Part shown: piece by piece, positions 1 through 64,000 of the stretch | Layout of the letters: each line of letters begins with the position of its first letter | Numbering within the stretch: position 1 is the first letter of the stretch | Assembly: GCA_903881475.1 (NCBI GenBank) | Contig: CAIRTK010000081.1 | Coordinates: 1 to 64,000 of the forward strand | DNA: 64,000 nt | Direction of reading: 5' to 3' | Source: an uncultured Opitutia bacterium | Lineage (GTDB): Bacteria; Verrucomicrobiota; Verrucomicrobiia; Opitutales; Opitutaceae | Position numbers and translations under genes: made by a program | Notes under the pieces: generated by a model | What the model was told of the DNA's origin: nothing | The model's database searches: none | The model's input: the letters and a program-made list of their open reading frames with translations, nothing else

Positions 1-2
1 GC

Positions 3-77
3 CTCGAAAAGCTCCGCTACAGGAGCCCGCTCGAAGCCCGCCGCGACCACCAGAAATCTACCCTCTTAGCCGCCTGA
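3..77 (+). CDS. C-terminal tail of an upstream gene (partial)
   Basis: The third reading frame is open from the window edge and ends at a TGA at 75-77, giving the last 24 residues of a basic protein ending QKSTLLAA. The tail has the charged composition of a real C-terminus and stops just before the next gene. The other forward frames give less protein-like tails. The family cannot be recognised from so little sequence. Confidence 0.35.
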   Translation, partial: LEKLRYRSPLEARRDHQKSTLLAA

Positions 78-179
78 TTAACCTTTGTCTTGTGTCCAGA
101 CAACCGGTGCCGACACACCGCGATGCAGGATGGGAGGTGCGGATTCTTTCCCGTGTCCGGACTGGAAGACGTCTTGAAC

Positions 180-1025
180 GTGGTGCGCGGTCGGCCACTC
201 TCACGACGGTCGCTTGCCGTGTTTATCCGACGTTTATTCTTTGTCTTCCTTGTCGTCGGCCTCGGGCGTTTGAGCGAGGCGGAGGACTCGGGTCCGCTCG
301 TGAATGCCGAGGGCATCACCTGGTGCATGACCAACGGCCGGCCGGCCACGATCCACCACAATCCCGCGGCCCACGACCCGTGGCTCGCGGAATTGATCCG
401 GTTCATCAAGGCGGATGGCACGAACCGCCTGCGCTACGTCGAGGGCAGTTTTGTTTGCACGGAATTCGCGGTCCGCCTGCATGACAACGCGGAGCGGGCG
501 GGCCTGCGGGCGGCGATCGTGTTTGTGACCTTTGCTAGCGGCCCGGGCCACGCGCTGACGGCATTCCGGACGAGGGACCACGGGCTCGTCTTCGTGGATT
601 GCACCGGCGGCACAGCGCAAAACCAGATGGCGAACCCATCGGCGTTTGCCACCTTCGGCTACCTGGAGCGGGGCAAGCCCTACGGCCGGCTGCCGCTCGA
701 CGTGGGGGCGGAGGGGCCGAATTCCTATTCGTATTACCAGAAAATCATGGAGGCCCGGCAGGGGATTGACGCATGGGCCCAGTGGCTCGCCGGCCAGCGG
801 TCGGCGATCGAGGCGGACGGCCGCGAGATCGACCAAGTGCGCGCCCAGACCGACGGTTCCTCACCCGAGCAGGTCGCCCGCCTGAATGCGCTGATCGACC
901 GCTACAACGAGCAGCAACGGATCTTCAACGAACGGATCGAACTTGTGAACCGGTTCAGCGCCGCGGTGGAGGAAAGTTACGCCCTCACGCCGACCCCGGT
1001 GACCAGCATCGACATCCAGTGGTGA
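180..1025 (+). CDS. exported transglutaminase-like (Cys-His-Asp) protein
   Basis: A protein of about 281 residues if it starts at the GTG at 180. That start gives a normal signal peptide: a basic n-region, the hydrophobic core FFVFLVVGLG, and a likely cleavage after LSEA. An ATG at 123 and a TTG at 90 are in frame, but they would put a long tail before the signal. The mature part has the spacing of a transglutaminase-like cysteine fold: Cys93 in FVCTEFA at the start of a helix (VRLHDNAERAGLRA), His124 in GPGHALTAF, and Asp140 in LVFVDCTGG. The C-terminal 100 residues are charged and probably coiled coil. The fold assignment comes from motif pattern only; the substrate is unknown. It could be a periplasmic peptidase or a cross-linking enzyme, or a non-catalytic relative. 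Confidence 0.6.
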   Translation: MVRGRPLSRRSLAVFIRRLFFVFLVVGLGRLSEAEDSGPLVNAEGITWCMTNGRPATIHHNPAAHDPWLAELIRFIKADGTNRLRYVEGSFVCTEFAVRLHDNAERAGLRAAIVFVTFASGPGHALTAFRTRDHGLVFVDCTGGTAQNQMANPSAFATFGYLERGKPYGRLPLDVGAEGPNSYSYYQKIMEARQGIDAWAQWLAGQRSAIEADGREIDQVRAQTDGSSPEQVARLNALIDRYNEQQRIFNERIELVNRFSAAVEESYALTPTPVTSIDIQW

Positions 1026-1068
1026 GGGAAAGCGACACCAATACGGTCGCAACCCATTGGTGGTGAAG

Positions 1069-1144
<76 letters not shown>

Positions 1145-1184
1145 AAGAGTGGAGCGGTGAACAAAGGGTGGCGCAGCAGGCGCG

Positions 1185-3731
1185 TCAACGGGAAATTCCG
1201 GCGGGCGAAAGCAGGTCCTTTAAGTCGGAGAGCGAGAGCCTGGCCGCCGCGGTGTCGCTGGCCTCGAAGACATCCGCGAGCAGCGCGCGCTTCGCTTCCT
1301 GCAGCGCGAGCACGCGTTCCTCGACCGTGCCGGCCGCGATGAGCTTGTAGCTCGTGACCAGCCGCACCTGTCCGATACGGTGGGCGCGGTCGGTCGCCTG
1401 AGCTTCGGCGGCGGGATTCCACCACGGATCGAAGTGCACCACGGTGTCGGCTCCGATGAGGTTCAGGCCGGTGCCGCCGGCTTTGAGCGAGATGAGAAAC
1501 ATGGCGACGTCGGTGGTCTCCTGAAACCGATCTACCTCGGCCTGGCGTGCCCGGGTGGTCATCGAGCCGTCGAGATAACAGTAGGCCATGCCTTGAGCAT
1601 CCAGCTCGGCGCGCAGCAGCGCGAGCAGCGAGGTGAACTGAGAGAACACGAGGAGGCGGTGGCCGTCGTCCACGGCCTCGGCAAGCAGTTCACGGAAGGC
1701 CTCGAGCTTGGCGGAGTCGGAAAATAATGTGGGCGGGGTGCCCTCACCCCGCGCGACATCGGTTGACGGGTCAGCGCGCCCATCCCGCAGTGATTTGTCT
1801 ACCAGCCGCGGATCGCAGCAGACCTGGCGAAGCCGCAGCAGCTGCGTGAGCGCGGCGAACTGCAGCCGGGACTCGCTGGCGCCGCCAGCGGCGAGGTCGA
1901 GGAGTTCGCGTTCGCCGGTTTCCTCGAGCTGGCGGTAGAGCGCAGCCTGGACGGGCGTGAGTTCGCACCAGATGGTCTGCTCCAGCTTCGGCGGCAGCTC
2001 GGGCGCCACCGCCTGCTTGGTCCGGCGCAAAATATACGGAGCGACCTGCGCGCGCAGGCGCTGATCGAACCAGGCGCGCTGCTCGCCGCGGACGCCGGCC
2101 GGGACCTGGCCGAGATAGCCGGGGAGGAGAAACTCGAAGAGCGAACGCAGATCCTCGAGCGAGTTTTCCAGCGGGGTGCCGGTCAGCAGAAAGCGGCTGG
2201 TCGCGTGGAGGGAGCGCAGCGCGGTCGCGTTCTGGGAGCGGCGGTTTTTGATGTGCTGCGCCTCGTCGGCGACGATGACGGCAAACGATACGGCGGAAAA
2301 CAGTTCCCGGTCGCGGGCGAGGGTGCCGTAGGAGGTGATGACAAGGTCGAAGGGGTCGGCGTCACCGGCGCTGCCCAGGCGGCGGGCGCCGTGGTGGACA
2401 AAGACGCGGAGTTCCGGGGCGAATCGGGCGGCCTCGCGCCGCCAGTTTTCGACGAGCGAGGCGGGGCAGATGACGAGGGAGGGGGATGGCGGGTTATCCT
2501 TAATCCGCCGCTCCGGTGCCTTGGTATCCAAGGCCGGCGCGTCAGAGACAACGCGCCCTACCTTCAACGCGCTCAGCAGCGCCAGCGCCTGCAGGGTTTT
2601 GCCAAGGCCCATTTCATCGGCGAGGATACCGCCGAGCTGGTGACGGTGCAGGTGCCAGAGCCACGCGGCGCCGAGGCGCTGATAGGGCCGGAGCTGGGCT
2701 TCGAGCGCGGCCGGCATGGGCGCGGAGGAGAGCGTCGAAAGGTTGCGGAGGGCCGAACTGCGCTCGCGCCAGGCCGCCGGTGGCTGAAAGCCGGGTGAAA
2801 GGGACTCGATAATTTCCTGGGCCTCGGCGGTGCGCGCGGCGCTCACGCGCTGGGTGCGGCGGGTGGCCAGGCTCGCGTTGGGCTCGCCGGCCAGGGCGCG
2901 CTGGGCCTCGGCGAGACGGGTCAACTGGGCGGCATCGAGCAGGAATACCTGGCCGCCAGCCTCGATGTAGTTGCGGTTGCCGGCGACGGCGGTGCGGACG
3001 GCGGCATCGTCGGCGGTGCCGGCCCGTACACCTAGGGTGACTTCAAAGCCATCGCCTGCCTCGGTTGCAGTGCAGGCGATCTCGGCGGGACGGAGATGGG
3101 CCGTTTGCCGTTCAAAGGCCTCGGTGAACTGCGCGTCGAGGCCGGCGCGAAGCCGGCTGCCGTGCGCGGCGAGGAAGTTCAGGGTCTTATGCCGGTCGCG
3201 CAGCCACCACTTGCGGTTGGAAGGTTCAAGGACGAAGCCGTGGCCCCTGAGCAGTTCCAGCGCGGCGGCGTAGGCGGGGTGCTCGCGCGAGGGCAGGGTG
3301 ATCGCAAGAAAATGCTCGGTGCCATCCACGAGGAGCGGAGTGGCGGTGGCTGAAGACGCTGCGCGGCGAGTGGGGGAGGGTGGAGCTGAGCGGGGCGCAG
3401 GTGAAGACGGGGCCGGTGCGGGCGTTTCCCGGAGATGTTCGGACACGCCCATCAGCGTGGGTCCGATCCAGAGAATGGGTGACGCCGGGGAGTTGGAATG
3501 GAAAAAGACGGGTTGCCGGGGCAGGGCAGCGATGAGCTCGCGCAACTGGGCCCGGGTCAGCTGAAGGAAAAAAGGCGGCTTCGCGGCCGCGCCGCACCAG
3601 CGCTGAAGCAGGGCGAGGGCGGGCATCAGCTCCGCCGCGGGCGCGGCACCGGGATCGAGCTCCGCCTTCACGGCAATCGCGTCGCGGGGGGCCGCGGCGG
3701 CCAGGTTGGGCGGAAGGAGGAGGCGAAGCAT
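1185..3731 (-). CDS. Snf2/SWI2-family DEAD-box-like helicase
   Basis: An 848-residue superfamily 2 ATPase of the bacterial Snf2 (RapA/HepA-like) type, probably remodelling protein-DNA complexes. The N-terminal 340 residues are a poorly conserved accessory region. The ATPase core has DEMGLGKT (Walker A Lys near 378), SLVICPASLVENW (motif Ia), DEAQ (about 489-492, motif II) and LTGTPLENS (motif III). The second RecA lobe has LVFSQFTSLL, YLDGSMTTRARQ, SLKAGGTGLNL and TDRAHRIGQ. The start is the ATG at 3731; an in-frame TTG at 3776 is possible but leaves only 14 bases to the divergent sigma gene. Two stretches, residues about 391-416 and 645-670, fall exactly on hairpin repeats and interrupt conserved blocks of the family. 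They look like repeat-derived insertions that kept the frame. Confidence 0.93.
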   Translation of the reverse strand: MLRLLLPPNLAAAAPRDAIAVKAELDPGAAPAAELMPALALLQRWCGAAAKPPFFLQLTRAQLRELIAALPRQPVFFHSNSPASPILWIGPTLMGVSEHLRETPAPAPSSPAPRSAPPSPTRRAASSATATPLLVDGTEHFLAITLPSREHPAYAAALELLRGHGFVLEPSNRKWWLRDRHKTLNFLAAHGSRLRAGLDAQFTEAFERQTAHLRPAEIACTATEAGDGFEVTLGVRAGTADDAAVRTAVAGNRNYIEAGGQVFLLDAAQLTRLAEAQRALAGEPNASLATRRTQRVSAARTAEAQEIIESLSPGFQPPAAWRERSSALRNLSTLSSAPMPAALEAQLRPYQRLGAAWLWHLHRHQLGGILADEMGLGKTLQALALLSALKVGRVVSDAPALDTKAPERRIKDNPPSPSLVICPASLVENWRREAARFAPELRVFVHHGARRLGSAGDADPFDLVITSYGTLARDRELFSAVSFAVIVADEAQHIKNRRSQNATALRSLHATSRFLLTGTPLENSLEDLRSLFEFLLPGYLGQVPAGVRGEQRAWFDQRLRAQVAPYILRRTKQAVAPELPPKLEQTIWCELTPVQAALYRQLEETGERELLDLAAGGASESRLQFAALTQLLRLRQVCCDPRLVDKSLRDGRADPSTDVARGEGTPPTLFSDSAKLEAFRELLAEAVDDGHRLLVFSQFTSLLALLRAELDAQGMAYCYLDGSMTTRARQAEVDRFQETTDVAMFLISLKAGGTGLNLIGADTVVHFDPWWNPAAEAQATDRAHRIGQVRLVTSYKLIAAGTVEERVLALQEAKRALLADVFEASDTAAARLSLSDLKDLLSPAGISR
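1729..1790. repeat. hairpin repeat inside the Snf2 coding sequence (copy F)
   Basis: An 8-bp perfect stem, GCGGGGTG (1733-1740) with CACCCCGC (1745-1752), closes a four-base loop CCCT. This is the same architecture as the repeat at 43917-44000. The second half, near 1770-1790, is degenerate. On the minus strand it is translated as the helicase stretch between CCDPRLV and SAKLEAF, which are normally close together in Snf2 proteins. Confidence 0.55.
2482..2564. repeat. paired hairpin repeat inside the Snf2 coding sequence (copy E)
   Basis: There are two hairpins. The left one pairs GGCGGGTTA (2488-2496) with TAATCCGCC (2501-2509) over loop TCCT, with one G-T pair. The right one pairs GGCGCGT (2536-2542) with ACGCGCC (2551-2557) and is followed by CTACCTT. 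The whole unit aligns in order and length with the intergenic repeat at 43917-44000. It encodes residues about 391-416 of the helicase, between motif I and motif Ia. Confidence 0.65.
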
Positions 3732-3790
3732 GTTGCGGAGCAGAATGTTTCCGGGAATAAACGGGGCCCGACGCAACTCTGAAAACCAGC

Positions 3791-4342
3791 ATGAGCTCCG
3801 AAGTTTTCACGCAATTGGTCGATGCGCACTATGCGGCGCTGTACCGGTTTGCGCTCAGCCTGGCCAAGAGTCCCTCCGATGCCGGCGATCTCGTGCAGCA
3901 GACCTTCTTCATCTGGGCGACGAAGGGCCACGGCCTCCGTGAGGCGTCGAAGGCCAAATCATGGCTGTTCACGACTTTATACCGGGAGTTTCTCCATGGC
4001 CGGCGCCGGGATGTGCGGGTGACATCGATCGAGGATCTGCCGCCAGGGGAGTCGGATGTGGCGGCGGAGGACGTGGACCGCGCGGCGCGCATGGATGCGG
4101 CCTCGGTGGTGGCGGCGCTGCAGACAGTGGACGAAGTCTTCCGGGCGCCGCTGACGCTGTTTTACCTGGAGGACCTATCCTACACGGAGATTGCCGAGAC
4201 CCTGGAGGTGCCGATCGGCACTGTCATGTCCCGGCTCTCGCGCGGCAAAGCGCAGCTGCGCGCCGCCCTGCAACAGGAAGAGAAGGCGGCAAAATCCAAA
4301 GTCGTGCCCTTCGACGGCGCGCAGGGGAGGAAACAAGCATGA
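3791..4342 (+). CDS. ECF-type RNA polymerase sigma factor
   Basis: A 183-residue sigma-70 family factor of the extracytoplasmic-function group, with region 2 and region 4 only. Region 2 holds ALYRFALSLAKSPSDAGDLVQQTF and AKSWLFTTLYREFL (the latter for -10 recognition). Region 4 has VFRAPLTLFYLEDLSYTEIAETL followed by the helix-turn-helix VPIGTVMSRLSRGKAQL, which reads the -35 element. The ATG at 3791 is the only sensible start. The stop overlaps the next gene by ATGA, so the two are translationally coupled, as usual for an ECF sigma and its regulator. The target promoter and the inducing signal are not evident. Confidence 0.93.
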   Translation: MSSEVFTQLVDAHYAALYRFALSLAKSPSDAGDLVQQTFFIWATKGHGLREASKAKSWLFTTLYREFLHGRRRDVRVTSIEDLPPGESDVAAEDVDRAARMDAASVVAALQTVDEVFRAPLTLFYLEDLSYTEIAETLEVPIGTVMSRLSRGKAQLRAALQQEEKAAKSKVVPFDGAQGRKQA

Positions 4343-5070
4343 CGAACACCGAGGCGAAATTCCTATTGGGGGCCTACCGGGCCAACGGCCGCGATGCGGG
4401 CAACGCCCTCTTTGGCGAGGCCCTGAACCAGGCCAAGGCTGATCCGGCGCTGGGCAGCTGGTTTGCGCGCGCCCAGGCGCATGATGCGGCGGTTGCGGCC
4501 CGGCTGCAGGAAATTGCCCCGCCGGCGGGGTTGAGGGAAGCGATCCTGGCGGGAGCGCGGGCCAGCCGCGCGCCGGTGGCCAAGCGCAGTTTCCCGACCG
4601 CCTGGCTCGCGTTGGCGGCAAGCGTTGCCGTCCTGCTGACCGCGACGATGGCGTTGTGGCCGAATCGCATGGCGGCACAGACGGCGCGGTTCACAGCCTT
4701 TGCGCTCGACGACACGGCCCATGGCAAGCACGGGGGTCATGGCGAGGCGATGGGGGCCTTGCAGGTGATGCTGAGCCAGCCGACGACGCACCTTAGTGCC
4801 AGGCTGCCGGTGGACTTTGCGGCGCTCCGGGCGACCGGCTGCCGCACGCTGAGTTTTGCCGGGCATGATGTGCTCGAGGTGTGCTTCAACCGCGACGGCC
4901 GGTGGTTCCATTGCTACATTGCGAGCCGGGTGGATTTCCCCGGGATGTCGAACCCGGGCGCGGAGTTTGTCCAGCAAACCCAGCTCGCTAGCGTCTCGTG
5001 GTCGGATGCGACTTATCATTTTGTGGTGGTGAGCGAGGCCGGGCTCGACGCGGTCAAACGGCTGCTCTGA
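4339..5070 (+). CDS. membrane-anchored partner of the ECF sigma factor (putative anti-sigma)
   Basis: A 243-residue protein starting at an ATG that overlaps the sigma stop codon and is preceded by a good ribosome site (GGGAGGA). The first 75 residues are helical and cytoplasmic. One membrane segment follows (LALAASVAVLLTATMALW, about residues 83-105), then a periplasmic domain of about 135 residues. Position and topology fit an anti-sigma factor. However, the cytoplasmic part has no Cys and so lacks the His-Cys-Cys zinc site of ZAS-type anti-sigmas. The periplasmic part carries HGKHGGHG (a possible metal site) and two Cys residues in CRTLSF and LEVCFN. The role is inferred from context. Confidence 0.75.
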   Translation: MTNTEAKFLLGAYRANGRDAGNALFGEALNQAKADPALGSWFARAQAHDAAVAARLQEIAPPAGLREAILAGARASRAPVAKRSFPTAWLALAASVAVLLTATMALWPNRMAAQTARFTAFALDDTAHGKHGGHGEAMGALQVMLSQPTTHLSARLPVDFAALRATGCRTLSFAGHDVLEVCFNRDGRWFHCYIASRVDFPGMSNPGAEFVQQTQLASVSWSDATYHFVVVSEAGLDAVKRLL

Positions 5071-5101
5071 GCCGGCTCCGGTGGTTCAATCGCGATCCAT
5101 C

Positions 5102-5173
5102 TTTACAGGAGGAAACGGAGAAACAGCGATGACGGAGTCTCTCTGCTCCGTTCCCTCCGTTTCCTCCTGTAAA
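5102..5173. repeat. 72-bp palindromic element (copy A)
   Basis: Perfect 19-base inverted arms lie at 5102-5120 and 5155-5173, starting TTTACAGGAGG on each strand. A second inner pair, ACGGAG/CTCCGT, flanks TCTCTCTG. The element sits between the sigma operon and the glycosidase, both on the plus strand. It may act as a transcription barrier, but there is no clear T-run beyond the stem. It looks like a REP or MITE-type dispersed repeat. Confidence 0.8.
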
Positions 5174-5263
5174 ACCGCCTAAGGTTCGAGGATTGGATTT
5201 CTGATCCGAGCAAAAGCTCGCGCCCGGAACGGCGGGTCACTTCGCTGGTCCGTGACTCACCCC

Positions 5264-7984
5264 ATGGGCACGGACCGCACGCCAAAACTGAATGCCGAAC
5301 AGCGCCGCCTCGCCGAGGATGCGACCCGCGCGAAAAACTGGAAACGCTGGGGCCCCTACCTGGCCGAGCGGCAGTGGGGCACGGTGCGGGAGGATTACTC
5401 GCCGGACGGGGAGTGCTGGGGCTATTTTACGCATGAGCACGCGCTCAGCCGTGCCTATCGCTGGGGTGAGGACGGATTACTCGGCCTGGCGGATCGCGAA
5501 GGCCGGCTGTGTTTTGCGCTGGCCCTGTGGAACGGACGCGACCCGATCCTGAAGGAACGGCTGTTCGGCCTCAGCGGCCCTGAGGGCAACCACGGCGAGG
5601 ATGTGAAGGAATGCTACTTCTACCTCGATGGCACGCCGACGCATGCCTGGCAGCGCGCCCTCTACAAGTACCCGCAGGCGGAATTTCCCTACGGCCGGCT
5701 GCGGACCGAGAACGCGCGGCGCGGCCGGAGCGAGCCGGAGTTTGAGCTGCTGGATACGGGGGTGTTCGACGGGGGAAGGTATTTCGACGTGCTGGCCGAT
5801 TACGCCAAGGCCGGGCCGAACGACCTGCTGATCCAGATCACCGTGTCGAACCGCGGCCCGGAGACGGCGCGGCTGCATGTGCTGCCAACGCTGTGGTTCC
5901 GGAATACCTGGTCATGGGGCAGCCGGCTGGAAGACGCCCGGGCCAGGCCGTCGTTGCGCGCCGTCGGTGACAGCCGGGTGCAGTGCGACCATGAGACCCT
6001 GGGAAGGTATTTCCTCGAATGTGAGCCCGGCGCGGAGGGGGCCGCGCCGCTGCTCTTCACGGAGAACGACACCAATGTGGCCAAGCTGTTTGATTCGCCG
6101 AATACGTCGCCCTTCGTGAAGGACGCGTTCCATGAATATGTGGTCGGCGGGCGGAGCGAGGCGGTTAACCCGGCCCGGACCGGCACGAAATGCGCGGCGC
6201 ACCATGTGCTCACGCTGGCGCCGGGAGAGGAGCGGGTGCTGCGCCTGCGGTTGTATGCCGAGGCAGAGAAGCCGGCGAAGGTGTTCGGGAAAGGCTTTGC
6301 CGACACGGTCACGGCCCGGCGGAGCGAGGCCGATGAGTTTTATGCCGATCTCTTGGCGGGAAAAAACCGGACGGAGACCAGGGCGCCGTTCGCCGTCGTC
6401 CCATCGGCCAAGGCCGACCGGGGCGCGGTGAACCAGGTGGCGCGGCAGGCCTATGCCGGGTTGCTGTGGTCCAAGCAGTTTTACCACTACGTCGTGAAGG
6501 AGTGGCTGGAGGGGGATCCCGCGCAGCCGGCCCCGCCCGCGAGCCGCCTGCAGGGGCGCAACCAAGACTGGCCGCACCTGTATGCACGCGATGTCCTCTC
6601 GATGCCGGACAAATGGGAGTATCCGTGGTTCGCCGCCTGGGACTCCGCCTTTCACATGATTCCGTTTGTGCGGCTCGACCCGGAGTTCGCGAAGGAACAG
6701 CTCAATCTTTTTCTGCGGGAGTGGTACATGCACCCCAACGGGCAGCTGCCGGCGTACGAATGGAATTTTTCGGATGTGAATCCGCCGGTGCATGCCTGGG
6801 CGTGCTGGCGCGTTTACAAGATGTCGGGCCGGCCCGGGGCGCGCGACCGGATGTTTCTCGCGCGGGTGTTTCAAAAGCTGCTCCTGAATTTCACGTGGTG
6901 GGTGAACCGCAAAGACCCGGGGGGGAACCACCTGTTCAGCGGCGGATTCCTCGGGCTGGACAACATCGGAGTGTTCGACCGCTCAAAGCCGCTGCCGACC
7001 GGCGGCACGCTGGAGCAGGCGGACGGCACGGCCTGGATGGCATTCTATTGCGGCACGATGCTCTCGATGGCGCTGGAACTGGCGGAGGGCGACGCCGCCT
7101 ATGAGGACATCGCGTCCAAGTTCTTCGAGCACTTCGTCGCCATCGCCGAGGCGATGAACACGCTCGGCGGCACGGGCCTGTGGCACGAGGAGGATGGCTT
7201 TTATTATGACCAGCTGCTGCTGGACGGGCGGACCGCGCCACTGCGCCTGCGGTCCATCGTGGGTGTGATCCCGCTGTTTGCGGTCGAGCTGATCGACGAG
7301 GAACGCATGCAGCGCCTGCCGGGATTCGCGAAGCGCACCCGGTGGTTCCTGAAAAACCGCCCCGACCTGGCGAAGCAGATTTCCTACCTGGAGCAACAAG
7401 GCGGCTGCGGACGCTACCTGCTGGCCATCCCCTCCCGGGAGCGGCTGGAGCGCGTGCTCCGCTACGTGCTCGACGAGGCGGAGTTTCTTTCCCCCCACGG
7501 CGTGCGTTCGCTGTCGCAGGTCTACCGCGACCACCCGTTCGTACTGAGCGCGCCCGCGGGCACCTGGCGCGTCGCCTATACGCCGGGCGAGTCGGACAGC
7601 GGGCTGTTCGGCGGCAACTCCAACTGGCGTGGCCCGGTGTGGTTCCCGGTGAACTATCTGCTGATCGAGGCGCTGGAGCGCTATCATCTGTTTTATGGCG
7701 AAAATCTGACGATGGAATTCCCGACGGGCAGCGGGCATCTCCTCAACCTGGCCGAAATCGCGCAGGAGCTTTCCCGGCGGCTGGTCACACTCTTCCTGCC
7801 CAACACGGGTGGGCGCCGGCCGGCCCTGGGGATGGAGCCGCGGTTTGTGAACGATCCGCACTGGCGGGAGCTGCTCTGGTTCCACGAGTATTTTCACGGC
7901 GACACCGGGCAGGGTCTGGGGGCCAACCACCAGACGGGGTGGACCGCCTTGGTGGCCAGGCTGATAGAGAATTTCGACCAGTAG
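5264..7984 (+). CDS. MGH1-like glycoside hydrolase (GH63-related)
   Basis: A large (about 906 residues) soluble protein of the MGH1-like/GH63-type (alpha/alpha)6-barrel glycosidase group, often labelled glucosidase. It likely removes a glucosyl unit from a glucoside or from glucosylglycerate-type solutes. The N-terminal half is a beta-sandwich domain (QWGTVREDYSPDGECWGYF, then LHVLPTLWFRNTWSWG). The barrel begins near residue 385 and includes KWEYPWFAAWDSAFHM, LPAYEWNFSDVNPPVHAWA, ETGW-like HQTGWTALVARL, and SNWRGPVWFPVNYLL, all typical of the clan; acidic residues within these are the catalytic candidates. No signal peptide is seen, so it acts in the cytoplasm. The ATG at 5264 is preferred to a GTG at 5252. 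The exact substrate cannot be read from sequence. Confidence 0.85.
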   Translation: MGTDRTPKLNAEQRRLAEDATRAKNWKRWGPYLAERQWGTVREDYSPDGECWGYFTHEHALSRAYRWGEDGLLGLADREGRLCFALALWNGRDPILKERLFGLSGPEGNHGEDVKECYFYLDGTPTHAWQRALYKYPQAEFPYGRLRTENARRGRSEPEFELLDTGVFDGGRYFDVLADYAKAGPNDLLIQITVSNRGPETARLHVLPTLWFRNTWSWGSRLEDARARPSLRAVGDSRVQCDHETLGRYFLECEPGAEGAAPLLFTENDTNVAKLFDSPNTSPFVKDAFHEYVVGGRSEAVNPARTGTKCAAHHVLTLAPGEERVLRLRLYAEAEKPAKVFGKGFADTVTARRSEADEFYADLLAGKNRTETRAPFAVVPSAKADRGAVNQVARQAYAGLLWSKQFYHYVVKEWLEGDPAQPAPPASRLQGRNQDWPHLYARDVLSMPDKWEYPWFAAWDSAFHMIPFVRLDPEFAKEQLNLFLREWYMHPNGQLPAYEWNFSDVNPPVHAWACWRVYKMSGRPGARDRMFLARVFQKLLLNFTWWVNRKDPGGNHLFSGGFLGLDNIGVFDRSKPLPTGGTLEQADGTAWMAFYCGTMLSMALELAEGDAAYEDIASKFFEHFVAIAEAMNTLGGTGLWHEEDGFYYDQLLLDGRTAPLRLRSIVGVIPLFAVELIDEERMQRLPGFAKRTRWFLKNRPDLAKQISYLEQQGGCGRYLLAIPSRERLERVLRYVLDEAEFLSPHGVRSLSQVYRDHPFVLSAPAGTWRVAYTPGESDSGLFGGNSNWRGPVWFPVNYLLIEALERYHLFYGENLTMEFPTGSGHLLNLAEIAQELSRRLVTLFLPNTGGRRPALGMEPRFVNDPHWRELLWFHEYFHGDTGQGLGANHQTGWTALVARLIENFDQ

Positions 7985-8077
7985 TGCGTTTTGCATGGCC
8001 GGGCGGGTTCCGTCGAAATGATGCGAATAGTTTCCGCGGGAGCGGACCCACGCGGCGGACGCCGGGTCACGTGCGCC

Positions 8078-8557
8078 GTGAAAATCACGACCACACCGTT
8101 TCTCCCCAAGTGGCGCGGGCTGCTCCTTGCCGGGGCGGGCCTTGTGCTGGCCACCTTCACTTCAGCCACGCTCCGCGCCACGGAGCGCTGGGAAACCCTC
8201 CAGGCGATCCACTGGGTCGAGAATCCCACCGACACCGAACGCCCAGGCCGCTATGGCGAACTGGGTGCCTATCAGTTTCGCGAGACGACGTGGCGCATGC
8301 ACACGACGGCGGCCTTTGCGCGGGCCACGGATCGCCGGGCCTCGGACGAGGTGGCGATCCGCCACTACGAATGGTTGAAAAGGGAGCTGGTGCGCAACGG
8401 CGTCGAGGTCACGCCCTATAATATGGCGCTCGCTTGGAATGGCGGCCTGCGGGCCGCGGTGCACGGGCCAGCCGCGGCCTCGACCCGGGATTATGCCGAG
8501 CGCGTGAACAACCTTGCGCAGCAGTTGAAACTGGCTCGGGTGGCGACGAGCCCGTAG
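8078..8557 (+). CDS. exported lysozyme-like / lytic transglycosylase-like protein
   Basis: A small exported protein, about 159 residues from the GTG at 8078. That start gives a signal peptide with core GLLLAGAGLVLATF and cleavage after TSATLRA. The mature part resembles a goose-type or SLT lysozyme fold: a helix with IHWVENP (candidate catalytic Glu), then GRYGELGAYQFRETTW, which resembles the G-x-YQ-x-x-x-T-W signature of small transglycosylases, and NMALAWNGGLRA near the end, matching the usual A-Y-N-G-G. An upstream ATG at 8018 is in frame but would add a non-signal extension. The function is inferred from motifs: cutting peptidoglycan in the periplasm. Confidence 0.6.
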   Translation: MKITTTPFLPKWRGLLLAGAGLVLATFTSATLRATERWETLQAIHWVENPTDTERPGRYGELGAYQFRETTWRMHTTAAFARATDRRASDEVAIRHYEWLKRELVRNGVEVTPYNMALAWNGGLRAAVHGPAAASTRDYAERVNNLAQQLKLARVATSP

Positions 8558-8601
8558 GCGAAGCCAACGTGGCGAGCGCGCCGCGTTGCCATCTCCCGTT
8601 C

Positions 8602-9627
8602 CTACTCGAGAAACGAGGCCTGCTTCGGCGCCTTGGCAGCGCTTTTCGCGGCGGCTTCCTCGGGCGTCTCGGTCAGATGGCGCGGGGGCTTGGCGGCCTT
8701 CTGGGTGACCGCCGCCTCGCGATCCGCCACGATGCGGTCGCACATCTGGTGGATGTGCATCCGCAGCCACTGGGTCGTGCTGCTTCCATCCATATAGTCG
8801 GCCGGACCGTAATGATCGATTCGGCCGGACTGGCGTAGCCGGTCATTCTGGGCAAACTCGGCGGGATCGTCCGGGTTGTAGACGGCAAACGCCCGGCCGC
8901 CGCCGCCCTTGACCACGGAAAAGCTCGGCACATCGCTCGGGCCGTCGGCGATGTAGATCATGTTCTGGAACGGGATCCGGCGGTCCTCGGCGGCCATTTT
9001 CGCATTCACGTCAATGGCGGGGTTCTTGTTCGTGCCCTTGTTGATTTCGAAAATCGCGCGGGTCTTGGTCGTGTTGTCGATCACCAGCCCGATCTGGGCA
9101 ATCTCGGCGTCGGCGCTCAGCGCCAGTTCCTTCTGCTTCAGGAAACCTGGCTGGAGCGGATTCTCGATGAATTCGCAGGCCCAGACGCCGTCCACGTGCC
9201 TAGCGATGGCGCTGCCGCGGACCATCGACGCAATGCCGGTGCTGACGATGTAGTGCTCGAGCGAGATCTCGTGTTTCTGGTATTCCGGCTTCTCGCGCAC
9301 GAAGGCCTGGGCGCGGTCGAAGAAATCCGGCAGACCCTTGTAGAACTGGATCTCTCCGCCGCACTCGTGAAGGATTTTGTTATTCAGCCCCTTGAGCGGC
9401 CCGGCGAGGGTGTAGGTCAGCAGGTGGTTGAGGTAGCTGATCTCGGGCGAAAGATGGTAGCCGCGCTTCTTGTAATGCTCGGCGAGCTTGTTGGTCTCGT
9501 TCCAGAAGCCGGCTTCATCAATCCCGTAGCGGCGGAACAGGGGCGCCTGCATGTAACCCGGGATAAGAGTCTTGTCGAAATCCCAGATGCACGCGATGAT
9601 GTTTTGAGTGAAGAGCGTCGTGGCCAT
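8602..9627 (-). CDS. HAD-superfamily hydrolase
   Basis: A cytoplasmic 341-residue phosphatase-like protein. Motif I is IWDFDKTLIPG, with the nucleophile Asp16 and general acid Asp18. Motif II is the Ser/Thr in HYIVSTGI, and motif IV is IYIADGPSDVPSF with two acidic residues. A cap of about 100 helical residues lies between motifs I and II. The C-terminal tail is Ala/Lys rich (EEAAAKSAAKAPKQ). The physiological substrate is unknown. It is transcribed divergently from prfA and convergently with the lysozyme-like gene. Confidence 0.85.
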   Translation of the reverse strand: MATTLFTQNIIACIWDFDKTLIPGYMQAPLFRRYGIDEAGFWNETNKLAEHYKKRGYHLSPEISYLNHLLTYTLAGPLKGLNNKILHECGGEIQFYKGLPDFFDRAQAFVREKPEYQKHEISLEHYIVSTGIASMVRGSAIARHVDGVWACEFIENPLQPGFLKQKELALSADAEIAQIGLVIDNTTKTRAIFEINKGTNKNPAIDVNAKMAAEDRRIPFQNMIYIADGPSDVPSFSVVKGGGGRAFAVYNPDDPAEFAQNDRLRQSGRIDHYGPADYMDGSSTTQWLRMHIHQMCDRIVADREAAVTQKAAKPPRHLTETPEEAAAKSAAKAPKQASFLE

Positions 9628-9747
9628 GGCTGAACAACCCCGCTAGGCAGATCCGCCGGGCGAAGGGTTCGCTGCAGCGAAGCCGCTCAACGCGGCCCAC
9701 GCAATTCGCAAATCACCTCTGACCGTCCGCCGACCCGATTCCGTTTC

Positions 9748-10866
9748 ATGGAGCAACTTCCCGACATTTTCCCGTTTGAGCGGCGCCGCGACGAACTCGA
9801 CGCGCAGATGGCGGAGCCTGCGTTTTATGCCAACCCGCGGCGCGCCGCGGAGGTCTCGCGCGAACAGCAAAAGCTCCAGCAGCTCATCACGGAGCACCGC
9901 GAGCATGCCCGTCTCGACCGCGAGGTCGGCGAGGCGGCCGCGTTGCTGAAAGATCCGGCGGGCGACCCCGATCTCAAGGAACTCGCCGCGGCCGAGCTGC
10001 CCGAGCTGCAGCGCCGCCGGGAACAATTGCGGCAGTCGGTCCTGCTGGCGATGATCCCGCCCGAGCCCACGGATTCCCGCAACACGGTCATGGAGATTCG
10101 AGCCGGTACGGGTGGCGACGAGGCAAGTCTCTTCGCCGCGGAGCTGTTCCGGATGTACTCGAAGTACGCGGATGCCCGCGGCTGGAAGGTCCAGCCGATG
10201 AGCAGCAGCGAGAGCGAGCGCGGCGGCTTCAAGGAAGTCATCTTTCTCATCACGGGCTCGGAAGTCTACCGGCAGTTGAAATTCGAGAGCGGCGTGCACC
10301 GGGTGCAGCGCGTGCCAGTGACCGAGGCCAACGGGCGCATTCACACCTCGACGGTCACGGTGGCCGTGCTGCCCGAGGCCGAGGAGGTCGACGTCCAGAT
10401 CGATCCGCAGGACCTGGAGATCACGGTGACGCGCGCGAGCGGTCCGGGCGGCCAGGGGGTAAATACCACGGACTCCGCGGTGCAGATCCTCCACCGCCCG
10501 ACCGGCCTGCTCGTGACCTGCGCGGATGAGCGCTCCCAGCTGAAGAACAAGACCAAGGCCATGACGGTGCTGCGTTCGCGATTGCTCCAGCGGCGCGAGG
10601 ACGAGGAGCACGCAAAGTATGCTGCAGAGCGCCGCAGCCAGATCGGCTCGGGCGACCGCAGCGAGCGCATCCGCACTTATAATTTCCCCCAGAACCGGCT
10701 GACCGACCACCGCATCGGACTCACGCTTTACAGCCTGCCGCAGGTGATGGAAGGCGGCATCGGGCCGGTCATTGCGGCCCTGCAGAAGGCCGACTATGAG
10801 CAGAAGCTCGCGGCCCTCACGGGTCAGGCTTACGCGCCGCCGCGCACCGGCGGTGAAGACGACTGA
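9748..10866 (+). CDS. prfA: peptide chain release factor 1
   Basis: A 372-residue release factor that reads UAA and UAG in the ribosomal A site and triggers peptide release. Gly234-Gly235-Gln236 in [15 protein letters not shown] is the universal catalytic GGQ. The anticodon-like tripeptide is PVT (residues 190-192, in [18 protein letters not shown]). That is the RF1 signature, distinct from SPF of RF2. It is followed after one base by prmC, the methylase that modifies this GGQ glutamine, so the two form a functional pair. No Shine-Dalgarno precedes the ATG. Confidence 0.98.
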
Positions 10867-10867
10867 C

Positions 10868-11719
10868 ATGCTCACGGTTCTCGAGGTCATCAAGAAGACC
10901 ACGGATTTCTTCGCCGCGAAGGGCATCGAGTCGCCCCGGCTCAACGCGGAGCTGCTGGTGGGCCACGCCCTCGCGCTCAAGCGCATGCAGCTCTACATGC
11001 TGTTCGAGCGACCGCTGACCGCGGCGGAACTTGAGTCCATCCGGGGGTTGGTGCGCCGCCGCGGCCAGCGCGAGCCGCTGCAGTACATCCTGGGTGAGGC
11101 CGAGTTTTTCGGCCTGAAGCTCAAGGTGGACCGCCGCGCGCTGATCCCGCGGCCGGAAACGGAACGGCTGCTGGAACTGGTGACGGAGCGCCAGGCCCAG
11201 CCGCCGGCGACCATCCTTGACCTGGGCACGGGGAGCGGGGCGATCGCGCTCGGGCTGGCGAAGCTTTATCCGCAGGCGCTGGTCACGGCGGTGGACCTGA
11301 GCGATGAGGCGCTTGCGCTCGCCGGGGAAAACGCCGCGGCGTGCGGTTTGGCTGCGCGGGTCACACTGCTGCGCTCGGACTGGTTTGCCGAGCTGCCGGC
11401 GGCGGCCCGGTTTGACCTGATCGTGGCGAATCCCCCTTATTTATCCGCGGAGGAGACAGCGCAGACGGCCCCGGAAGTCCAGGGCCACGAGCCGTTGAAT
11501 GCGCTGACTGCACCAGATGGGGGCTTGGCGGACCTGCGGCGGATCCTGGCCGCCGCCCCGCGGTTTCTGGCGACGGGCGGGTTGCTGGCGCTGGAGACCG
11601 GCATTGCGCAACACGCGGAGCTGGCACGGTTGGCACTGGAGGCCGGATTCAAGCGGACGGAGTCACGGCCGGACCTGACCGGCCGAGACCGGTTCCTGCT
11701 GGCGTGGGTTGAAACGTAG
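10868..11719 (+). CDS. prmC: release-factor glutamine N5-methyltransferase
   Basis: A 283-residue SAM-dependent methyltransferase that methylates the Gln of the GGQ motif in release factors. The N-terminal helical domain (residues 1-85) is followed by the Rossmann domain with ILDLGTGSGAIAL (SAM binding, GTGSG at 120-124), the acidic end of the next strand (AVDLSDEAL), and NPPY (188-191), which binds the substrate glutamine amide. The ATG at 10868 lies one base past the prfA stop, so expression is coupled. The length is normal for the family. Confidence 0.97.
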   Translation: MLTVLEVIKKTTDFFAAKGIESPRLNAELLVGHALALKRMQLYMLFERPLTAAELESIRGLVRRRGQREPLQYILGEAEFFGLKLKVDRRALIPRPETERLLELVTERQAQPPATILDLGTGSGAIALGLAKLYPQALVTAVDLSDEALALAGENAAACGLAARVTLLRSDWFAELPAAARFDLIVANPPYLSAEETAQTAPEVQGHEPLNALTAPDGGLADLRRILAAAPRFLATGGLLALETGIAQHAELARLALEAGFKRTESRPDLTGRDRFLLAWVET

Positions 11720-11780
11720 CGCGGGCATTCCGCCGCATCATGTTCCACGGATGGATGGACGAGGCCGGCGCTAATTTGCC

Positions 11781-14000
11781 TCAGCCCTTGTGCTCGAGCA
11801 ACGCGGTCAGCGGGGCGTGGGTGTCGGCGGCAAACTGCTTGTCCTTCGCCAAGGCGATGGCGTCGTTCACCACGCGCAGGCTTTCGCGGAGGAAGACGTC
11901 GACCTTGGCATAGGCGTCATTGGTGTCCGTGCTCAGCTCGGTTTCGTCGTCCTCGCCATCGGCCGGGGCGGCGGCGTCGGCTTTTTTCGGCGCCTTAAGC
12001 TTGGGTGCCGGCGGGGTGCCGAGCCAGATTACGCGATAGGGGAAATCGTTCTTTGCCAGCTGCACCTTTTCGGCCTCCATGGACTTACGGAAGGCCTCGT
12101 CGGTGACCTTCTGCTGGAGCCGGGCCTGAAGGTTGAGGGAGACGAGCTTCTGCTCCTGGTGCATCTTGAACCAGTCGATGTTCTTCCGGAGGTAGAGAAA
12201 TTCATCAAGCTTCGCCTGGCGCGCCGCGCTCGCCACGCGCAGGGGCTCTAGCACCTTGCTGTCGAGCGGGTGGCCGGCAAACGTACTGGAAGGAATCTCA
12301 TCCCAGGCCAACACGTGCGGCAGGGCGCCTTCACCAATCGGAAGGAACTCGTCGATCGAAGGCAGGATGATGTCGGGCACTACGCCCTTGAGCTGGGTGG
12401 ACGAGCCGTTGGGCAGGTAGTATTTCTGGATCGTAAGCTTCACCGCGCCGGTCTTGACCGGCGAGCGGGCGAGCTGCGGCACGAGGTTTTTCATTTCCCA
12501 GACACTCTGCACGGAGCCCTTGCCGTGGGTGGAACTATCGCCGATGACAATGGCCCGGCCGTAATTCTGGAGCGCTCCCGTGACGATTTCAGAGGCGGAG
12601 GCGCTGAAGCGGTCCACCAGCACCGCAAGGGGTCCGCCGTAAGTCACCGTGGGGTTGGTGTCGCTGTCGACCTGGATTTCACCGAGCGAATTTCTGACCT
12701 GCACCACCGGGCCCTGGCTGATAAAGAGGCCCGCCAGATCGATCGCTTCGGAGAGATAGCCGCCGCCATTATGCCGGAGATCCAGCACCACGCCCTGCAC
12801 TCCCGCTGCCTTGAGCTGGCCGAGCAGCTGGGCCACATCCTTCGTAGCGCTGGGCTTGTCCGCACCGTCGCTGTCCGCTGGGCCGTAGAAGGAAGGCAGG
12901 CTGATCACGCCGAGCGGGACGGTTTGCCCGTCGGTGCCTGGGACCTGAAAGACCGCGGCATGGGCTCGGGCATCATTGAGCTTCACCACGTCGCGGGTGA
13001 GTGTGACAAACTTGCGGGCGGAAGGATCGGTGGCGTCCGCGGGTTGCACGGTCAGCGTGACCTGCGTGCCCTTGTTGCCGCGGATGCGCTCGACGATGCG
13101 TCGCAGCTTCATGCCGATCACTTCGACCGGCTCGGTGCCGGTCTGGGCGACGGAGAGGATCTTGTCGCCCGGCTTCAGCTGCTTGCTCAGGTCCGCGGGG
13201 CCGCCGGGGACGATTTCCTTCACCGTGCAGTAGTCATCCTCGACGCTCAGGACGGCCCCGATGCCGACAAGTTCCAGCTTCATCTGGATGCCGAAATCCT
13301 CGAAGGTTTCAGCGGAGAAATAGGTGGAGTGCGGGTCGTAGAGCCGGGCGACGTTGGAGAGGAAGAGCTCGGCGACCTCGTTTGACTCGATTTCGCCCAG
13401 GTTCTTCAGCATGCGCTCGTAGCGCTTGCGGACCGTCTGCTTCGCCTCGTCCATCGACTTCTTGTTCATCAGCTCGGCGATGAGCTCGAACTTCAGCCGC
13501 TGATGCCAGAGTTCATCGGCGGCCGCGGTGGTGGCGGGCCATTCGGCCTTGGTGCGGTCAAAACGGTAGTTGTCGTTGGCCGTCAGGTCGATCGGCTTGC
13601 CCAGCTCACCGAAGATCCAGTTGATCCGGGTTTCCGTGCGCGTCTCATAGACGGAAAAAATATCATAGGCCGCGTCGATATTGCCGAGGCCGCTGATGTT
13701 CCAGTACACGTTCTTGCCGTAACGGGTGCCGAAGGCGGCCTTGTCGCTCGCGAGGAAAAACAGCCGCTGGCCGTCGAGGTCGGCCATGAAGTTCGGGATG
13801 ACCTCGGCGTAGTCGCCGCTGTGGACCGCGTCGCGGTTGTAGTGGGCCTGCTCGAGCAGCTGGACGAGGGTCCGGGCCTCGATCGTGAGCGCTGTGGAGC
13901 TGGTGAACTTCTGGTCGGTGACGGCGAGGGTCGCGGTAACGGAGAGCGATAACAGGGCTGTGCCCAGAGCGAGCCGTCGGAGGAGGGAAGGGCGTATCAT
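11781..14000 (-). CDS. S41-family carboxy-terminal processing protease (Tsp/Prc type)
   Basis: A 739-residue periplasmic protease that degrades or trims proteins from their C-terminus. The signal peptide is MIRPSLLRRLALGTALLSLS, with cleavage after TATLA. A long N-terminal domain of the Tsp type runs to about residue 235. A PDZ domain follows (VGIGAVLSVEDDYCTVKEIV to about 320). The S41 domain has the serine-lysine dyad: Ser468 in RFSASASEIV and Lys494 in HGKGSVQ, with a following Gln. A C-terminal helical region with an acidic Ala/Pro linker (about 650-680) completes the Tsp architecture. It faces prmC and is followed by 61 bases without a gene. Confidence 0.95.
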   Translation of the reverse strand: MIRPSLLRRLALGTALLSLSVTATLAVTDQKFTSSTALTIEARTLVQLLEQAHYNRDAVHSGDYAEVIPNFMADLDGQRLFFLASDKAAFGTRYGKNVYWNISGLGNIDAAYDIFSVYETRTETRINWIFGELGKPIDLTANDNYRFDRTKAEWPATTAAADELWHQRLKFELIAELMNKKSMDEAKQTVRKRYERMLKNLGEIESNEVAELFLSNVARLYDPHSTYFSAETFEDFGIQMKLELVGIGAVLSVEDDYCTVKEIVPGGPADLSKQLKPGDKILSVAQTGTEPVEVIGMKLRRIVERIRGNKGTQVTLTVQPADATDPSARKFVTLTRDVVKLNDARAHAAVFQVPGTDGQTVPLGVISLPSFYGPADSDGADKPSATKDVAQLLGQLKAAGVQGVVLDLRHNGGGYLSEAIDLAGLFISQGPVVQVRNSLGEIQVDSDTNPTVTYGGPLAVLVDRFSASASEIVTGALQNYGRAIVIGDSSTHGKGSVQSVWEMKNLVPQLARSPVKTGAVKLTIQKYYLPNGSSTQLKGVVPDIILPSIDEFLPIGEGALPHVLAWDEIPSSTFAGHPLDSKVLEPLRVASAARQAKLDEFLYLRKNIDWFKMHQEQKLVSLNLQARLQQKVTDEAFRKSMEAEKVQLAKNDFPYRVIWLGTPPAPKLKAPKKADAAAPADGEDDETELSTDTNDAYAKVDVFLRESLRVVNDAIALAKDKQFAADTHAPLTALLEHKG

Positions 14001-14074
14001 GGATGAATTAAGATCGGCAAAGCGGGGAAATGTTTCACAGCGATCGGACTATTCCGGCCGGAGCGAGGCCAGGC

Positions 14075-14938
14075 TCAGCGCCGGCTGAGCAGATCCTTGG
14101 CCTCGTCGAGCAGACGTTTCTCGTCTGCGGTGAGGGCCCCGAACCCCTGACTGTTGATCTTGTCGAGGATCCGGTCCACCTCGGCGCGCAAGTCCTCGCG
14201 GTTGCTGAGGTTGACCTGGTAGGCGGCCGGCGCAGCCGGCTTGGCGCCTTTGTTCATCCAGCGTGGGAGCTCGATATCCGCACGGCGGGTGGGAAGACGC
14301 CAGTTGGCCGCGTGTACATAGCGGTAATAGATCCAGCCAGCCGCCATGCCGCCCAAATGGGCGGAGTGGGCAAAGCCGAATGGTGAAACGGCTCCCATGA
14401 TCTCGTAGAAGAAACAGCCCGCCAGGTCGATCAATGCCGCCGCGATCGCGATATACTTGGGCTTCAGCGTCACCGGCAGCACAAAGAAGAGCAGGAAGGT
14501 CACCGGTTGGTTGGGGTAGAAGCAGGCGAACACCACGAACAAGCCGGCGACGCCGGCCGATGCCCCGATCATGATTCCGCCGGCATGCCAGTTGACCGCG
14601 GCCCACACTAGGCCGCCTACGATCACGGCCGCCGCGTAGAGTCCAAGAAAGCGTGCTGCGCCCAGCATGGGCTGCAGCACGCGCCCGATGAAATAAACGC
14701 CCAGCAGGTTTCCCAGGATATGCAGCAGGTTGCCCGCATCATGCAGGAAACTGTAGGTGACCAGGGTCCAGACACGCCCTGCCCGCAGCCCACCGGCCGA
14801 AAGGCCGAAGTAGTATTCGACTGTACCGGAAAGATTAAACCAACGCTCGATCACGAGCTGAAGGATGAACCCGGCCACGATGGCCGAGATGAGCCAGGTG
14901 AGCACCGAGGGCTTTTCGCTAGGATAACTGTCGCGCAT
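14075..14938 (-). CDS. rhomboid-family intramembrane serine protease
   Basis: A 287-residue polytopic membrane protease that cuts substrates within the membrane. The ATG at 14938 is preferred over in-frame upstream starts, which would add a Cys-rich stretch. Six core membrane segments are visible. Catalytic Ser127 lies in IMIGASAGVAG, and His194 in FGFAHSAHLGG at the start of the last segment. The L1-loop equivalent WTLVTYSFLHDAGNLLHILGN has the conserved His/Asn of the oxyanion region. A soluble C-terminal tail of about 75 residues ends in a helical DEKRLLDEAKDLLSRR, which resembles the tail of several bacterial rhomboids. It is the upstream neighbour of the S41 protease on the same strand. 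Confidence 0.93.
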   Translation of the reverse strand: MRDSYPSEKPSVLTWLISAIVAGFILQLVIERWFNLSGTVEYYFGLSAGGLRAGRVWTLVTYSFLHDAGNLLHILGNLLGVYFIGRVLQPMLGAARFLGLYAAAVIVGGLVWAAVNWHAGGIMIGASAGVAGLFVVFACFYPNQPVTFLLFFVLPVTLKPKYIAIAAALIDLAGCFFYEIMGAVSPFGFAHSAHLGGMAAGWIYYRYVHAANWRLPTRRADIELPRWMNKGAKPAAPAAYQVNLSNREDLRAEVDRILDKINSQGFGALTADEKRLLDEAKDLLSRR

Positions 14939-15132
14939 GTAGGAGCGATCCGAGAGCATCGAACAGCAGCATGGAAGGGTGGGTGACAAACACAAGCCGC
15001 CACCCTATAAATCCGATGGATTCCCGGGCAGGCCGAAACACAATGGCAGGGACTCCCGTCTGCACACGATATGAGCGGCGGGCCTCGTTCGGGGTGCAGC
15101 CATGCTTCCGGCCAAACTGACGCCCTGACCGC

Positions 15133-15161
15133 TTGACAGCGGTTTCATTTACTCTTTGTTC
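15133..15161 (+). promoter_or_regulatory. possible sigma-70 promoter of the ferredoxin gene
   Basis: A perfect -35 TTGACA (15133-15138) is followed after 17 bases by TTGTTC, a poor -10. It lies just before the ferredoxin ATG, so a transcript from here would be nearly leaderless. The assignment rests on the -35 only. Confidence 0.3.
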
Positions 15162-15170
15162 GCGCGAGCC

Positions 15171-15407
<237 letters not shown>

Positions 15408-15429
15408 GCTTCCCGCCAGGATGAAATTT

Positions 15430-15458
15430 AACCCCGGTCGTTGCGGCCGGGGTTTTTG
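15430..15458 (+). terminator. intrinsic terminator after the ferredoxin gene
   Basis: AACCCCGG (15430-15437) pairs with CCGGGGTT (15447-15454) across a nine-base loop, and the stem runs into TTTTT. It lies 22 bases after the ferredoxin stop. Confidence 0.88.
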
Positions 15459-15564
15459 CTTTTCGGAACCGGGCCCGGCAGCGATTACTGGCTTGTTAAG
15501 GCAATCGTCAAATTAGGCTAACGCGGGCTTGTTTTCCGAAGCCGGCCTGCTAGCGCTAGCGGCG

Positions 15565-17397
15565 ATGAACGTACGGATTCTAGTCCTCAGCCTTTGCACT
15601 GCAGTGCCCCTTTTCGGCCAGCTGACCCCGGTGGATCTGCCGGAGCTCACGGTCTATTCGCCGCGCGTGGCGAACCAGTCACCCGCCGGGTCGTTCGCGA
15701 TGCCGGTCTCAGCCCTGCGGTTCGAGCCCCAGGTGGACCTCCAGACGCGCAACCAGCCCGAGGCGCAGGCGGACGTCACGATTCGCGGCGGCATCTTTGA
15801 GAATACCGGGTTCCAGCTTGGCGCGGTGTCGCTGGTGGACCCGCAGACGGGCCATTACTACGCGGACATTGCGGTGGCGCCCGCCATGCTGGGCGCGCCG
15901 GAAATCCTGACCGGCGCGGAGCACGCCCTGGTGACGATGGACTCCACCGTGGGTGCGGTGGCCTACACCTGGCGTCCCGTGCGCACATCCGGCCTGATGG
16001 ATCTGGCGGCGGGAGAGAACGGCCTGGACCGGCAGGAATTTTACCAGGGCTATGTCAGCGACACCGTGATCCTGGGGCAGCGGGTGGCGGCCGATGTGGC
16101 CTGGGCCCGGGCGGATTCGGACGGGGCGGTGCCATACGGTGACAGCCATTTTGGCCGCGTAAACGCGCGGGTGCAGCTGGCGAGCGCGGCGGCGCAGACG
16201 GATTTTTTCGCCGGCTACCAGACCAAGTTTGTTGGCTGGCCGAATCTCTACACGCCGTTCAATTCGGACGAGACCGACAAGCTCCAGAATGTATTGCTGG
16301 ACTTCAACCATCGGATCGATCTGGGCGAGGGCAACTTCCTTGAGGCGGGGGCCTACCATCGCCGCAACAAGGACGACTATGCCTTCAACCGGTTTGCGCC
16401 GGTGGGCGCGGTGCATCCCTTCCAGACCACGACCTGGATCAGCGGCGCGGCCGTGGGCGGCCGGGTTGACGCAGGCATGGTGACCCTGAATTTCCATGCC
16501 GAGGTGCTCGCCGACGACCTGCAGTCCACTTCGTTGACCTCGGGCCACTACGATTCTAGGACCATGTCCAAGCTGGCCTTGGTCCCGGAAAAAAGCTGGG
16601 TCCTTGCGGATGGTTCCCATCTGGTCGTGAAGGCGGGCGGCACCTATGACGAGTCGAACCATGATGGCGGCGCCGCCTCGCCCGTCGTCGAAATCGCGCG
16701 CGAGCAGACCGCGGATCCCGTGCAGCGCTTTTATCTCAGCTATGCGACCACCACGGAGCTGCCGAGCTACACCGCGCTCAACTCCAGTCCCACGGCAGGA
16801 CTATTCCTGGGCAATGCGAACCTTGGCCGGGAAACGAGCCACGACCTCGAGGCGGGAGCCAGCGGCCAGACCGGCGGTTGGGCCGGACAGGCTGCAGTAT
16901 TTTACCGGCGCGATGACAATCTGGTAGACTGGACGTATGTGAACGGTGTGTTTGGCCGGAGGGCGAATGCCGTCGATATCGCGACCACGGGAGCCGAACT
17001 GGTGGTGCGGCGTTCATGGTCGGCATGCGATCTCGTGCTTGGTTATACGGTGCTGACCAAGGCGCCGGATTACCACGGCGCGCTCGTGAGCGCGAGTTTC
17101 TACGCGCTCAATTACGCCCGCCAGCGCCTCACCGCGGCGGCGGTGGTGCGGCTGGGCCGCGAATTCCAGCTGCGGTTCGACAACGAGGCGCGCATCCAGG
17201 AGCCCAATCTCCTGCGCACGGCCGGCGGCAATCAGGCGCTGATCAGCTCGCTCGGGCTGAGCTACCGGCCGGCGGCGTGGCGGGGAACGGAATTTACGGT
17301 GCAGGCGGACAACCTGTGGAACTCGTCCTTCCAGGAAGTGCCCGCCGTGCCCGCGGCCGGCCGGCAGATTTCCGCGGGAGTGGCCTACGCGTGGTGA
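15565..17397 (+). CDS. TonB-dependent outer-membrane receptor
   Basis: A 610-residue outer-membrane protein that would import a scarce ligand using the TonB system. Signal peptide: MNVRILVLSLCTAVPLFG. The plug domain follows, with LPELTVYSP as a weak TonB-box-like start, EAQADVTIRGGIFENTGFQLG and EILTGAEHALVTMDSTVGAVAYTW. The remainder is a 22-strand type barrel with alternating aromatic strands, ending in ISAGVAYAW (aromatic C-terminal residue). It is shorter than siderophore receptors and closest in size to BtuB-like receptors. No cobalamin riboswitch is visible upstream, so the ligand stays open. In-frame starts upstream of the ATG at 15565 would displace the signal peptide. Confidence 0.88.
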   Translation: MNVRILVLSLCTAVPLFGQLTPVDLPELTVYSPRVANQSPAGSFAMPVSALRFEPQVDLQTRNQPEAQADVTIRGGIFENTGFQLGAVSLVDPQTGHYYADIAVAPAMLGAPEILTGAEHALVTMDSTVGAVAYTWRPVRTSGLMDLAAGENGLDRQEFYQGYVSDTVILGQRVAADVAWARADSDGAVPYGDSHFGRVNARVQLASAAAQTDFFAGYQTKFVGWPNLYTPFNSDETDKLQNVLLDFNHRIDLGEGNFLEAGAYHRRNKDDYAFNRFAPVGAVHPFQTTTWISGAAVGGRVDAGMVTLNFHAEVLADDLQSTSLTSGHYDSRTMSKLALVPEKSWVLADGSHLVVKAGGTYDESNHDGGAASPVVEIAREQTADPVQRFYLSYATTTELPSYTALNSSPTAGLFLGNANLGRETSHDLEAGASGQTGGWAGQAAVFYRRDDNLVDWTYVNGVFGRRANAVDIATTGAELVVRRSWSACDLVLGYTVLTKAPDYHGALVSASFYALNYARQRLTAAAVVRLGREFQLRFDNEARIQEPNLLRTAGGNQALISSLGLSYRPAAWRGTEFTVQADNLWNSSFQEVPAVPAAGRQISAGVAYAW

Positions 17398-17440
17398 TGC
17401 TTGCCCCGCGGGGCGGTTCGCGTTCTCGTGTGCGACTCCC

Positions 17441-19489
17441 ATGGCTTCCCATCCTTTTCTCGAACCGTCCTTTCATATCCGCTGGTCGCAACTTTCACCG
17501 GAACACGTCGGCCCGGACATCAAGGTGGCGCTGGGCCGCGCCGAGGCGGCGATTGACGCGATCACGGCGCAGGATCCGGCCCGGCTGACCTACGCGAGCA
17601 CCTTTCTTGCCCTGGAGCGGGCGACGGAGGAACTGACCGCGGCGTGGAGCAAGGTCACGCATCTCCAGTCTGTCGCCGACTCGCCCGCCTTGCGCGAGGC
17701 GCACAATGCGATGCTGCCGGAGGTCTCGGCGTTTTATGCCAAGATCCCGCTGAACGCCGAACTCTGGCGGCGGCTGCGCCTCGTGGCCGAGTCCCCGGCG
17801 GGCCGGGAGCTGACCGGCATCCACCGTCGGTTCTGCGACGAGACCGTGGCGGAGTTCCGGCAGGCGGGCGCCGATCTGCCGGCGGAGCAGCGGGCCCGGG
17901 TCGAGGCGATCCAGAGCGAGCTCGCGCAGCTGACGCAGAAATATTCCGAGAATGTGCTCGATGCCACGAACGCCTGGCAGCTGGTCGTCGAGGATGAAGC
18001 ACGGTTGGCCGGCCTCCCGGCGCATGCGCTGGCCGCCGCCCGCCGCAGTGCGGAAGGGAAGGGGCTCGCCGGCTGGCGCTTCACGCTGCCCATGCCGTCG
18101 CAGGAGCCGTTCATGACCTACCTGGCCGACGGCGCCCTCCGCCAGCAGATGTGGGCCGCGGCCGTGGGGGTGGGCGCGCAGGCGCCGCACGACAACACGG
18201 CGCTGATCGCCCGCATCCTCGCCCTGCGGGCGGAGAAGGCCCGGCTGCTGGGCAAGCTGCATTTTGCCGACCTCGTCATCGAGCGCCGCATGGCCAAGAG
18301 CGGGGCGAAGGCGCTGGAATTCGTGGAGGACATGCAGCGGCGCGCGGCGACGGCCTTCGGTCGCGAAAACCGCGGGCTGGAAGAGTACAAGGCCCGGCAA
18401 ACCGGCGGGGCGCCTGGGCGTCTGGCCCCGTGGGAAACCGCCTACTGGGCGGAAAAATTGCGGCAGGCCAGCTACGCATTTGATGAGGAGGTGCTGCGCC
18501 CTTATTTCCCGATGGACCACGTGATCGCGGGCATGTTTGAACTCGCCTCGCGGGTGTTCGGACTGCGCATCACGGAACGCACTGGAGTCGAGGTCTGGCA
18601 CCCCGACGTGAAGTTTTACGACATGCACGACGCCCGCGGCCGGCAGGTCGGATCGTTCTATGCCGACTGGTATCCGCGCGAGTCAAAGCGCGGCGGGGCG
18701 TGGATGAACTACCTGATCACGGGCGGCCCTGCTGCCGACGGCACCCGTGCGCCGCATCTGGGGCTGATTTGCGGCAACCTGACGCCGCCGGCGGCCGACC
18801 GCCCGGCGCTGCTGAAGCACCGTGAGGTGGAGACGATTTTCCACGAGTTCGGCCACTTGCTGCACCACTTGCTGGGCGAGGTGGAGATCAAGTCGCTCAA
18901 CGGCGTGAACGTCGCCTGGGATTTTGTCGAACTGCCCTCGCAGATCATGGAAAACTGGTGCTGGGAGCGGGCGAGCCTCGACCTCTTCGCCCGGCATCAC
19001 GAATCCGGAGCGACGATCCCGGAGGAGATTTTCCAGAAGATGACCGCGGCGAAAAACTTCCGCTCCGCCTCGATGACGATGCGGCAGGTGGCGCTGGCGA
19101 AGATGGACCTGGTGCTGCACATCCGGACGGCGGAGTTTGCCGGGGTGGCCGACATCGAGCCCGCGGCCCGGGCGCTGGTGGCCGATTGCCTGGTTCCGAC
19201 CGAACCGCCCGCGCCGACGGTGGTGAAGCGTTTCACGCATATTTTTTCCGACCCGGTCGGCTACGCGGCCGGGTATTATTCCTACAAGTGGGCCGAGGTA
19301 CTCGATGCCGACGCCTTCACGCGTTTCCGGCGCGAAGGCGTGTTCAGCGCGAAGGTCGGGGCCGAGTTCGTGGCCGCCATCCTCAGCCAGGGCAATTCCG
19401 CCGACCCGATGGAGCTCTACCGCGCGTTCATGGGCCGCGAGCCGGACCTGGGCGCCCTGCTGGCACGCGCAGGATTGACGGCGGCCTGA
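17441..19489 (+). CDS. M3-family oligopeptidase (thimet/oligopeptidase A type)
   Basis: A 682-residue cytoplasmic zinc endopeptidase that degrades short peptides. The zinc site HEFGH is at 468-472 (TIFHEFGHLLHHLL), with the third ligand Glu497 in WDFVELPSQ. The downstream YAAGYYSYKWAEVLDADAF contains the conserved Tyr/His-region residues of the substrate pocket, typical of OpdA and Dcp. No signal peptide is present. The length matches the family. It lies on the same strand as the TonB receptor gene, with 43 bases between, and may be co-transcribed. Confidence 0.96.
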   Translation: MASHPFLEPSFHIRWSQLSPEHVGPDIKVALGRAEAAIDAITAQDPARLTYASTFLALERATEELTAAWSKVTHLQSVADSPALREAHNAMLPEVSAFYAKIPLNAELWRRLRLVAESPAGRELTGIHRRFCDETVAEFRQAGADLPAEQRARVEAIQSELAQLTQKYSENVLDATNAWQLVVEDEARLAGLPAHALAAARRSAEGKGLAGWRFTLPMPSQEPFMTYLADGALRQQMWAAAVGVGAQAPHDNTALIARILALRAEKARLLGKLHFADLVIERRMAKSGAKALEFVEDMQRRAATAFGRENRGLEEYKARQTGGAPGRLAPWETAYWAEKLRQASYAFDEEVLRPYFPMDHVIAGMFELASRVFGLRITERTGVEVWHPDVKFYDMHDARGRQVGSFYADWYPRESKRGGAWMNYLITGGPAADGTRAPHLGLICGNLTPPAADRPALLKHREVETIFHEFGHLLHHLLGEVEIKSLNGVNVAWDFVELPSQIMENWCWERASLDLFARHHESGATIPEEIFQKMTAAKNFRSASMTMRQVALAKMDLVLHIRTAEFAGVADIEPAARALVADCLVPTEPPAPTVVKRFTHIFSDPVGYAAGYYSYKWAEVLDADAFTRFRREGVFSAKVGAEFVAAILSQGNSADPMELYRAFMGREPDLGALLARAGLTAA

Positions 19490-19535
19490 CGGTCGCAAAC
19501 AAATCTAACCCCTCTCAAAATCCCCTGACATATTC

Positions 19536-19982
19536 ATGATCATCGCCGACATCGCCAAGATTCCCGGACGCACATTTCCCGCCCGCCGCATGGGCCGCGG
19601 GCTGGCCGGCCAGGCCGGCCAGCCAATTCCCGCCAAGGGATTCACCATGGGCTATGTAGTGCTTGAGCCGAATGGCGGCCAGGTGCCCTGGCACAACCAG
19701 GAGCAGGAGGAAGTTTACATGGTGCTGCAGGGCCGGGGCGAGATCTGCGTCGGCAGCGAGCGATCTGAAATCACCGCCGGCCAGGCCGTGTACATGCCGC
19801 CGACCCAGTTTCATCAGCTGACCAATATCGGCGATACCCCGCTGCACATGATGTATTTCTATTGTCCCGGCGGCGACGTCGCCCACTGGCGGCAGGAACT
19901 GGACGGCACGCTGCCGCCCGCGGGCGTCGGAGCCATCCCTCCGCTGCCGGCCGGCGCCCGGCCACAGCACATCAAAAAATAA
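19536..19982 (+). CDS. cupin-domain protein
   Basis: A 148-residue single-domain cupin. Motif 1 is PWHNQEQEEVYMVLQGRGEI (the metal ligands would be His, Glu, Glu), and motif 2 is GQAVYMPPTQFHQLTNIGD (His). It is probably a small metal-binding enzyme or sugar-binding protein. The downstream Gfo/Idh/MocA gene on the same strand suggests carbohydrate metabolism, but a 63-base gap with degenerate repeats separates them. The reaction cannot be named. Confidence 0.85.
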   Translation: MIIADIAKIPGRTFPARRMGRGLAGQAGQPIPAKGFTMGYVVLEPNGGQVPWHNQEQEEVYMVLQGRGEICVGSERSEITAGQAVYMPPTQFHQLTNIGDTPLHMMYFYCPGGDVAHWRQELDGTLPPAGVGAIPPLPAGARPQHIKK

Positions 19983-20000
19983 CGGCCTGCCGCCGGATTT

Positions 20001-20036
20001 CTACTCGCTACCCACGATTCGCTACCCGCTACTTTC
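20001..20036. repeat. short degenerate direct repeats (CGCTACCC units)
   Basis: Three overlapping copies of a CGCTACCC or CGCTAC unit occur in 36 bases (CTACTCGCTACCC, then GATTCGCTACCCGCTAC), between the cupin and oxidoreductase genes. No coding potential. Confidence 0.5.
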
Positions 20037-20045
20037 CACCCTCAC

Positions 20046-21194
20046 ATGACCACGCATAAAGTCGGCATCATCATGAACGGCGTCACCGGACGCATGGGCA
20101 CCAACCAGCATCTCCTGCGCTCGATCAAGGCGATCATCGATCAGGGGGGCATCAAACTGGGTGACGCCGAGGTGATCATGCCGGACCCGATCCTGGTCGG
20201 CCGGAGCGAATCCAAACTGGCGGCGCTCGCCGCCCGCGCCGGGCTGAAGCGCTACACCACCAATCTCGACGCGGCCCTCGCCGACCCGGCGAACCAAGTC
20301 TATTTCGATGCGACGCTTACCGGCCAGCGCCCGATCGGTGTGCGGAAGGCCATCGCGGCGAAGAAACACATCTACTGCGAGAAGCCCACTGCAACGACCT
20401 CGGCCGAGGCGCTGGCGCTGTCTCGGGAAGTGACCGCCGCCGGCCTGAAAAACGGCGTGGTGCAGGACAAGCTCTGGCTGCCGGGCCTGCTTAAGCTGAA
20501 GTACCTCATCGACACCGGGTTCTTCGGCAAAATCCTCTCCGTGCGTGGCGAATTCGGCTACTGGGTTTTCACCGGCGAGACGGAAAAACTGCAGCGCCCG
20601 TCGTGGAACTACCGCAAGGAGGAGGACGGCGGCATCATCGTCGACATGCTCTGTCACTGGCAGTACGTGATCCAGAATCTCTTCGGCGAGGTGAAGTCGG
20701 TCTCCTGCCTCGGCGCGACGCACATCCCGCAGCGCTGGGACGAGGCGGGCAAGCCCTACAAGTGCACCGCGGACGACGCCGCGTATGCGACCTTTGAGCT
20801 GAAGAATGGCGTCATCTGCCACTTCAACTCCTCCTGGGCCGTGCGCGTCCGCCGCGACGATCTGCTGACGCTCCAGGTGGACGGCACGCACGGTTCGGCC
20901 GTCGCCGGCCTGCGCAACTGCGTCATCCAGCACGGCTCGATGACACCCCGCGCCGTGTGGAATCCCGACATCGACAGCCCGATCAAGTTTTTCGACGGCT
21001 GGATCACCCAGCCGACCAACGACATCTACGACAACGCATTCAAGGTCCAGTGGGAGCTCTTCCTCAAGCACGTGGTGAAGGGCGATCCGTTCCCGTGGAA
21101 CCTACTGCAGGGTGCGAAGGGCGTCCAGCTGGCCGAACTCGGGCTGCAGTCCTGGGCTGAGCGCCGCTGGCTTGACGTGCCGAAGCTCGATTGA
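20046..21194 (+). CDS. Gfo/Idh/MocA-family oxidoreductase
   Basis: A 382-residue NAD(P)-dependent oxidoreductase, most likely acting on a sugar or sugar acid. The N-terminal Rossmann fold begins VGIIMNGVTGRMGTNQ, with an unusual G-V-T-G-R-M-G nucleotide loop. The family lysine is in IYCEKPTATT. The C-terminal substrate domain has SWNYRKEEDGGIIVDMLCHW, where the Asp and His are in the usual catalytic region. No signal peptide or Tat motif is present. It is preceded by a cupin gene, a pairing often seen in sugar catabolism, but no transporter or kinase is nearby. Confidence 0.9.
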   Translation: MTTHKVGIIMNGVTGRMGTNQHLLRSIKAIIDQGGIKLGDAEVIMPDPILVGRSESKLAALAARAGLKRYTTNLDAALADPANQVYFDATLTGQRPIGVRKAIAAKKHIYCEKPTATTSAEALALSREVTAAGLKNGVVQDKLWLPGLLKLKYLIDTGFFGKILSVRGEFGYWVFTGETEKLQRPSWNYRKEEDGGIIVDMLCHWQYVIQNLFGEVKSVSCLGATHIPQRWDEAGKPYKCTADDAAYATFELKNGVICHFNSSWAVRVRRDDLLTLQVDGTHGSAVAGLRNCVIQHGSMTPRAVWNPDIDSPIKFFDGWITQPTNDIYDNAFKVQWELFLKHVVKGDPFPWNLLQGAKGVQLAELGLQSWAERRWLDVPKLD

Positions 21195-21355
21195 GCCACG
21201 GGCACCGGTGGCGGTGGAAACCCGCCGGCACCTTTCCAAACGCGCGATTTCCACTGGCAAATCGCGTGTTTTGCTTAAGGTGTGAGGCGCAGCTCGGCTT
21301 CGGTCGGCAATCCGCGCCACGGAACCAATCCCTTAACTTCTGATCCCATCCCGCC

Positions 21356-22078
21356 ATGAACGCACCCCTCCTCTTTGCCATCGTCGACCGCAGCTCCTTT
21401 ATGTCGCCGGGTCTTTTTATGATCCTGTTTGTGCTGATCTTCATCTTCGCGATCTACGCGCAGATCCGGGTGACCAGCGCGTACAGCAAGAATTCGCAGG
21501 TTCTCTCCCGCGGCCAGATCACCGGCCGGGAGGCGGCCCAGGCGGTGATGGCGCATGCCGGCATCACCGACGTGGAAATCACCGAGATCGAGGGCCATCT
21601 GACCGACCACTACGACCCGATGCACAAGCGCCTCGTGCTCTCCTCGGAGAATTACCGCGGCACAAGCCTTGCGGCGCTGGGCGTCGCCGCCCACGAGGCG
21701 GGCCACGCCATTCAGCACAAGGAAGGCTATGCGATGCTGAACTGGCGCATGGCACTCGTGCCGGCCACGCAGATCGTCTCGCAGGTGCTGCCCTTCATCA
21801 TTCTCGCGAGCTGGTTCCTCGTGCGGGGCCTGACCGGCGTAATCCTCGACGTTGCCATCATCTGCTATGCCGTACTCTCGCTCTTCCAGCTGATCACGCT
21901 CCCGGTTGAATTTGATGCCAGCCGCCGGGCGAAGGTCCAGCTGGTCGAACTCGGCATCCTTGACCGCGACGAGATGCCGGGGGTGAACCAGACGCTGGAT
22001 GCGGCGGCTCTGACCTATGTCGCGGCCTTCGTGAGCGCGCTGCTCAACCTGATCTACCTGCTCTCGCGGCGCGACTGA
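21356..22078 (+). CDS. membrane zinc metallopeptidase, YugP-like
   Basis: A 240-residue integral membrane protein of the YugP-type neutral zinc metallopeptidases (Zn_peptidase_2). A membrane segment near residues 17-36 is followed by a cytoplasmic domain with HEAGHAIQH (HEAGH at 113-117), the zinc site. Two or three further membrane segments follow (WLVRGLTG region and AALTYVAAFVSALLNLIYLL near the C-terminus). The length and order match the family. The biological substrate is unknown. A hairpin with a T-run lies 32 bases past the stop, so the gene ends its own transcript. Confidence 0.92.
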   Translation: MNAPLLFAIVDRSSFMSPGLFMILFVLIFIFAIYAQIRVTSAYSKNSQVLSRGQITGREAAQAVMAHAGITDVEITEIEGHLTDHYDPMHKRLVLSSENYRGTSLAALGVAAHEAGHAIQHKEGYAMLNWRMALVPATQIVSQVLPFIILASWFLVRGLTGVILDVAIICYAVLSLFQLITLPVEFDASRRAKVQLVELGILDRDEMPGVNQTLDAAALTYVAAFVSALLNLIYLLSRRD

Positions 22079-22109
22079 GCAGCGGGCCGTTCAAAATTTA
22101 TCGACCGGG

Positions 22110-22129
22110 GCCGGGTGTGCCGGCTTTTT
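22110..22129 (+). terminator. intrinsic terminator after the YugP-like gene
   Basis: GCCGG (22110-22114) pairs with CCGGC (22120-22124), directly followed by TTTTT. Short but GC-rich and well placed. Confidence 0.65.
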
Positions 22130-22226
22130 GGTCTGATGGGGCAGGGTGCGGCCTCGCTTGCCAAGGTCCGCCCGGGCCTCTACGCAGGCGGGGAAGTGAA
22201 GACCCTGGGTCTTGGGAAAGTATGCC

Positions 22227-22314
22227 GGAGAGGTGGCAGAGTGGTCTATCGCGGCGGTCTTGAAAACCGCTGAGCCGCAAGGCTCCGGGGGTTCGAATCC
22301 CTCCCTCTCCGCCA
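22227..22314 (+). tRNA. tRNA-Ser (UGA)
   Basis: The acceptor stem GGAGAGG pairs with CCTCTCC, followed by G and an encoded CCA. The anticodon arm is GCGGT-CTTGAAA-ACCGC, anticodon TGA (Ser). The long variable arm (GAGCCGCAAGGCTC) is typical of serine tRNAs. It is the left boundary of a decayed mobile region and the probable integration target. Confidence 0.97.
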
Positions 22315-22384
22315 CTTTCCCGTTCTAAACCAACGGGTTATTTTCCCTGACAGCCGATTAGGACGTTGACCGGCCAAATCGGTC

Positions 22385-22588
22385 ATGAAACACAAAAGTC
22401 CGTTCGTCATCTCAGAGTTCACGAATCCCTCCGGGGCTATCGTTTTCCAACTCTACGCCCGTCTCGACGGGAAACGCTTCCGCAAGAATTTCCCGACGCG
22501 CGCGGAAGCCGAGGCAGAGCGTCAGGTTCAAGAAGTGCAGTGGCTCCAAAGCGACACAGGTATTCGCACCGCCGCGACGCGTTTGTGG
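22385..22588 (+). pseudogene. N-terminal fragment of a tyrosine-type integrase
   Basis: The reading frame starts at the ATG 71 bases past tRNA-Ser with a sequence typical of the arm-binding N-terminus of phage-type integrases: FQLYARLDGKRFRKNF, then an Ala/Glu-rich helix (RAEAEAERQVQEVQWL) and GIRTAATRL. After about 68 residues the homologous character stops, and the frame runs into an Arg/Pro-rich tail of GC-rich noise. The core and catalytic domains are absent. Position next to a tRNA fits an element that integrated there and was later deleted. The family call is from residue pattern only. Confidence 0.6.
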
Positions 22589-22607
22589 GCGGGCTTCCGC
22601 CCGCGCC

Positions 22608-22688
22608 GTGCGCGATCACGACTACAGCGCGCTGGAAGCGGCCGTGAAGCGCAGCTTCTTGAAGTGCCTGAAATTGATGGTCGCCTAG
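22608..22688 (+). pseudogene. 26-residue C-terminal gene fragment
   Basis: A short open frame ending at TAG 22686-22688 reads RDHDYSALEAAVKRSFLKCL before its end, with good coding character, unlike the overlapping integrase frame. It looks like the tail of a different lost gene joined to the integrase fragment. The family is not recognised. Confidence 0.3.
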
Positions 22689-22691
22689 GCT

Positions 22692-23227
22692 CTATTTCAC
22701 CAGTTCCATCAGCTTGCTGTAGCTGTCCACGACATCGTATTTGACTTGATCGGACGTGATTTTGACGAAGAACTTTCGGGCGCAGACGATTTTACATTCT
22801 TCGATTTTCCGGAGATCCATCGAGGACATGGAACCCTTGGTTTCAGCGACGAAATAGACGTGCTTTACCGCCCCTTCTTGGAAGGCGATGGCCCAGTCGG
22901 GATTGTAGTCGCCGACGGGGGTTGGAATGAAGAATGACCGGGGGAGCTTGGCGTAAACGACTACCTCCGTGCTGGTGTCCAGCTCCTGAACGAAGTTTCG
23001 CTCGTTGGTGGAATCGGTGAAGACGTAATCGTAAACGTGGCGCTTGACCTCGTAGGCCTTGCTAAAATCTTCGGGTGATTTCGCTTTGGTGAAGATGTCC
23101 GTCGAATAGGACTCGTCCAGGGGGTCGTAGGCGAGGTGCTCGACGATGACCGTGGCCTTCTGCTCGTTGATGATTCGGGCGGCCTGAATCATGAAGTCCT
23201 CGGGGTTCGCTCCTTCCGGCTTCGGTG
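22692..23227 (-). pseudogene. C-terminal remnant of a type III restriction subunit (Res)
   Basis: The last about 175 residues of a Res-type protein, including [34 protein letters not shown] and [20 protein letters not shown], then a Lys-rich end. The D-x(n)-E-T-K pattern (PDWAI and AETKG) is the PD-(D/E)xK nuclease core found at the C-terminus of type III Res proteins, so the nuclease domain is nearly intact. The DEAD-like helicase domains (normally about 700 residues upstream) are gone. Upstream in frame, a TGA lies just before the conserved part. No Mod methylase is present, so this is a relic and not an active restriction system. Confidence 0.75.
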
Positions 23228-23791
23228 CAAGTCACCGGTCCTTGTGTGCGGGTTAGCGGTTCCGGTAACAACGTTCAGGTCGCCGGACGCGACCTCATTC
23301 ACACCGCGAAGCACATTCAGCGAAATACGATCACTCCCGACGAACGCCATCTGTCGGTCGAGCAGCGCGAGCAAGTCCAGGCGGTCGTTAGTGAGTTGGC
23401 GGCGAGGCTCGCTGGAAACGACGGCGCGCCGAATTTTGCCGGCGCGCACCGGATGCTGCAACGGCGCTTCAACGTCGCCTCCTACCTCTTGCTCCCGCGC
23501 GAGAAGTTCGCGGAGGCACTGGCCTTCCTGAAGCAGCAACGCGCGATTCACCGGTCGCGACTGCAACGGAGAAATCCGGCGGCCTACCGGAACGATTTCT
23601 TCCGCGCCATCTTCGCGGGTGCCCGCGAACTCGGCTGGGAAGGCGCACGGGTTTACCAGTTCGCATCGGAAGCCCTTGGGCTCAGTCGGGCGGTTGTGTC
23701 GCTGAAAGAACTCGGGCCAGTCCAGTTGAAGTCCCTCGCTGGTGCGGTCCAGCGCCGGGCCGCTTGTGCCCGTTCGGGCGGTGCCCGATGA
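23225..23791 (+). CDS. ORF6C-like phage or plasmid protein
   Basis: A 188-residue protein starting at a GTG. The N-terminal part ([16 protein letters not shown]) is a Gly/Asn-rich strand seen in many phage and mobile-element proteins. Residues about 37-90 ([20 protein letters not shown] to [20 protein letters not shown]) resemble the ORF6C domain of phage antirepressor-type proteins. The remainder is basic and helical. It is complete in appearance and divergent from the Res remnant with which it overlaps at the start. The assignment is by pattern and moderate; it could be a regulator of a lost element. Confidence 0.5.
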
Positions 23792-23856
23792 ACGCGACTG
23801 CACCCATTTCCCAGGCAGGGGGCGGTTGCCCCCAACCGGCGGCCGGCGCGGAGTCG

Positions 23857-23955
23857 TGGGGACGCGACGAGCGAAGCCGAGCCGAGAGCCGCAGCGTGCT
23901 CGCCAGGTGGCGGCCAGCGGAGGCGGACGGCTGGCGAAAGCGAGGAGCGTCCCCA
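23857..23955. repeat. possible palindromic miniature element
   Basis: A 99-base GC-rich block is bounded by inverted TGGGGACGC (23857-23865) and GCGTCCCCA (23947-23955). An inner GGCCAGC/GCTGGC pair suggests a branched hairpin. It lies in the stretch 23792-24122, which otherwise shows only Arg/Ala/Gly-rich open frames of low coding quality. Confidence 0.4.
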
Positions 23956-24122
23956 TGTCTCCGCGCTCGTGCCGCACGCTCCGCGGGCTCCACGATGGCC
24001 CGCCGAAACAGCGCTGCGCGCGGCGGGTCTTCGTGGAGGTCGGAAACCGGGCCTCTGCCCTCCGGGCGGCTGCCCGTTTTCCTCGGGAGCGCAAGTCTGC
24101 GCCGGTTGACGCTTCGCGTTTC

Positions 24123-24506
24123 CTAACCCAGCCGGCGGAGCAGCTCGGCGGCGTCAAGACGACCATCGCGAACTACCTCAAGCACTTTACCGAGCCGGAC
24201 ATCGCCGAGATATTTTGCTCGAAAGAATCCACCTTCAGTTTCGATGACATCGACCGTGGCAAAATCATCTGCGTTTCTATCCCGCAACGTTTCCCGGTGG
24301 AACGGCGTTACATCAATACGCTCCTCAAGTTGACGTTTTACGCTCATGCGCTGAGGCGTTTCGACAAGCCTGCGGCTGAACGCGCCCGCGACAATCTTGT
24401 CATCCTCTGGGCCGATGAAGCGCAAAAGATCGTCACGGCGAGCGACGACGGGATGAGCGATTACAACGTGGTGGACGTGCTCCGCGAGGCGCGGGCGACG
24501 GTCGTA
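24123..24506 (+). pseudogene. internal fragment of a TraD/TraG-type coupling ATPase
   Basis: About 125 residues of clear coding sequence: IANYLKHFTEPDIAEIFC, STFSFDDIDRGKIICVSIPQ, NLVILWADEAQKIV (Walker B-like, with Asp-Glu) and MSDYNVVDVLREARATVV. This is the C-terminal half of the nucleotide-binding domain of VirD4/TraD-like proteins that couple DNA to a secretion channel. The Walker A half is absent, and after ATVV (about 24505) the frame leaves homology and continues as GC-rich noise. It is a relic of a conjugative or integrative element. Confidence 0.65.
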
Positions 24507-24510
24507 TCCT

Positions 24511-24642
24511 GGCGACCTGCCACCCGTGCTGCCGCGGGCCTTGCGCGGGCTGGGCGTGTTTGACGGCCCCGCACAGCCGGCCAGCCATGGGGCCGCGCAG
24601 GGTCTGCTCGGCTGGTTGCTGGAACGCGAGGCGTGGGATTAA
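24511..24642 (+). pseudogene. orphan C-terminal gene fragment before nusA
   Basis: In the frame that ends at TAA 24640-24642, a coding-like stretch reads DLPPVLPRALRGLGVFDGPA and then ends in LLGWLLEREAWD. It begins exactly where the TraD-like fragment loses homology and is in a different frame. It is therefore probably the tail of another gene cut off by a deletion or insertion junction near 24505. The family is not recognised. Confidence 0.35.
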
Positions 24643-24661
24643 GCCGGGGAGGGACAGGGGC

Positions 24662-24691
24662 TTGACAAGATTTGGCGCCACTCGGTAGATT
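24662..24691 (+). promoter_or_regulatory. promoter of the nusA-infB operon
   Basis: A perfect -35 TTGACA (24662-24667) and a -10 TAGATT (24686-24691) are spaced by 18 bases. The expected start near 24698 gives a leader of about 70 bases that holds a terminator before the nusA ATG. Confidence 0.75.
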
Positions 24692-24709
24692 GTCCGACTC
24701 AATCAACCT

Positions 24710-24749
24710 CACTTTCGAAAAAGTGGGCCCTGCGGCCCGCTTTTTTTTT
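24710..24749 (+). terminator. leader terminator with competing hairpin (putative nusA attenuator)
   Basis: The terminator stem AAGTGGGCC (24721-24729) pairs with GGCCCGCTT (24734-24742) over loop CTGC and is followed by a run of nine T (24741-24749). A second hairpin, CACTTT (24710-24715) with AAAGTG (24720-24725) over loop CGAA, uses the left arm of the terminator, so the two are mutually exclusive. Both lie between the promoter and the nusA start. Confidence 0.7.
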
Positions 24750-24766
24750 CCCTTAATACCAACCTT

Positions 24767-25993
24767 ATGAGCAGCGAAATTCTTTCCGTCCTGGAATACA
24801 TGGAGAAGGAGAAGGGTATTCCCCGTGCCGACATGATCGCCACGATCGCGAATGCGTTGAAAACTGCGGCGCAAAAGGGGGTTAACTCCGGTCAGGAGCT
24901 GAAAATCGAGATCAATCCGAAGAACGGGCAGCTGCATGCCTGGTCGCTGCTCAAGGTGGTGGATTCGGTCAGCAATCCGAAGGCGGAAATCCACGTGGAA
25001 AAGGCCCAGCTCGTGAAGCCGGGTGTGCTCATCGGCGAATTCATCGAGAAGGAGATCGACCCTTCCACGCTCGGCCGCATCGCCGCGCAGACCGCGCGTC
25101 AGGCCGTCATGCAGCGCCTGCGCCAGTTCGAGAAGGACCGCATCTACGACGATTTCAAGGACCAGGTCGGCAACATCGTCACCGGCACCGTCCGCCGCCG
25201 CGAGCGCAACGACCTCTACGTCGACCTCGGCAAGGCCGAGGCCATCATGCCCGGCAAGGAACAGGTTCCGGGCGAGGAGTACCAGCCGGGCGAGCGCATC
25301 CGCTGCCTGCTGCTGTCCATCGATTCCACGCCGCGCGGACCCGAGATCATCCTCACGCGCGCCAGCCCGAAGTTTGTCCGCCGCCTGTTCGAGCTCGAGG
25401 TCACCGAGATCGCCGACGGCACGGTGAAAATCGAGGCGTTCGCGCGCGAGCCCGGCTACCGGACCAAGATCGCCGTCACCAGCACCGATCCCAAGGTGGA
25501 TCCGGTCGGCGCTTGCGTCGGCGCGCGCGGCGCCCGCGTGAAGACCATCGTCCGCGAACTCGGCGGCGAAAAGATCGACATCATCCGCTACTTTGCCGAC
25601 CCCAAGGAAATGATCATCGAGGCGTTCAAGCCGGCCACGCCGCGCGAGATCATCATAGATGACAAGAACCACCGCATCGTGCTCAAGGTGGCGACGGACG
25701 ACCTCGCCATCGCGATCGGCCGCAAGGGCCAGAACGCCCGCCTGACCTCCCGCCTCATCGGCTGGCGCCTCGACATCGAGGAGTTCCAGGCCGCGGGCGA
25801 CGATCCGCGCGGCAATGCCATCGCGCTCCTCTTCAAGACCTACGCATTCGACGCCGCCATCGCCGGCCGCCTGGTCGACATGGGCATCAATTCCCCCGCC
25901 GCCTTCGAGGGCGTCGAGGCCGACGATCTGGTAAGTGCCGGATTCACCGCCGAGGAAGCCCAGACCATCATTGCGCGCGTCGCGCAGAAATAA
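24767..25993 (+). CDS. nusA: transcription termination/antitermination factor NusA
   Basis: A 408-residue RNA polymerase-binding factor that enhances pausing, intrinsic termination and antitermination. The N-terminal polymerase-binding domain covers residues 1-125. The S1 domain begins [20 protein letters not shown]. The KH domains have [16 protein letters not shown] (KH1) and [16 protein letters not shown] (KH2). The C-terminal about 60 residues form one helical HhH-like repeat ([18 protein letters not shown]), shorter than the E. coli version with two acidic repeats. It is the first gene of a translation operon; rimP, usually upstream, is absent here. Confidence 0.97.
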
Positions 25994-26016
25994 CCCGACG
26001 CCCCCGACCCTAACTG

Positions 26017-28434
26017 ATGAGCATCCGCATCCACGAACTCGCCAAGCGCCACAACATGGAGGGCAAGGACATGCTGGTCCTGCTCAAGGAGCGCGGCTAT
26101 GTCTCGGCGGATACCAAGTCGGTCTCGAGCACGGTCAGCAAAATCTACGAGCAGGAGATTGACCAGGAATTCGCCGCCAAGGCGGCCGCGAAGGCTCCCG
26201 TGCCGGCCCTGTCGGCCCCGGTGCCGGCCACCGCGGCGGAAATTCCCGAGGCGCACAAGCCGAAGCCGACCGGCGCCTTCGTGAAGTCCGCGCAGGACAT
26301 CGTGCGGGAGAAGGAGGCCAAGGCCACCGCGCTCAGGCCCGCGCCTATGGCGCCGCCACTGCCGCCGCGCAGCATTCCCGTGGCCCCGCCGCCGCCCCGG
26401 CCGGTCGTGAGCGCTCCCGCGACCATTTCCGCACCGAGGCCTCCCCCTCCGTCGCCGTCGGCCCCGCGTCCCGTTTCGCCGGCGCCGAACCCCGTGGCCG
26501 CCGTCGCGGCCAAGGCCCCCGTGGCTCCGCCGCCGTTGCCGCCGCGCAGTGCCCCCGCGGCTCCGCCGCCTCTCCCAGGCACATCCTCGCCGGTTCCGCT
26601 GCCGCCGCCTGCTCCCGTCGCGGCGCCGGTCGTGACCGTTCAGGGCGACGTCAAAATCATCCACCTCAAGCCGCCGATCGTCGTCCGCGATTTCGCGACG
26701 GCCCTCGGACTAAAACCGTTCAAACTCATTTCCGAGCTCAACCAGGCCGGCGGCTTTGCCTCGATGAATTCCAACATCGAGGAGGCGATCGCCATCAAGG
26801 TCGCCGAGAAGCACGGCTTCCTGCTTGAGATCAAGCACCGCGGCGATCCTGTGGCGCAGCAGCAGGCCCAGAAGGACAAGAAGGAGAAGAAGCCCGACGA
26901 GGATGAATCGAAGTTCCTCGTCCCGCGGCCCCCGGTCGTGGTCATTCTCGGCCACGTCGACCACGGCAAGACCTCCCTGCTGGATGCGATCCGCAAGGCC
27001 AATGTCGCCGCAGGCGAGGCCGGCGGCATTACCCAGCACATCGGCGCCTACCAGGTCGAGTTCAACGGCCGCAAGATCACCTTTCTCGACACCCCCGGCC
27101 ACGCCGCGTTCTCGAAGATGCGCGCCCGCGGCGCCAACGTCACGGACATCGCCGTGCTCGTCGTGGCCGCGGACGACGGTTTCATGCCCCAGACGGATGA
27201 GGCGTTGCAGCACGCGCAGAACGCCAAGGTCGCGCTCATCGTCGCCGTCAACAAGATGGACGTGAAGGGCGCCAACCTCGACCAGGTGAAGGGCCAGATG
27301 CAGCAGCGCAATATCGCTCCCGAGGATTGGGGCGGCGAAACCATCACCGTGCCCGTTTCCGCCACGAAGGGGCAGGGTATCGACAGCCTGCTGGAGATGA
27401 TCCTGCTCCAGGCCGACGTGCTCGAGCTCAAGGCCAATTCGAAGGCCGAGGCCAGCGGCATCATCATCGAGTCCGAGATTGATTTCGGCCGCGGCCCGCT
27501 CGCGACCGTCATCGTCCAGCGCGGCACCCTGCGCGTCGGCGATGCGATTGTCAGCGGCGCGACCTACGCCAAGGTGCGCGCGATGTTCGACGACAAGGGC
27601 GAGAACCTCAAGGAGGCCCCGCCCGGCACGCCCGTGCGGGTCATCGGCTGGTCTGGCACACCGGACAGCGGCGCCACGTTCAAGGCCGTGAAGAACAACC
27701 GCGAGGCCGAGAAGCTGGCGGAAGAGGAGCAGTTCCGCCTCAAGCAGGTCATCACCACTGCCGCGGCTGTGCCGAAGGAAGTTTCAGTCGAGCAACTGTT
27801 CGCCAACATCGCGGCGACGCAGGCCAAGGTGCTCAAGCTCATCATCAAGACCGATGTCTTCGGCTCGGCCGAGGCCATCCGCTCGGTGCTGGACGGCATC
27901 AAGAGCACTAAGGTCTCACTGGAGATCGTGGGGATAGACGTCGGCATCGTCACCAAGAACGACGTGCTCATGGCCGGCGCCGCGGGCTCCGTGATCGTCG
28001 GCTTCCATACCAAGCTCGAGAACGGCGTCGTGTCGCTGGCGAAGCACCACGGCGTGCGCGTCGAGAGCTACGAGATCATTTACGAATTGGGCGACAAGGT
28101 CCGCGAGATGATGGCCGACATGCTCGACCCCGATCTCAAGGAGACGAAGACGGGCGTGGCGGAGGTCCGCCAGGTCTTCCCGCTGGCCAAGGGCTTTGTG
28201 GCGGGCTGTCTCGTCACTGAGGGCAAGATCAACCGCAACGCCTCCGCGCGCTTGCGCCGCGGCAAGGAGATCGTGCACGAGGGCAAGATCGGCACGCTCA
28301 AGCGCTTCAAGGACGACGCGAACGAGGTCCGCGCCGGCTTGGAATGCGGCATCAAGCTCGACGACTTCAACGGCTACCAGGCCGGGGACCTGATCGAGTG
28401 CTACGAGGTGCAGAAGGTCCGGGCGTCGCTCTGA
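26017..28434 (+). CDS. infB: translation initiation factor IF-2
   Basis: An 805-residue GTPase that brings initiator tRNA to the 30S subunit. An IF2_N motif lies at residues 1-50. A Pro/Ala-rich linker (about 100-205) carries repeats such as PPLPPRS, and a second IF2_N-like segment sits near 215-265. The G domain has GHVDHGKT (312-319), DTPGHAAF (358 onward) and NKMD (412-415). Domains II-IV follow, with the fMet-tRNA-binding C2 domain ending [15 protein letters not shown]. It follows nusA after 23 bases, as in most bacteria. Confidence 0.98.
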
Positions 28435-28506
28435 TAAAACCGGATTGCGGATTTCGGAAACCGGATAGTTCATCTGGGCGTTCCGCCCCGTTTCCCCGAC
28501 TCCCCG

Positions 28507-28860
28507 ATGTCCAACCGCACCCTTCGCGTCAACGAGCTGATCCAGCGGGAGATCAGCGCCATCCTCCGCCAGCGCCACCAAAGCGAGGCGGTCGCGATCA
28601 CGGTCACCGAGGTGCGGGTGGCGCCGGATTTGCGGGATGCCAGGGTGTTTGTCTCGATTGTGGGCGATGACGACAGCATCGAGAAAAAGCTCCGCTGGCT
28701 CCGGGCCCGGTCGCGTGAGATCCGCACTGAGCTGGGCGGGCGCATCGTCCTGAAATACATGCCGCGCTTCACCTACGTGCTCGACGATTCCGCGATCCGG
28801 GGTTCCCGCATCCTGCGGTTGCTCGATGAAGTCGAACCGGCGAAAAGGGACGCACCGTGA
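28507..28860 (+). CDS. rbfA: 30S ribosome-binding factor RbfA
   Basis: A 117-residue KH-fold protein that helps 16S rRNA 5'-end maturation of the 30S subunit. VNELIQREISAILRQRH, ITVTEVRVAPDLRDARVFVS and RIVLKYMPRFTYVLDDS are characteristic. The stop overlaps the start of the next gene (GTGA). Confidence 0.95.
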   Translation: MSNRTLRVNELIQREISAILRQRHQSEAVAITVTEVRVAPDLRDARVFVSIVGDDDSIEKKLRWLRARSREIRTELGGRIVLKYMPRFTYVLDDSAIRGSRILRLLDEVEPAKRDAP

Positions 28861-29876
28861 GCGCGTTTTATCCGGCATTCTCCGCGGATTTCGTCCGCCT
28901 CCTGGAGCGTCTCCGCGGCCGGAAGGTCGCGGTCGTCGGCCATGCCCGCCCCGATGGCGACTGCATCGGCTCGCAGGTCGGGCTGGCGCGGGTGCTCGCC
29001 GCCGCGGGCCATGACGTCACCTGCGTTAATGCCGACGCGGTGCCGCGCCGCCTGGAATTCCTCGTCCCGGGCATGCGGTTTGTGCGCACCGACGAAATGC
29101 TCCGGGACACCCGCGACTATGCGGCCGTGTTCGTGGATTCCGCCGATCACGCCCGGCCGGGCGAGCGGCTCAAGGCGCGCTTTCCGGCCCCGGTCGGGAA
29201 CATCGACCACCATCTTTCGAACATCGGCTATGCGGAGATCAACCTGATCGACAGCGGCTCGTCGGCCACGAGCGAGATTCTTGCGGGCCTGGCGCTGGAT
29301 CACGGCCTGACGATCGACGCCCAGGCCGCGCAGGCCCTCTACACGGGGATCGTGACGGACACCGGGCAGTTTCGCTTCGCGTCCACCTCGCGCCGCACCT
29401 TTTTGCTGGCGGCCGAGCTTGTCACGCTGGGGGCGCAGCCGCCCGAGGTCGGGCTGGAGCTCTACGAACGCGAGTCCATTGGCAAGCTGGCGCTGCTGCA
29501 AAGCTACCTGGCTTCGCTCCGCATGGAGTGCGGCGGCCGGGTTTGCATCGGGAAGCTTCGCGCCGGGGTGTTTGAATCCACCGGTACGACCGTCGAGGAC
29601 ACCGAGGGGCTCGTGGACTACGCGCGCTCCATCGACGGCGTGGATATCGGGGTGCTGATCGAGGACCGCCCGGACGGCACCGTGAAGGCCAGCCTGCGGG
29701 CCAAGGACGCGGCCTACCGGCTCGACCTGATCGCGGCCCAGTTCAACGGCGGCGGCCATGCCTGCGCCGCGGGACTCAACCTGAAACAGGACACGGAAAA
29801 TTTTTATGCCCGGCTCGTCGCCGCGCTGGCCAAACAGATCGCCCTCGTGGACCAGCAGGCAAAGGCGGCGCCATGA
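28857..29876 (+). CDS. DHH-family phosphoesterase (NrnA-like oligoribonuclease/pAp phosphatase)
   Basis: A 339-residue manganese-dependent phosphoesterase. The DHH domain has [20 protein letters not shown] (His and Asp ligands), [11 protein letters not shown], and [16 protein letters not shown] (the DHH motif). The DHHA1 domain ends [16 protein letters not shown], which binds the RNA substrate. It probably removes nanoRNA and 3'-phosphoadenosine-5'-phosphate. The GTG start overlaps the rbfA stop, and a purine run (AAAAGGGA) just upstream is a plausible ribosome site. The rbfA-nrnA-truB-ribF order is common in several phyla. Confidence 0.93.
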
Positions 29877-30598
29877 TCGGCCAGGTTAAGGAACTCGAGG
29901 GCGTGCTCCTCGTGGACAAGCCCACGGCCCACACGTCGCACGACGTGGTGGCCCGCCTGCGCCGCAAGCTGAACATGCGGAAGATCGGCCATGCCGGCAC
30001 GCTTGACCCGATGGCGACGGGCCTGCTGATCATGCTCATCGGCAAGGCCACGCGCATCTCCCAGTACCTGATCAGCCTAGACAAGGAATACGAGGGCACG
30101 ATCCAGCTCGGGCAGACCACGGATTCGCAGGACGCCGACGGCGAGGTCGTCGAGACTCGTCCCGTGCCCCCGTTGACGGAGGCGGAGGCGCGCGCGATGA
30201 TGCAGTCGTTCCTGGGTGACCAGTACCAGATGCCGCCGATGTATTCCGCCATCAAGATCGACGGCGTGCCGCTCTACAAGAGCGCGCGCAAGGGCGAGGA
30301 CATCGTCCGCGAGCCGCGGTTCATCCGCGTCATGAGTTTCGACCTGACGCGCTTCGCCCTGCCGCAGCTGGATTTTCGCCTGCGCAGCAGCAAAGGCACC
30401 TATGTCCGCACGATCGCCCACGATCTCGGCCAGAAGCTGGGCTGTGGCGCGCACCTGTCCGCGCTGCGGCGCACAGCTACCGACCGGTTTAACATTTCCC
30501 AGGCGCTCACGCTGGACGCGATCGAGGCGCTGCCCATTCCGGAAATCGAGAAGCTCCTGATCCCCGTGCACGCGGCGGCGCCCAGCGTGGCCCTGTGA
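29873..30598 (+). CDS. truB: tRNA pseudouridine(55) synthase
   Basis: A 241-residue enzyme that forms pseudouridine 55 in the T-loop of tRNAs. The N-terminal signature is [20 protein letters not shown], and [15 protein letters not shown] holds the catalytic Asp45. Other family blocks are [20 protein letters not shown] and [17 protein letters not shown]. The ATG overlaps the preceding TGA. The PUA domain is short or missing, as in compact bacterial TruB. Confidence 0.96.
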
Positions 30599-31539
30599 AT
30601 TCGATCGCGCAGTACGCCGGCTTGGAGAACGCGGCCCTGCCGCCTTCGCCGCTGCACCTGGCGATCGGCATGTTCGACGGCGTGCACCTCGGGCATCGCG
30701 CAGTCATCGAGGCTGCAGTGCAATCGGCACGCCGCTGCAGCGGGACCGCCGCCGTGCTGACCTTCTCGCCGCATCCGAGCGTGATCTTCCGTCCGACACA
30801 GCCGACACGGCTGATCATGGACCTCGCGAACAAGGCCCGCGTGCTGCACCGGCTGGGCGTCGATGCGATGGTCGTCCAGCCCTTCACGCCCGAGTTCGCC
30901 CAGCTCGCCGCGGAGGAATTCATTCCCTGGCTGAAACAGCGGGCGCCGCAGCTGGCCGCGATCTATGTGGGAGAAAATTTCCGCTTCGGCCGCGGCCGCA
31001 AGGGTGACATCGGCCTGCTCGTGGCCGAAGGGAGGAAGCATGGCCTGACGGTCTTCAGCGCGCCGCGCGTGAACTTCGACGGCGAACCGATCAGCAGCAC
31101 CCGGATCCGCGCGCTGCTGGAGGCCGGCGACGTTACGGCCGCGAATGCACTGTTCGGTTATTCCTACTTTGCCGAGGGTCCGGTGGTGCCGGGCAAGCGC
31201 CTGGGCCGCACCATCGGGTTTCCCACGCTCAACGTGGCCTGGGCGCCGGACCTGCGGCCGCGGTTTGGCGTGTATGTCGTCCGGGTGGCGGGCGCGAAAT
31301 CCGTCACGGCGCTGCCGGGCGTGGCGAACTACGGGCTGCGTCCGACGGTGGAGCAGGCGGTGGAGCCGCTGCTGGAGGCGCATGTGCTCGGGGAGTGCCC
31401 GTTTGAGACGGGCGACCTGGTGACGGTGAAATGGCTGCGTTTTTTGCGGCCGGAACAGAAGTTCAGCGGAGTGGAGGAATTGAGGGCGCAGATCGCGAAG
31501 GACCGGGCAGAAGCGGCGGCGGATTTTTCCTTGCGCTGA
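30595..31539 (+). CDS. ribF: bifunctional riboflavin kinase / FAD synthetase
   Basis: A 314-residue enzyme that converts riboflavin to FMN and FMN to FAD. The N-terminal nucleotidyl-transferase domain has [17 protein letters not shown] (GxFDGxHxGH) and [14 protein letters not shown]. The C-terminal riboflavin kinase domain has [15 protein letters not shown] and [11 protein letters not shown], then the Glu-containing [24 protein letters not shown]. The GTG start overlaps the truB TGA. It is the last gene of the operon, followed by 37 bases and tRNA-Val. Confidence 0.97.
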
Positions 31540-31576
31540 GGCGCAGCGCTGGCGTTACTCGCCGACCTCAGATTTT

Positions 31577-31653
31577 GGACCTTTAGCTCAGTTGGTTAGA
31601 GCGTTTCGTTGACATCGAAAAGGTCACTGGTTCGAGTCCAGTAAGGTCCACCA
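31577..31653 (+). tRNA. tRNA-Val (GAC)
   Basis: The acceptor GGACCTT pairs with AAGGTCC, followed by A and an encoded CCA. The anticodon arm is TTTCG-TTGACAT-CGAAA, anticodon GAC (Val). The T-arm is GGTTCGAGTCC. The stems are intact. An integrase remnant on the opposite strand runs through it. Confidence 0.97.
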
Positions 31654-32227
31654 TTTTAAGGTTTTGTCCGGGCATGACAGGTTGTGCCAGATCGTGACTA
31701 AGTTCCTCTGCACCTGCGGCTTTTAGAAGGGGAGTGGCTTCACTCGGTTTGTCAGGAAATGACACTAAATGACCACTCGCGCCGGATTCGTGTGCGTGTA
31801 TGTGTGCGTCAATCCAAGGTAGCTTTGCCAGCTCGACCCGAAGCGACTCAGCCGAGATTTGAGCATAGATATTGGCAGTTAAATTAGCGTCGGAGTGGCC
31901 GAGGGTTTCCTGCGTGGCCTTCTGCGCTACCCCGTATTTTGCCGCGAGGGTGGCGTGTGTTTTCCGGAAGGAATGGAAATGCACCACGTCCCCATCTTTA
32001 CCGACCCGTGGAATTTTGGCGTTCTCGAGGTCCTTGTGAAAGGTATCGTCGTTAGGGAAGATGTGCCAGAAAACGCGCCGATCCGGGGGATATTCCGGAC
32101 GGATAATCTCTCGGAGCTTAGCCGCGAGTGGCAGAGGCAGCGTCACCCAACGGTTCGCATTGTCCTTCGTGGTTGATTCCCGGAAGAACGCGGCAGGATG
32201 GGTTGGGTTAAGGTCCACCTTACCCAA
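31583..32227 (-). pseudogene. C-terminal remnant of a tyrosine recombinase (integrase)
   Basis: The 214 residues left are the catalytic half of a phage-type integrase: WVTLPLPLAAKLREII, HFHSFRKTHATLAAKYGV (His-x-x-Arg), ETLGHSDANLTANIYAQ (His and nucleophile Tyr). The first catalytic Arg and the whole N-terminal half are missing. The frame meets stop codons at 32228-32230 and 32243-32245, exactly where the next gene begins. The last about 22 residues (LTGLEPVTFSMSTKRSNQLS) are read from the antisense strand of tRNA-Val, a hallmark of an element that used this tRNA 3' half as attB. It is not expected to be functional. Confidence 0.88.
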
Positions 32228-32229
32228 CT

Positions 32230-32793
32230 ATGATTCCGCCACTCATTCGCCGGCTCATGTGCGCCGTGATATTACCGGCCATGGCTGGTGCGGCCTCGAT
32301 TTCCTTGACGGGGGTGACGCCGGTTTCGTCTGGCACCAAGTCGGGCACAACCGGTGCCATTGCCGGAAACACCACGGGAGCCGACCCGACCACCTTTGCG
32401 TTCGGGCTTTCCCCGGCGGCGAACACTTATTTCCAGACAATCATCCCTGGCGCGGCTCCTGCCAATTACCGGGCTTGGGAGGGAAAGTCGGCATTGGCGG
32501 CGGCGCCCGGCACCTTGTCCCGCGCGGATGCCGTGCTGGCCTTCCGGATGGCCCGGGCCTATGTCCGGCAGGCCTTTCGCATCGATATCACTGAGCTTAC
32601 CTTCATCCGGACGGACAATGCCGACACGTTCGAGGCTGATCGGGCGCTGCTGGCCCAGCTGGTGGCTGCCGGATCCCAAGCCGAGTTTTCCGATCTTTGC
32701 CACAAGGTCGAAAATCCCAAAGCCTGCCGGTGCGCCGAGGCGGTGCTCAGCGATACGCCCGACCGCAAGTATGTGTGTCCGGAGGATTTGTGA
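32230..32793 (+). CDS. exported protein of unknown function
   Basis: A 187-residue protein with a signal peptide (RLMCAVILPAMAGAASIS). The mature part begins with a Thr/Gly/Ser-rich stretch (TGAIAGNTTGADPTT). A helical middle follows (ADAVLAFRMARAYVRQAF), and a Cys-containing end (DLCHKVENPKACRCAEAVL, then YVCPEDL) has four cysteines that may form disulfides or bind a metal. I do not recognise the family. The gene starts exactly at the breakpoint of the integrase remnant, so it may be cargo or have lost its original promoter. An ATG nine codons inside is an alternative start. Confidence 0.55.
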   Translation: MIPPLIRRLMCAVILPAMAGAASISLTGVTPVSSGTKSGTTGAIAGNTTGADPTTFAFGLSPAANTYFQTIIPGAAPANYRAWEGKSALAAAPGTLSRADAVLAFRMARAYVRQAFRIDITELTFIRTDNADTFEADRALLAQLVAAGSQAEFSDLCHKVENPKACRCAEAVLSDTPDRKYVCPEDL

Positions 32794-32904
32794 GGCTGAG
32801 GCAGGCGACCATGCCTACCTGGCGGTTTTTGATGACGTTCGGACCCTGAACCCTTCACAATCGTGGCGTTAGTCGCCGCGTCCCACTTTCCAAGCCCTTA
32901 CCCC

Positions 32905-35058
32905 ATGATCGCGAAATTCCTCATGCTGTTCGCGGCCTTCGCCGCCGTTGCCAACGCATTTTCCGCCGAGCCCACAGTGCCGGCGGCGCCGGCTGCCGAT
33001 GGCGATGATCCTTACCTTTGGCTGGAGGATGTCATGGGCGCGAAGTCCCTTGACTGGGTGCGGGCGCACAACGCCGTCAGCCAGAAGGAACTCGAATCCG
33101 CGCCCAGGTTCGCCGCACTGCGGGAGCGGCTGCTCACCATCGTCAATTCCAAGGCCCGCATCCCGGCCGTTTCGAAGCACGGCGAATTCCTCTATAACCT
33201 CTGGCAGGATGCCCAGCATGTGCGCGGCCTCTGGCGGCGCACTTCGCTCGCGGAGTTCCGCAAGGCCGATCCGGCCTGGGAAACCGTCCTCGATCTCGAC
33301 GCCCTCGCGGCGGCGGAGAAGGAGAACTGGGTCTGGAAGGGCGCGTCGTTCCTGCATCCCACGTACGACCGGTGCCTGCTGGAACTTTCGCGGGGCGGCG
33401 GCGATGCCGTCGTCATCCGCGAGTTCGATGTGCTGACCAAGGCGTTCGTTGCGGATGGTTTCATCCTGCCCGAGGCCAAGAGCCAGGTGAGCTGGCGGAA
33501 TCGCGACTCGATTTATGTCGGCACGCAGTTCGGCCCCGGTTCCATGACCGATTCGGGCTATGCGCGCATCGTCAAGCAATGGCAGCGCGGCACGCCGCTG
33601 ACGACCGCGGTCACCGTGGCGGAAGTGAAGCCGGCGGACTTGGCGGTCGCGGCCTATGTCACGAACGAGCCGGGCTACCGCCGGGAGTTTGTCAGCCGGG
33701 TGCTCACGTTTTTCACCAGCGAGCTCTTCCTGGTTGATCCCAGCGGAGCGGGGCACCCCGGCGCTGCTCCGGCCGGGGAACTGCGAAGGCTCGACGTTCC
33801 GCTGGATGCGAGCACCGGCACCTACCGCGACCAGATCCTGGTCCGGTTGAAATCCGACTGGGTGGTGGGCGGTCAAACGTACCCGTCCGGGGCGCTGATC
33901 GCGATGAACTTGGAGCGCTTTCTTGCCGGCGGACGCGATTTCCAGATGCTGTTTGCCCCCACGGCCACCACATCGCTGGAGTCGACGGAAACGACGAAAC
34001 ATTACCTGATTCTCACGGAGCTCGACAATGTGCGCACGCGAATCGAGGCGCTCCACTTCAATGCCGGCCAATGGGAGCGCTTGACCGTCGCGCTGCCGGG
34101 CATCGGCATTGCCGGGGTCACCGCCGTGGATGAATTCGAATCGGACGACTATTTCCTGACATTCACCGATTTTCTCACGCCCACCACGCTTTACCTGGGC
34201 ACGGTTCGTCCGGGATCGACTGCGGCGGACCTGGCGCGGCTCAAGCAGCTTCCAGCCTTCTTCGATGCCACGGGCCTGGAGGTCACGCAATTCCATGCCC
34301 TCTCCAAGGACGGCACCTCCGTGCCATATTTCCAGGTGGCACGGAAGGGCCTTAAACTCGACGGCAGCCAGCCCACGCTGCTGTATGGCTACGGTGGCTT
34401 TGAGGTGGCCGAGACACCGGCCTACAGCGCCACGATCGGATCCGCATGGCTGGAGCAGGGCGGGGTGTACCTGCTCGCCAATATCCGGGGCGGCGGGGAG
34501 TTCGGACCGCGCTGGCACGAGGCGGGGCTCAAGGCGAACCGGCAGCGGGTTTACGACGATTTCATCGCTGTGGCGGAGAATGCCATTGCCCGGAAACTCA
34601 CCTCGCCCCGTCACCTGGGCATCATGGGGGGCAGCAACGGCGGCCTGCTGATGGGTGTGATGGTGACGCAGCGCCCGGACCTGTTTGGCGCCGTGGTCTG
34701 CCAGGTGCCGCTGCTGGACATGAAGCGCTACAACAAGCTGCTCGCGGGCGCCTCCTGGATGGGCGAGTACGGCAATCCGGACCTCCGGGAAGAGTGGGCG
34801 TACATCCGGAAATATTCGCCCTACCAGAATGTCTTCGCCGACCGGAAGTATCCGCGGGTTTTCTTCATGACCTCGACGCGGGATGACCGGGTTCACCCCG
34901 GGCATGCCCGCAAAATGGCGGCCAAGATGGAGGCGCAGGGCCACGCCCTGCTGTACTACGAAAACATCGAGGGCGGCCATGGCGGCGCGGCCAACAACGA
35001 GCAACGGGCCTACATGAGTGCGCTGGCTTTCACCTTCCTCGCAAAGGAACTGCGCTGA
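32905..35058 (+). CDS. prolyl oligopeptidase-family serine peptidase (S9)
   Basis: A 717-residue exported peptidase with signal peptide MIAKFLMLFAAFAAVANAFS. The N-terminal seven-bladed propeller begins DPYLWLEDVMGAKSLDWVR, the family opening. The C-terminal alpha/beta-hydrolase has GGSNGGLLMG with the nucleophile Ser, TSTRDDRVHPGHARKM with the Asp, and NIEGGHGGAANNEQ with the His. It cleaves short peptides after proline or related residues in the periplasm. The ATG at 32905 is chosen over one 14 codons earlier because it opens the signal peptide. Confidence 0.96.
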   Translation: MIAKFLMLFAAFAAVANAFSAEPTVPAAPAADGDDPYLWLEDVMGAKSLDWVRAHNAVSQKELESAPRFAALRERLLTIVNSKARIPAVSKHGEFLYNLWQDAQHVRGLWRRTSLAEFRKADPAWETVLDLDALAAAEKENWVWKGASFLHPTYDRCLLELSRGGGDAVVIREFDVLTKAFVADGFILPEAKSQVSWRNRDSIYVGTQFGPGSMTDSGYARIVKQWQRGTPLTTAVTVAEVKPADLAVAAYVTNEPGYRREFVSRVLTFFTSELFLVDPSGAGHPGAAPAGELRRLDVPLDASTGTYRDQILVRLKSDWVVGGQTYPSGALIAMNLERFLAGGRDFQMLFAPTATTSLESTETTKHYLILTELDNVRTRIEALHFNAGQWERLTVALPGIGIAGVTAVDEFESDDYFLTFTDFLTPTTLYLGTVRPGSTAADLARLKQLPAFFDATGLEVTQFHALSKDGTSVPYFQVARKGLKLDGSQPTLLYGYGGFEVAETPAYSATIGSAWLEQGGVYLLANIRGGGEFGPRWHEAGLKANRQRVYDDFIAVAENAIARKLTSPRHLGIMGGSNGGLLMGVMVTQRPDLFGAVVCQVPLLDMKRYNKLLAGASWMGEYGNPDLREEWAYIRKYSPYQNVFADRKYPRVFFMTSTRDDRVHPGHARKMAAKMEAQGHALLYYENIEGGHGGAANNEQRAYMSALAFTFLAKELR

Positions 35059-35146
35059 GGCTGACGGTTTTCGGAGTAGAGCGCGAACGGTCGAAGCGGC
35101 AAAATCCGGCGACGCCCGAGCGCTTCCCGGGTTAGCGGCGGGCCCC

Positions 35147-35833
35147 TTACAGCACATTGATGCCGCGCGCGACCAGCAGCACCAGCACGGACAGGGAAAT
35201 CAGAGCCTGCGCCATGGAAAGCAGCTTGGCCCAACGGGCGAGGACCAAGGTGTCCGTGGGGGAAAAGGCCGTACTCGTGTTGAAGGCCAGGAAGAGATAA
35301 TCGACGAAGCCCGGGGACCAATGGTCCGCGCCCATCGCCTTGCGCTCGCCACTTTCGATCTGCAGCTGGGGGAAGAAAAACGCCCGGCTGCCGTACGGCA
35401 CGCGGCGGCTCCGCACCGTCGGTCCGCCGCCATCCAGCCGCCAATACCACAGGGCGAAAGTCAGGATGTTTGAACCCCAGAGCAGCATGGCGGAGATGAG
35501 CAGGGTGACCGGGTCTTCCTTGTGATCCGGGAGGGCCTTGACCAGCAGGACCAGTGAACCGCAGAGCGCTAAGGTGACGACGGCATTGCAGACGATGCCG
35601 AAGAAATGGTTCCAAGAATGCCGACCGGTGCGGTGGGAAACAATGGTCGGCACCAGCAGCACCATCACCAGGACGAGCAGAAGCCAATGCGGCCCGACGC
35701 TCAGCGACTCGGGTAGGGCGTAGGACACGCCGCCGGCGGCCATGAGCGCCAGCACCGGTTCCCAGCGGACCTTTCCGGCCGGAACGTGCGAATGGGTTGA
35801 AGGCGGCAAATTCGGATCCACGGTGGCCAGCAT
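35147..35833 (-). CDS. polytopic membrane protein with channel-like C-terminus
   Basis: About 228 residues from the ATG at 35833; a GTG at 35896 would extend it by 21. Membrane segments are visible around WLLLVLVMVLLVPTIVS, FFGIVCNAVVTLALCGSLVL, TLLISAMLLWGSNILTFALW and, at the end, FVDYLFLAFNTSTAFSPTDT followed by AQALISLSVLVLLVARGI. The last pair, with a re-entrant-like Thr/Ser-rich loop, resembles the two-helix pore of ion channels, but no clear selectivity signature such as TVGYG is seen. The family is not named with confidence. It is convergent with the peptidase gene. Confidence 0.6.
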   Translation of the reverse strand: MLATVDPNLPPSTHSHVPAGKVRWEPVLALMAAGGVSYALPESLSVGPHWLLLVLVMVLLVPTIVSHRTGRHSWNHFFGIVCNAVVTLALCGSLVLLVKALPDHKEDPVTLLISAMLLWGSNILTFALWYWRLDGGGPTVRSRRVPYGSRAFFFPQLQIESGERKAMGADHWSPGFVDYLFLAFNTSTAFSPTDTLVLARWAKLLSMAQALISLSVLVLLVARGINVL

Positions 35834-35900
35834 ACAGCGGGCAAGCCGGCCCCAGGCAACGACGTTTCGCAGGGATTGCCGCCGACCCGCGATCACGGCC

Positions 35901-36236
35901 TCATTTTTGGGGCGGATTCTTCAGGTAAGGCTTCAGGCGCTCCAGGACGTAATCCACGTGCTTGTCGTGGTTCAGCGCGTACATCTGGGTCATGGCCTCG
36001 GTCAGCGCGGTGCGGACATCGACTTCCTTGGCCGGGGCCTTCTCCTCGCGCACGACGGACGCAATGGGGAAAACGCCCGCGACGCCGTCATCGCAGAGAA
36101 AATCGAGGGAGCCCGGCGGATAGCCCGGCGGATCGATTCCGAGGAATTGCGCCAGTCCGCTGTAGGAGTCGAGGGCCTTGATGCTCTCGTGGTGAATCCG
36201 GTACCAGTGCCCGACCTTTAATTCATTTTCCGTCAT
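35901..36236 (-). CDS. small cytoplasmic protein of unknown function
   Basis: A 111-residue soluble protein. The N-terminal half (GHWYRIHHESIKALDSYS) looks like a small beta fold, with a Pro/Gly loop (GIDPPGYPPGSLDFLCDDG). The C-terminal helix (VRTALTEAMTQMYALNHDKH) is amphipathic. No signal or membrane segment. No family is recognised. The coding-like composition, a clean ATG, and the position just upstream of the membrane protein gene on the same strand make it a probable real gene. Confidence 0.55.
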   Translation of the reverse strand: MTENELKVGHWYRIHHESIKALDSYSGLAQFLGIDPPGYPPGSLDFLCDDGVAGVFPIASVVREEKAPAKEVDVRTALTEAMTQMYALNHDKHVDYVLERLKPYLKNPPQK

Positions 36237-36523
36237 CAGGGCTGAGCGTGCAGCAGGCCCGGCTCCACGTCAAATGCGGGAATCCGGCCGCGTAAATTTC
36301 GGCCCGCGACCGAAGGGGCTTATCCCCGATGGTCCGCGCTGGCTGGCATTCCCGTTCGATGGGTCGCGGCCCCGCCTTGAAGCCCGGTGAGGTTACGCTG
36401 CCCCGAATTGATCACATAAGGAAGCGAAGCGCGACGGCCGGGAAAAAACCGATCGCTTTCGTGCAGGCTTGTTCATTTCCGGCCAACGTTGGCGTTCGTG
36501 CGAATCAAGTCCGGCGGACGGGC
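36237..36523. other. 287-bp intergenic region without a recognisable gene
   Basis: It lies between the end of the efflux operon and the start of the 111-residue gene, both on the minus strand. It contains no convincing open frame in either direction, no tRNA and no clear terminator with a T-run. It is the likely promoter region of the small gene. Confidence 0.5.
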
Positions 36524-37675
36524 TCAACGGATCCGGACGCTGACGATGACGGAAAGCCCCTGGCGCAGACGTTCGCCCAGGGCGCTGCGGCTGGCGTCAT
36601 CGAGCACGATTTTCACCGGCACCCGCTGGACGACTTTGTTGAAATTACCCGTCGCATTGTCGGGTGGGAGCAGGGCGAACTGGGCGCCGCTCGCAGGGGC
36701 GACGCTGTCGACCGTCCCGTGCAGGGTCTGGCCCGGCAGGGCGTCCACGTTCAGTTTCACGTCCTGGCCTGGGCGGATGCGGGGCAGCTGGGTTTCCTTG
36801 AAGTTGGCGACGACCCAGATGTCGGGTTCCGCGAGGGCAAGCAGCAGCTGGCCGGCGATGACGTAATTGCCGGTCTCCACGGCCTTGTTGCCGATCCGGC
36901 CGGCGGCGGGTGCGGTGAGGGTCGCGTAGGACAGTTTCCGCTCGGCATCCCGCAAGGCTGCCTCAAGCACCGTGACGCTCGCGCTCGCGGCGAGGGCCTG
37001 GGCGCGGGCCGACGCTTGCGCGGCCTGGGCGGAGCCGACGCCGGCTTGGGCGGCGACGAGGTTGGCCTGGTTGGCCGCATGCGCGGCCTGGGCGGTGCTG
37101 AACACGCTGCGGGCGTTGTCCAAGTCAGCCTGCGTGCTGGCGCCGTCATGCGTGGCCAGTTGCTCCTGCCGGCCGAGGGTCAGTCGCGCGAGTTCGAGTT
37201 GCGCCGCGGTCTGCTTCAGCTGGGCCTCGGCCTGGACCACGCGGGCCTGGGCCTCGGCAATCTGCGCCTCGGTCTGGCGGGCGGCGGCCAGGGCCTGAGT
37301 TTCCTGGGCGCGGGCCTGCGCGAGGCCGGCCTGCGCCTTTTGCCGCGCGATCTCGAAGCCCAGGGGATCGAGGCGCAGCAGCACGTCGCCGGCCCGGACG
37401 TTCTGGTTGTCGGCGACGAGCACCTCCTTCACCTGGCCTTCGACCTGCGGGCTGATCTGGTGCAGATGCCCGATGACATAGGCGTCGTCCGTTTCCTCGT
37501 AGTGATAGGCGCGAAAAAGGAAGTGGGCGAGCCACGAGGCCACGGCGAGGGCGGCCACGGTGAGCAGCACCGGGCGCAGCCAGGCGCGCGGGGCGCGGGC
37601 CTGCGCTGGCGGCGTGGCGGCCGGGTCGATCGTGATGGCCGAGGAGGTGGTGGTGGATTCGGACGGAGCGTTCAT
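36524..37675 (-). CDS. HlyD/EmrA-type membrane fusion protein
   Basis: A 383-residue periplasmic adaptor for an MFS drug exporter. One N-terminal membrane segment (VLLTVAALAVASWLAHFLF) is followed by the lipoyl half-motif QVEGQVKEVLVADNQNVRAGDVLLRL. A long Ala/Gln-rich coiled-coil hairpin spans about residues 120-235. The second lipoyl half is ATLTAPAAGRIGNKAVETGNYV. The beta-barrel domain has VVANFKETQLPRIRPGQDV. It is the last gene of the tetR-mfs-hlyD operon. With its MFS partner it would form an EmrAB-like pump that also needs an outer-membrane TolC-type channel, not present here. Confidence 0.94.
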   Translation of the reverse strand: MNAPSESTTTSSAITIDPAATPPAQARAPRAWLRPVLLTVAALAVASWLAHFLFRAYHYEETDDAYVIGHLHQISPQVEGQVKEVLVADNQNVRAGDVLLRLDPLGFEIARQKAQAGLAQARAQETQALAAARQTEAQIAEAQARVVQAEAQLKQTAAQLELARLTLGRQEQLATHDGASTQADLDNARSVFSTAQAAHAANQANLVAAQAGVGSAQAAQASARAQALAASASVTVLEAALRDAERKLSYATLTAPAAGRIGNKAVETGNYVIAGQLLLALAEPDIWVVANFKETQLPRIRPGQDVKLNVDALPGQTLHGTVDSVAPASGAQFALLPPDNATGNFNKVVQRVPVKIVLDDASRSALGERLRQGLSVIVSVRIR

Positions 37676-37705
37676 AAGGTGGGATGGATGGGAAGGAGGG
37701 GCGGA

Positions 37706-39322
37706 TTAGTGCACATCGGCGGCGGCGGCCCGGTTGCCCCCGCCTTTGCCGAGCAGCAGCAGCAACGGCAGCGAGGCGATGAAGGCGAGGCCGACATACA
37801 GGAAGATCTCGGCGAAGGAGAGCAGCGTGGCCTGGCTGTTGATCAGGTTGTCCAGCGTCTGGAGCGCCTGGTGCCGGCCGGTGACAGAGTCGGGACTGTG
37901 CTGCGCGAAGAGCTGCCCGAGCACCTCGAGCCGCCATTGTGTGACCTGGTTGTAGAGGCTGATTTTCTCCACCAGGATGGCGCGATGCACGGCCTCGCGG
38001 TGGGCGAGCACGGTGGTGATGATGGCGATCCCAATGCTGCTGCCCAGCTGGCGCGTCAGGCTGTAGAAGCCGGAGCCGGCCGCGACGTCGGACTTGGGGA
38101 GGTCGCCGAGCGTGGCCAGGCTGAGCGGCAGGAACATCATGACGCTCCCGATACTGCGCAGGATGAGCGGCCAGAACAGGGTGCGCGTGCTGGTGTCGGG
38201 ATTGATCTGAAAAAGCAGGCCGGCGGCGGAAACCGTCACCATCGCGCCGATCGCGATGAGCAGGCGGGCGTCGAACCGGCCGGAGATTTTGCCCATGACG
38301 ATCATCATGACGGCCGCGGCCATGGCGCCCGGCACCTGCAGGAGGCCGCTCTGCATGGCGGTGAAGTGCAGATAGCTTTGCACGAAGATGGGCACGGCAA
38401 AGAGGACGCCATAAAGCCCCATGCCCAGCACGAGGGAGTAAACGCTGCCGGCCGCTAGCGAGCGGTGCCGCAGCACGCGCAGGTCCACCGCGGGATGCTC
38501 CACCGTCAGCTCCCGCCAGATGAAAAGCCCGAGGCCGGCGGCGGCCCCCGCGGCCATCGTCAGGATGAACCGCGAACTGAACCAGTCGTCCTGCTGGCCT
38601 TCCTCCAGCATCGTCTGGAAGCAGCCGAGCCCGACCGTGAGCAGGCCGATCCCGGCCCAATCCACGCGGTCCCGCCGGATCTCGTCAGCGCTGTCCCGCG
38701 GCAGGAACACGATCGTCATCAGGACGGCGAGGATGCCGAAAGGCAGGTTGATGAAGAAAATCCAGCGCCAGCCCAGGGTGTCGGTGAGGTAGCCGCCGAG
38801 CACGGGCCCTAGCGCCGGACCGGCGATGACGCCGACGCCGAAGATCGCCTGGGCCGCGCCGAGTTGTTTCTTGGGAAAGGTCTCGAACAGGATCGACTGG
38901 GCCTTGGCCAGCAGGCCGCCGCCGGCAAGGCCCTGCAGGATCCGCGCGATGATCAGCATGATCAGGCTGCTCGAGAGGCCGCAGAGCACGGAGGAGGCGG
39001 TGAAACCGATGAGCGAGAAGAGGAGGTATTGCTTCCGTCCGAAGCGGTTGCTCAGCCACGCCGTCAGCGGGATCATCACGACGTTGGCGCAGGCGTAGCC
39101 GGTCGAGACCCAGCCCGCCTCCGACAGCGTGGCGCCCAGGTTGCCCTGAATCTCCGGGAGCGCGACATTCACGATGCTGGTGTCGATCACCTCGAGGATC
39201 GCGCCCAGCGCGGCGGTGATCGCAATCATCCATTTGAGCAGGTCCTTCCGGGCCAGCGACGCGGCCAGCGGGGAGAGACGGCTGAGGTCGGACCCATAGA
39301 GTCCGGGTTGGGCGGTGGCCAT
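37706..39322 (-). CDS. DHA2-family multidrug efflux MFS permease (EmrB-like)
   Basis: A 538-residue transporter with 14 membrane segments. Signatures of the DHA2 branch are LEVIDTSIVNVALPEIQGNL (TM1, motif D1), LSNRFGRKQYLL (motif A) and FGVGVIAGPALGPVLGGYL (motif C). The C-terminal half contains the large periplasmic loop before TM14 (about residues 450-500). The ATG at 39322 was chosen because an upstream frame would run into the tetR gene and lacks a membrane segment; it lies 10 bases past the tetR stop. It exports hydrophobic toxins by proton antiport, together with the following HlyD protein. Confidence 0.94.
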   Translation of the reverse strand: MATAQPGLYGSDLSRLSPLAASLARKDLLKWMIAITAALGAILEVIDTSIVNVALPEIQGNLGATLSEAGWVSTGYACANVVMIPLTAWLSNRFGRKQYLLFSLIGFTASSVLCGLSSSLIMLIIARILQGLAGGGLLAKAQSILFETFPKKQLGAAQAIFGVGVIAGPALGPVLGGYLTDTLGWRWIFFINLPFGILAVLMTIVFLPRDSADEIRRDRVDWAGIGLLTVGLGCFQTMLEEGQQDDWFSSRFILTMAAGAAAGLGLFIWRELTVEHPAVDLRVLRHRSLAAGSVYSLVLGMGLYGVLFAVPIFVQSYLHFTAMQSGLLQVPGAMAAAVMMIVMGKISGRFDARLLIAIGAMVTVSAAGLLFQINPDTSTRTLFWPLILRSIGSVMMFLPLSLATLGDLPKSDVAAGSGFYSLTRQLGSSIGIAIITTVLAHREAVHRAILVEKISLYNQVTQWRLEVLGQLFAQHSPDSVTGRHQALQTLDNLINSQATLLSFAEIFLYVGLAFIASLPLLLLLGKGGGNRAAAADVH

Positions 39323-39332
39323 GGGATGCGAC

Positions 39333-39935
39333 TCAGGGAGCGGCGCCCCGGACCAGCAGATCGACCGCCCCGGCGAGATAGGCGGCCGGCGCGTATTCCA
39401 ATTTAACATGCGGCGAGGCGCGGCGCAGCACCCCGGTGAAGATCATGCCATTGAACAGGTCGGCGAGCAGCGCGGGACTGGCGTCGGTGCGCAGGTAACC
39501 TTGGGCGCGGGCGGACTGTAGCCGGGCGATCAGTTCTTCGCGCAACGGACGCAGGATGGCCTTGAACACCTGGCGCTCGTGGTCGCTGTGATGGTGGATT
39601 TCGCCGATCATGGCGCGGATCAGCGGGAGATTTTCCTGCAGCAGCCGGTCATAACGGCGTGCGTGCGCGGTGAGGTCGGCGCGCAGGTCGCCGGTTTCCG
39701 GGATCGGCGCCGGCTGGGCCCGGGCCGAGCCGGGACCGAAATTCTGCCCGACCACGGCGGCGAGGAGCCGTTCCTTCGTCTGGAAATGCCGGAACAGCGT
39801 CACCTCGTTGAGACCGGCCTCGCGGGCGATTGCCCGGGTGGTCGCGCCCGTGAGCCCGTCGCGGGCAAACACTCGCGCGGCGGCGTCGAGCAGACGCTGG
39901 CGGGTGGGCGGACGGCGCAGGGCGGGCTTCTTCAT
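39333..39935 (-). CDS. TetR/AcrR-family transcriptional regulator of the efflux operon
   Basis: A 200-residue repressor. The N-terminal helix-turn-helix domain is TRQRLLDAAARVFARDGLTG followed by TRAIAREAGLNEVTLFRHFQ and TKERLLAAVV. The C-terminal ligand-binding domain is helical and variable. It is the first gene of the operon with the MFS and HlyD genes, so autoregulation is likely. An 18-base palindrome lies three bases before its ATG. Confidence 0.93.
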   Translation of the reverse strand: MKKPALRRPPTRQRLLDAAARVFARDGLTGATTRAIAREAGLNEVTLFRHFQTKERLLAAVVGQNFGPGSARAQPAPIPETGDLRADLTAHARRYDRLLQENLPLIRAMIGEIHHHSDHERQVFKAILRPLREELIARLQSARAQGYLRTDASPALLADLFNGMIFTGVLRRASPHVKLEYAPAAYLAGAVDLLVRGAAP

Positions 39936-39938
39936 GAA

Positions 39939-39956
39939 TGCAAGTGATTACTTGCA
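39939..39956. promoter_or_regulatory. putative TetR operator
   Basis: A perfect inverted repeat TGCAAGT (39939-39945) and ACTTGCA (39950-39956), separated by GATT. It sits directly before the start codon of the TetR gene, where a bound repressor would block initiation of its own operon. No other palindrome of this quality is seen nearby. Confidence 0.65.
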
Positions 39957-40196
39957 AGCGAATGAAGGACTTTGGCAAAAGCAAGCGGGTTTTGGACCGG
40001 TTCATTCCAGTCTAACGGGGCCCGGCAGAAATCGACCCGTCACGGACGGGAAGACAGTGCCACCTCGGATGGAACAAAATGGGAGAGAGTGAGCCAACCA
40101 GTTTGGGCGGGCAGGAGGACATCCCTGTTTTCCCGGACTTGAGGGAGGATCAATTAGTCCTTGGAGCTATGTCCCGTTCACACATGGTGGCTATCC

Positions 40197-42152
40197 GTGA
40201 ACACTCCTCGCGGACCCTATTTCGCGGCTGTTTTGGCGGTCCTTTCAATCGCTGCGCTGGGATACTGGAGCGGAGGCCCGCTGGCCCTGGCCTCGTGGAA
40301 TGACGCGGGTCTGCGGGATGGCAATGTCGGACCGAGGGCGGTCAAGGGTTCAACGGTGCCTGCCGAAAGCTACGGCTTGATCGACAAGGTCAGCCTGCCG
40401 GCGATGGTGCAGTCTTTTTTCGCGCTGTCGGCTCAGCCTCAAGCGTCGCGCCTGGACGGCAGTCCGGCATCACTGGCCGAAAGGACCTTCCTCGGGTTGG
40501 TCGCGATCGATGCGGCCATAGCGGCGTTGCTCGCACTTACGCTGCTCTATGCGCGGCGGGGAAATAATGCGGCGGAACTTTTGGCGCAGACCCTCAGTCT
40601 GTTCGCCTTGGCGCTAGCCTGCTTCCTGCTCAATGGCCAGGCGCGGTTGCGGGGGAATGTTTTCATCTGGCCCAGTTCGTGGAGATTGGTGAGTGACGTG
40701 ACGGCGACGCTGGCTTTCGGCCTGAGTATCATGGGCCTCGAGCGTTTCTTTTCCGTCTATCCGGTGAAGCTGGAAGACTGGCAGGTGATGCAAACGCTGC
40801 TGCGTTGGCGTGGTCGGAGCATGGTGGCGACGCAACGGATCCAAAGGTTGTACCGGCCGGGACGGGCCAACCTCCTGTCACTCGCCCGGCTGATCCCACG
40901 AGTAATCATGGGATTATTCCTCTGCGGCGCCATCTTCAGCACCCTGCCATTCCTGTTGCTGAAAATTTCCTTCCCACTCGGTGCGCACGCGGATGGGGCG
41001 CAGCCGGTGCTCAGTCTGGTGCAGAAGCTGGGTGCCTGGGCGCTGGCCTCCAGCTTGCTTGCCTTGGTCGGGGCGTTTCTCCTGCTGGCGGCTTTCGGCT
41101 GGCTCTTAACCCTGGCGTTAATTGGCAAACTGCGTGCCAGCCGCGAGCAGTGCACGGAAGAGGAGAGGAGGCAGGCGGACTGGCTGTTTGCCGGAGGTGT
41201 TGTCATGGCGCTGATGGTTGCGTTGTTCAGCGTGGGTCTGGTTCTTTTAATCGGCTATCAAGCCTGGGGTGACAACCACGCGGTGCGCGAGTACGGCGGC
41301 ATGGCTGCCATGTTCTTCCTGCCCGTGGGATGGGGGATCATGCTTTTCACGTTGACGGGTGCGATTTTCATGGGCCGCTCGTTTGGGCCCAAGCCATTGC
41401 TTAAGCGCACGGTGCTTGTCGCCGCGGCGGGTCTGCTGATGAGTTTGCTGCTGGCCATAGTTCAACATTGGTTCACGGCCAAGCTCTTCGGCCATTCAAC
41501 TGCTTCCGTGCAAAATGGGCTTAGCACTGTGCTGGCTGGCGGCATTTCCGTTTTCTCACTGGGTTTCTTCCGGGTCAAATTAGAGAAGGGTATCGATGGG
41601 TTCCTGAACCGCTTTATGCCGGCCACCGTCATTGCCGACGGCAAGCGGCGCGACCTGGCCGTGGTATTTTCAGACCTTGGCGGCTACACCGCACTTTCCG
41701 CAGCGGATGAAGCCCAGGCTCTCCATGTCGCGGGTCATTTCCAGAAGGCCGCAGCCGAGGTGGCGCGCCGGCATGGCGGCCGGATCGTAAAAACGATCGG
41801 TGACGCGGTCATGTGGGTTTTCGCCACCCCGGGGGAAGCGTTCCTCGCCTCGCTCGAACTGCCCGGGAAATTCAAGCAGGCCGTCGAGACGGACAAGCTG
41901 ACTGCGCTCCCGGTGAATAGTGGCGTGCATTTTGGTTCCCTGGTCGAAGCACCTGGAGGAGATGTCTACGGTGCGGCAGTGAATCTTGCCGCCCGACTGC
42001 AATGTGCGGCCAAGGATGGCGCGGTCGTTGCCTCGAGTGAGGCGATCATGGAAGTGGGTGGTGGTTTCCGCATTGAGCCGATGGGCAAGCTGGAATTGAA
42101 GAATATGCCGGCGCCGATTGCGTGTTTTCGAGTGCTGAGTGCCCCGGCTTAA
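40197..42152 (+). CDS. membrane-bound class III nucleotide cyclase
   Basis: A 651-residue protein that probably makes cAMP (or cGMP) in the cytoplasm. About nine membrane segments occupy the N-terminal 420 residues, including YFAAVLAVLSIAALGYW and LALTLLYARRG. A short linker (KLEKGIDGFLNRFMP) leads to a class III cyclase domain: VVFSDLGGYTALSAADEAQ (first metal Asp), IVKTIGDAVMWVF (second metal Asp and a Lys before it), and GDVYGAAVNLAARLQ (conserved Asn and Arg of the transition state). All catalytic positions seem present. The GTG at 40197 is preferred; a TTG at 40161 is possible. The membrane part does not match a known receptor domain, so the signal sensed is unknown. Confidence 0.85.
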   Translation: MNTPRGPYFAAVLAVLSIAALGYWSGGPLALASWNDAGLRDGNVGPRAVKGSTVPAESYGLIDKVSLPAMVQSFFALSAQPQASRLDGSPASLAERTFLGLVAIDAAIAALLALTLLYARRGNNAAELLAQTLSLFALALACFLLNGQARLRGNVFIWPSSWRLVSDVTATLAFGLSIMGLERFFSVYPVKLEDWQVMQTLLRWRGRSMVATQRIQRLYRPGRANLLSLARLIPRVIMGLFLCGAIFSTLPFLLLKISFPLGAHADGAQPVLSLVQKLGAWALASSLLALVGAFLLLAAFGWLLTLALIGKLRASREQCTEEERRQADWLFAGGVVMALMVALFSVGLVLLIGYQAWGDNHAVREYGGMAAMFFLPVGWGIMLFTLTGAIFMGRSFGPKPLLKRTVLVAAAGLLMSLLLAIVQHWFTAKLFGHSTASVQNGLSTVLAGGISVFSLGFFRVKLEKGIDGFLNRFMPATVIADGKRRDLAVVFSDLGGYTALSAADEAQALHVAGHFQKAAAEVARRHGGRIVKTIGDAVMWVFATPGEAFLASLELPGKFKQAVETDKLTALPVNSGVHFGSLVEAPGGDVYGAAVNLAARLQCAAKDGAVVASSEAIMEVGGGFRIEPMGKLELKNMPAPIACFRVLSAPA

Positions 42153-42261
42153 GCCAAGGCAAGCGTCGGGTTGGTGATTGCCCCGCAATCCATGGCCACG
42201 CCGGCCCAATGATAAGAAGCGGCTTTGACGAACGCCGGCCGGTTGTTCATCGGTAACCGCC

Positions 42262-43923
42262 ATGCTTCAGTCGCTCCGCATCAAAAACCTGGCCCTGCTG
42301 GAGGAGGTCGCCCTCGACTTCGAGGCGGGCTTCACGGCGGTCACGGGCGAGACGGGCGCGGGCAAGAGCATCCTGCTGGGCGCGCTGAGCCTGCTGGCGG
42401 GCGAGCGGGCGGACAAAACCATCATCCGGCAGGGCGCGCCAGCCGTGGAGGCGGAGGCAGCATTATTCTTCACGGACCCGCGGAAAATCGATGCCGTGCT
42501 GGCCGGGCTGGATCTGCCGGCTTGTGAGGACGGCGTGCTGATTCTCAAGCGCAGCCTGCCGCGGGACAAGGCGCCCAAGATCACGGTCAATGGCAGCCTG
42601 GCCACGCTCTCCGCCCTGCAGCAGCTCGGCGAACACTGGGTCGATTTCCATGGTCCGAGCGAACCGCGCCGGCTGCTCAAGGAGGCTTGCCAGCTCGAAC
42701 TGCTCGATCTCTTTGGCCGCGCCGGAGGGACGCTCGCGAACTATCAGGCAAGCTACCGCGGATGGCGCGAGCTGATCGCCGAACGCGAGCGGATCATGCA
42801 GGAGACAAAACTCGCGCCCGATCAGATTGCGTTTCTCGAGAACCAGCTCGCGCGGATCGACGCGCTCGACCTGACCGAGGCGGCGATCGAGGCATTGGAG
42901 CGCGACTTTGCCCGGATGAGCCGGGCGCAGGAGCTCATCGGGCTCGCCCAGGCGCTGGCCGGCGGCCTGACGGGGGAGGAAGGCGTGCAGAGCCGCGTGG
43001 CGGCGCTGCTACGCGAGTCGCGGCAGCTCGAGAGCATTGATGCGGCGAGCAAGCCGCTGGCCGACCGGCTGGCCTCAGCCGCCGTGGAGCTGAACGACCT
43101 CGGCGCCGAGTTTTCCGCCCTGAGCCAGCAGCTCCAGTTTGATCCCGAGCAGGCGGAGCAGCTGACCGAGCAGATGAACACCTGGCTTGAGCTCAAGCGG
43201 AGGCACGGCGGCGAACTGGCGGCCGTGCTCGCGGCGCGCGACGGGATGCGGCGGCGGCTGGAGGTGCAGGGCGACCTTGAGGGCACGCTGGCGAAACTGG
43301 AGAAACAGATCGCGGACGCCCATCGCGCCGCGAAGAAGGAGGCGGCGGTCCTGCGCGGCCTGCGGGAGAAGGCGGCGCAGGAGCTGGCGAAGGTGGCAGC
43401 GAAGGGCATCGCCCAGCTGGGCTTCAAGAAGGCGGATTTCCAGGTGCGGCTGGTGCCGTTGCCGGAACTTGGGCCGACGGGTGACGGCGGCGCGGAATTC
43501 CTGTTCTCCCCGAACGTGGGCGAGGCGCCGCTGCCGCTGAACCGCGTGGCGTCGAGCGGCGAGCTCGCGCGCGTGATGCTGGCGCTGAAGACGGTGCTGG
43601 CGGATCTCGACGAGGTGCCGTTGCTGGTCTTCGACGAAGTGGACGCCAACGTCGGCGGCGAGATCGGTCGCGTGGTGGGCGAGAAGATGGCCGGCATTGC
43701 GAAAAACCACCAGGTCCTCTGCGTGACCCACCTGCCGCAGGTCGCGGCCCAGGCGACGTGTCATCTGGTGGTCACGAAGGACCAGTCGAAGGATCGGGCG
43801 GTAGTGACGATCGAGCCGATCCAGGCAAGCCGGAAGGCGCGGGTGAGCGAACTCGCGCGGATGCTTGGCGACAGCAAGGCGAAGAGCGCGCTGGCGCACG
43901 CGGAGGAACTGCTGGGAAGGTAG
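42262..43923 (+). CDS. recN: DNA repair ATPase RecN
   Basis: A 553-residue SMC-like protein that acts in double-strand break repair. The N-terminal ATPase half has TAVTGETGAGKSILL (Walker A, 29-36) and the Q-loop region WVDFHGPSEP. A coiled coil follows in two arms around a variable middle. The C-terminal half has LNRVASSGELARVMLALK (signature motif) and PLLVFDEVDANVGGEIGRVV (Walker B). The final TAG lies within the first arm of the hairpin repeat that starts at 43917. Confidence 0.97.
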   Translation: MLQSLRIKNLALLEEVALDFEAGFTAVTGETGAGKSILLGALSLLAGERADKTIIRQGAPAVEAEAALFFTDPRKIDAVLAGLDLPACEDGVLILKRSLPRDKAPKITVNGSLATLSALQQLGEHWVDFHGPSEPRRLLKEACQLELLDLFGRAGGTLANYQASYRGWRELIAERERIMQETKLAPDQIAFLENQLARIDALDLTEAAIEALERDFARMSRAQELIGLAQALAGGLTGEEGVQSRVAALLRESRQLESIDAASKPLADRLASAAVELNDLGAEFSALSQQLQFDPEQAEQLTEQMNTWLELKRRHGGELAAVLAARDGMRRRLEVQGDLEGTLAKLEKQIADAHRAAKKEAAVLRGLREKAAQELAKVAAKGIAQLGFKKADFQVRLVPLPELGPTGDGGAEFLFSPNVGEAPLPLNRVASSGELARVMLALKTVLADLDEVPLLVFDEVDANVGGEIGRVVGEKMAGIAKNHQVLCVTHLPQVAAQATCHLVVTKDQSKDRAVVTIEPIQASRKARVSELARMLGDSKAKSALAHAEELLGR

Positions 43924-44000
43924 GGCGCGTTATCCCTAACGCGCCGGTTAGACGCGGACGGAGAAAAACTCGGCGGGTTAGGGATAACCCGCCCTACCTT
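43917..44000. repeat. paired hairpin repeat that supplies both convergent stop codons (copy D)
   Basis: The two arms (43917-43947 and 43971-44000) match on opposite strands in about 28 of 30 bases. Each arm folds on its own: GGCGCGTTA/TAACGCGCC (43924-43932 and 43937-43945, loop TCCC) and GGCGGGTTA/TAACCCGCC (43972-43980 and 43985-43993, loop GGGA). The two differences between arms are compensatory, C-G swapped to G-C, so both stems stay perfect. recN and ccsA both end at a TAG inside these arms. Confidence 0.9.
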
Positions 44001-45880
44001 GTCTGAAAGCTCCGCCACCTGGCCAGGGGCAGGTTGGCAATGCCGATGAAGGCGAGCTGGCTGGCGACGAAGGCGAGCAGCCACCAGAAGGTCGCCTCGA
44101 CGAAGCCGTAGTTGTGGAGGCCCACGCCGAGCAGGTTCACGCCGAAAAAGCTCCAGCTCGTCACGATGTTGCCGAAAACGGCGAGGCACATGAGGCCGCG
44201 CTGCTTGACCAGGCCGCCCCAGCGGGCGTGGAGGATGATCGCATTCCAGATCACGATGATCAGCGCGCCGTTTTCCTTGGGATCCCAGCCCCAGAAGCGG
44301 CCCCAGGACTGGTCGGCCCAGATGCCGCCGAGGACCGTGCCGACGAGGCTGAACAGCGTGGCGAAGCAGACGATGCCATACACCATGCGGGCAAGCGTGT
44401 CGGCCGTCGCCTTGTCCAGGGACTGGGTGAAAACGCCCCGGACAATGTAGATCAGTGCGAGGAACCCGGCGAGGAAAGTGGCGCCGTAGCCCGCGGTCAC
44501 CGTCAGCACGTGGGTCGAGAGCCAGAAATTGGAGTCCAGCACGGCGCGCATCATCTCGAGGGTGTCGCCGCCGAGCTCGAGATAGGACGCAATGAGCAGC
44601 GTGCTGAAGCCGATGAGCCCGGCGGCGGCGGAGCCGATGCCGTTGCGGTAGAGGTACTCGAGGCCCAGGCAGAACGCCACGGAGACCCAGCCGACAAACA
44701 GCGCGGCGGAATAAAGGTTGGTGACCGGCGGGCGGCCCTCCAGCCACATGCGCGTGAGGATGCCGGCGGTGGTGAGCAACCAGGCCAGGGCGACGAGCCA
44801 GAAGGCGCCGCGGCCGAGTTCCTTGGGCCAGTAGAGCCAGGAGCAAAGCGCCCCGAAGAACGCCAGGACATAGAGGATCTTTGCGGTGTAAAACGGCCGC
44901 ACATTGTTGTACCGTGTCTCGGCATCGCATTTGGCCAGTGCGCCCGGGAACCCCTTTTGCAGCTCCTCGCGATAGAGCCGGATGATCTCGTTGAACTCGT
45001 CGGGCCGCCCGGCGCGCCACGTGTGCGCGAGCCCCGCATAGGCCATCACGTGCGCGTTGACCGCGCCGGTCTGGAAGGTCTCCATCAGCGCCGCGCCGGC
45101 GTTCCTCCAGCCGTTGGCGTCGCTTTCCCCGGCGGCGGGCGGAATCGCGAGCACATAGCCGAGCTGAGCCATGCGATCGAAGCGCTCGCCGAAGTCGATC
45201 AGTTTGCGGGCGGCGACGGCGTCGTGGGGTTGCTTCGCCTCCTTTGCGCGCACCGCCTCGATGCCGGCGGGCAGGCTTTGCTGGAAGTCCATGAGGTCGC
45301 CCAGGAAGTCAGCGCGGTCGGAGGCGACGACGCTCTCCTTCAGGCGGAGGTACAGGATGACGTTGGACTGGAGCTGGACGACGCTGCGCTGAAAGGCATT
45401 GCGCGCCTGGGATTCGACCGGCTCGGCCAGCTTGGCCTGGCGCTCGAGTTCCGGCAGGGCCTTCTGAATCTGCGCGAACGAGTACCGGCGTTCCCCAAGG
45501 CCGTCCGCCGGCTGGAGGTGGAACAGGCTCAGGACATCGGGATTGTCGATGACGATCACCTGGTAGGTGTCCGCCTTGGTCGCGTCAAACATCAGGTCGA
45601 GAAACCACTCGTTGGGCGTGAGCAGGCGGTTATCCGGCGTGGCGATCCGGTGGCTGCGCTCCGGGTCGCTGTTGGCAGGATCGTTCGAGACGTTGTTGCA
45701 GAGCACGAGCAGCGACGTGCGCGCGACGGTGTCCATCGGTTTCACGCGGCCGTTCATCAGCACTGGCAAGCGGCTGAACCCGACCACGTCGAACGCGGCG
45801 GGATTGCGCAGCGGCAGCAGCGACCGGCCGATGAGGGCGAGGCCGAGCAGGAGCAAAAGCAGAGGGAAATACCGTTTCAT
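43994..45880 (-). CDS. ccsA: cytochrome c biogenesis protein CcsA (System II), with N-terminal extension
   Basis: A 628-residue membrane protein that delivers and attaches haem to apocytochrome c. The C-terminal about 290 residues are the CcsA core with the Trp-rich haem motif WGWDPKENGALIIVIWNAI and conserved His in LSTHVLTVTAGYG and ILHARWGG. The N-terminal about 330 residues begin with a membrane segment (YFPLLLLLLGLALIGRSLL) and form a long periplasmic domain with RPFYTAKILYVL before the core. This extended arrangement resembles CcsA proteins fused or linked to a ResB-like end. It overlaps resB by ATGA, and its TAG stop is inside repeat D. Confidence 0.92.
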   Translation of the reverse strand: MKRYFPLLLLLLGLALIGRSLLPLRNPAAFDVVGFSRLPVLMNGRVKPMDTVARTSLLVLCNNVSNDPANSDPERSHRIATPDNRLLTPNEWFLDLMFDATKADTYQVIVIDNPDVLSLFHLQPADGLGERRYSFAQIQKALPELERQAKLAEPVESQARNAFQRSVVQLQSNVILYLRLKESVVASDRADFLGDLMDFQQSLPAGIEAVRAKEAKQPHDAVAARKLIDFGERFDRMAQLGYVLAIPPAAGESDANGWRNAGAALMETFQTGAVNAHVMAYAGLAHTWRAGRPDEFNEIIRLYREELQKGFPGALAKCDAETRYNNVRPFYTAKILYVLAFFGALCSWLYWPKELGRGAFWLVALAWLLTTAGILTRMWLEGRPPVTNLYSAALFVGWVSVAFCLGLEYLYRNGIGSAAAGLIGFSTLLIASYLELGGDTLEMMRAVLDSNFWLSTHVLTVTAGYGATFLAGFLALIYIVRGVFTQSLDKATADTLARMVYGIVCFATLFSLVGTVLGGIWADQSWGRFWGWDPKENGALIIVIWNAIILHARWGGLVKQRGLMCLAVFGNIVTSWSFFGVNLLGVGLHNYGFVEATFWWLLAFVASQLAFIGIANLPLARWRSFQTR

Positions 45881-47055
45881 GGTCGCGCGGGAGGGTAAGC
45901 GGCCGAGGCGCGGCGTTTGCCGATGAAACCGGAGAGATGGATGCAGAACTGGACGATCAGGCCGAGGGTGATCATGGCGCAGGAGATATAGGGCAGGCGC
46001 CAGCTGGGGTTGCGCACGACCTGGAGGACCGACATGGCGTGCTCTCCATCCATCTGGTACTGATAGAAGGTCAGGCCGGCGTAACGCAGCGGGTTGTTCA
46101 TGTAGATCAGCACCTCGCGGTCATCCCGGCCATCGGGCGTGGTCAGGCGGAGGCGGCTGGCGAAATTCTTCGGGATGTCGGTGCCGAGATAAACGTCGTG
46201 GGTCGTCTTGAGCAGCGTGAGCGAAAAGGGCTTGTAGGCACGCTGCGGGCGCATCCCGATGCGCCAGGTACGGCCGCCATAGTCGAAAGTCTGCGGGGCC
46301 TGCAGCTGGGGTGACACGAGCCAGATGCCGAGCGAACCCTCGGGCCCGGCGAGTTCGACGAAGGCGGCGGGCCAGTTGCGCTCGTCCTGCTTGTAAGTGA
46401 GCGGCAGGGGCGTGGCGGTGATCTGCGGCCCGATGCCGGCGGTGGCCAGGGAGGGGTTTTCGCCCGTGCCGGCCCGCAGCCGCAGCGCGGCATTCGGGTA
46501 ATATTCCTTTGTCACCACCCGGAAGGGCAGCTTCGGATGCTGGATCGGGGTGCTGTCGGCCAGCAGGGTTTCCGGAATGACGACGACGTCGTCAAACTGC
46601 GGGTCGGTCGTGTCGATGATCGCGAGCTCGTTGTAGCGGTAGCTTTCCGCGTAGGTCTTCGTCTCGCCCTCCCTGAGCTGCAGCTGGAACTCCTCCTGCC
46701 AGAGTCCGGAAAGCAATTCTCCCACGAGCAGCAGGATCAGCCCCGCATGGGTGAGGAAGATGCCGGATTTCCGCCAGGTGAGCTTGAAGCGGTAGACGTG
46801 GGCGGCGACGAGGTTGACCAGCAGAAAGCCGCCGATGAGGTAGCCGCCGGGAAACACGGGCAGCGGGATGGCGGTGCCGGGAATCCGCCAGAGCACGAAG
46901 AGGCTGTGGAAATATTTTTCCTGCACGGCCCAGATCCCGAGGTTCACTTGGTCAAGGGTGGCGGCGAAGACCAGGATCATCGACAGGGCGAGCAGCACGA
47001 CCGTGAGCCGGAGCGACACGAAGAAATCCCGGAACTGGCGGACGGTGTCGTTCAC
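45877..47055 (-). CDS. resB: cytochrome c biogenesis protein ResB
   Basis: A 392-residue partner of CcsA in System II haem delivery. The GTG at 47055 overlaps the upstream TGA (GTGA). Two closely spaced N-terminal membrane segments appear first (LTVVLLALSMILVFAATLDQ and GGYLIGGFLLVNLVAAHVY). A third is SGIFLTHAGLILLLVGELL. A long periplasmic domain follows with DDREVLIYMNNPLRYAGLTF and a final segment before the Lys/Arg-rich tail. FYQYQMDGEHAMSVLQVVRN is the conserved ResB end block. Longer upstream frames would lose the first membrane segment's usual position. Confidence 0.9.
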   Translation of the reverse strand: MNDTVRQFRDFFVSLRLTVVLLALSMILVFAATLDQVNLGIWAVQEKYFHSLFVLWRIPGTAIPLPVFPGGYLIGGFLLVNLVAAHVYRFKLTWRKSGIFLTHAGLILLLVGELLSGLWQEEFQLQLREGETKTYAESYRYNELAIIDTTDPQFDDVVVIPETLLADSTPIQHPKLPFRVVTKEYYPNAALRLRAGTGENPSLATAGIGPQITATPLPLTYKQDERNWPAAFVELAGPEGSLGIWLVSPQLQAPQTFDYGGRTWRIGMRPQRAYKPFSLTLLKTTHDVYLGTDIPKNFASRLRLTTPDGRDDREVLIYMNNPLRYAGLTFYQYQMDGEHAMSVLQVVRNPSWRLPYISCAMITLGLIVQFCIHLSGFIGKRRASAAYPPARP

Positions 47056-47684
47056 GGGGCGGAGGGCGCGGGGGCCGAGATGGTTTGGAGGAAGGCGAGG
47101 AAAGCAGGCTTTTCCTTCGCCACGAGGGCGGCGGGCCCGCTCAGCTTGAAGAACCAGGTGGCGTTGTTGTAGGGCACGATGGCGCCGAGAATCCGGCGGG
47201 GGCCGGCCGCATCGGTGTTGACGAAGTCCACGACGACGAACGTCAGGCCGTGCTGTTCGATCCGGGTGGTCGCGCCTGGCAGGTCGCCGTCGGACAGCGG
47301 CGCCAGCTGGATCTGTCCCCGCCAGCGGTTGAGGTTGGCGAGTTCGCCGCCGACATCGCCGGGAAACGCCGTGATGGAAAGATCGGCCTCGGCCCCGTTC
47401 TCGCCCGGGACGGTGAAACTGCCCTTGCGCATCGCGGCGGCCGGCTTCGCCTTCCAATGGGCGGGGGCGGTCCACGTCAGATCGGAACCATCGGCGGTCG
47501 GGACGGCAGTGCCGGCCATGTCGGCCCCGCCGGGAACCGCCGGGGCGCTGGCGCCCGCGGCCATGGCCGGAGGGAGCTCCTCGGGCTTTTCCTTGGGCAC
47601 GCGGTAACTCTCCACCTTCGCCTCGCGACAGGCCGTGAGCAGGGTCAGCAGGACGAGCGGCAGCAGGGCGTGGCGGTGGCGCAT
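47052..47684 (-). CDS. lipoprotein linked to cytochrome c biogenesis genes
   Basis: A 210-residue lipoprotein. The lipobox LTAC (LLPLVLLTLLTAC) gives a lipidated Cys19. A Pro/Ala linker follows (EELPPAMAAGASAPAVPG), then a globular domain with TWTAPAHWKAKPAAAMRKG, ADLSITAFPGDVGGELANLN and IVPYNNATWFFKLSG. Its stop overlaps the resB start, so it is translated together with resB and ccsA and may help haem or apocytochrome handling on the periplasmic side. I do not recognise a named family; the link is context only. Confidence 0.75.
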   Translation of the reverse strand: MRHRHALLPLVLLTLLTACREAKVESYRVPKEKPEELPPAMAAGASAPAVPGGADMAGTAVPTADGSDLTWTAPAHWKAKPAAAMRKGSFTVPGENGAEADLSITAFPGDVGGELANLNRWRGQIQLAPLSDGDLPGATTRIEQHGLTFVVVDFVNTDAAGPRRILGAIVPYNNATWFFKLSGPAALVAKEKPAFLAFLQTISAPAPSAP

Positions 47685-47918
47685 GAAAGAGGAAGAACTC
47701 AGGGTTTTTTGCGCCGAAACATCAATCTAATCCGGCCGGTTATCAGCCGGGGTCCCGCCTTGGATTAGCTGGCGGCAAGGGTGCTGATGGAAGCGCTTCG
47801 GCTGCTAGGGCAGCGGAGGGATCGCCGGAGGGCGCGACTCAGCTGGAACATTCGCCAGCCCCACCTCGCCTTACTTCTGATCCTTGCCAAGCCCCGGCCG
47901 GCACGGAATAACCGCGCC
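47685..47918. other. divergent promoter region between the cytochrome and 5-oxoproline operons
   Basis: No gene is seen. An inverted pair CTAATCC (47727-47733) and GGATTAG (47762-47768) encloses a GC-rich inner stretch. Possible start codons in frame with pxpB before 47919 give an Arg-rich sequence without conservation. Confidence 0.4.
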
Positions 47919-48617
47919 ATGACGTTTACCGCGCTGGGCGACACCGCTGTCGTGGTTGGACTCGGCACCGGCATCGACCCGTCGGTGTTCCCGCGCGTTC
48001 GTGCCCTCACGGCGGCCTTGGAACACGACCGGCCGCCCGGCATCATCGAGGTCGTACCCGCTTATGCGACGGTCACGGTGTTCTACGAACCCAGCCGGCT
48101 GACCGGCGAGGGCGAGCGGCCCTACGAACGGGTGTGCCGCTTCATCATATCGCGGTCAGGCCATCTTCAGGCCGACGCGAAAAAGAAATTCGCCAGCCCG
48201 GGGCGCACGATCGAGATCCCCGTGAGTTACGGCGGGGAATTCGGCCCGGATCTGGCCGAGGTGGCCGCGCACTGCGGGCTGAAGCCTGCTGACGTGATCA
48301 AGCGCCACAAGGGTGCGGATTACTTGGTGCACACCATCGGATTTGCCCCGGGCTTTCCTTATCTCGGGGGCTTGCCGGAGAAGCTGCATACGCCGCGCCG
48401 GGCGACCCCGAGGAAAAACGTGCCGGCGGGGTCCGTGGGCATTGGCGGCGCGCAGACGGGCATCTATTCATTGGCGACGCCCGGCGGCTGGCAGCTGATC
48501 GGGCGGACTCCGCTGGCGCTGTTCCGGCCCGGCGCAGAGGAACCGGCGCTGTTGCGGGTGGGGGACCGCGTGCGATTCAAACCGATCACACCGGAGGAGT
48601 TTGCCGCATGGAAATAA
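47919..48617 (+). CDS. pxpB: 5-oxoprolinase subunit PxpB
   Basis: A 232-residue subunit of the three-part ATP-dependent 5-oxoprolinase, which opens 5-oxoproline to glutamate in the cytoplasm. It was formerly known as KipI-like. It starts MTFTALGDTAVVV. Typical blocks are GIIEVVPAYATVTVFYEP, HTIGFAPGFPYLGGLPE and RKNVPAGSVGIGGAQTGIYS. The ATG at 47919 is preferred over in-frame upstream starts. It overlaps pxpC by about 10 bases, and a Shine-Dalgarno (GGAGGAG) for pxpC lies inside its end. Confidence 0.95.
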   Translation: MTFTALGDTAVVVGLGTGIDPSVFPRVRALTAALEHDRPPGIIEVVPAYATVTVFYEPSRLTGEGERPYERVCRFIISRSGHLQADAKKKFASPGRTIEIPVSYGGEFGPDLAEVAAHCGLKPADVIKRHKGADYLVHTIGFAPGFPYLGGLPEKLHTPRRATPRKNVPAGSVGIGGAQTGIYSLATPGGWQLIGRTPLALFRPGAEEPALLRVGDRVRFKPITPEEFAAWK

Positions 48618-49534
48618 AAGTCCTGCGCAGCGGCATGCTGACCACGATCCAGGACCTGGGCCGGCGGGGTCATCGCGCGGAAGGCGTGCCGTGGAGCGGC
48701 GCGATGGATGGATTTGCGCTGCGGGTGGCCAACCTGCTGGTGGGCAACCCCGCGAACACCGCAGCGCTTGAGTGCACGCTCCTGGGCCCCGAGCTGGCTT
48801 TCTCCACCGCGGCGCTGGTGGCCGTGACGGGGGCGGAATTTGAGGGGGTGGAGGCATGGCATCCCTTTGTGGTCCCGGCGGGCGGCCGCCTGAAGCTGGG
48901 TGCGGCCCGGCGCGGCTGCCGGGCCTATCTGGCCGTGGCGGGGGGCTTTGACATTCCGCGGGTGCTCGGCAGCGGCAGCACCTATCTGCGCGCGGGGATG
49001 GGGGGATTCGAAGGCCGGGCGCTGCGCGACGGTGACGTCCTGCAGGCCCCGGAGATCATGCGGCCGATGGCGGGCCACTGGCGCGTGGACGGGCGGATTT
49101 TTCCGGCCTATGCCCCGGCGCCGACCGTGCGGGCAGTGCGGGGGGCCCAGGCGGATGAATTTGGCGGGGTCCTGTTTGATTCGGAGTTCAAGATCATGGC
49201 GCAGTCGGACCGGATGGGCGTGCGGCTGGGCGGACGGCGGCTGGTGTGCATTGGTGGGGCGGCGGAGCTGGTGTCGTCGGCGGTGGCGCCCGGCACGGTG
49301 CAGATCCCGCCGGACGGCCAGCCCATCATCCTCATGGCGGATGCGCAGACGATCGGGGGCTATCCCCAGGCCGCGCATGTGATCAGCACGGACCTGCCGC
49401 TCGTCGCGCAGCTGCGGCCGGGGGACAAGTTGAAATTTATGGAAGTGCCGCTGAACGAGGCCCACCAACTGGCACTCGAGCGCGAGCGCACGCTGGCGAT
49501 CCTGCGCGAGGGGTTGGCGCAGAAATTCCGCTGA
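48608..49534 (+). CDS. pxpC: 5-oxoprolinase subunit PxpC
   Basis: A 308-residue subunit of 5-oxoprolinase, of the biotin-dependent carboxyltransferase-like (KipA) family. It starts MEIKVLRSGMLTTIQDLGRR. Characteristic blocks are GVPWSGAMDGFALRVANLLV, GGFDIPRVLGSGSTYLRAG and LGGRRLVCIGGAAELVSSAV. PxpB and PxpC form the catalytic pair that works with PxpA. Repeat B follows the gene and separates it from pxpA. Confidence 0.95.
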   Translation: MEIKVLRSGMLTTIQDLGRRGHRAEGVPWSGAMDGFALRVANLLVGNPANTAALECTLLGPELAFSTAALVAVTGAEFEGVEAWHPFVVPAGGRLKLGAARRGCRAYLAVAGGFDIPRVLGSGSTYLRAGMGGFEGRALRDGDVLQAPEIMRPMAGHWRVDGRIFPAYAPAPTVRAVRGAQADEFGGVLFDSEFKIMAQSDRMGVRLGGRRLVCIGGAAELVSSAVAPGTVQIPPDGQPIILMADAQTIGGYPQAAHVISTDLPLVAQLRPGDKLKFMEVPLNEAHQLALERERTLAILREGLAQKFR

Positions 49535-49537
49535 GGA

Positions 49538-49682
49538 AAACCACGAATGGACACGAATGCACACGAATTGGAGAACCCGGTAGGCCGCGTGTCTCGCACC
49601 TCTTCCTCCCACCGGGAAAGATCGTTTCCGGCGCTGAGCAATCCGCAGATTCATTCGTGTCGATTCGTGTTCATTCGTGGTT
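49538..49682. repeat. inverted repeat of tandem CACGAAT units between pxpC and pxpA (copy B)
   Basis: The left arm (49538-49568) contains CCACGAATGGACACGAATG and a further CACGAAT. The right arm (49649-49682) contains TCATTCGTGTCGATTCGTG and a further ATTCGTGG, on the opposite strand. About 26 of 30 aligned bases match. The middle 80 bases have no gene. It interrupts an otherwise tight operon. Confidence 0.85.
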
Positions 49683-49711
49683 CAATTGTCTCTTCCTGAC
49701 TGCGATTGAAA

Positions 49712-50458
49712 ATGCCACGCATCGACCTTAACTGCGACTTGGGCGAAGGCGCCGGCCATGATGCCGAGCTGATGCCGCTGATCACGTCGGCGAACATCGC
49801 CTGCGGCGCGCACGCCGGGGACGAGGCGACCATGCGCGCGAGTGTGGTGCTGGCCCAGCGGCACGGCGTGCGGGTGGGGGCGCATCCGGGCTTTGCCGAC
49901 CGGGAGAACTTTGGGCGGACGGAGCTGGCGACCTCGCCGGTGGAGGCCGGCGTGCTGGTCCACGGCCAGATCCGACGGTTGCAGCGGATCGCGGCCGAGA
50001 CGGGTGCCGGGGTGCACCATGTGAAGCTGCACGGCGCGCTCTACACCATGGCGGCGCGCGACTACGACCTGGCCGTGATGATTGCGGCCGCGATCCAGAC
50101 GACCGGCCGCGATTCCCTCCTTTACGCCCCGGCGGGAAGCCAGCTGATCCGGGCGGCCCGTTTGGTCGGCCTGCCGGTGGCCGCCGAGGTGTTTGCCGAT
50201 CGCACCTATCAGCACGATGGCTCGCTGACGCCGCGGTCCCGGGCGGATGCGCTCATCACCGATGATGAGCGGGCGGCGGCGCAGGTGCTGCGCATGCTGC
50301 GCGAGGGCGTGGTGCGATCGACGGACGGCCTCGATGTGCCCATCACGGCCGATACGGTCTGCGTGCATGGCGACGGGCCGCACGCCGTGGCGGTGGCACG
50401 CCGGTTGCGGCAGGAACTGGAACGGGCGGGAATCGAAATCAAGGCGTTCGGCGCATGA
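49712..50458 (+). CDS. pxpA: 5-oxoprolinase subunit PxpA (LamB/YcsF family)
   Basis: A 248-residue subunit with the start MPRIDLNCDLGEGAGHDAEL. It completes the PxpABC 5-oxoprolinase. The conserved NIACGAHAGDEATM, VGAHPGFADRENFGR and HVKLHGALYTMA contain His and Asp residues of the family active site. The ATG at 49712 is preferred over an in-frame TTG six bases earlier. The stop overlaps the next gene by ATGA. Confidence 0.96.
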   Translation: MPRIDLNCDLGEGAGHDAELMPLITSANIACGAHAGDEATMRASVVLAQRHGVRVGAHPGFADRENFGRTELATSPVEAGVLVHGQIRRLQRIAAETGAGVHHVKLHGALYTMAARDYDLAVMIAAAIQTTGRDSLLYAPAGSQLIRAARLVGLPVAAEVFADRTYQHDGSLTPRSRADALITDDERAAAQVLRMLREGVVRSTDGLDVPITADTVCVHGDGPHAVAVARRLRQELERAGIEIKAFGA

Positions 50459-51147
50459 TCAAGCTGATTGGAGTCCTGGTGGTGGCCGCGGGGTTTGCGC
50501 TGCGGTTCAACACGCTGCTGGTGGTGCTGGCCGCAGGCATCGCGACGGGCTTGGTGGCGGGCATGCCGTTCAACGACATCATGGCGTTGTTCGGGAAATA
50601 TTTCGTGGAGAACCGCTACATGACCCTCGTGGTCGTGCTGATGGTGCCGGTGATCGGCCTGCTGGAGCGCTATGGGCTGCAGGAGCGCGCGGAGACCCTG
50701 ATCCGCCGCGCGAAGGCGGCGACGGCGGGCCGGGTGGTGCTGCTGTACACAGCGGTCCGGCAGATTTCGATCAGCTTGGGGATCAATCTCGGGGGACATG
50801 CGGCGGCGGTGCGGCCGTTGATCGCACCCATGGCGGAAGGCGCGGCGCGAGCCCGGCACGGCGAGCTGTCGGAGCAGACCGTGCAGGACATCCGCGCCCA
50901 TGCGGCGGCGGCGGAAAACATCGGCAATTTTTTTGGCGAGGATATCTTCATTGCCGTCGGGGCGATCCTGCTGATGAAGGGATTCTTTGATGCGCTGAAA
51001 ATCGAGGTAAGCCTGTGGGCGATGGCGCGCTGGGGCATCCCGACGGCGCTCGTGGCCTTCGGGGTGATGGCATGGCGGACGCGCGAACTCGACCGGCGGA
51101 TTGCCCGGGCCGCGAAGCCCCCGGGGCCGAAGGAGGGCGGGGCATGA
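50455..51147 (+). CDS. DUF969-family membrane protein (5-oxoproline transporter subunit)
   Basis: A 230-residue integral membrane protein. Six or so segments are visible, for example LIGVLVVAAGFALRFNTLLV, LVVVLMVPVIGLLERYGLQ and FIAVGAILLMKGFFDALKI. LYTAVRQISISLGINLGGHA is a conserved polar segment. DUF969 and DUF979 proteins always pair and are found next to pcp in many bacteria, hence the inferred role as a 5-oxoproline permease. Here they sit between pxpABC and pcp, which supports that role. Confidence 0.88.
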   Translation: MIKLIGVLVVAAGFALRFNTLLVVLAAGIATGLVAGMPFNDIMALFGKYFVENRYMTLVVVLMVPVIGLLERYGLQERAETLIRRAKAATAGRVVLLYTAVRQISISLGINLGGHAAAVRPLIAPMAEGAARARHGELSEQTVQDIRAHAAAAENIGNFFGEDIFIAVGAILLMKGFFDALKIEVSLWAMARWGIPTALVAFGVMAWRTRELDRRIARAAKPPGPKEGGA

Positions 51148-52109
51148 GTCCGCTTCTCACGGTCGAGTTTTTTTATGGGGTGACAGGGGCTGTGCTGGCG
51201 CTGGTTGCAGGACGCATCGCCCTCGATGCCGGACACCCGAAGCGGTGGGGCTCCGCGCTATTTTGGGGCCTGCTTGCGGTGGTCTTCATTTTTGGAAAGA
51301 TCCTTCCGCCGGTCGGGACCGGTTATCTGCTGCTGACCATGGTGCTGCTGGCGGCGGCCGGACAAGTCGGCCGCTCCAACGAGGCGACCTCGACCAAGCC
51401 CGAGCGCGTGCTCCGGGCCGGGGTGCTGCAGAACAGGATTTTTTGGCCGGTGCTGCTCATCCCCGCCTCGGCCATCGTTGGGTCGCTGTGCCTGGGCCGG
51501 ATTCATTTTGGGACGTTCGAGCTGGCTGACCCCAAGCAGGCGACGCTGATTTCCGTCGGAATCGGCATGCTGCTGGCCTTGGCCGCGGGCCTGACGGTGA
51601 CCCGGGCACGGATAACCGTGCCGGTGGCGGAGGGCAGCCGGCTGCTCCAGACCGTCGGCTGGGCGGTGATCCTGCCGCAACTGCTGGCGGCGCTGGGAGG
51701 AATCTTCGCCCAAGCGGGCGTGGGTCCGGTCGTGGCCGGCTTGGTGTCACGGGCACTGCCGACGCAGTTTCCCTTTGTCGCGGTGGCGGCGTACTGTCTC
51801 GGCATGGCGCTCTTTACCGTGATCATGGGCAATGCCTTTGCTGCCTTCCCGGTCATCACGCTCGGGATCGGCCTGCCGCTGATCGTGCAGCAGCACCATG
51901 GCAACCCGGCGATCATGGCGTCCATCGGCATGCTCTCGGGCTACTGTGGCACGCTGCTCACGCCGATGGCGGCGAACTTCAACCTCGTGCCGGCCTTGCT
52001 GCTGGAGCTGCCGGACAAGCACGCAGTCATCAAGGCGCAGGTACCGATGGCCCTCGTCATCCTTGCGACCAACGTGCTGCTGATGTACTTTTGTGTCTAC
52101 CGGTTTTAG
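51144..52109 (+). CDS. DUF979-family membrane protein (5-oxoproline transporter subunit)
   Basis: A 321-residue protein with about nine membrane segments. The ATG overlaps the DUF969 stop (ATGA) and has a purine run (GGAGGGCGGGG) just upstream. Conserved blocks are FIFGKILPPVGTGYLLLTM, NAFAAFPVITLGIGLPLIVQ, and GYCGTLLTPMAANFNLVPAL, with polar residues inside the membrane as expected for a permease. It is the second half of the putative 5-oxoproline importer. Confidence 0.88.
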   Translation: MSPLLTVEFFYGVTGAVLALVAGRIALDAGHPKRWGSALFWGLLAVVFIFGKILPPVGTGYLLLTMVLLAAAGQVGRSNEATSTKPERVLRAGVLQNRIFWPVLLIPASAIVGSLCLGRIHFGTFELADPKQATLISVGIGMLLALAAGLTVTRARITVPVAEGSRLLQTVGWAVILPQLLAALGGIFAQAGVGPVVAGLVSRALPTQFPFVAVAAYCLGMALFTVIMGNAFAAFPVITLGIGLPLIVQQHHGNPAIMASIGMLSGYCGTLLTPMAANFNLVPALLLELPDKHAVIKAQVPMALVILATNVLLMYFCVYRF

Positions 52110-52125
52110 GGTGCCGGACTCCCAC

Positions 52126-52764
52126 ATGAAAACCGTCCTGATCACCGGCTTCGAACCCTTCGGCGGGGAGAAAATCAACCCCTCGCAGGAAATCGCGCGC
52201 CAGCTCAACGGCCGGGTGATTGCCGGGCGCCGCGTGATCGGCCGGATTCTGCCGTGCGTATTTGGCGCGGCGAATGCCGAGTTGCGGCGGATCCTGCGCG
52301 AGACGTCCCCGGAGCTGGTCATCGCGGTGGGCCAGGCTGGCGGGCGGGCCGAAATTACCCCGGAACGGGTGGCGATCAATGTCGATGACGCGCGCATCGC
52401 GGACAATGCGGGGGCGCAGCCGGTGGATGCGCCGGTCGTGGCGCGGGGACCGGCGGCCTATTGGAGCACCCTGCCGGTCAAGGCCATCGTTGCGGCCCTA
52501 CGGGCCCATGAAATCCCGGCGGCGGTCTCGCAGACGGCGGGAACGTTCGTCTGCAATCACGTCTTCTACGGCCTGATGCATGCCTTGCGCTCGCGGCGCG
52601 GCGTGCGCGGCGGGTTCATCCATGTGCCGTTGCTCCTGGAGCAGGCCAAAAAGGGACAGCCGAGCCTTTCGCAACAAGTGATGATTGAGGCCATCGCCCT
52701 GGCGGTCGCAGTGGCCGTCCGCACGCGCCGAGACCGGCGCGAGCCCGGCGGGCAGACCCATTAG
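52126..52764 (+). CDS. pcp: pyroglutamyl-peptidase I
   Basis: A 212-residue cysteine peptidase that removes N-terminal pyroglutamate (5-oxoproline) from peptides. It starts MKTVLITGFEPFGGEKINPS. The catalytic triad is Glu in GQAGGRAEITPERVAIN, Cys in AGTFVCNHVFYGLMH and His in GFIHVPLLLEQ. The ATG at 52126 opens the family start. The product 5-oxoproline is the substrate of PxpABC, so the whole operon forms one pathway. Confidence 0.96.
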   Translation: MKTVLITGFEPFGGEKINPSQEIARQLNGRVIAGRRVIGRILPCVFGAANAELRRILRETSPELVIAVGQAGGRAEITPERVAINVDDARIADNAGAQPVDAPVVARGPAAYWSTLPVKAIVAALRAHEIPAAVSQTAGTFVCNHVFYGLMHALRSRRGVRGGFIHVPLLLEQAKKGQPSLSQQVMIEAIALAVAVAVRTRRDRREPGGQTH

Positions 52765-54827
52765 GTGCCGGACTTTAACGCCGCCCGGGACCACGGGCCC
52801 CGGCGGTGCCAGAGGACCCAGGCGAGCGCCAGCCCGAGCAGGATGGCGCCGTAGGTCGCGGGTTCGGGCACCGGCGTAATCTGATGGTCGAAGTTCTGCC
52901 ACTGGGTGTTGTTGCCCGTGTAGCCGCTGAAGACCACCTGGTTCATCGGGGTGCTGCCGGTCGTGCCCGTAACGGCCCCGGTCCAGTTTTGCGCATAGAA
53001 ATAGTCGGTCGTGTTGACCCAGTTGATGATCGTGAGCGTCACGCCGGAGTCGACGATGAAGCTGGTCGCGTTGAGCATCGAGGCCGTGGAATTGCCGAAA
53101 TCGAGGACGGTGTTGCCGGTGATGTGAAGGGTGCCGACGGTTGCACTGATCCCCGCCAGGATGACGGTGCCGCCGGTCAGGCGAAGCTCGCCGCTGAAAT
53201 TGAACGAGGAGGTGAACGTCAGGGTCCCGGAGCCGAGTTTTTCGAGCACGCCGGTGCCGGCGATCGTGCCGCCGAAGCTGGAGGAACCGGAGTTGACGCC
53301 GACGCCGAGATAGCCGCTGGTCCCGAGGTCGATCGTGCCGGTGCCGGCGACCGTGTTGATGGATTCCTGCTGGTTGTTGATGTTCAGCCGGCCGTCGGAA
53401 TTGATGGTGATGAGTCCGGCGTAGTCGGCGATCTGGTTGGAGGCGAGCAGGGTGAGGTTGGCGGAGTTGGCGGCGCCGATGCCGTCGCCGATCGTCACGG
53501 TCCCGCCCGCGATGGCATTGGTGCCGGCGGTCTTGCCCAGTTGGAGCGTGCCGCTGTTGATCAGGGTGGCGCCGGTGTAGGAATTGCTGGTCGCGCCGGA
53601 ATAGGTGAGCGTGCCGGCGCCGGCCACGGTGACTCCGCTGGAACCGTTGAGGGCGCCGCTGAGATTGAGGTTGCCGGTCCCGGTCGCGGTCAGGGTCTGG
53701 CTGGAGCCGAGATTGATGTCGCCGGTGACGGTCAACGTGCCGGCGTCGGCCCCCAGGGTGGAGCTGGCGTTCAAGGTCAGGGCGGCGTTGAGGGTGTTGC
53801 TGCCGCTGATGTTGCGGATGGCGCCGGTCGCACCAATGCCCGAACCGGAAATCGCGAACGAACCCTCGGTGACGGAAATGTTGTTCTGCAGCTGGAGGGT
53901 GGCGCCGCTGGCGACGGTGTTGCCGTAAGTGGAGCCGCCGAGCGCGGTGGAATTTTGGAGATTCAGCGCGCCGGCGTTGACCGTGGTGACGCCGCTGAAC
54001 GTGTTGGTGCCGGAGAGGGTGAGGGTGCCGGTGCCCTGCTTCACGAGTGACCCGTACCCGCCGCTGTCCATGATCACGCCGGAAAACGTGGTGCTGGTGG
54101 AATCGCCGACGGTGAACGGGCCGCCCTTGATATCCAGCGTGCCGGCGCCGGCAAGGGAGGCGACGGTCTCGCTGTGGCCCCAGCCCAGATCGACGGTCGC
54201 GCCGCTGGCGATGACGAGCGCCGAGGCGTCCGGAATGACATTGCTGGTGCCGAGCAGCAGTGTGCCGGCATTGACGGTGGTGGCTCCAGTGTAGGCGTTG
54301 GCCGTGCTGCCGAGCGTGAGGGTGCCGGTGCCGGTCTTGGTGAAGCCGCTTGTGCCGGCGATCTGGCTGTTGAACGTCAGGGTGCTGCCCGAGGCGACGC
54401 TGACTTGCGGGGCGGAGCCGCTAAGCGTGACAATGCCGCCGCTGAAGGTCGGACTGCCTTCCGCGACGGTGATGCCCGGGGTGGAGACCGTGCCGGAGAC
54501 GGTGACGGTGTAGGTGCCGGTGGCGTCGGTGCCGGCGCTGAACACCGCATTGCTGCCATTGGTCCATTGGATCGTCGACGCAGTGCCGGCGGAGCTGGTG
54601 GTCCAGTTCTTGTCCGAGCTGCTGGTCGACCAAGTGGCAGACGGGGATGAGCCGGCTCCGGCGGTGGCCCCGTTGGTATCCCAATAAAACGTGGTCTGGG
54701 CGCGGAGTGGAATGAGACCCAGCAGGCCGGTTGCAATCAGCAGCCACCAAGCCGGGCGCAGCCCGGCGGCACGGCCGGCTGGGGCGCGGGAACAATGGAT
54801 GGAGGAGGCTCTTGGGATCGACGACAT
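52761..54827 (-). CDS. PEP-CTERM surface protein with autotransporter-associated repeats
   Basis: A 688-residue exported protein. The signal region has a long basic n-region and core WWLLIATGLLGLIPL, ending at LRAQ. The body is built of Gly/Thr/Ser/Asn-rich beta repeats such as TGTLTLSGTNTFSGVTTVNA, AGTLTYSGATSNSYTGATLI and GSGTLTFTSSFNFSGELRL, a right-handed beta-helix pattern of autotransporter-associated repeats. The C-terminus VPEPATYGAILLGLALAW then WHRR is a PEP-CTERM sorting signal: Pro-Glu-Pro, one membrane helix, basic end. It is likely processed by an exosortase and linked to exopolysaccharide. A start at the ATG at 54827 puts the signal peptide about 30 residues in. Confidence 0.9.
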   Translation of the reverse strand: MSSIPRASSIHCSRAPAGRAAGLRPAWWLLIATGLLGLIPLRAQTTFYWDTNGATAGAGSSPSATWSTSSSDKNWTTSSAGTASTIQWTNGSNAVFSAGTDATGTYTVTVSGTVSTPGITVAEGSPTFSGGIVTLSGSAPQVSVASGSTLTFNSQIAGTSGFTKTGTGTLTLGSTANAYTGATTVNAGTLLLGTSNVIPDASALVIASGATVDLGWGHSETVASLAGAGTLDIKGGPFTVGDSTSTTFSGVIMDSGGYGSLVKQGTGTLTLSGTNTFSGVTTVNAGALNLQNSTALGGSTYGNTVASGATLQLQNNISVTEGSFAISGSGIGATGAIRNISGSNTLNAALTLNASSTLGADAGTLTVTGDINLGSSQTLTATGTGNLNLSGALNGSSGVTVAGAGTLTYSGATSNSYTGATLINSGTLQLGKTAGTNAIAGGTVTIGDGIGAANSANLTLLASNQIADYAGLITINSDGRLNINNQQESINTVAGTGTIDLGTSGYLGVGVNSGSSSFGGTIAGTGVLEKLGSGTLTFTSSFNFSGELRLTGGTVILAGISATVGTLHITGNTVLDFGNSTASMLNATSFIVDSGVTLTIINWVNTTDYFYAQNWTGAVTGTTGSTPMNQVVFSGYTGNNTQWQNFDHQITPVPEPATYGAILLGLALAWVLWHRRGPWSRAALKSGT

Positions 54828-54940
54828 GCGGGACGGCAAAGGACAATAACGTCCCCCTAGGATTTCCTTTAGCCAGAAATACCTCGGCCGGAAATTACTT
54901 ACCCGGCGGCCGTCGCCCACGCACCCGAGGGCGCTCCCGG

Positions 54941-56044
<1,104 letters not shown>

Positions 56045-56076
56045 AAGGTTGGTCAACAGAGCGGGGGAGTCAGGGC

Positions 56077-56105
56077 TTGACAAGCCAATTGCCCGACGGT
56101 CTTGT
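56077..56105 (+). promoter_or_regulatory. possible promoter of the rpsP-trmD-rplS genes
   Basis: A perfect -35 TTGACA (56077-56082) is followed after 17 bases by TCTTGT, a weak -10. It lies between ychF (divergent) and rpsP and is the best candidate in this gap. Confidence 0.35.
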
Positions 56106-56147
56106 CTTCGTTTTTCCAAGCAAGAAACGCTCCGCAAAACACCTGTC

Positions 56148-56405
56148 ATGGCTCTCAAAATCCGTCTCACCCGCATCGGCGCCGTTCACCAGCCGCACTA
56201 CCGCTTTGTCATTGCCGAAGCCCGTTCGCGCCGGGATGGCGATCCGGTCGAAGTCGTTGGCATCTATGATCCCCGCCTCAAGGGCGAGACCGTCAAGCTC
56301 AAGCTCGACCGCGTGGATTACTGGCTCAGCAAGGGCGCGAAGCCGACCGACACCGTGCACGCCATGATCAAGAAGGCGCGCCGGGCCCCCGTGCCGGCTG
56401 CCTGA
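56148..56405 (+). CDS. rpsP: 30S ribosomal protein S16
   Basis: An 85-residue ribosomal protein starting MALKIRLTRIGAVHQPHYRF. VVGIYDPRLKGETVKLKLDR and GAKPTDTVHAMIKKA are the family blocks. The length is normal. In most bacteria it is followed by rimM, trmD and rplS; here a terminator and a repeat stand where rimM is expected. Confidence 0.98.
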   Translation: MALKIRLTRIGAVHQPHYRFVIAEARSRRDGDPVEVVGIYDPRLKGETVKLKLDRVDYWLSKGAKPTDTVHAMIKKARRAPVPAA

Positions 56406-56410
56406 TTTTT

Positions 56411-56516
56411 CACCGCAAGGTCGCGAAGGACGCGAAGCCAAACCCTTCCTTTCTCAGCCTCGGAGCAATCCGGGGCTTTTTATTTCTTAGCGATCTGCGC
56501 GCTCTTTGCGGTAAAA
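56411..56516. repeat. inverted repeat of GCGAAG/CACCGCAA type after rpsP (copy C)
   Basis: The left arm CACCGCAAGGTCGCGAAGGA (56411 onward, to about 56437) and the right arm ending GCTCTTTGCGGT (about 56489-56516) are imperfect inverted copies. The intrinsic terminator of rpsP lies between them. It is a dispersed-repeat type and not a gene. Confidence 0.7.
56457..56481 (+). terminator. intrinsic terminator after rpsP
   Basis: GCCTCGG (56457-56463) pairs with CCGGGGC (56470-56476), with one G-T pair and loop AGCAAT, followed by TTTTT. It separates rpsP from trmD or reduces read-through. Confidence 0.8.
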
Positions 56517-56529
56517 CCTAGCTCCGTTT

Positions 56530-57201
56530 ATGCTGCGCATCGACGTCCTCACGCTGTTTCCGCGGATGCTGGATAGCGTCCTGGCGGAGAGTATTTTGGG
56601 AAAAGGCATTGCAGCGGGCCACCTCGGGGTGACCGTCCACGATCTGCGCGCCTGGTCGATCGACAAGCACCGCACGGCGGATGACCGGCCGTTCGGCGGC
56701 GGGGCGGGCATGGTGATGAAGCCGGAACCGGCCTTTGCGGCCATCGAGCAGCTCCAGACGCCGGGCTGCCGGCGCATTTACCTGACCCCGGACGGCACGC
56801 CGCTTTCGCCGGCGCTGGCGCAGGAACTTTCGCAGCAGCAGCATCTTGTTCTGCTGAGCGGGCATTACGAGGGGATCGACCAGCGGATCCGCGACCGGGT
56901 CATCGACCAGGAGATCAGCATTGGCGACTATGTGCTGACCAACGGCACGCTCGCGGCGGCGGTTTTGATCGATGCGCTGGCCCGTTTCATCCCCGGCGTG
57001 CTCGGGGAGGAAAAGTCATTGACGCACGAATCCTTCACCAGCAAGTTGCTCGACTTTCCTCAATACACGCGTCCCGCCGAATATCGAGGCATGTCCGTTC
57101 CGGAGGTCCTGCTTTCCGGAAACCATGCCGAAATCGAGAAGTGGCGGCACGCGAAACAGGTGGAAAAAACCCGCCAGGTCCGACCCGATTTACTCAAATA
57201 A
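56530..57201 (+). CDS. trmD: tRNA (guanine37-N1)-methyltransferase
   Basis: A 223-residue SPOUT-fold methyltransferase that makes m1G37 and prevents frameshifting. Blocks are RIDVLTLFPRMLDSVLAESI, RPFGGGAGMVMKPEP, LLSGHYEGIDQRI (SAM knot) and ISIGDYVLTNGTLAAAVLID. PEVLLSGNHAEIEKWR is the C-terminal helix. No Shine-Dalgarno precedes the ATG. Confidence 0.97.
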   Translation: MLRIDVLTLFPRMLDSVLAESILGKGIAAGHLGVTVHDLRAWSIDKHRTADDRPFGGGAGMVMKPEPAFAAIEQLQTPGCRRIYLTPDGTPLSPALAQELSQQQHLVLLSGHYEGIDQRIRDRVIDQEISIGDYVLTNGTLAAAVLIDALARFIPGVLGEEKSLTHESFTSKLLDFPQYTRPAEYRGMSVPEVLLSGNHAEIEKWRHAKQVEKTRQVRPDLLK

Positions 57202-57207
57202 ACAGCC

Positions 57208-57603
57208 ATGAACCCGATCATCTCCGAAATCACCGCTGAGCAGGTGAAAAAAGACATCACTCCCTTCAAGGTGGGCGACGGTGTGCGCGTGCACACCAAG
57301 GTCCGCGAAGGCGACAAGGAACGCGTGCAGGTTTACTCTGGCATCGTCATCGCCCGGAAGGGTCATGGCATCCACGAGGCCTTCACCGTGCGCCGCATCA
57401 GCTACGGCGAGGGCGTCGAGCGCGTGTTCCCGGTCAACTCCCCGAACATCGAGAAGATCGAGGTTGAGCGCGAGTCCGAGAACATGAAGGCCCGCCTCTA
57501 TTACCTCCGCCATCGCACCGGCAAGGCGGCCGTCGCCGTCAAGGCGCGCGAGAACCGCGTCGCCCCCGCCGTAGCCCCGGCGGCCGCGCCCGCCGCGAAC
57601 TGA
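57208..57603 (+). CDS. rplS: 50S ribosomal protein L19
   Basis: A 131-residue ribosomal protein at the 30S-50S interface. Conserved [40 protein letters not shown] and [13 protein letters not shown]. The C-terminal tail is Ala/Pro-rich ([13 protein letters not shown]), longer than usual. A strong terminator follows. Confidence 0.98.
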
Positions 57604-57630
57604 GTCCCCGCCGGTTCTGCCGGTCGGCCC

Positions 57631-57661
57631 AAGCGAGCCTCATCCAAGGCTCGCTTTTTTA
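57631..57661 (+). terminator. intrinsic terminator after rplS
   Basis: AAGCGAGCC (57631-57639) pairs perfectly with GGCTCGCTT (57648-57656) over loop TCATCCAA, then a T-run to 57661. Confidence 0.92.
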
Positions 57662-57739
57662 TGCCCGAAATTCTGCTTCCCCGGCCGCGGGTCCGGGCGT
57701 AGTGCTAACCCACCGACCGGTTCGAACCTCTCCTTTCCC

Positions 57740-59731
57740 ATGACGCTCCAGACTTCCCTTCTCGCCCAGGCCGCCGCCGAGGCCCGCGGTCTCGCCATCG
57801 ACGCCGTGCACCAGTGCTCCTCCGGCCACCTTGGCCTCCCGCTGGGCTGCGCCGAGATCGGAGCCGTGCTCTACGGCCATGCCCTCGTGCACAATCCCGA
57901 CGAGCCGCGCTGGCTGAACCGCGACCGCTTCGTGCTCTCCGCCGGCCATGGCTCGATGTTCCTCTACAGTTGGCTGCACCTGAGCGGCTACGCGCTGACG
58001 ATCGAGGACCTGAAAGGGTTCCGCACGCTGCACAGCAAGACGCCCGGTCACCCCGAGTTTCACGAAACCCCGGGCGTCGAGGCCACCACCGGTCCGCTCG
58101 GGCAGGGCATCGGCAACGCGGTCGGCATGGCAATGGCCGGACAAATGACGGCGGCGCGGTTCAACATGCCCGGCCAGGAGATTTTCGACTACCATGTCAT
58201 CTGCCTGGCGGGTGACGGCTGCATGCAGGAAGGCGTAGCGATGGAGGCGGTGGAGTTCGCCGGCCACCAGGGCCTCGACAACCTGATCCTGATTTACGAC
58301 TCGAACGACGTGACGCTGGACGCGATGGCCCGGAAGACGCAGAGCGAGAACACCGCCTTGCGCTTCAAGGCGATCGAATGGGATGTACAGACGCTGACCG
58401 ACGGCAGCGACATGCCCGCCATCCTGAAGGCCATCAACAAGGCCAAGAAGGCGAAGAGCGGGAAGCCGCAGCTCATCATCGCCCGCACGATCATCGGCAA
58501 GGGCATTCCCGAGGTGCAGGGCACCCCGAAGGCCCACGGCGAGGGCGGGGCGAAGTTCGCCGATTCCGCCCGGGCCGGCCTCGGCCTGCCCGCCGACCAG
58601 CATTTCTATGTGAGCGAACCGGTCCGCGAGTATTTTGCCGGCCACAAAAAGCGCCTCAAGCGCAGCTGCGCCAAGTGGAAGAAGGCCTTTGCGGCCTGGC
58701 GCGAGGCGCATCCCGACAAGGCCGCGCTGCTCGACGGCGCCAGCCACACTCCGAGTGCCGCGCATCTGTTGGAAAAGATGCCGCTGTTCCCGGCCGATGC
58801 CAAGCTGGCCACGCGCGCCGCGGGTCGGGATGTCCTGCAACCCGTCGCGGCCGAACTGCCGCTGCTGATCACGGGCAGCGCGGATCTCAACGGCTCCACG
58901 CTGAACGTCATCGCGAACGACGAGGATTTCGACAAGACCAACCGCGCCGGACGCAATGTGCGCTATGGCATCCGCGAGCACGGCATGGCCGCGATGAACA
59001 ACGGCGTAGCCTACGACGGGCTGTTCCGCCCATCCTGCGCGACCTTCTTGGTCTTCGCCGATTACTCGCGTCCCTCGATGCGCATTGCGGCGCTGTCCAA
59101 GCTGCCGGTGGTTTATATCTACACCCACGACTCTGTCGGGGTGGGCGAGGACGGACCGACGCATGAACCTGTCGAGACGGTGTCGGCGCTCAGGTTGATT
59201 CCCAATTTCGACGTGATCCGCCCGGCCGATCCCGAGGAAACCGCCGGTGCGTTTGCCGCAGCCTTCGAGCGGACGGACGGACCGACGCTCCTGGCTCTCA
59301 CCCGCCAGGCCGTGCCGATGCTGAATGACTGTCCGCCGCATGAGCGCCGGGCGGGCGTGCTCAAAGGCGGTTATATTCTCATCCAAGAAACTGCGCCGCT
59401 CACCCACATCCTGCTGGCGAGCGGCAGTGAAGTCCAATGGGCCGTGGCGGCGGCGAAGACCCTCGGGCCCGGCACGCGCGTTGTCTCAATGCCTTCCTTT
59501 TTCCGGTTCGACCGTCAGCCGGCCGCTTACCGCGAGGCTATTCTGCCTGCTTCGTGCCTGAAGCGCGTGGCCATTGAAGCTGGTGTGACCGGCCTGTGGT
59601 ACAAATATGTCGGTCTCCAAGGCCGGGTGGTGGGCATTGACCGTTTTGGCCTCAGTGCCCCGGGCAACATTGTGATGAAGGAACTCGGCATCACGGCTGA
59701 GGCTGTGGTGGCGGCCGCGCGTAGCGTCTAA
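57740..59731 (+). CDS. tkt: transketolase
   Basis: A 663-residue thiamine-diphosphate enzyme of the pentose phosphate and sugar-rearrangement pathway. The N-terminal ThDP domain has [20 protein letters not shown] and the ThDP motif [16 protein letters not shown], with DSNDVTLDA for metal binding. The PYR domain has [20 protein letters not shown] (catalytic Glu) and [18 protein letters not shown]. The C-terminal domain begins [18 protein letters not shown]. The length is typical. It lies alone between the rplS terminator and the MarR operon. Confidence 0.97.
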
Positions 59732-59860
59732 AATCTGCTCAAATTTGAGGTAGGGCAGGGGCGGCGACGACCGGTTTCCTGCCGCTCGATAAGTTTTATG
59801 CGATTGGCAGGGAGCTGACATTAGTTGCGGGTGAAATTTAAGTGACGCACCGGCTTTCGC

Positions 59861-59891
59861 TTGCATTTATGATTAGCCGCCTAACTATAAG
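59861..59891 (+). promoter_or_regulatory. MarR-type operator over the efflux promoter
   Basis: An imperfect palindrome: TTATGATTAG (59867-59876) and CTAACTATAA (59881-59890) with four bases between match in 8 of 10 positions on opposite strands. It covers the spacer and the -10-like TATAAG (59886-59891) of a promoter with -35 TTGCAT (59861-59866). The downstream gene is the MarR repressor. Confidence 0.6.
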
Positions 59892-59921
59892 CCTTCTGAC
59901 AATTCGATTCCTCGCGCAAAC

Positions 59922-60479
59922 ATGCCGTTATTGATGCTCAAGAATCTCCCCCGCTACGAGTGCTTGCTCGAGGCGGCGAAGGAGTTCCCCGACCTTGATC
60001 CGTCGGCGTGCGAGGCATTTCTGCACCTTTTGCATGCGGGAGATGAATGTTTCCGGGCGGTGGAATCCCAGCTGGCCCGGCATAATATCACCCAAGGCCG
60101 TTTTGGCGTGCTGATGAGCCTGATAAACAACTGCCGCAACGATGGGGGCCGCGCCGCGCTGAGTCCGGCGGAGCTGGCTGATCGCACCGGCGTCACCCGT
60201 GCGACCATCACGGGCCTGGTTGATACGCTTGAACGCGACGGGCTCGTCACCCGGTCCCATGACACCGAGGACCGGCGCATGATGGTGGTCTGCCTCACGC
60301 CGCGCGGCCGGGAGCTTCTGCATGAAATTCTCCCGGATCATTTCCGGCGGATGGCGACCCTGATGCAGTCCCTCACCGAATCCGAACGCAAAACCCTCGT
60401 GCAGCTGCTGGGGAAAATCACCGAGCAGGCCGCCGTGATGGCGCCGTCCGCCGTCTTGCATCTCTCCGCTTCGGCTTAA
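59922..60479 (+). CDS. MarR-family transcriptional regulator
   Basis: A 185-residue winged-helix dimer regulator. The N-terminal helix (CEAFLHLLHAGDECFRAVES) dimerises. The DNA-binding part is LSPAELADRTGVTRATITGL with the wing SHDTEDRRMMVVCLTPRG. The C-terminal helix (TLMQSLTESERKTLVQLLGK) completes the dimer. It leads the operon with the RND adaptor and pump and is likely their autorepressor. The ligand is unknown. Confidence 0.93.
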   Translation: MPLLMLKNLPRYECLLEAAKEFPDLDPSACEAFLHLLHAGDECFRAVESQLARHNITQGRFGVLMSLINNCRNDGGRAALSPAELADRTGVTRATITGLVDTLERDGLVTRSHDTEDRRMMVVCLTPRGRELLHEILPDHFRRMATLMQSLTESERKTLVQLLGKITEQAAVMAPSAVLHLSASA

Positions 60480-60524
60480 CCCGCGCCTTTCCGTCCCCTT
60501 CACGTATTCTAATCACTGACCAAC

Positions 60525-61664
60525 ATGCTCAAAAAAATCATTACCTTCGCCTTCACCGTGGTTGGCATCATCATTGTGGTCGGCGCGCTCGTCGGCACGA
60601 AGCTGAACCAGTTTGCTACGATGGGCGCCGCCGGGGCCGCCATGGTCATACCGCCCGAGACGGTCACCGCGGCCACGGCCCGCGACGACAGTTGGGAGAC
60701 CAGCATCACGGCCACCGGGACTATCACGGCGGTGCAAGGCGTCACGGTTTCCGCCGAAATGGCGGGAAAAGTCGTGAAAATTGCCTTCGAGTCCGGGTCC
60801 ACCGTGCAGGCCGGCGAACTGCTGGTCCAGCTCGACACGTCCGTCGAAGAGGCTCAGCTGCGTGCAGCCGATGCGGCTTCGGCGCTGGCCAAGCTCAATC
60901 TCGTCCGCGCCCGCACCCTGCGGGAGAACAACACCAACTCGCAGGCCGATCTCGACGGGGCCGATGCCCAGGCCAAGCAGGCCGAGGCCCAGGCGGAAAA
61001 TATCCGGGCGGTGATCGCGAAGAAGACCATCCGCGCCCCGTTTGCCGGGCGCCTGGGGCTGCGCCTCGTGAACCTGGGCCAGATCCTCAAGGAGGGCGAC
61101 GGCATCGTTTCGCTGCAGACCCTCGATCCGATTTATGCCGATTTTTCCCTGCCGCAGCAGCGCCTGGCCGTGCTCAATGCCGGCGTCGTGGTGCGGGTCA
61201 CCAGCGATGCCGCGCCGGGCACGGTCTTCGAGGGCAAGATCAACGCTGTGAATCCCGACGTCGATGCCGTCACGCGCAATGTCCGCCTGCAGGCCATCCT
61301 GACCAATGCGGGTGAAAAACTCCGCCCGGGCATGTTTGCCGCGATCACCGTCGTGCTGCCGACCAGGGAGAACGTGCGGGTGATCCCGTCGTCCGCCGTG
61401 CTCTATGCGCCGTATGGCGATTCGGTCTTTGTGATCGACGAGAAAAAGAACGAGAAGACCGGCGAGATGGAGAAGGTCCTGCGCCAGCAGTTTGTGCGGC
61501 TTGGCACGGCCCGCGGGGATTTTGTCGCCGTCGTCTCCGGCCTCGAACAGGGGGAATCCATCGTGACTTCCGGCGTGTTCAAGCTCCGCCCCGGCGAAAC
61601 CGTGGTCATCGACAACAAGCTGGCCCCCGATGCCCAGCTGGCCCCGAAACCCAACGACACCTGA
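60525..61664 (+). CDS. RND efflux periplasmic adaptor subunit
   Basis: A 379-residue membrane-fusion protein. The N-terminal membrane anchor IITFAFTVVGIIIVVGALVG lacks a lipobox Cys, so it is anchored by the helix and not lipidated. The barrel-sandwich (lipoyl) domain has VTVSAEMAGKVVKIAFESGS and IRAPFAGRLGLRLVNLGQIL. The short coiled-coil hairpin has LVRARTLRENNTNSQADLDG. The beta-barrel and membrane-proximal domains follow (PGTVFEGKINAVNPDVDAVT, then PSSAVLYAPYGDSVFVIDE). It works with the next gene. Confidence 0.94.
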   Translation: MLKKIITFAFTVVGIIIVVGALVGTKLNQFATMGAAGAAMVIPPETVTAATARDDSWETSITATGTITAVQGVTVSAEMAGKVVKIAFESGSTVQAGELLVQLDTSVEEAQLRAADAASALAKLNLVRARTLRENNTNSQADLDGADAQAKQAEAQAENIRAVIAKKTIRAPFAGRLGLRLVNLGQILKEGDGIVSLQTLDPIYADFSLPQQRLAVLNAGVVVRVTSDAAPGTVFEGKINAVNPDVDAVTRNVRLQAILTNAGEKLRPGMFAAITVVLPTRENVRVIPSSAVLYAPYGDSVFVIDEKKNEKTGEMEKVLRQQFVRLGTARGDFVAVVSGLEQGESIVTSGVFKLRPGETVVIDNKLAPDAQLAPKPNDT

Positions 61665-61730
61665 GTCCCTGCCGGTCCGCGCAGATTACCACCCGGTTTT
61701 CCCTTTCCGCGTCCGGCGCCGCCCAGTCCA

Positions 61731-64000
61731 ATGAAATCCTTTACCGACCTCTTTATCCGCCGGCCCGTTCTCGCCATCGTCGTGAACACGGTGATCATCA
61801 TCGCCGGCATCTCGGCCTATCGCTCGCTCTCCACGCGGCAATACCCGCGCAGCGACAATGCGTCCGTCACCATCTCCACGGTCTACGTCGGCGCGAGCGC
61901 CGAGCTTGTGCGCGGTTTCGTCACCACGCCGCTGGAGCAGGCCATCTCGGCGGCCGACGGCATCGATTACATCGAGTCGAAGAGCCTGCAGGGCTATTCG
62001 CTCATCAACGTCCGGCTCAAGCTCAACTACGATCCGATCAAGGCGCTCGCCGAAATCAGCGCGAAGGTGAACCAGGTCCGCAACGACCTTCCGCCCGAGG
62101 CCGAGGTGCCGGCGATCAACGTGGAGTCCGCCGACAGCCAGTTCGCGTCGGCCTACCTGAGTTTCGCCTCCACCATCCTTTCGCAGAACGAAATCACCGA
62201 CTACCTGGTGCGGGTCGTGCAGCCGCGTCTCGCCGCCGTCGCGGGGGTGCAGCGCGCCGACATCATCGGCGCCCGCACCTTTGCGATGCGCATCTGGCTC
62301 AAGCCCGACCGCATGGCGGCCTTCAACATCAGCCCGGCCCAGGTCCGCGCGGCGCTGGCGGCGAACAATTACCTCGCCGCCGTGGGCTCGACCAAGGGCT
62401 CCCTGGTGCAGGTCAACCTGACGGCCGACACCGACCTGCACTCGGTCGGTGAGTTCAAGCGGCTGGTCATCCGCCAGCAGAACGACACGACGGTGCGGCT
62501 CGAGGACATCGCGGATGTCGCGCTCGGCTCGGAGGACTACGACACGGAGGTCCATATGACCGGACAGACCGCCGTCTTTGTCGGCATTTATCCGCTGCCC
62601 AACGCCAACACGATCGATGTCGTGCAGCGCGTGCGCATCGAACTCGAGGCCATCAAGAAGGGCCTGCCCAACGGGCTTACGGCCCAGATCGGCTACGACG
62701 CCTCGGAATACATCAGCGACGCCATCCACGAGGTCTTTCACACCCTGATCGACACGCTGGTGATCGTGATGATCGTCATCTTCCTTTTCCTGGGCTCCTG
62801 GCGGTCGGTGATCGTGCCCATTTGCGCGATCCCGGTGTCGCTCATCGGCGCCCTCTTCCTTATGCAGGTCTTCGGGTTCACCATCAACCTGCTCACCCTG
62901 CTGGCCATCGTGCTTTCGGTCGGTCTCGTGGTCGATGACGCCATCGTCGTGGTGGAGAACGTCGAGCGCCACCTGCGCGAGGGCCGTACCCCGCTGGATG
63001 CAGCGCTGATCGGCGCCCGCGAATTGCTCGGGCCGGTGATCGCGATGACGATCACGCTCGCGGCGGTCTATGCCCCGATCGGCCTGCAGGGCGGCCTCAC
63101 CGGGACGCTGTTCCGCGAATTCGCCCTCACACTCGCCGGCGCCGTGACCATCTCCGGCATCGTGGCGCTCACGCTTTCACCGATGATGTCCGCCAAGCTG
63201 CTCCGCAGTGCCGCGGACGAGGAGAAGGGCTTCGCCGGCTGGGTGAACCATCGCTTCGACCGGCTGAGGGTGGCGTACGGCCGCGTGCTTGGCGCCACGC
63301 TCAACGCGCGCCCGGCGGTCTATGCGGTCTGGATCGTGTTCGGCCTGCTGCCCATCGTGATGTACCAGTTTTCCCCGAAGGAACTCGCGCCGTCGGAGGA
63401 CCAGGGCGTGATCTTCGGCATCATCAACGCCCCGTCGAACATCTCGCCCGACCAGAAGAGCATCTTCGGCCACGCGGCGGAGCAGGCCTTCCTCAGTGTC
63501 CCCGAGGTTGACCTCACCTTCCAGATCCTGCTGCCGCCGTCGCAGGGCGCGGCCCTGGGTGCGGACGGTTTCAGCGGCATGGTGCTGAAGCCTTGGAAGC
63601 AGCGCCACCGCACCGTGGGCCAGATCCTGCCGGAGGTGCAGGGCAAGCTCTCGCAGATCCCCGGCCTGCAGGTGTTCGCGACGACGCCCTCGGCCCTTCC
63701 GGGTGGCAGCAATTTCCCGGTCGAGTTCATCATCGCCTCGACCGCGGAGCCCAAGCAGCTGCTCGAGTTCGCGCAGAAGATCCAGCAGCGGGCGGCGAAG
63801 AGCGGGATGTTCTTCTTCCCGCCGCTGATCGACCTGAAGATCGACCAGCCGCAGGCGGAGATCGTGATCGACCGCGACAAGACCGCCACGCTCGGCCTGA
63901 ATCTCACCCAGGTGGGCGGCGACCTCGCGGCCGCGCTGGGTGGCAATTACGTCAACCGATTCAACATCGACGGCCGCAGCTACAAGGTCATCCCGCAGAT
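61731..64000 (+). CDS. RND efflux pump permease subunit (partial, continues off the window)
   Basis: The first about 756 residues of an AcrB/MexF-like proton-driven pump. It starts MKSFTDLFIRRPVLAIVVN with TM1. The large periplasmic porter domain has PLEQAISAADGIDYIES and a second porter region after TM7. TM4 carries the proton-relay VGLVVDDAIVVVENVERHL with two adjacent Asp. The sequence ends within the second periplasmic domain (NRFNIDGRSYKVIPQ), so the last about 280 residues lie beyond the window. It forms a tripartite pump with the adaptor and a TolC-type channel. Confidence 0.96.
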   Translation, partial: MKSFTDLFIRRPVLAIVVNTVIIIAGISAYRSLSTRQYPRSDNASVTISTVYVGASAELVRGFVTTPLEQAISAADGIDYIESKSLQGYSLINVRLKLNYDPIKALAEISAKVNQVRNDLPPEAEVPAINVESADSQFASAYLSFASTILSQNEITDYLVRVVQPRLAAVAGVQRADIIGARTFAMRIWLKPDRMAAFNISPAQVRAALAANNYLAAVGSTKGSLVQVNLTADTDLHSVGEFKRLVIRQQNDTTVRLEDIADVALGSEDYDTEVHMTGQTAVFVGIYPLPNANTIDVVQRVRIELEAIKKGLPNGLTAQIGYDASEYISDAIHEVFHTLIDTLVIVMIVIFLFLGSWRSVIVPICAIPVSLIGALFLMQVFGFTINLLTLLAIVLSVGLVVDDAIVVVENVERHLREGRTPLDAALIGARELLGPVIAMTITLAAVYAPIGLQGGLTGTLFREFALTLAGAVTISGIVALTLSPMMSAKLLRSAADEEKGFAGWVNHRFDRLRVAYGRVLGATLNARPAVYAVWIVFGLLPIVMYQFSPKELAPSEDQGVIFGIINAPSNISPDQKSIFGHAAEQAFLSVPEVDLTFQILLPPSQGAALGADGFSGMVLKPWKQRHRTVGQILPEVQGKLSQIPGLQVFATTPSALPGGSNFPVEFIIASTAEPKQLLEFAQKIQQRAAKSGMFFFPPLIDLKIDQPQAEIVIDRDKTATLGLNLTQVGGDLAAALGGNYVNRFNIDGRSYKVIPQ

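Follow-up and report, generated by a model that had tools for sequence, protein, structure and literature searches.

A probable transposase-associated GTAG-class REPIN at the meeting point of two convergent genes in an uncultured Opitutia bacterium

Two convergent genes of an uncultured Opitutia bacterium (GenBank assembly GCA_903881475.1, contig CAIRTK010000081.1) run into the same inverted repeat and both stop inside it, which raises the question of whether this repeat is kept there for the host or was brought by a mobile element. The window analysed comprises positions 1 to 64,000 of the contig. One of the genes is recN (42262-43923, plus strand; TIGR00634, 398.4 bits, just below the cut-off of 407.85). 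The other, on the minus strand at 43994-45880, is a cytochrome c assembly gene (PF01578), called ccsA in an earlier sequence-only reading; the nearest NCBIfam model is CcsB, with 124 bits, below the cut-off of 188. That reading had proposed that the repeat provides both stop codons, that its folded form has been under selection, at least during the spread of the family, and that it may serve either as a bidirectional barrier to transcription or as the target of a REP-associated transposase.

The repeat at 43917-44000 is real and consists of two inverted REPs, each with a GTAG tag abutting a hairpin of nine perfect base pairs and a 4-nt loop. Together they form an inverted REP doublet, or REPIN, that measures 78 bp from GTAG to CTAC and belongs to what we call family A. 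The 30-nt arms, at 43917-43946 and 43971-44000, are 93% complementary across a gap of 24 nt. In the left half (43920-43945, plus strand), the tag at 43920-43923 is followed by the C-type stem GGCGCGTTA/TAACGCGCC (43924-43932 with 43937-43945) around the loop TCCC, and in the right half (43972-43997, minus strand) the tag at 43997-43994 is followed by the G-type stem GGCGGGTTA/TAACCCGCC (43993-43985 with 43980-43972). The halves are separated by a 26-nt spacer (43946-43971), the minus strand of which begins with GAGTTTTTCT, resembling a terminator tail in the direction of ccsA. Two differences between the halves had been noted as keeping both stems perfect; pairing is indeed intact, but both differences sit in one and the same compensated pair (C43928-G43941 versus the pair 43976/43989), which is C-G on the left and G-C on the right. 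Predicted folding energies are -15.6 and -16.8 kcal/mol for the single halves and -54.9 for the whole element (z -7.3), or -54.5 on the opposite strand (z -7.9), far better than those of shuffled sequences. No Rfam family exceeded its threshold; the only match, to a miRNA, scored 24.9 bits where the gathering score is 137.

A DNA search of the assembly with the repeat returned 75 matches, with the palindrome counted on both strands, so it occurs far beyond chance. Scanning of 31 of the 32 fetched stretches, together with the window, yielded 97 raw matches, from which 21 overlapping weaker matches and 5 look-alikes were dropped before counting. The resulting set, from which places on contigs C5 and C14 were left out, holds 71 halves, arranged as 32 inverted doublets and 7 singles; the doublet is the usual unit. 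The tag reads GTAG in 61 halves, GTGG in 4 and otherwise in 6, and 20 of the 32 doublets have the 26-nt spacer and the length of 78 bp from GTAG to CTAC. The window itself contains a second, degenerate family-A doublet at 2484-2561, its halves 2 and 3 mismatches away from the consensus; no REP match was found at the orthologous site in any of the 8 relatives resolved there.

Stem pairing is conserved throughout family A: 609 of 639 stem cells are paired, 53 of the 71 halves retain all nine pairs, and none of 2000 shuffles reached 609 (maximum 582). The statistical check for covariation suggested earlier was carried out, and the stems do covary, though as three inherited subtypes. These are set by two adjacent pairs that vary on both sides (C-G in 34 and G-C in 31 halves; G-C in 45 and A-T in 22), and since they are inherited, the copies do not count as independent covariation events. 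Apart from the pairs that set the subtypes, all 39 stem changes are one-sided. Uncompensated changes, which had been expected to speak against selection on the fold, are present to some extent, with at least one broken pair in 18 of the 71 halves. A compensated change in place was seen in the right half of the copy at C10:13708, which has A-T in the nearest relative, G008, and G-C in this genome; the left half of the same copy carries an uncompensated break in this genome that is missing from G008. The covariation thus comes down to roughly two pair changes of ancestral origin and a single one in place. Selection on the folded form is upheld by the pairing across the family, but the case is weak for the single recN/ccsA site, where the compensated difference is the standing asymmetry of the family and therefore says little about selection at that place.

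The REP-associated transposase gene, which the earlier reading had recommended looking for, was found in decayed form. A Pfam Y1_Tnp search of the assembly identified two genes, on contigs C25 and C11, and a search with the C11 protein added two further places, on C1 and C69. At C69:494-954 there is a RAYT relic in two frames, situated between family-A REPs at C69:451 and C69:981; its two matches to the REP_Tyr_transpos model NF047646 score 59.4 and 20.9 bits and fall short of the cut-off of 80. The position of the relic between two REPs of this family argues for a RAYT dedicated to family A, now or in the past. Since the assembly yielded no intact cognate gene, the present mobility of the family is putative.

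The other Y1/RAYT genes, on C25, C11 and C1, were rejected as family A's own, their flanks being without a family-A hairpin. The C11 gene is an intact RAYT (L037, 1981-2562; 193 aa; NF047646, 90.3 bits) with inverted GTGGGCGGGGTGCCCTCACCCCGC hairpins, those of family E, on both flanks; a single perfect copy of family E lies in the window at 1729-1752. On C1 (L188; G000:C1:14329-14595, G000 being this genome), a RAYT-like frame with 37% identity to the C11 RAYT has GTGGAACG-type hairpins on both sides, and on C25 (L022, about 4850-5900) a longer Y1 transposase gene with a 338-aa open frame has inverted GGTCAGCCCCTAACTTTTGTGG-type repeats on either side. Elsewhere in the genus, several RAYT genes are bordered by GTAG or GTGG hairpins of their own; at other loci the finder used detected none. 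In G008, a RAYT match with one internal TGA on contig C48 lies between matches to another REP family, B, at 22-48 and 523-551. Of the two halves of the family-A relic, one has this RAYT as its best match and the other has it among its best.

With two family-A copies flanking a decayed RAYT gene, we consider it highly probable that the element is a transposase-associated, non-autonomous REPIN of the GTAG class. Such an element would act as a single-stranded DNA hairpin and would be spread by the RAYT, a tyrosine HUH transposase, for which the GTAG and small hairpin of each half were presumably the recognition signal; this recognition would explain why the stems stay paired. At the locus in question, the element would have inserted where the last codons of two convergent genes face each other. 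The TAG in the tag would have closed both frames at once and hardly altered the length of the proteins, so that the insertion could be tolerated.

The alternative that survives best, although we regard it as improbable, is that the element is kept between recN and ccsA as a bidirectional transcription barrier or a stabiliser of mRNA 3' ends, the compensated pair then reflecting selection on an RNA hairpin. It is consistent with the convergent arrangement of the genes around the element, with the strong hairpins predicted on both strands, and with the terminator-like tail that follows the stem 43993-43972 in the ccsA direction. This tail is present on the minus strand only, whereas no T-run follows the hairpin in the recN direction; the T-run on both strands of a canonical bidirectional terminator is thus found on the ccsA strand alone, and the two-way barrier is not borne out. 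Family A is moreover missing beside recN in all eleven congeners, with no half at 5 or fewer mismatches at any of their recN loci (L407 being short). Elsewhere in the family, T-rich tails adjoin the hairpins in 7 of 142 cases, the copy at C49:31075 has next to it a separate GC-rich hairpin with a T-run that by eye looks like an intrinsic terminator, and three copies are in frame within reading frames, namely in hrpA (C66:65314), in a WD40 gene (C10:13708) and in an 859-aa frame on C17 that has no Pfam match. Together, these observations make a general terminator role for family A unlikely. To judge from the sequence, a one-way terminator for the ccsA direction is possible at this site, a host role is putative only, and the current effect on expression of the two genes, through hairpins at the mRNA 3' ends, is most likely minor and incidental.

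The stop codons deserve a closer look. Letter by letter, both genes do terminate on the TAG of a GTAG tag, recN at 43921-43923 on the plus strand and the cytochrome-assembly gene at 43996-43994 on the minus strand, but only in the partner gene does the stop derive from the element. We compared recN with 80 relatives, kept out of 102. It stops at the identical codon position in 8 of 11 congeners, none of which has family A at recN, and the codon is TAG in six of these. In three of the six (G002, G004 and G005) the TAG begins a shorter GTAG...CTAC palindrome and may itself have come from a REP; the sequence printed for G008, G009 and G003 shows no palindrome of this sort after the recN TAG. The partner gene adjoins recN in 5 of the 11 congener loci compared. 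In L044 and L046 it stops at the identical codon with TGA, and in L043 one codon earlier, also with TGA. The element would therefore have taken over an existing recN stop and given the partner gene a new stop codon. In L402, L403 and L407 (also in L044 and L046), recN and the cytochrome-assembly gene are 33 bp apart, and this gap is filled by a short single GTAG...CTAC palindrome whose TAG ends recN.

The REP TAG is the stop of a coding-like frame at eight ends in the assembly, gene ends being judged by a crude codon score. Relatives are available for seven. In six cases, one or more relatives that lack family A end the gene at the very codon taken by the REP TAG; in one such case, on C61, the relative's stop is itself the TAG of a C-type REP (family C, distinct from the C-type halves of family A). 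At the seventh, C72:407, the gene is 1-4 codons shorter in this genome.

Elements of the IS200/IS605 group insert beside a target tetranucleotide, and a GTAG that often consists of a G plus stop codon might have been a pre-existing target 3' of which the element inserts. Agreement of the REP TAG with a native stop at six of the seven ends is compatible with this, as is the ending of recN in G-TAG-G in several relatives without family A. Native stops at the REP-ended genes, however, also include TGA and TAA, and 15 of 17 short REP-free orthologous intervals (19 rows, less two still holding a REP) contain neither GTAG nor CTAC, the two with GTAG being C11:10178 in G010 and C31:16038 in G001. On this count a pre-existing target was put aside as very unlikely.

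Another feature of the family is the unlikeness of its halves. A C-type half is joined to a G-type half in 30 of the 32 doublets, a figure not matched in any of 20000 random pairings. Because the halves are unlike, the long arm-to-arm run is interrupted, and the longest perfect run does not exceed 12 bp in 31 of the 32 copies. As a general rule, avoidance of long palindromes failed on family C, as four C-type REPINs of G008 have perfect arm-to-arm runs of 25-26 bp. For family A we infer the simpler cause, that the asymmetry was passed down from a master doublet; by breaking the palindrome, it may also spare the element from hairpin nucleases. Least probable of all is that the perfect stems arose by template switching or gene conversion between the arms, without transposase selection or an RNA role: inverted arms are capable of recombining, and an E-type doublet within a C-type doublet appears by eye to be flipped between this genome and G008, but conversion within a family-A doublet would equalise halves of which nearly all pairs remain unlike.

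Nested repeats were also noticed in their own right. The E-type doublet just mentioned (G000:C66:96907-96966 versus G008:C62:36028-36086) is nested in the spacer of the C-type doublet, and its flip between the species looks as if the outer C-type arms had recombined. Family-A doublets in L029 (G000:C81:66272) and L023 (G000:C72:407) are located beside or between C-type hairpins, apparently inside the spacers of family-C doublets.

We then turn from the locus to the family A sites elsewhere in the genome. Short joined flanks of 37 elements, every one except the window's own, were searched in the genus and the places aligned. G008 shares 84-88% DNA identity over most aligned stretches and 93% in recN. 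Among 21 intervals resolved in G008, 2 hold family A, 10 another REP family and 9 none; by plain scan alone the numbers are 3, 9 and 9, the difference being due to C61:3492, which in G008 was read by eye as a C-type plus B half. A further nine congeners gave 35 resolved intervals, of which two hold a REP by scan, one ambiguous. These counts exclude two intervals longer than 400 bp and an ortholog pair judged spurious (k=35 with L194).

As a background, variable intervals that are without a REP here hold one in G008 in 6 of 49 cases, or in 5 of 29 when both gaps are at least 40 bp. Family-A sites whose G008 interval is non-A by scan hold a REP in 9 of 18 cases (p 0.002 and 0.02, respectively, a comparison limited by the different ways in which the two sets were collected). 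A 2x2 test on variable intervals gave an odds ratio of 5.1 (p 0.03), or 3.8 (p 0.11) with both gaps at least 40 bp. The doublet finder returned 13 doublets in this genome and 24 in G008, against 2, 2 and 1 in controls. A generic hairpin finder performed no better than on reversed sequence and was dropped.

At four sites, family A in this genome and family B in G008 share a base-exact boundary, and the interior between GGTAGGG and CCTACC differs. The boundary is exact at both ends at C49:31075, at the left end at C72:407, and at the right end in the hrpA copy and at C31:16038; at the latter three sites the opposite end differs or was left out of the comparison. In the hrpA linker (L040, about 14058; G000:C66:65314), family A here and the other REPIN family in G008 are both open in frame, and at C31:16038 the A and B versions both supply the TAG stop of the gene. 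The flanks of C31:16038 are split over two G008 contigs, C10 and C48, and a RAYT gene seems to be located there beside B-type REPs.

The search was also made from the side of family B. Ten B sites of this genome were sought in G008, and at least one flank was found for nine: B, a remnant of it or a B-like repeat is present at four, a C-type repeat at two and none at three. In L335 and L351 the C-type repeat begins within about 1 bp of the B boundary. Conversely, B sites of G008 sought in this genome hold A in three cases (two already known from the A search), B or a remnant in four and none in three, with two not found; this set is rich in A loci, and the share of A is no estimate. These outcomes indicate that shared old copies, losses and swaps all occur.

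The base-exact boundaries at the four sites suggest exchange in place, and a cassette exchange across the shared short ends, driven by the RAYT or by annealing, would explain them. Sharing of sites could also come from independent, repeated insertion at tolerated places or intervals, but base-exact agreement of the ends is hard to obtain in this way. That REPIN sites are inherited slots, the contents of which are swapped between families, is a tentative proposal to which we give somewhat less than an even chance.

Most of these properties have precedents. In the parts of PMC3733652 covered, GTAG-tagged REPs are described as forming inverted dimers, including heterodimers with different stems, as having mostly 6-9 bp stems and copies inside genes, as often supplying TAG stops to flanking ORFs, and as enriched in Opitutus terrae (Verrucomicrobia); for heterodimers, escape from hairpin nucleases is offered there as one idea. 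Going by this text description, family A resembles them in the tag, the inverted dimers, the unlike halves, the TAG stops and the in-gene copies. For GTAG REPs and REPINs, both the compensated halves and the shared stop codons are already on record, and the unexpected part is the slot pattern elsewhere in the family, not the copy between recN and ccsA. The orthologous-site comparison made here is absent from the covered parts of that paper.

For Pseudomonas fluorescens REPINs, the sections seen of PMC3116915 propose an inverted REP doublet with its spacer as the replicating unit, and likewise here; those elements belong to another sequence class and phylum, and copies are far fewer in the present genome (32 doublets). 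As in the RAYT/TnpA-REP systems (NF047646; excerpts of PMC8266576 and PMC3686654), a relic matching NF047646 lies between two REPs, but the family-A RAYT copy is broken, and its recognition of the hairpin is putative. The REP 'orthoswitch', according to the portion of PMC3686654 consulted, is the replacement of one REP class by another in a related genome, as seen here. It was inferred at REPs flanking syntenic RAYT genes, with new variants spreading and old copies remaining and decaying, whereas here scattered sites hold different families, four of them with a common end point. No report of an exchange of REP families at scattered sites was found in the parts of the open-access literature covered.

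With the present analysis the GTAG REPINs gain a family from uncultured Opitutae, which has a dead transposase gene alongside. The case also illustrates clearly how a mobile element whose fixed end contains TAG can sit at the ends of genes with little harm. If slot exchange is true, existing REPs would be overwritten in place and not only added, which bears on how REPs spread.
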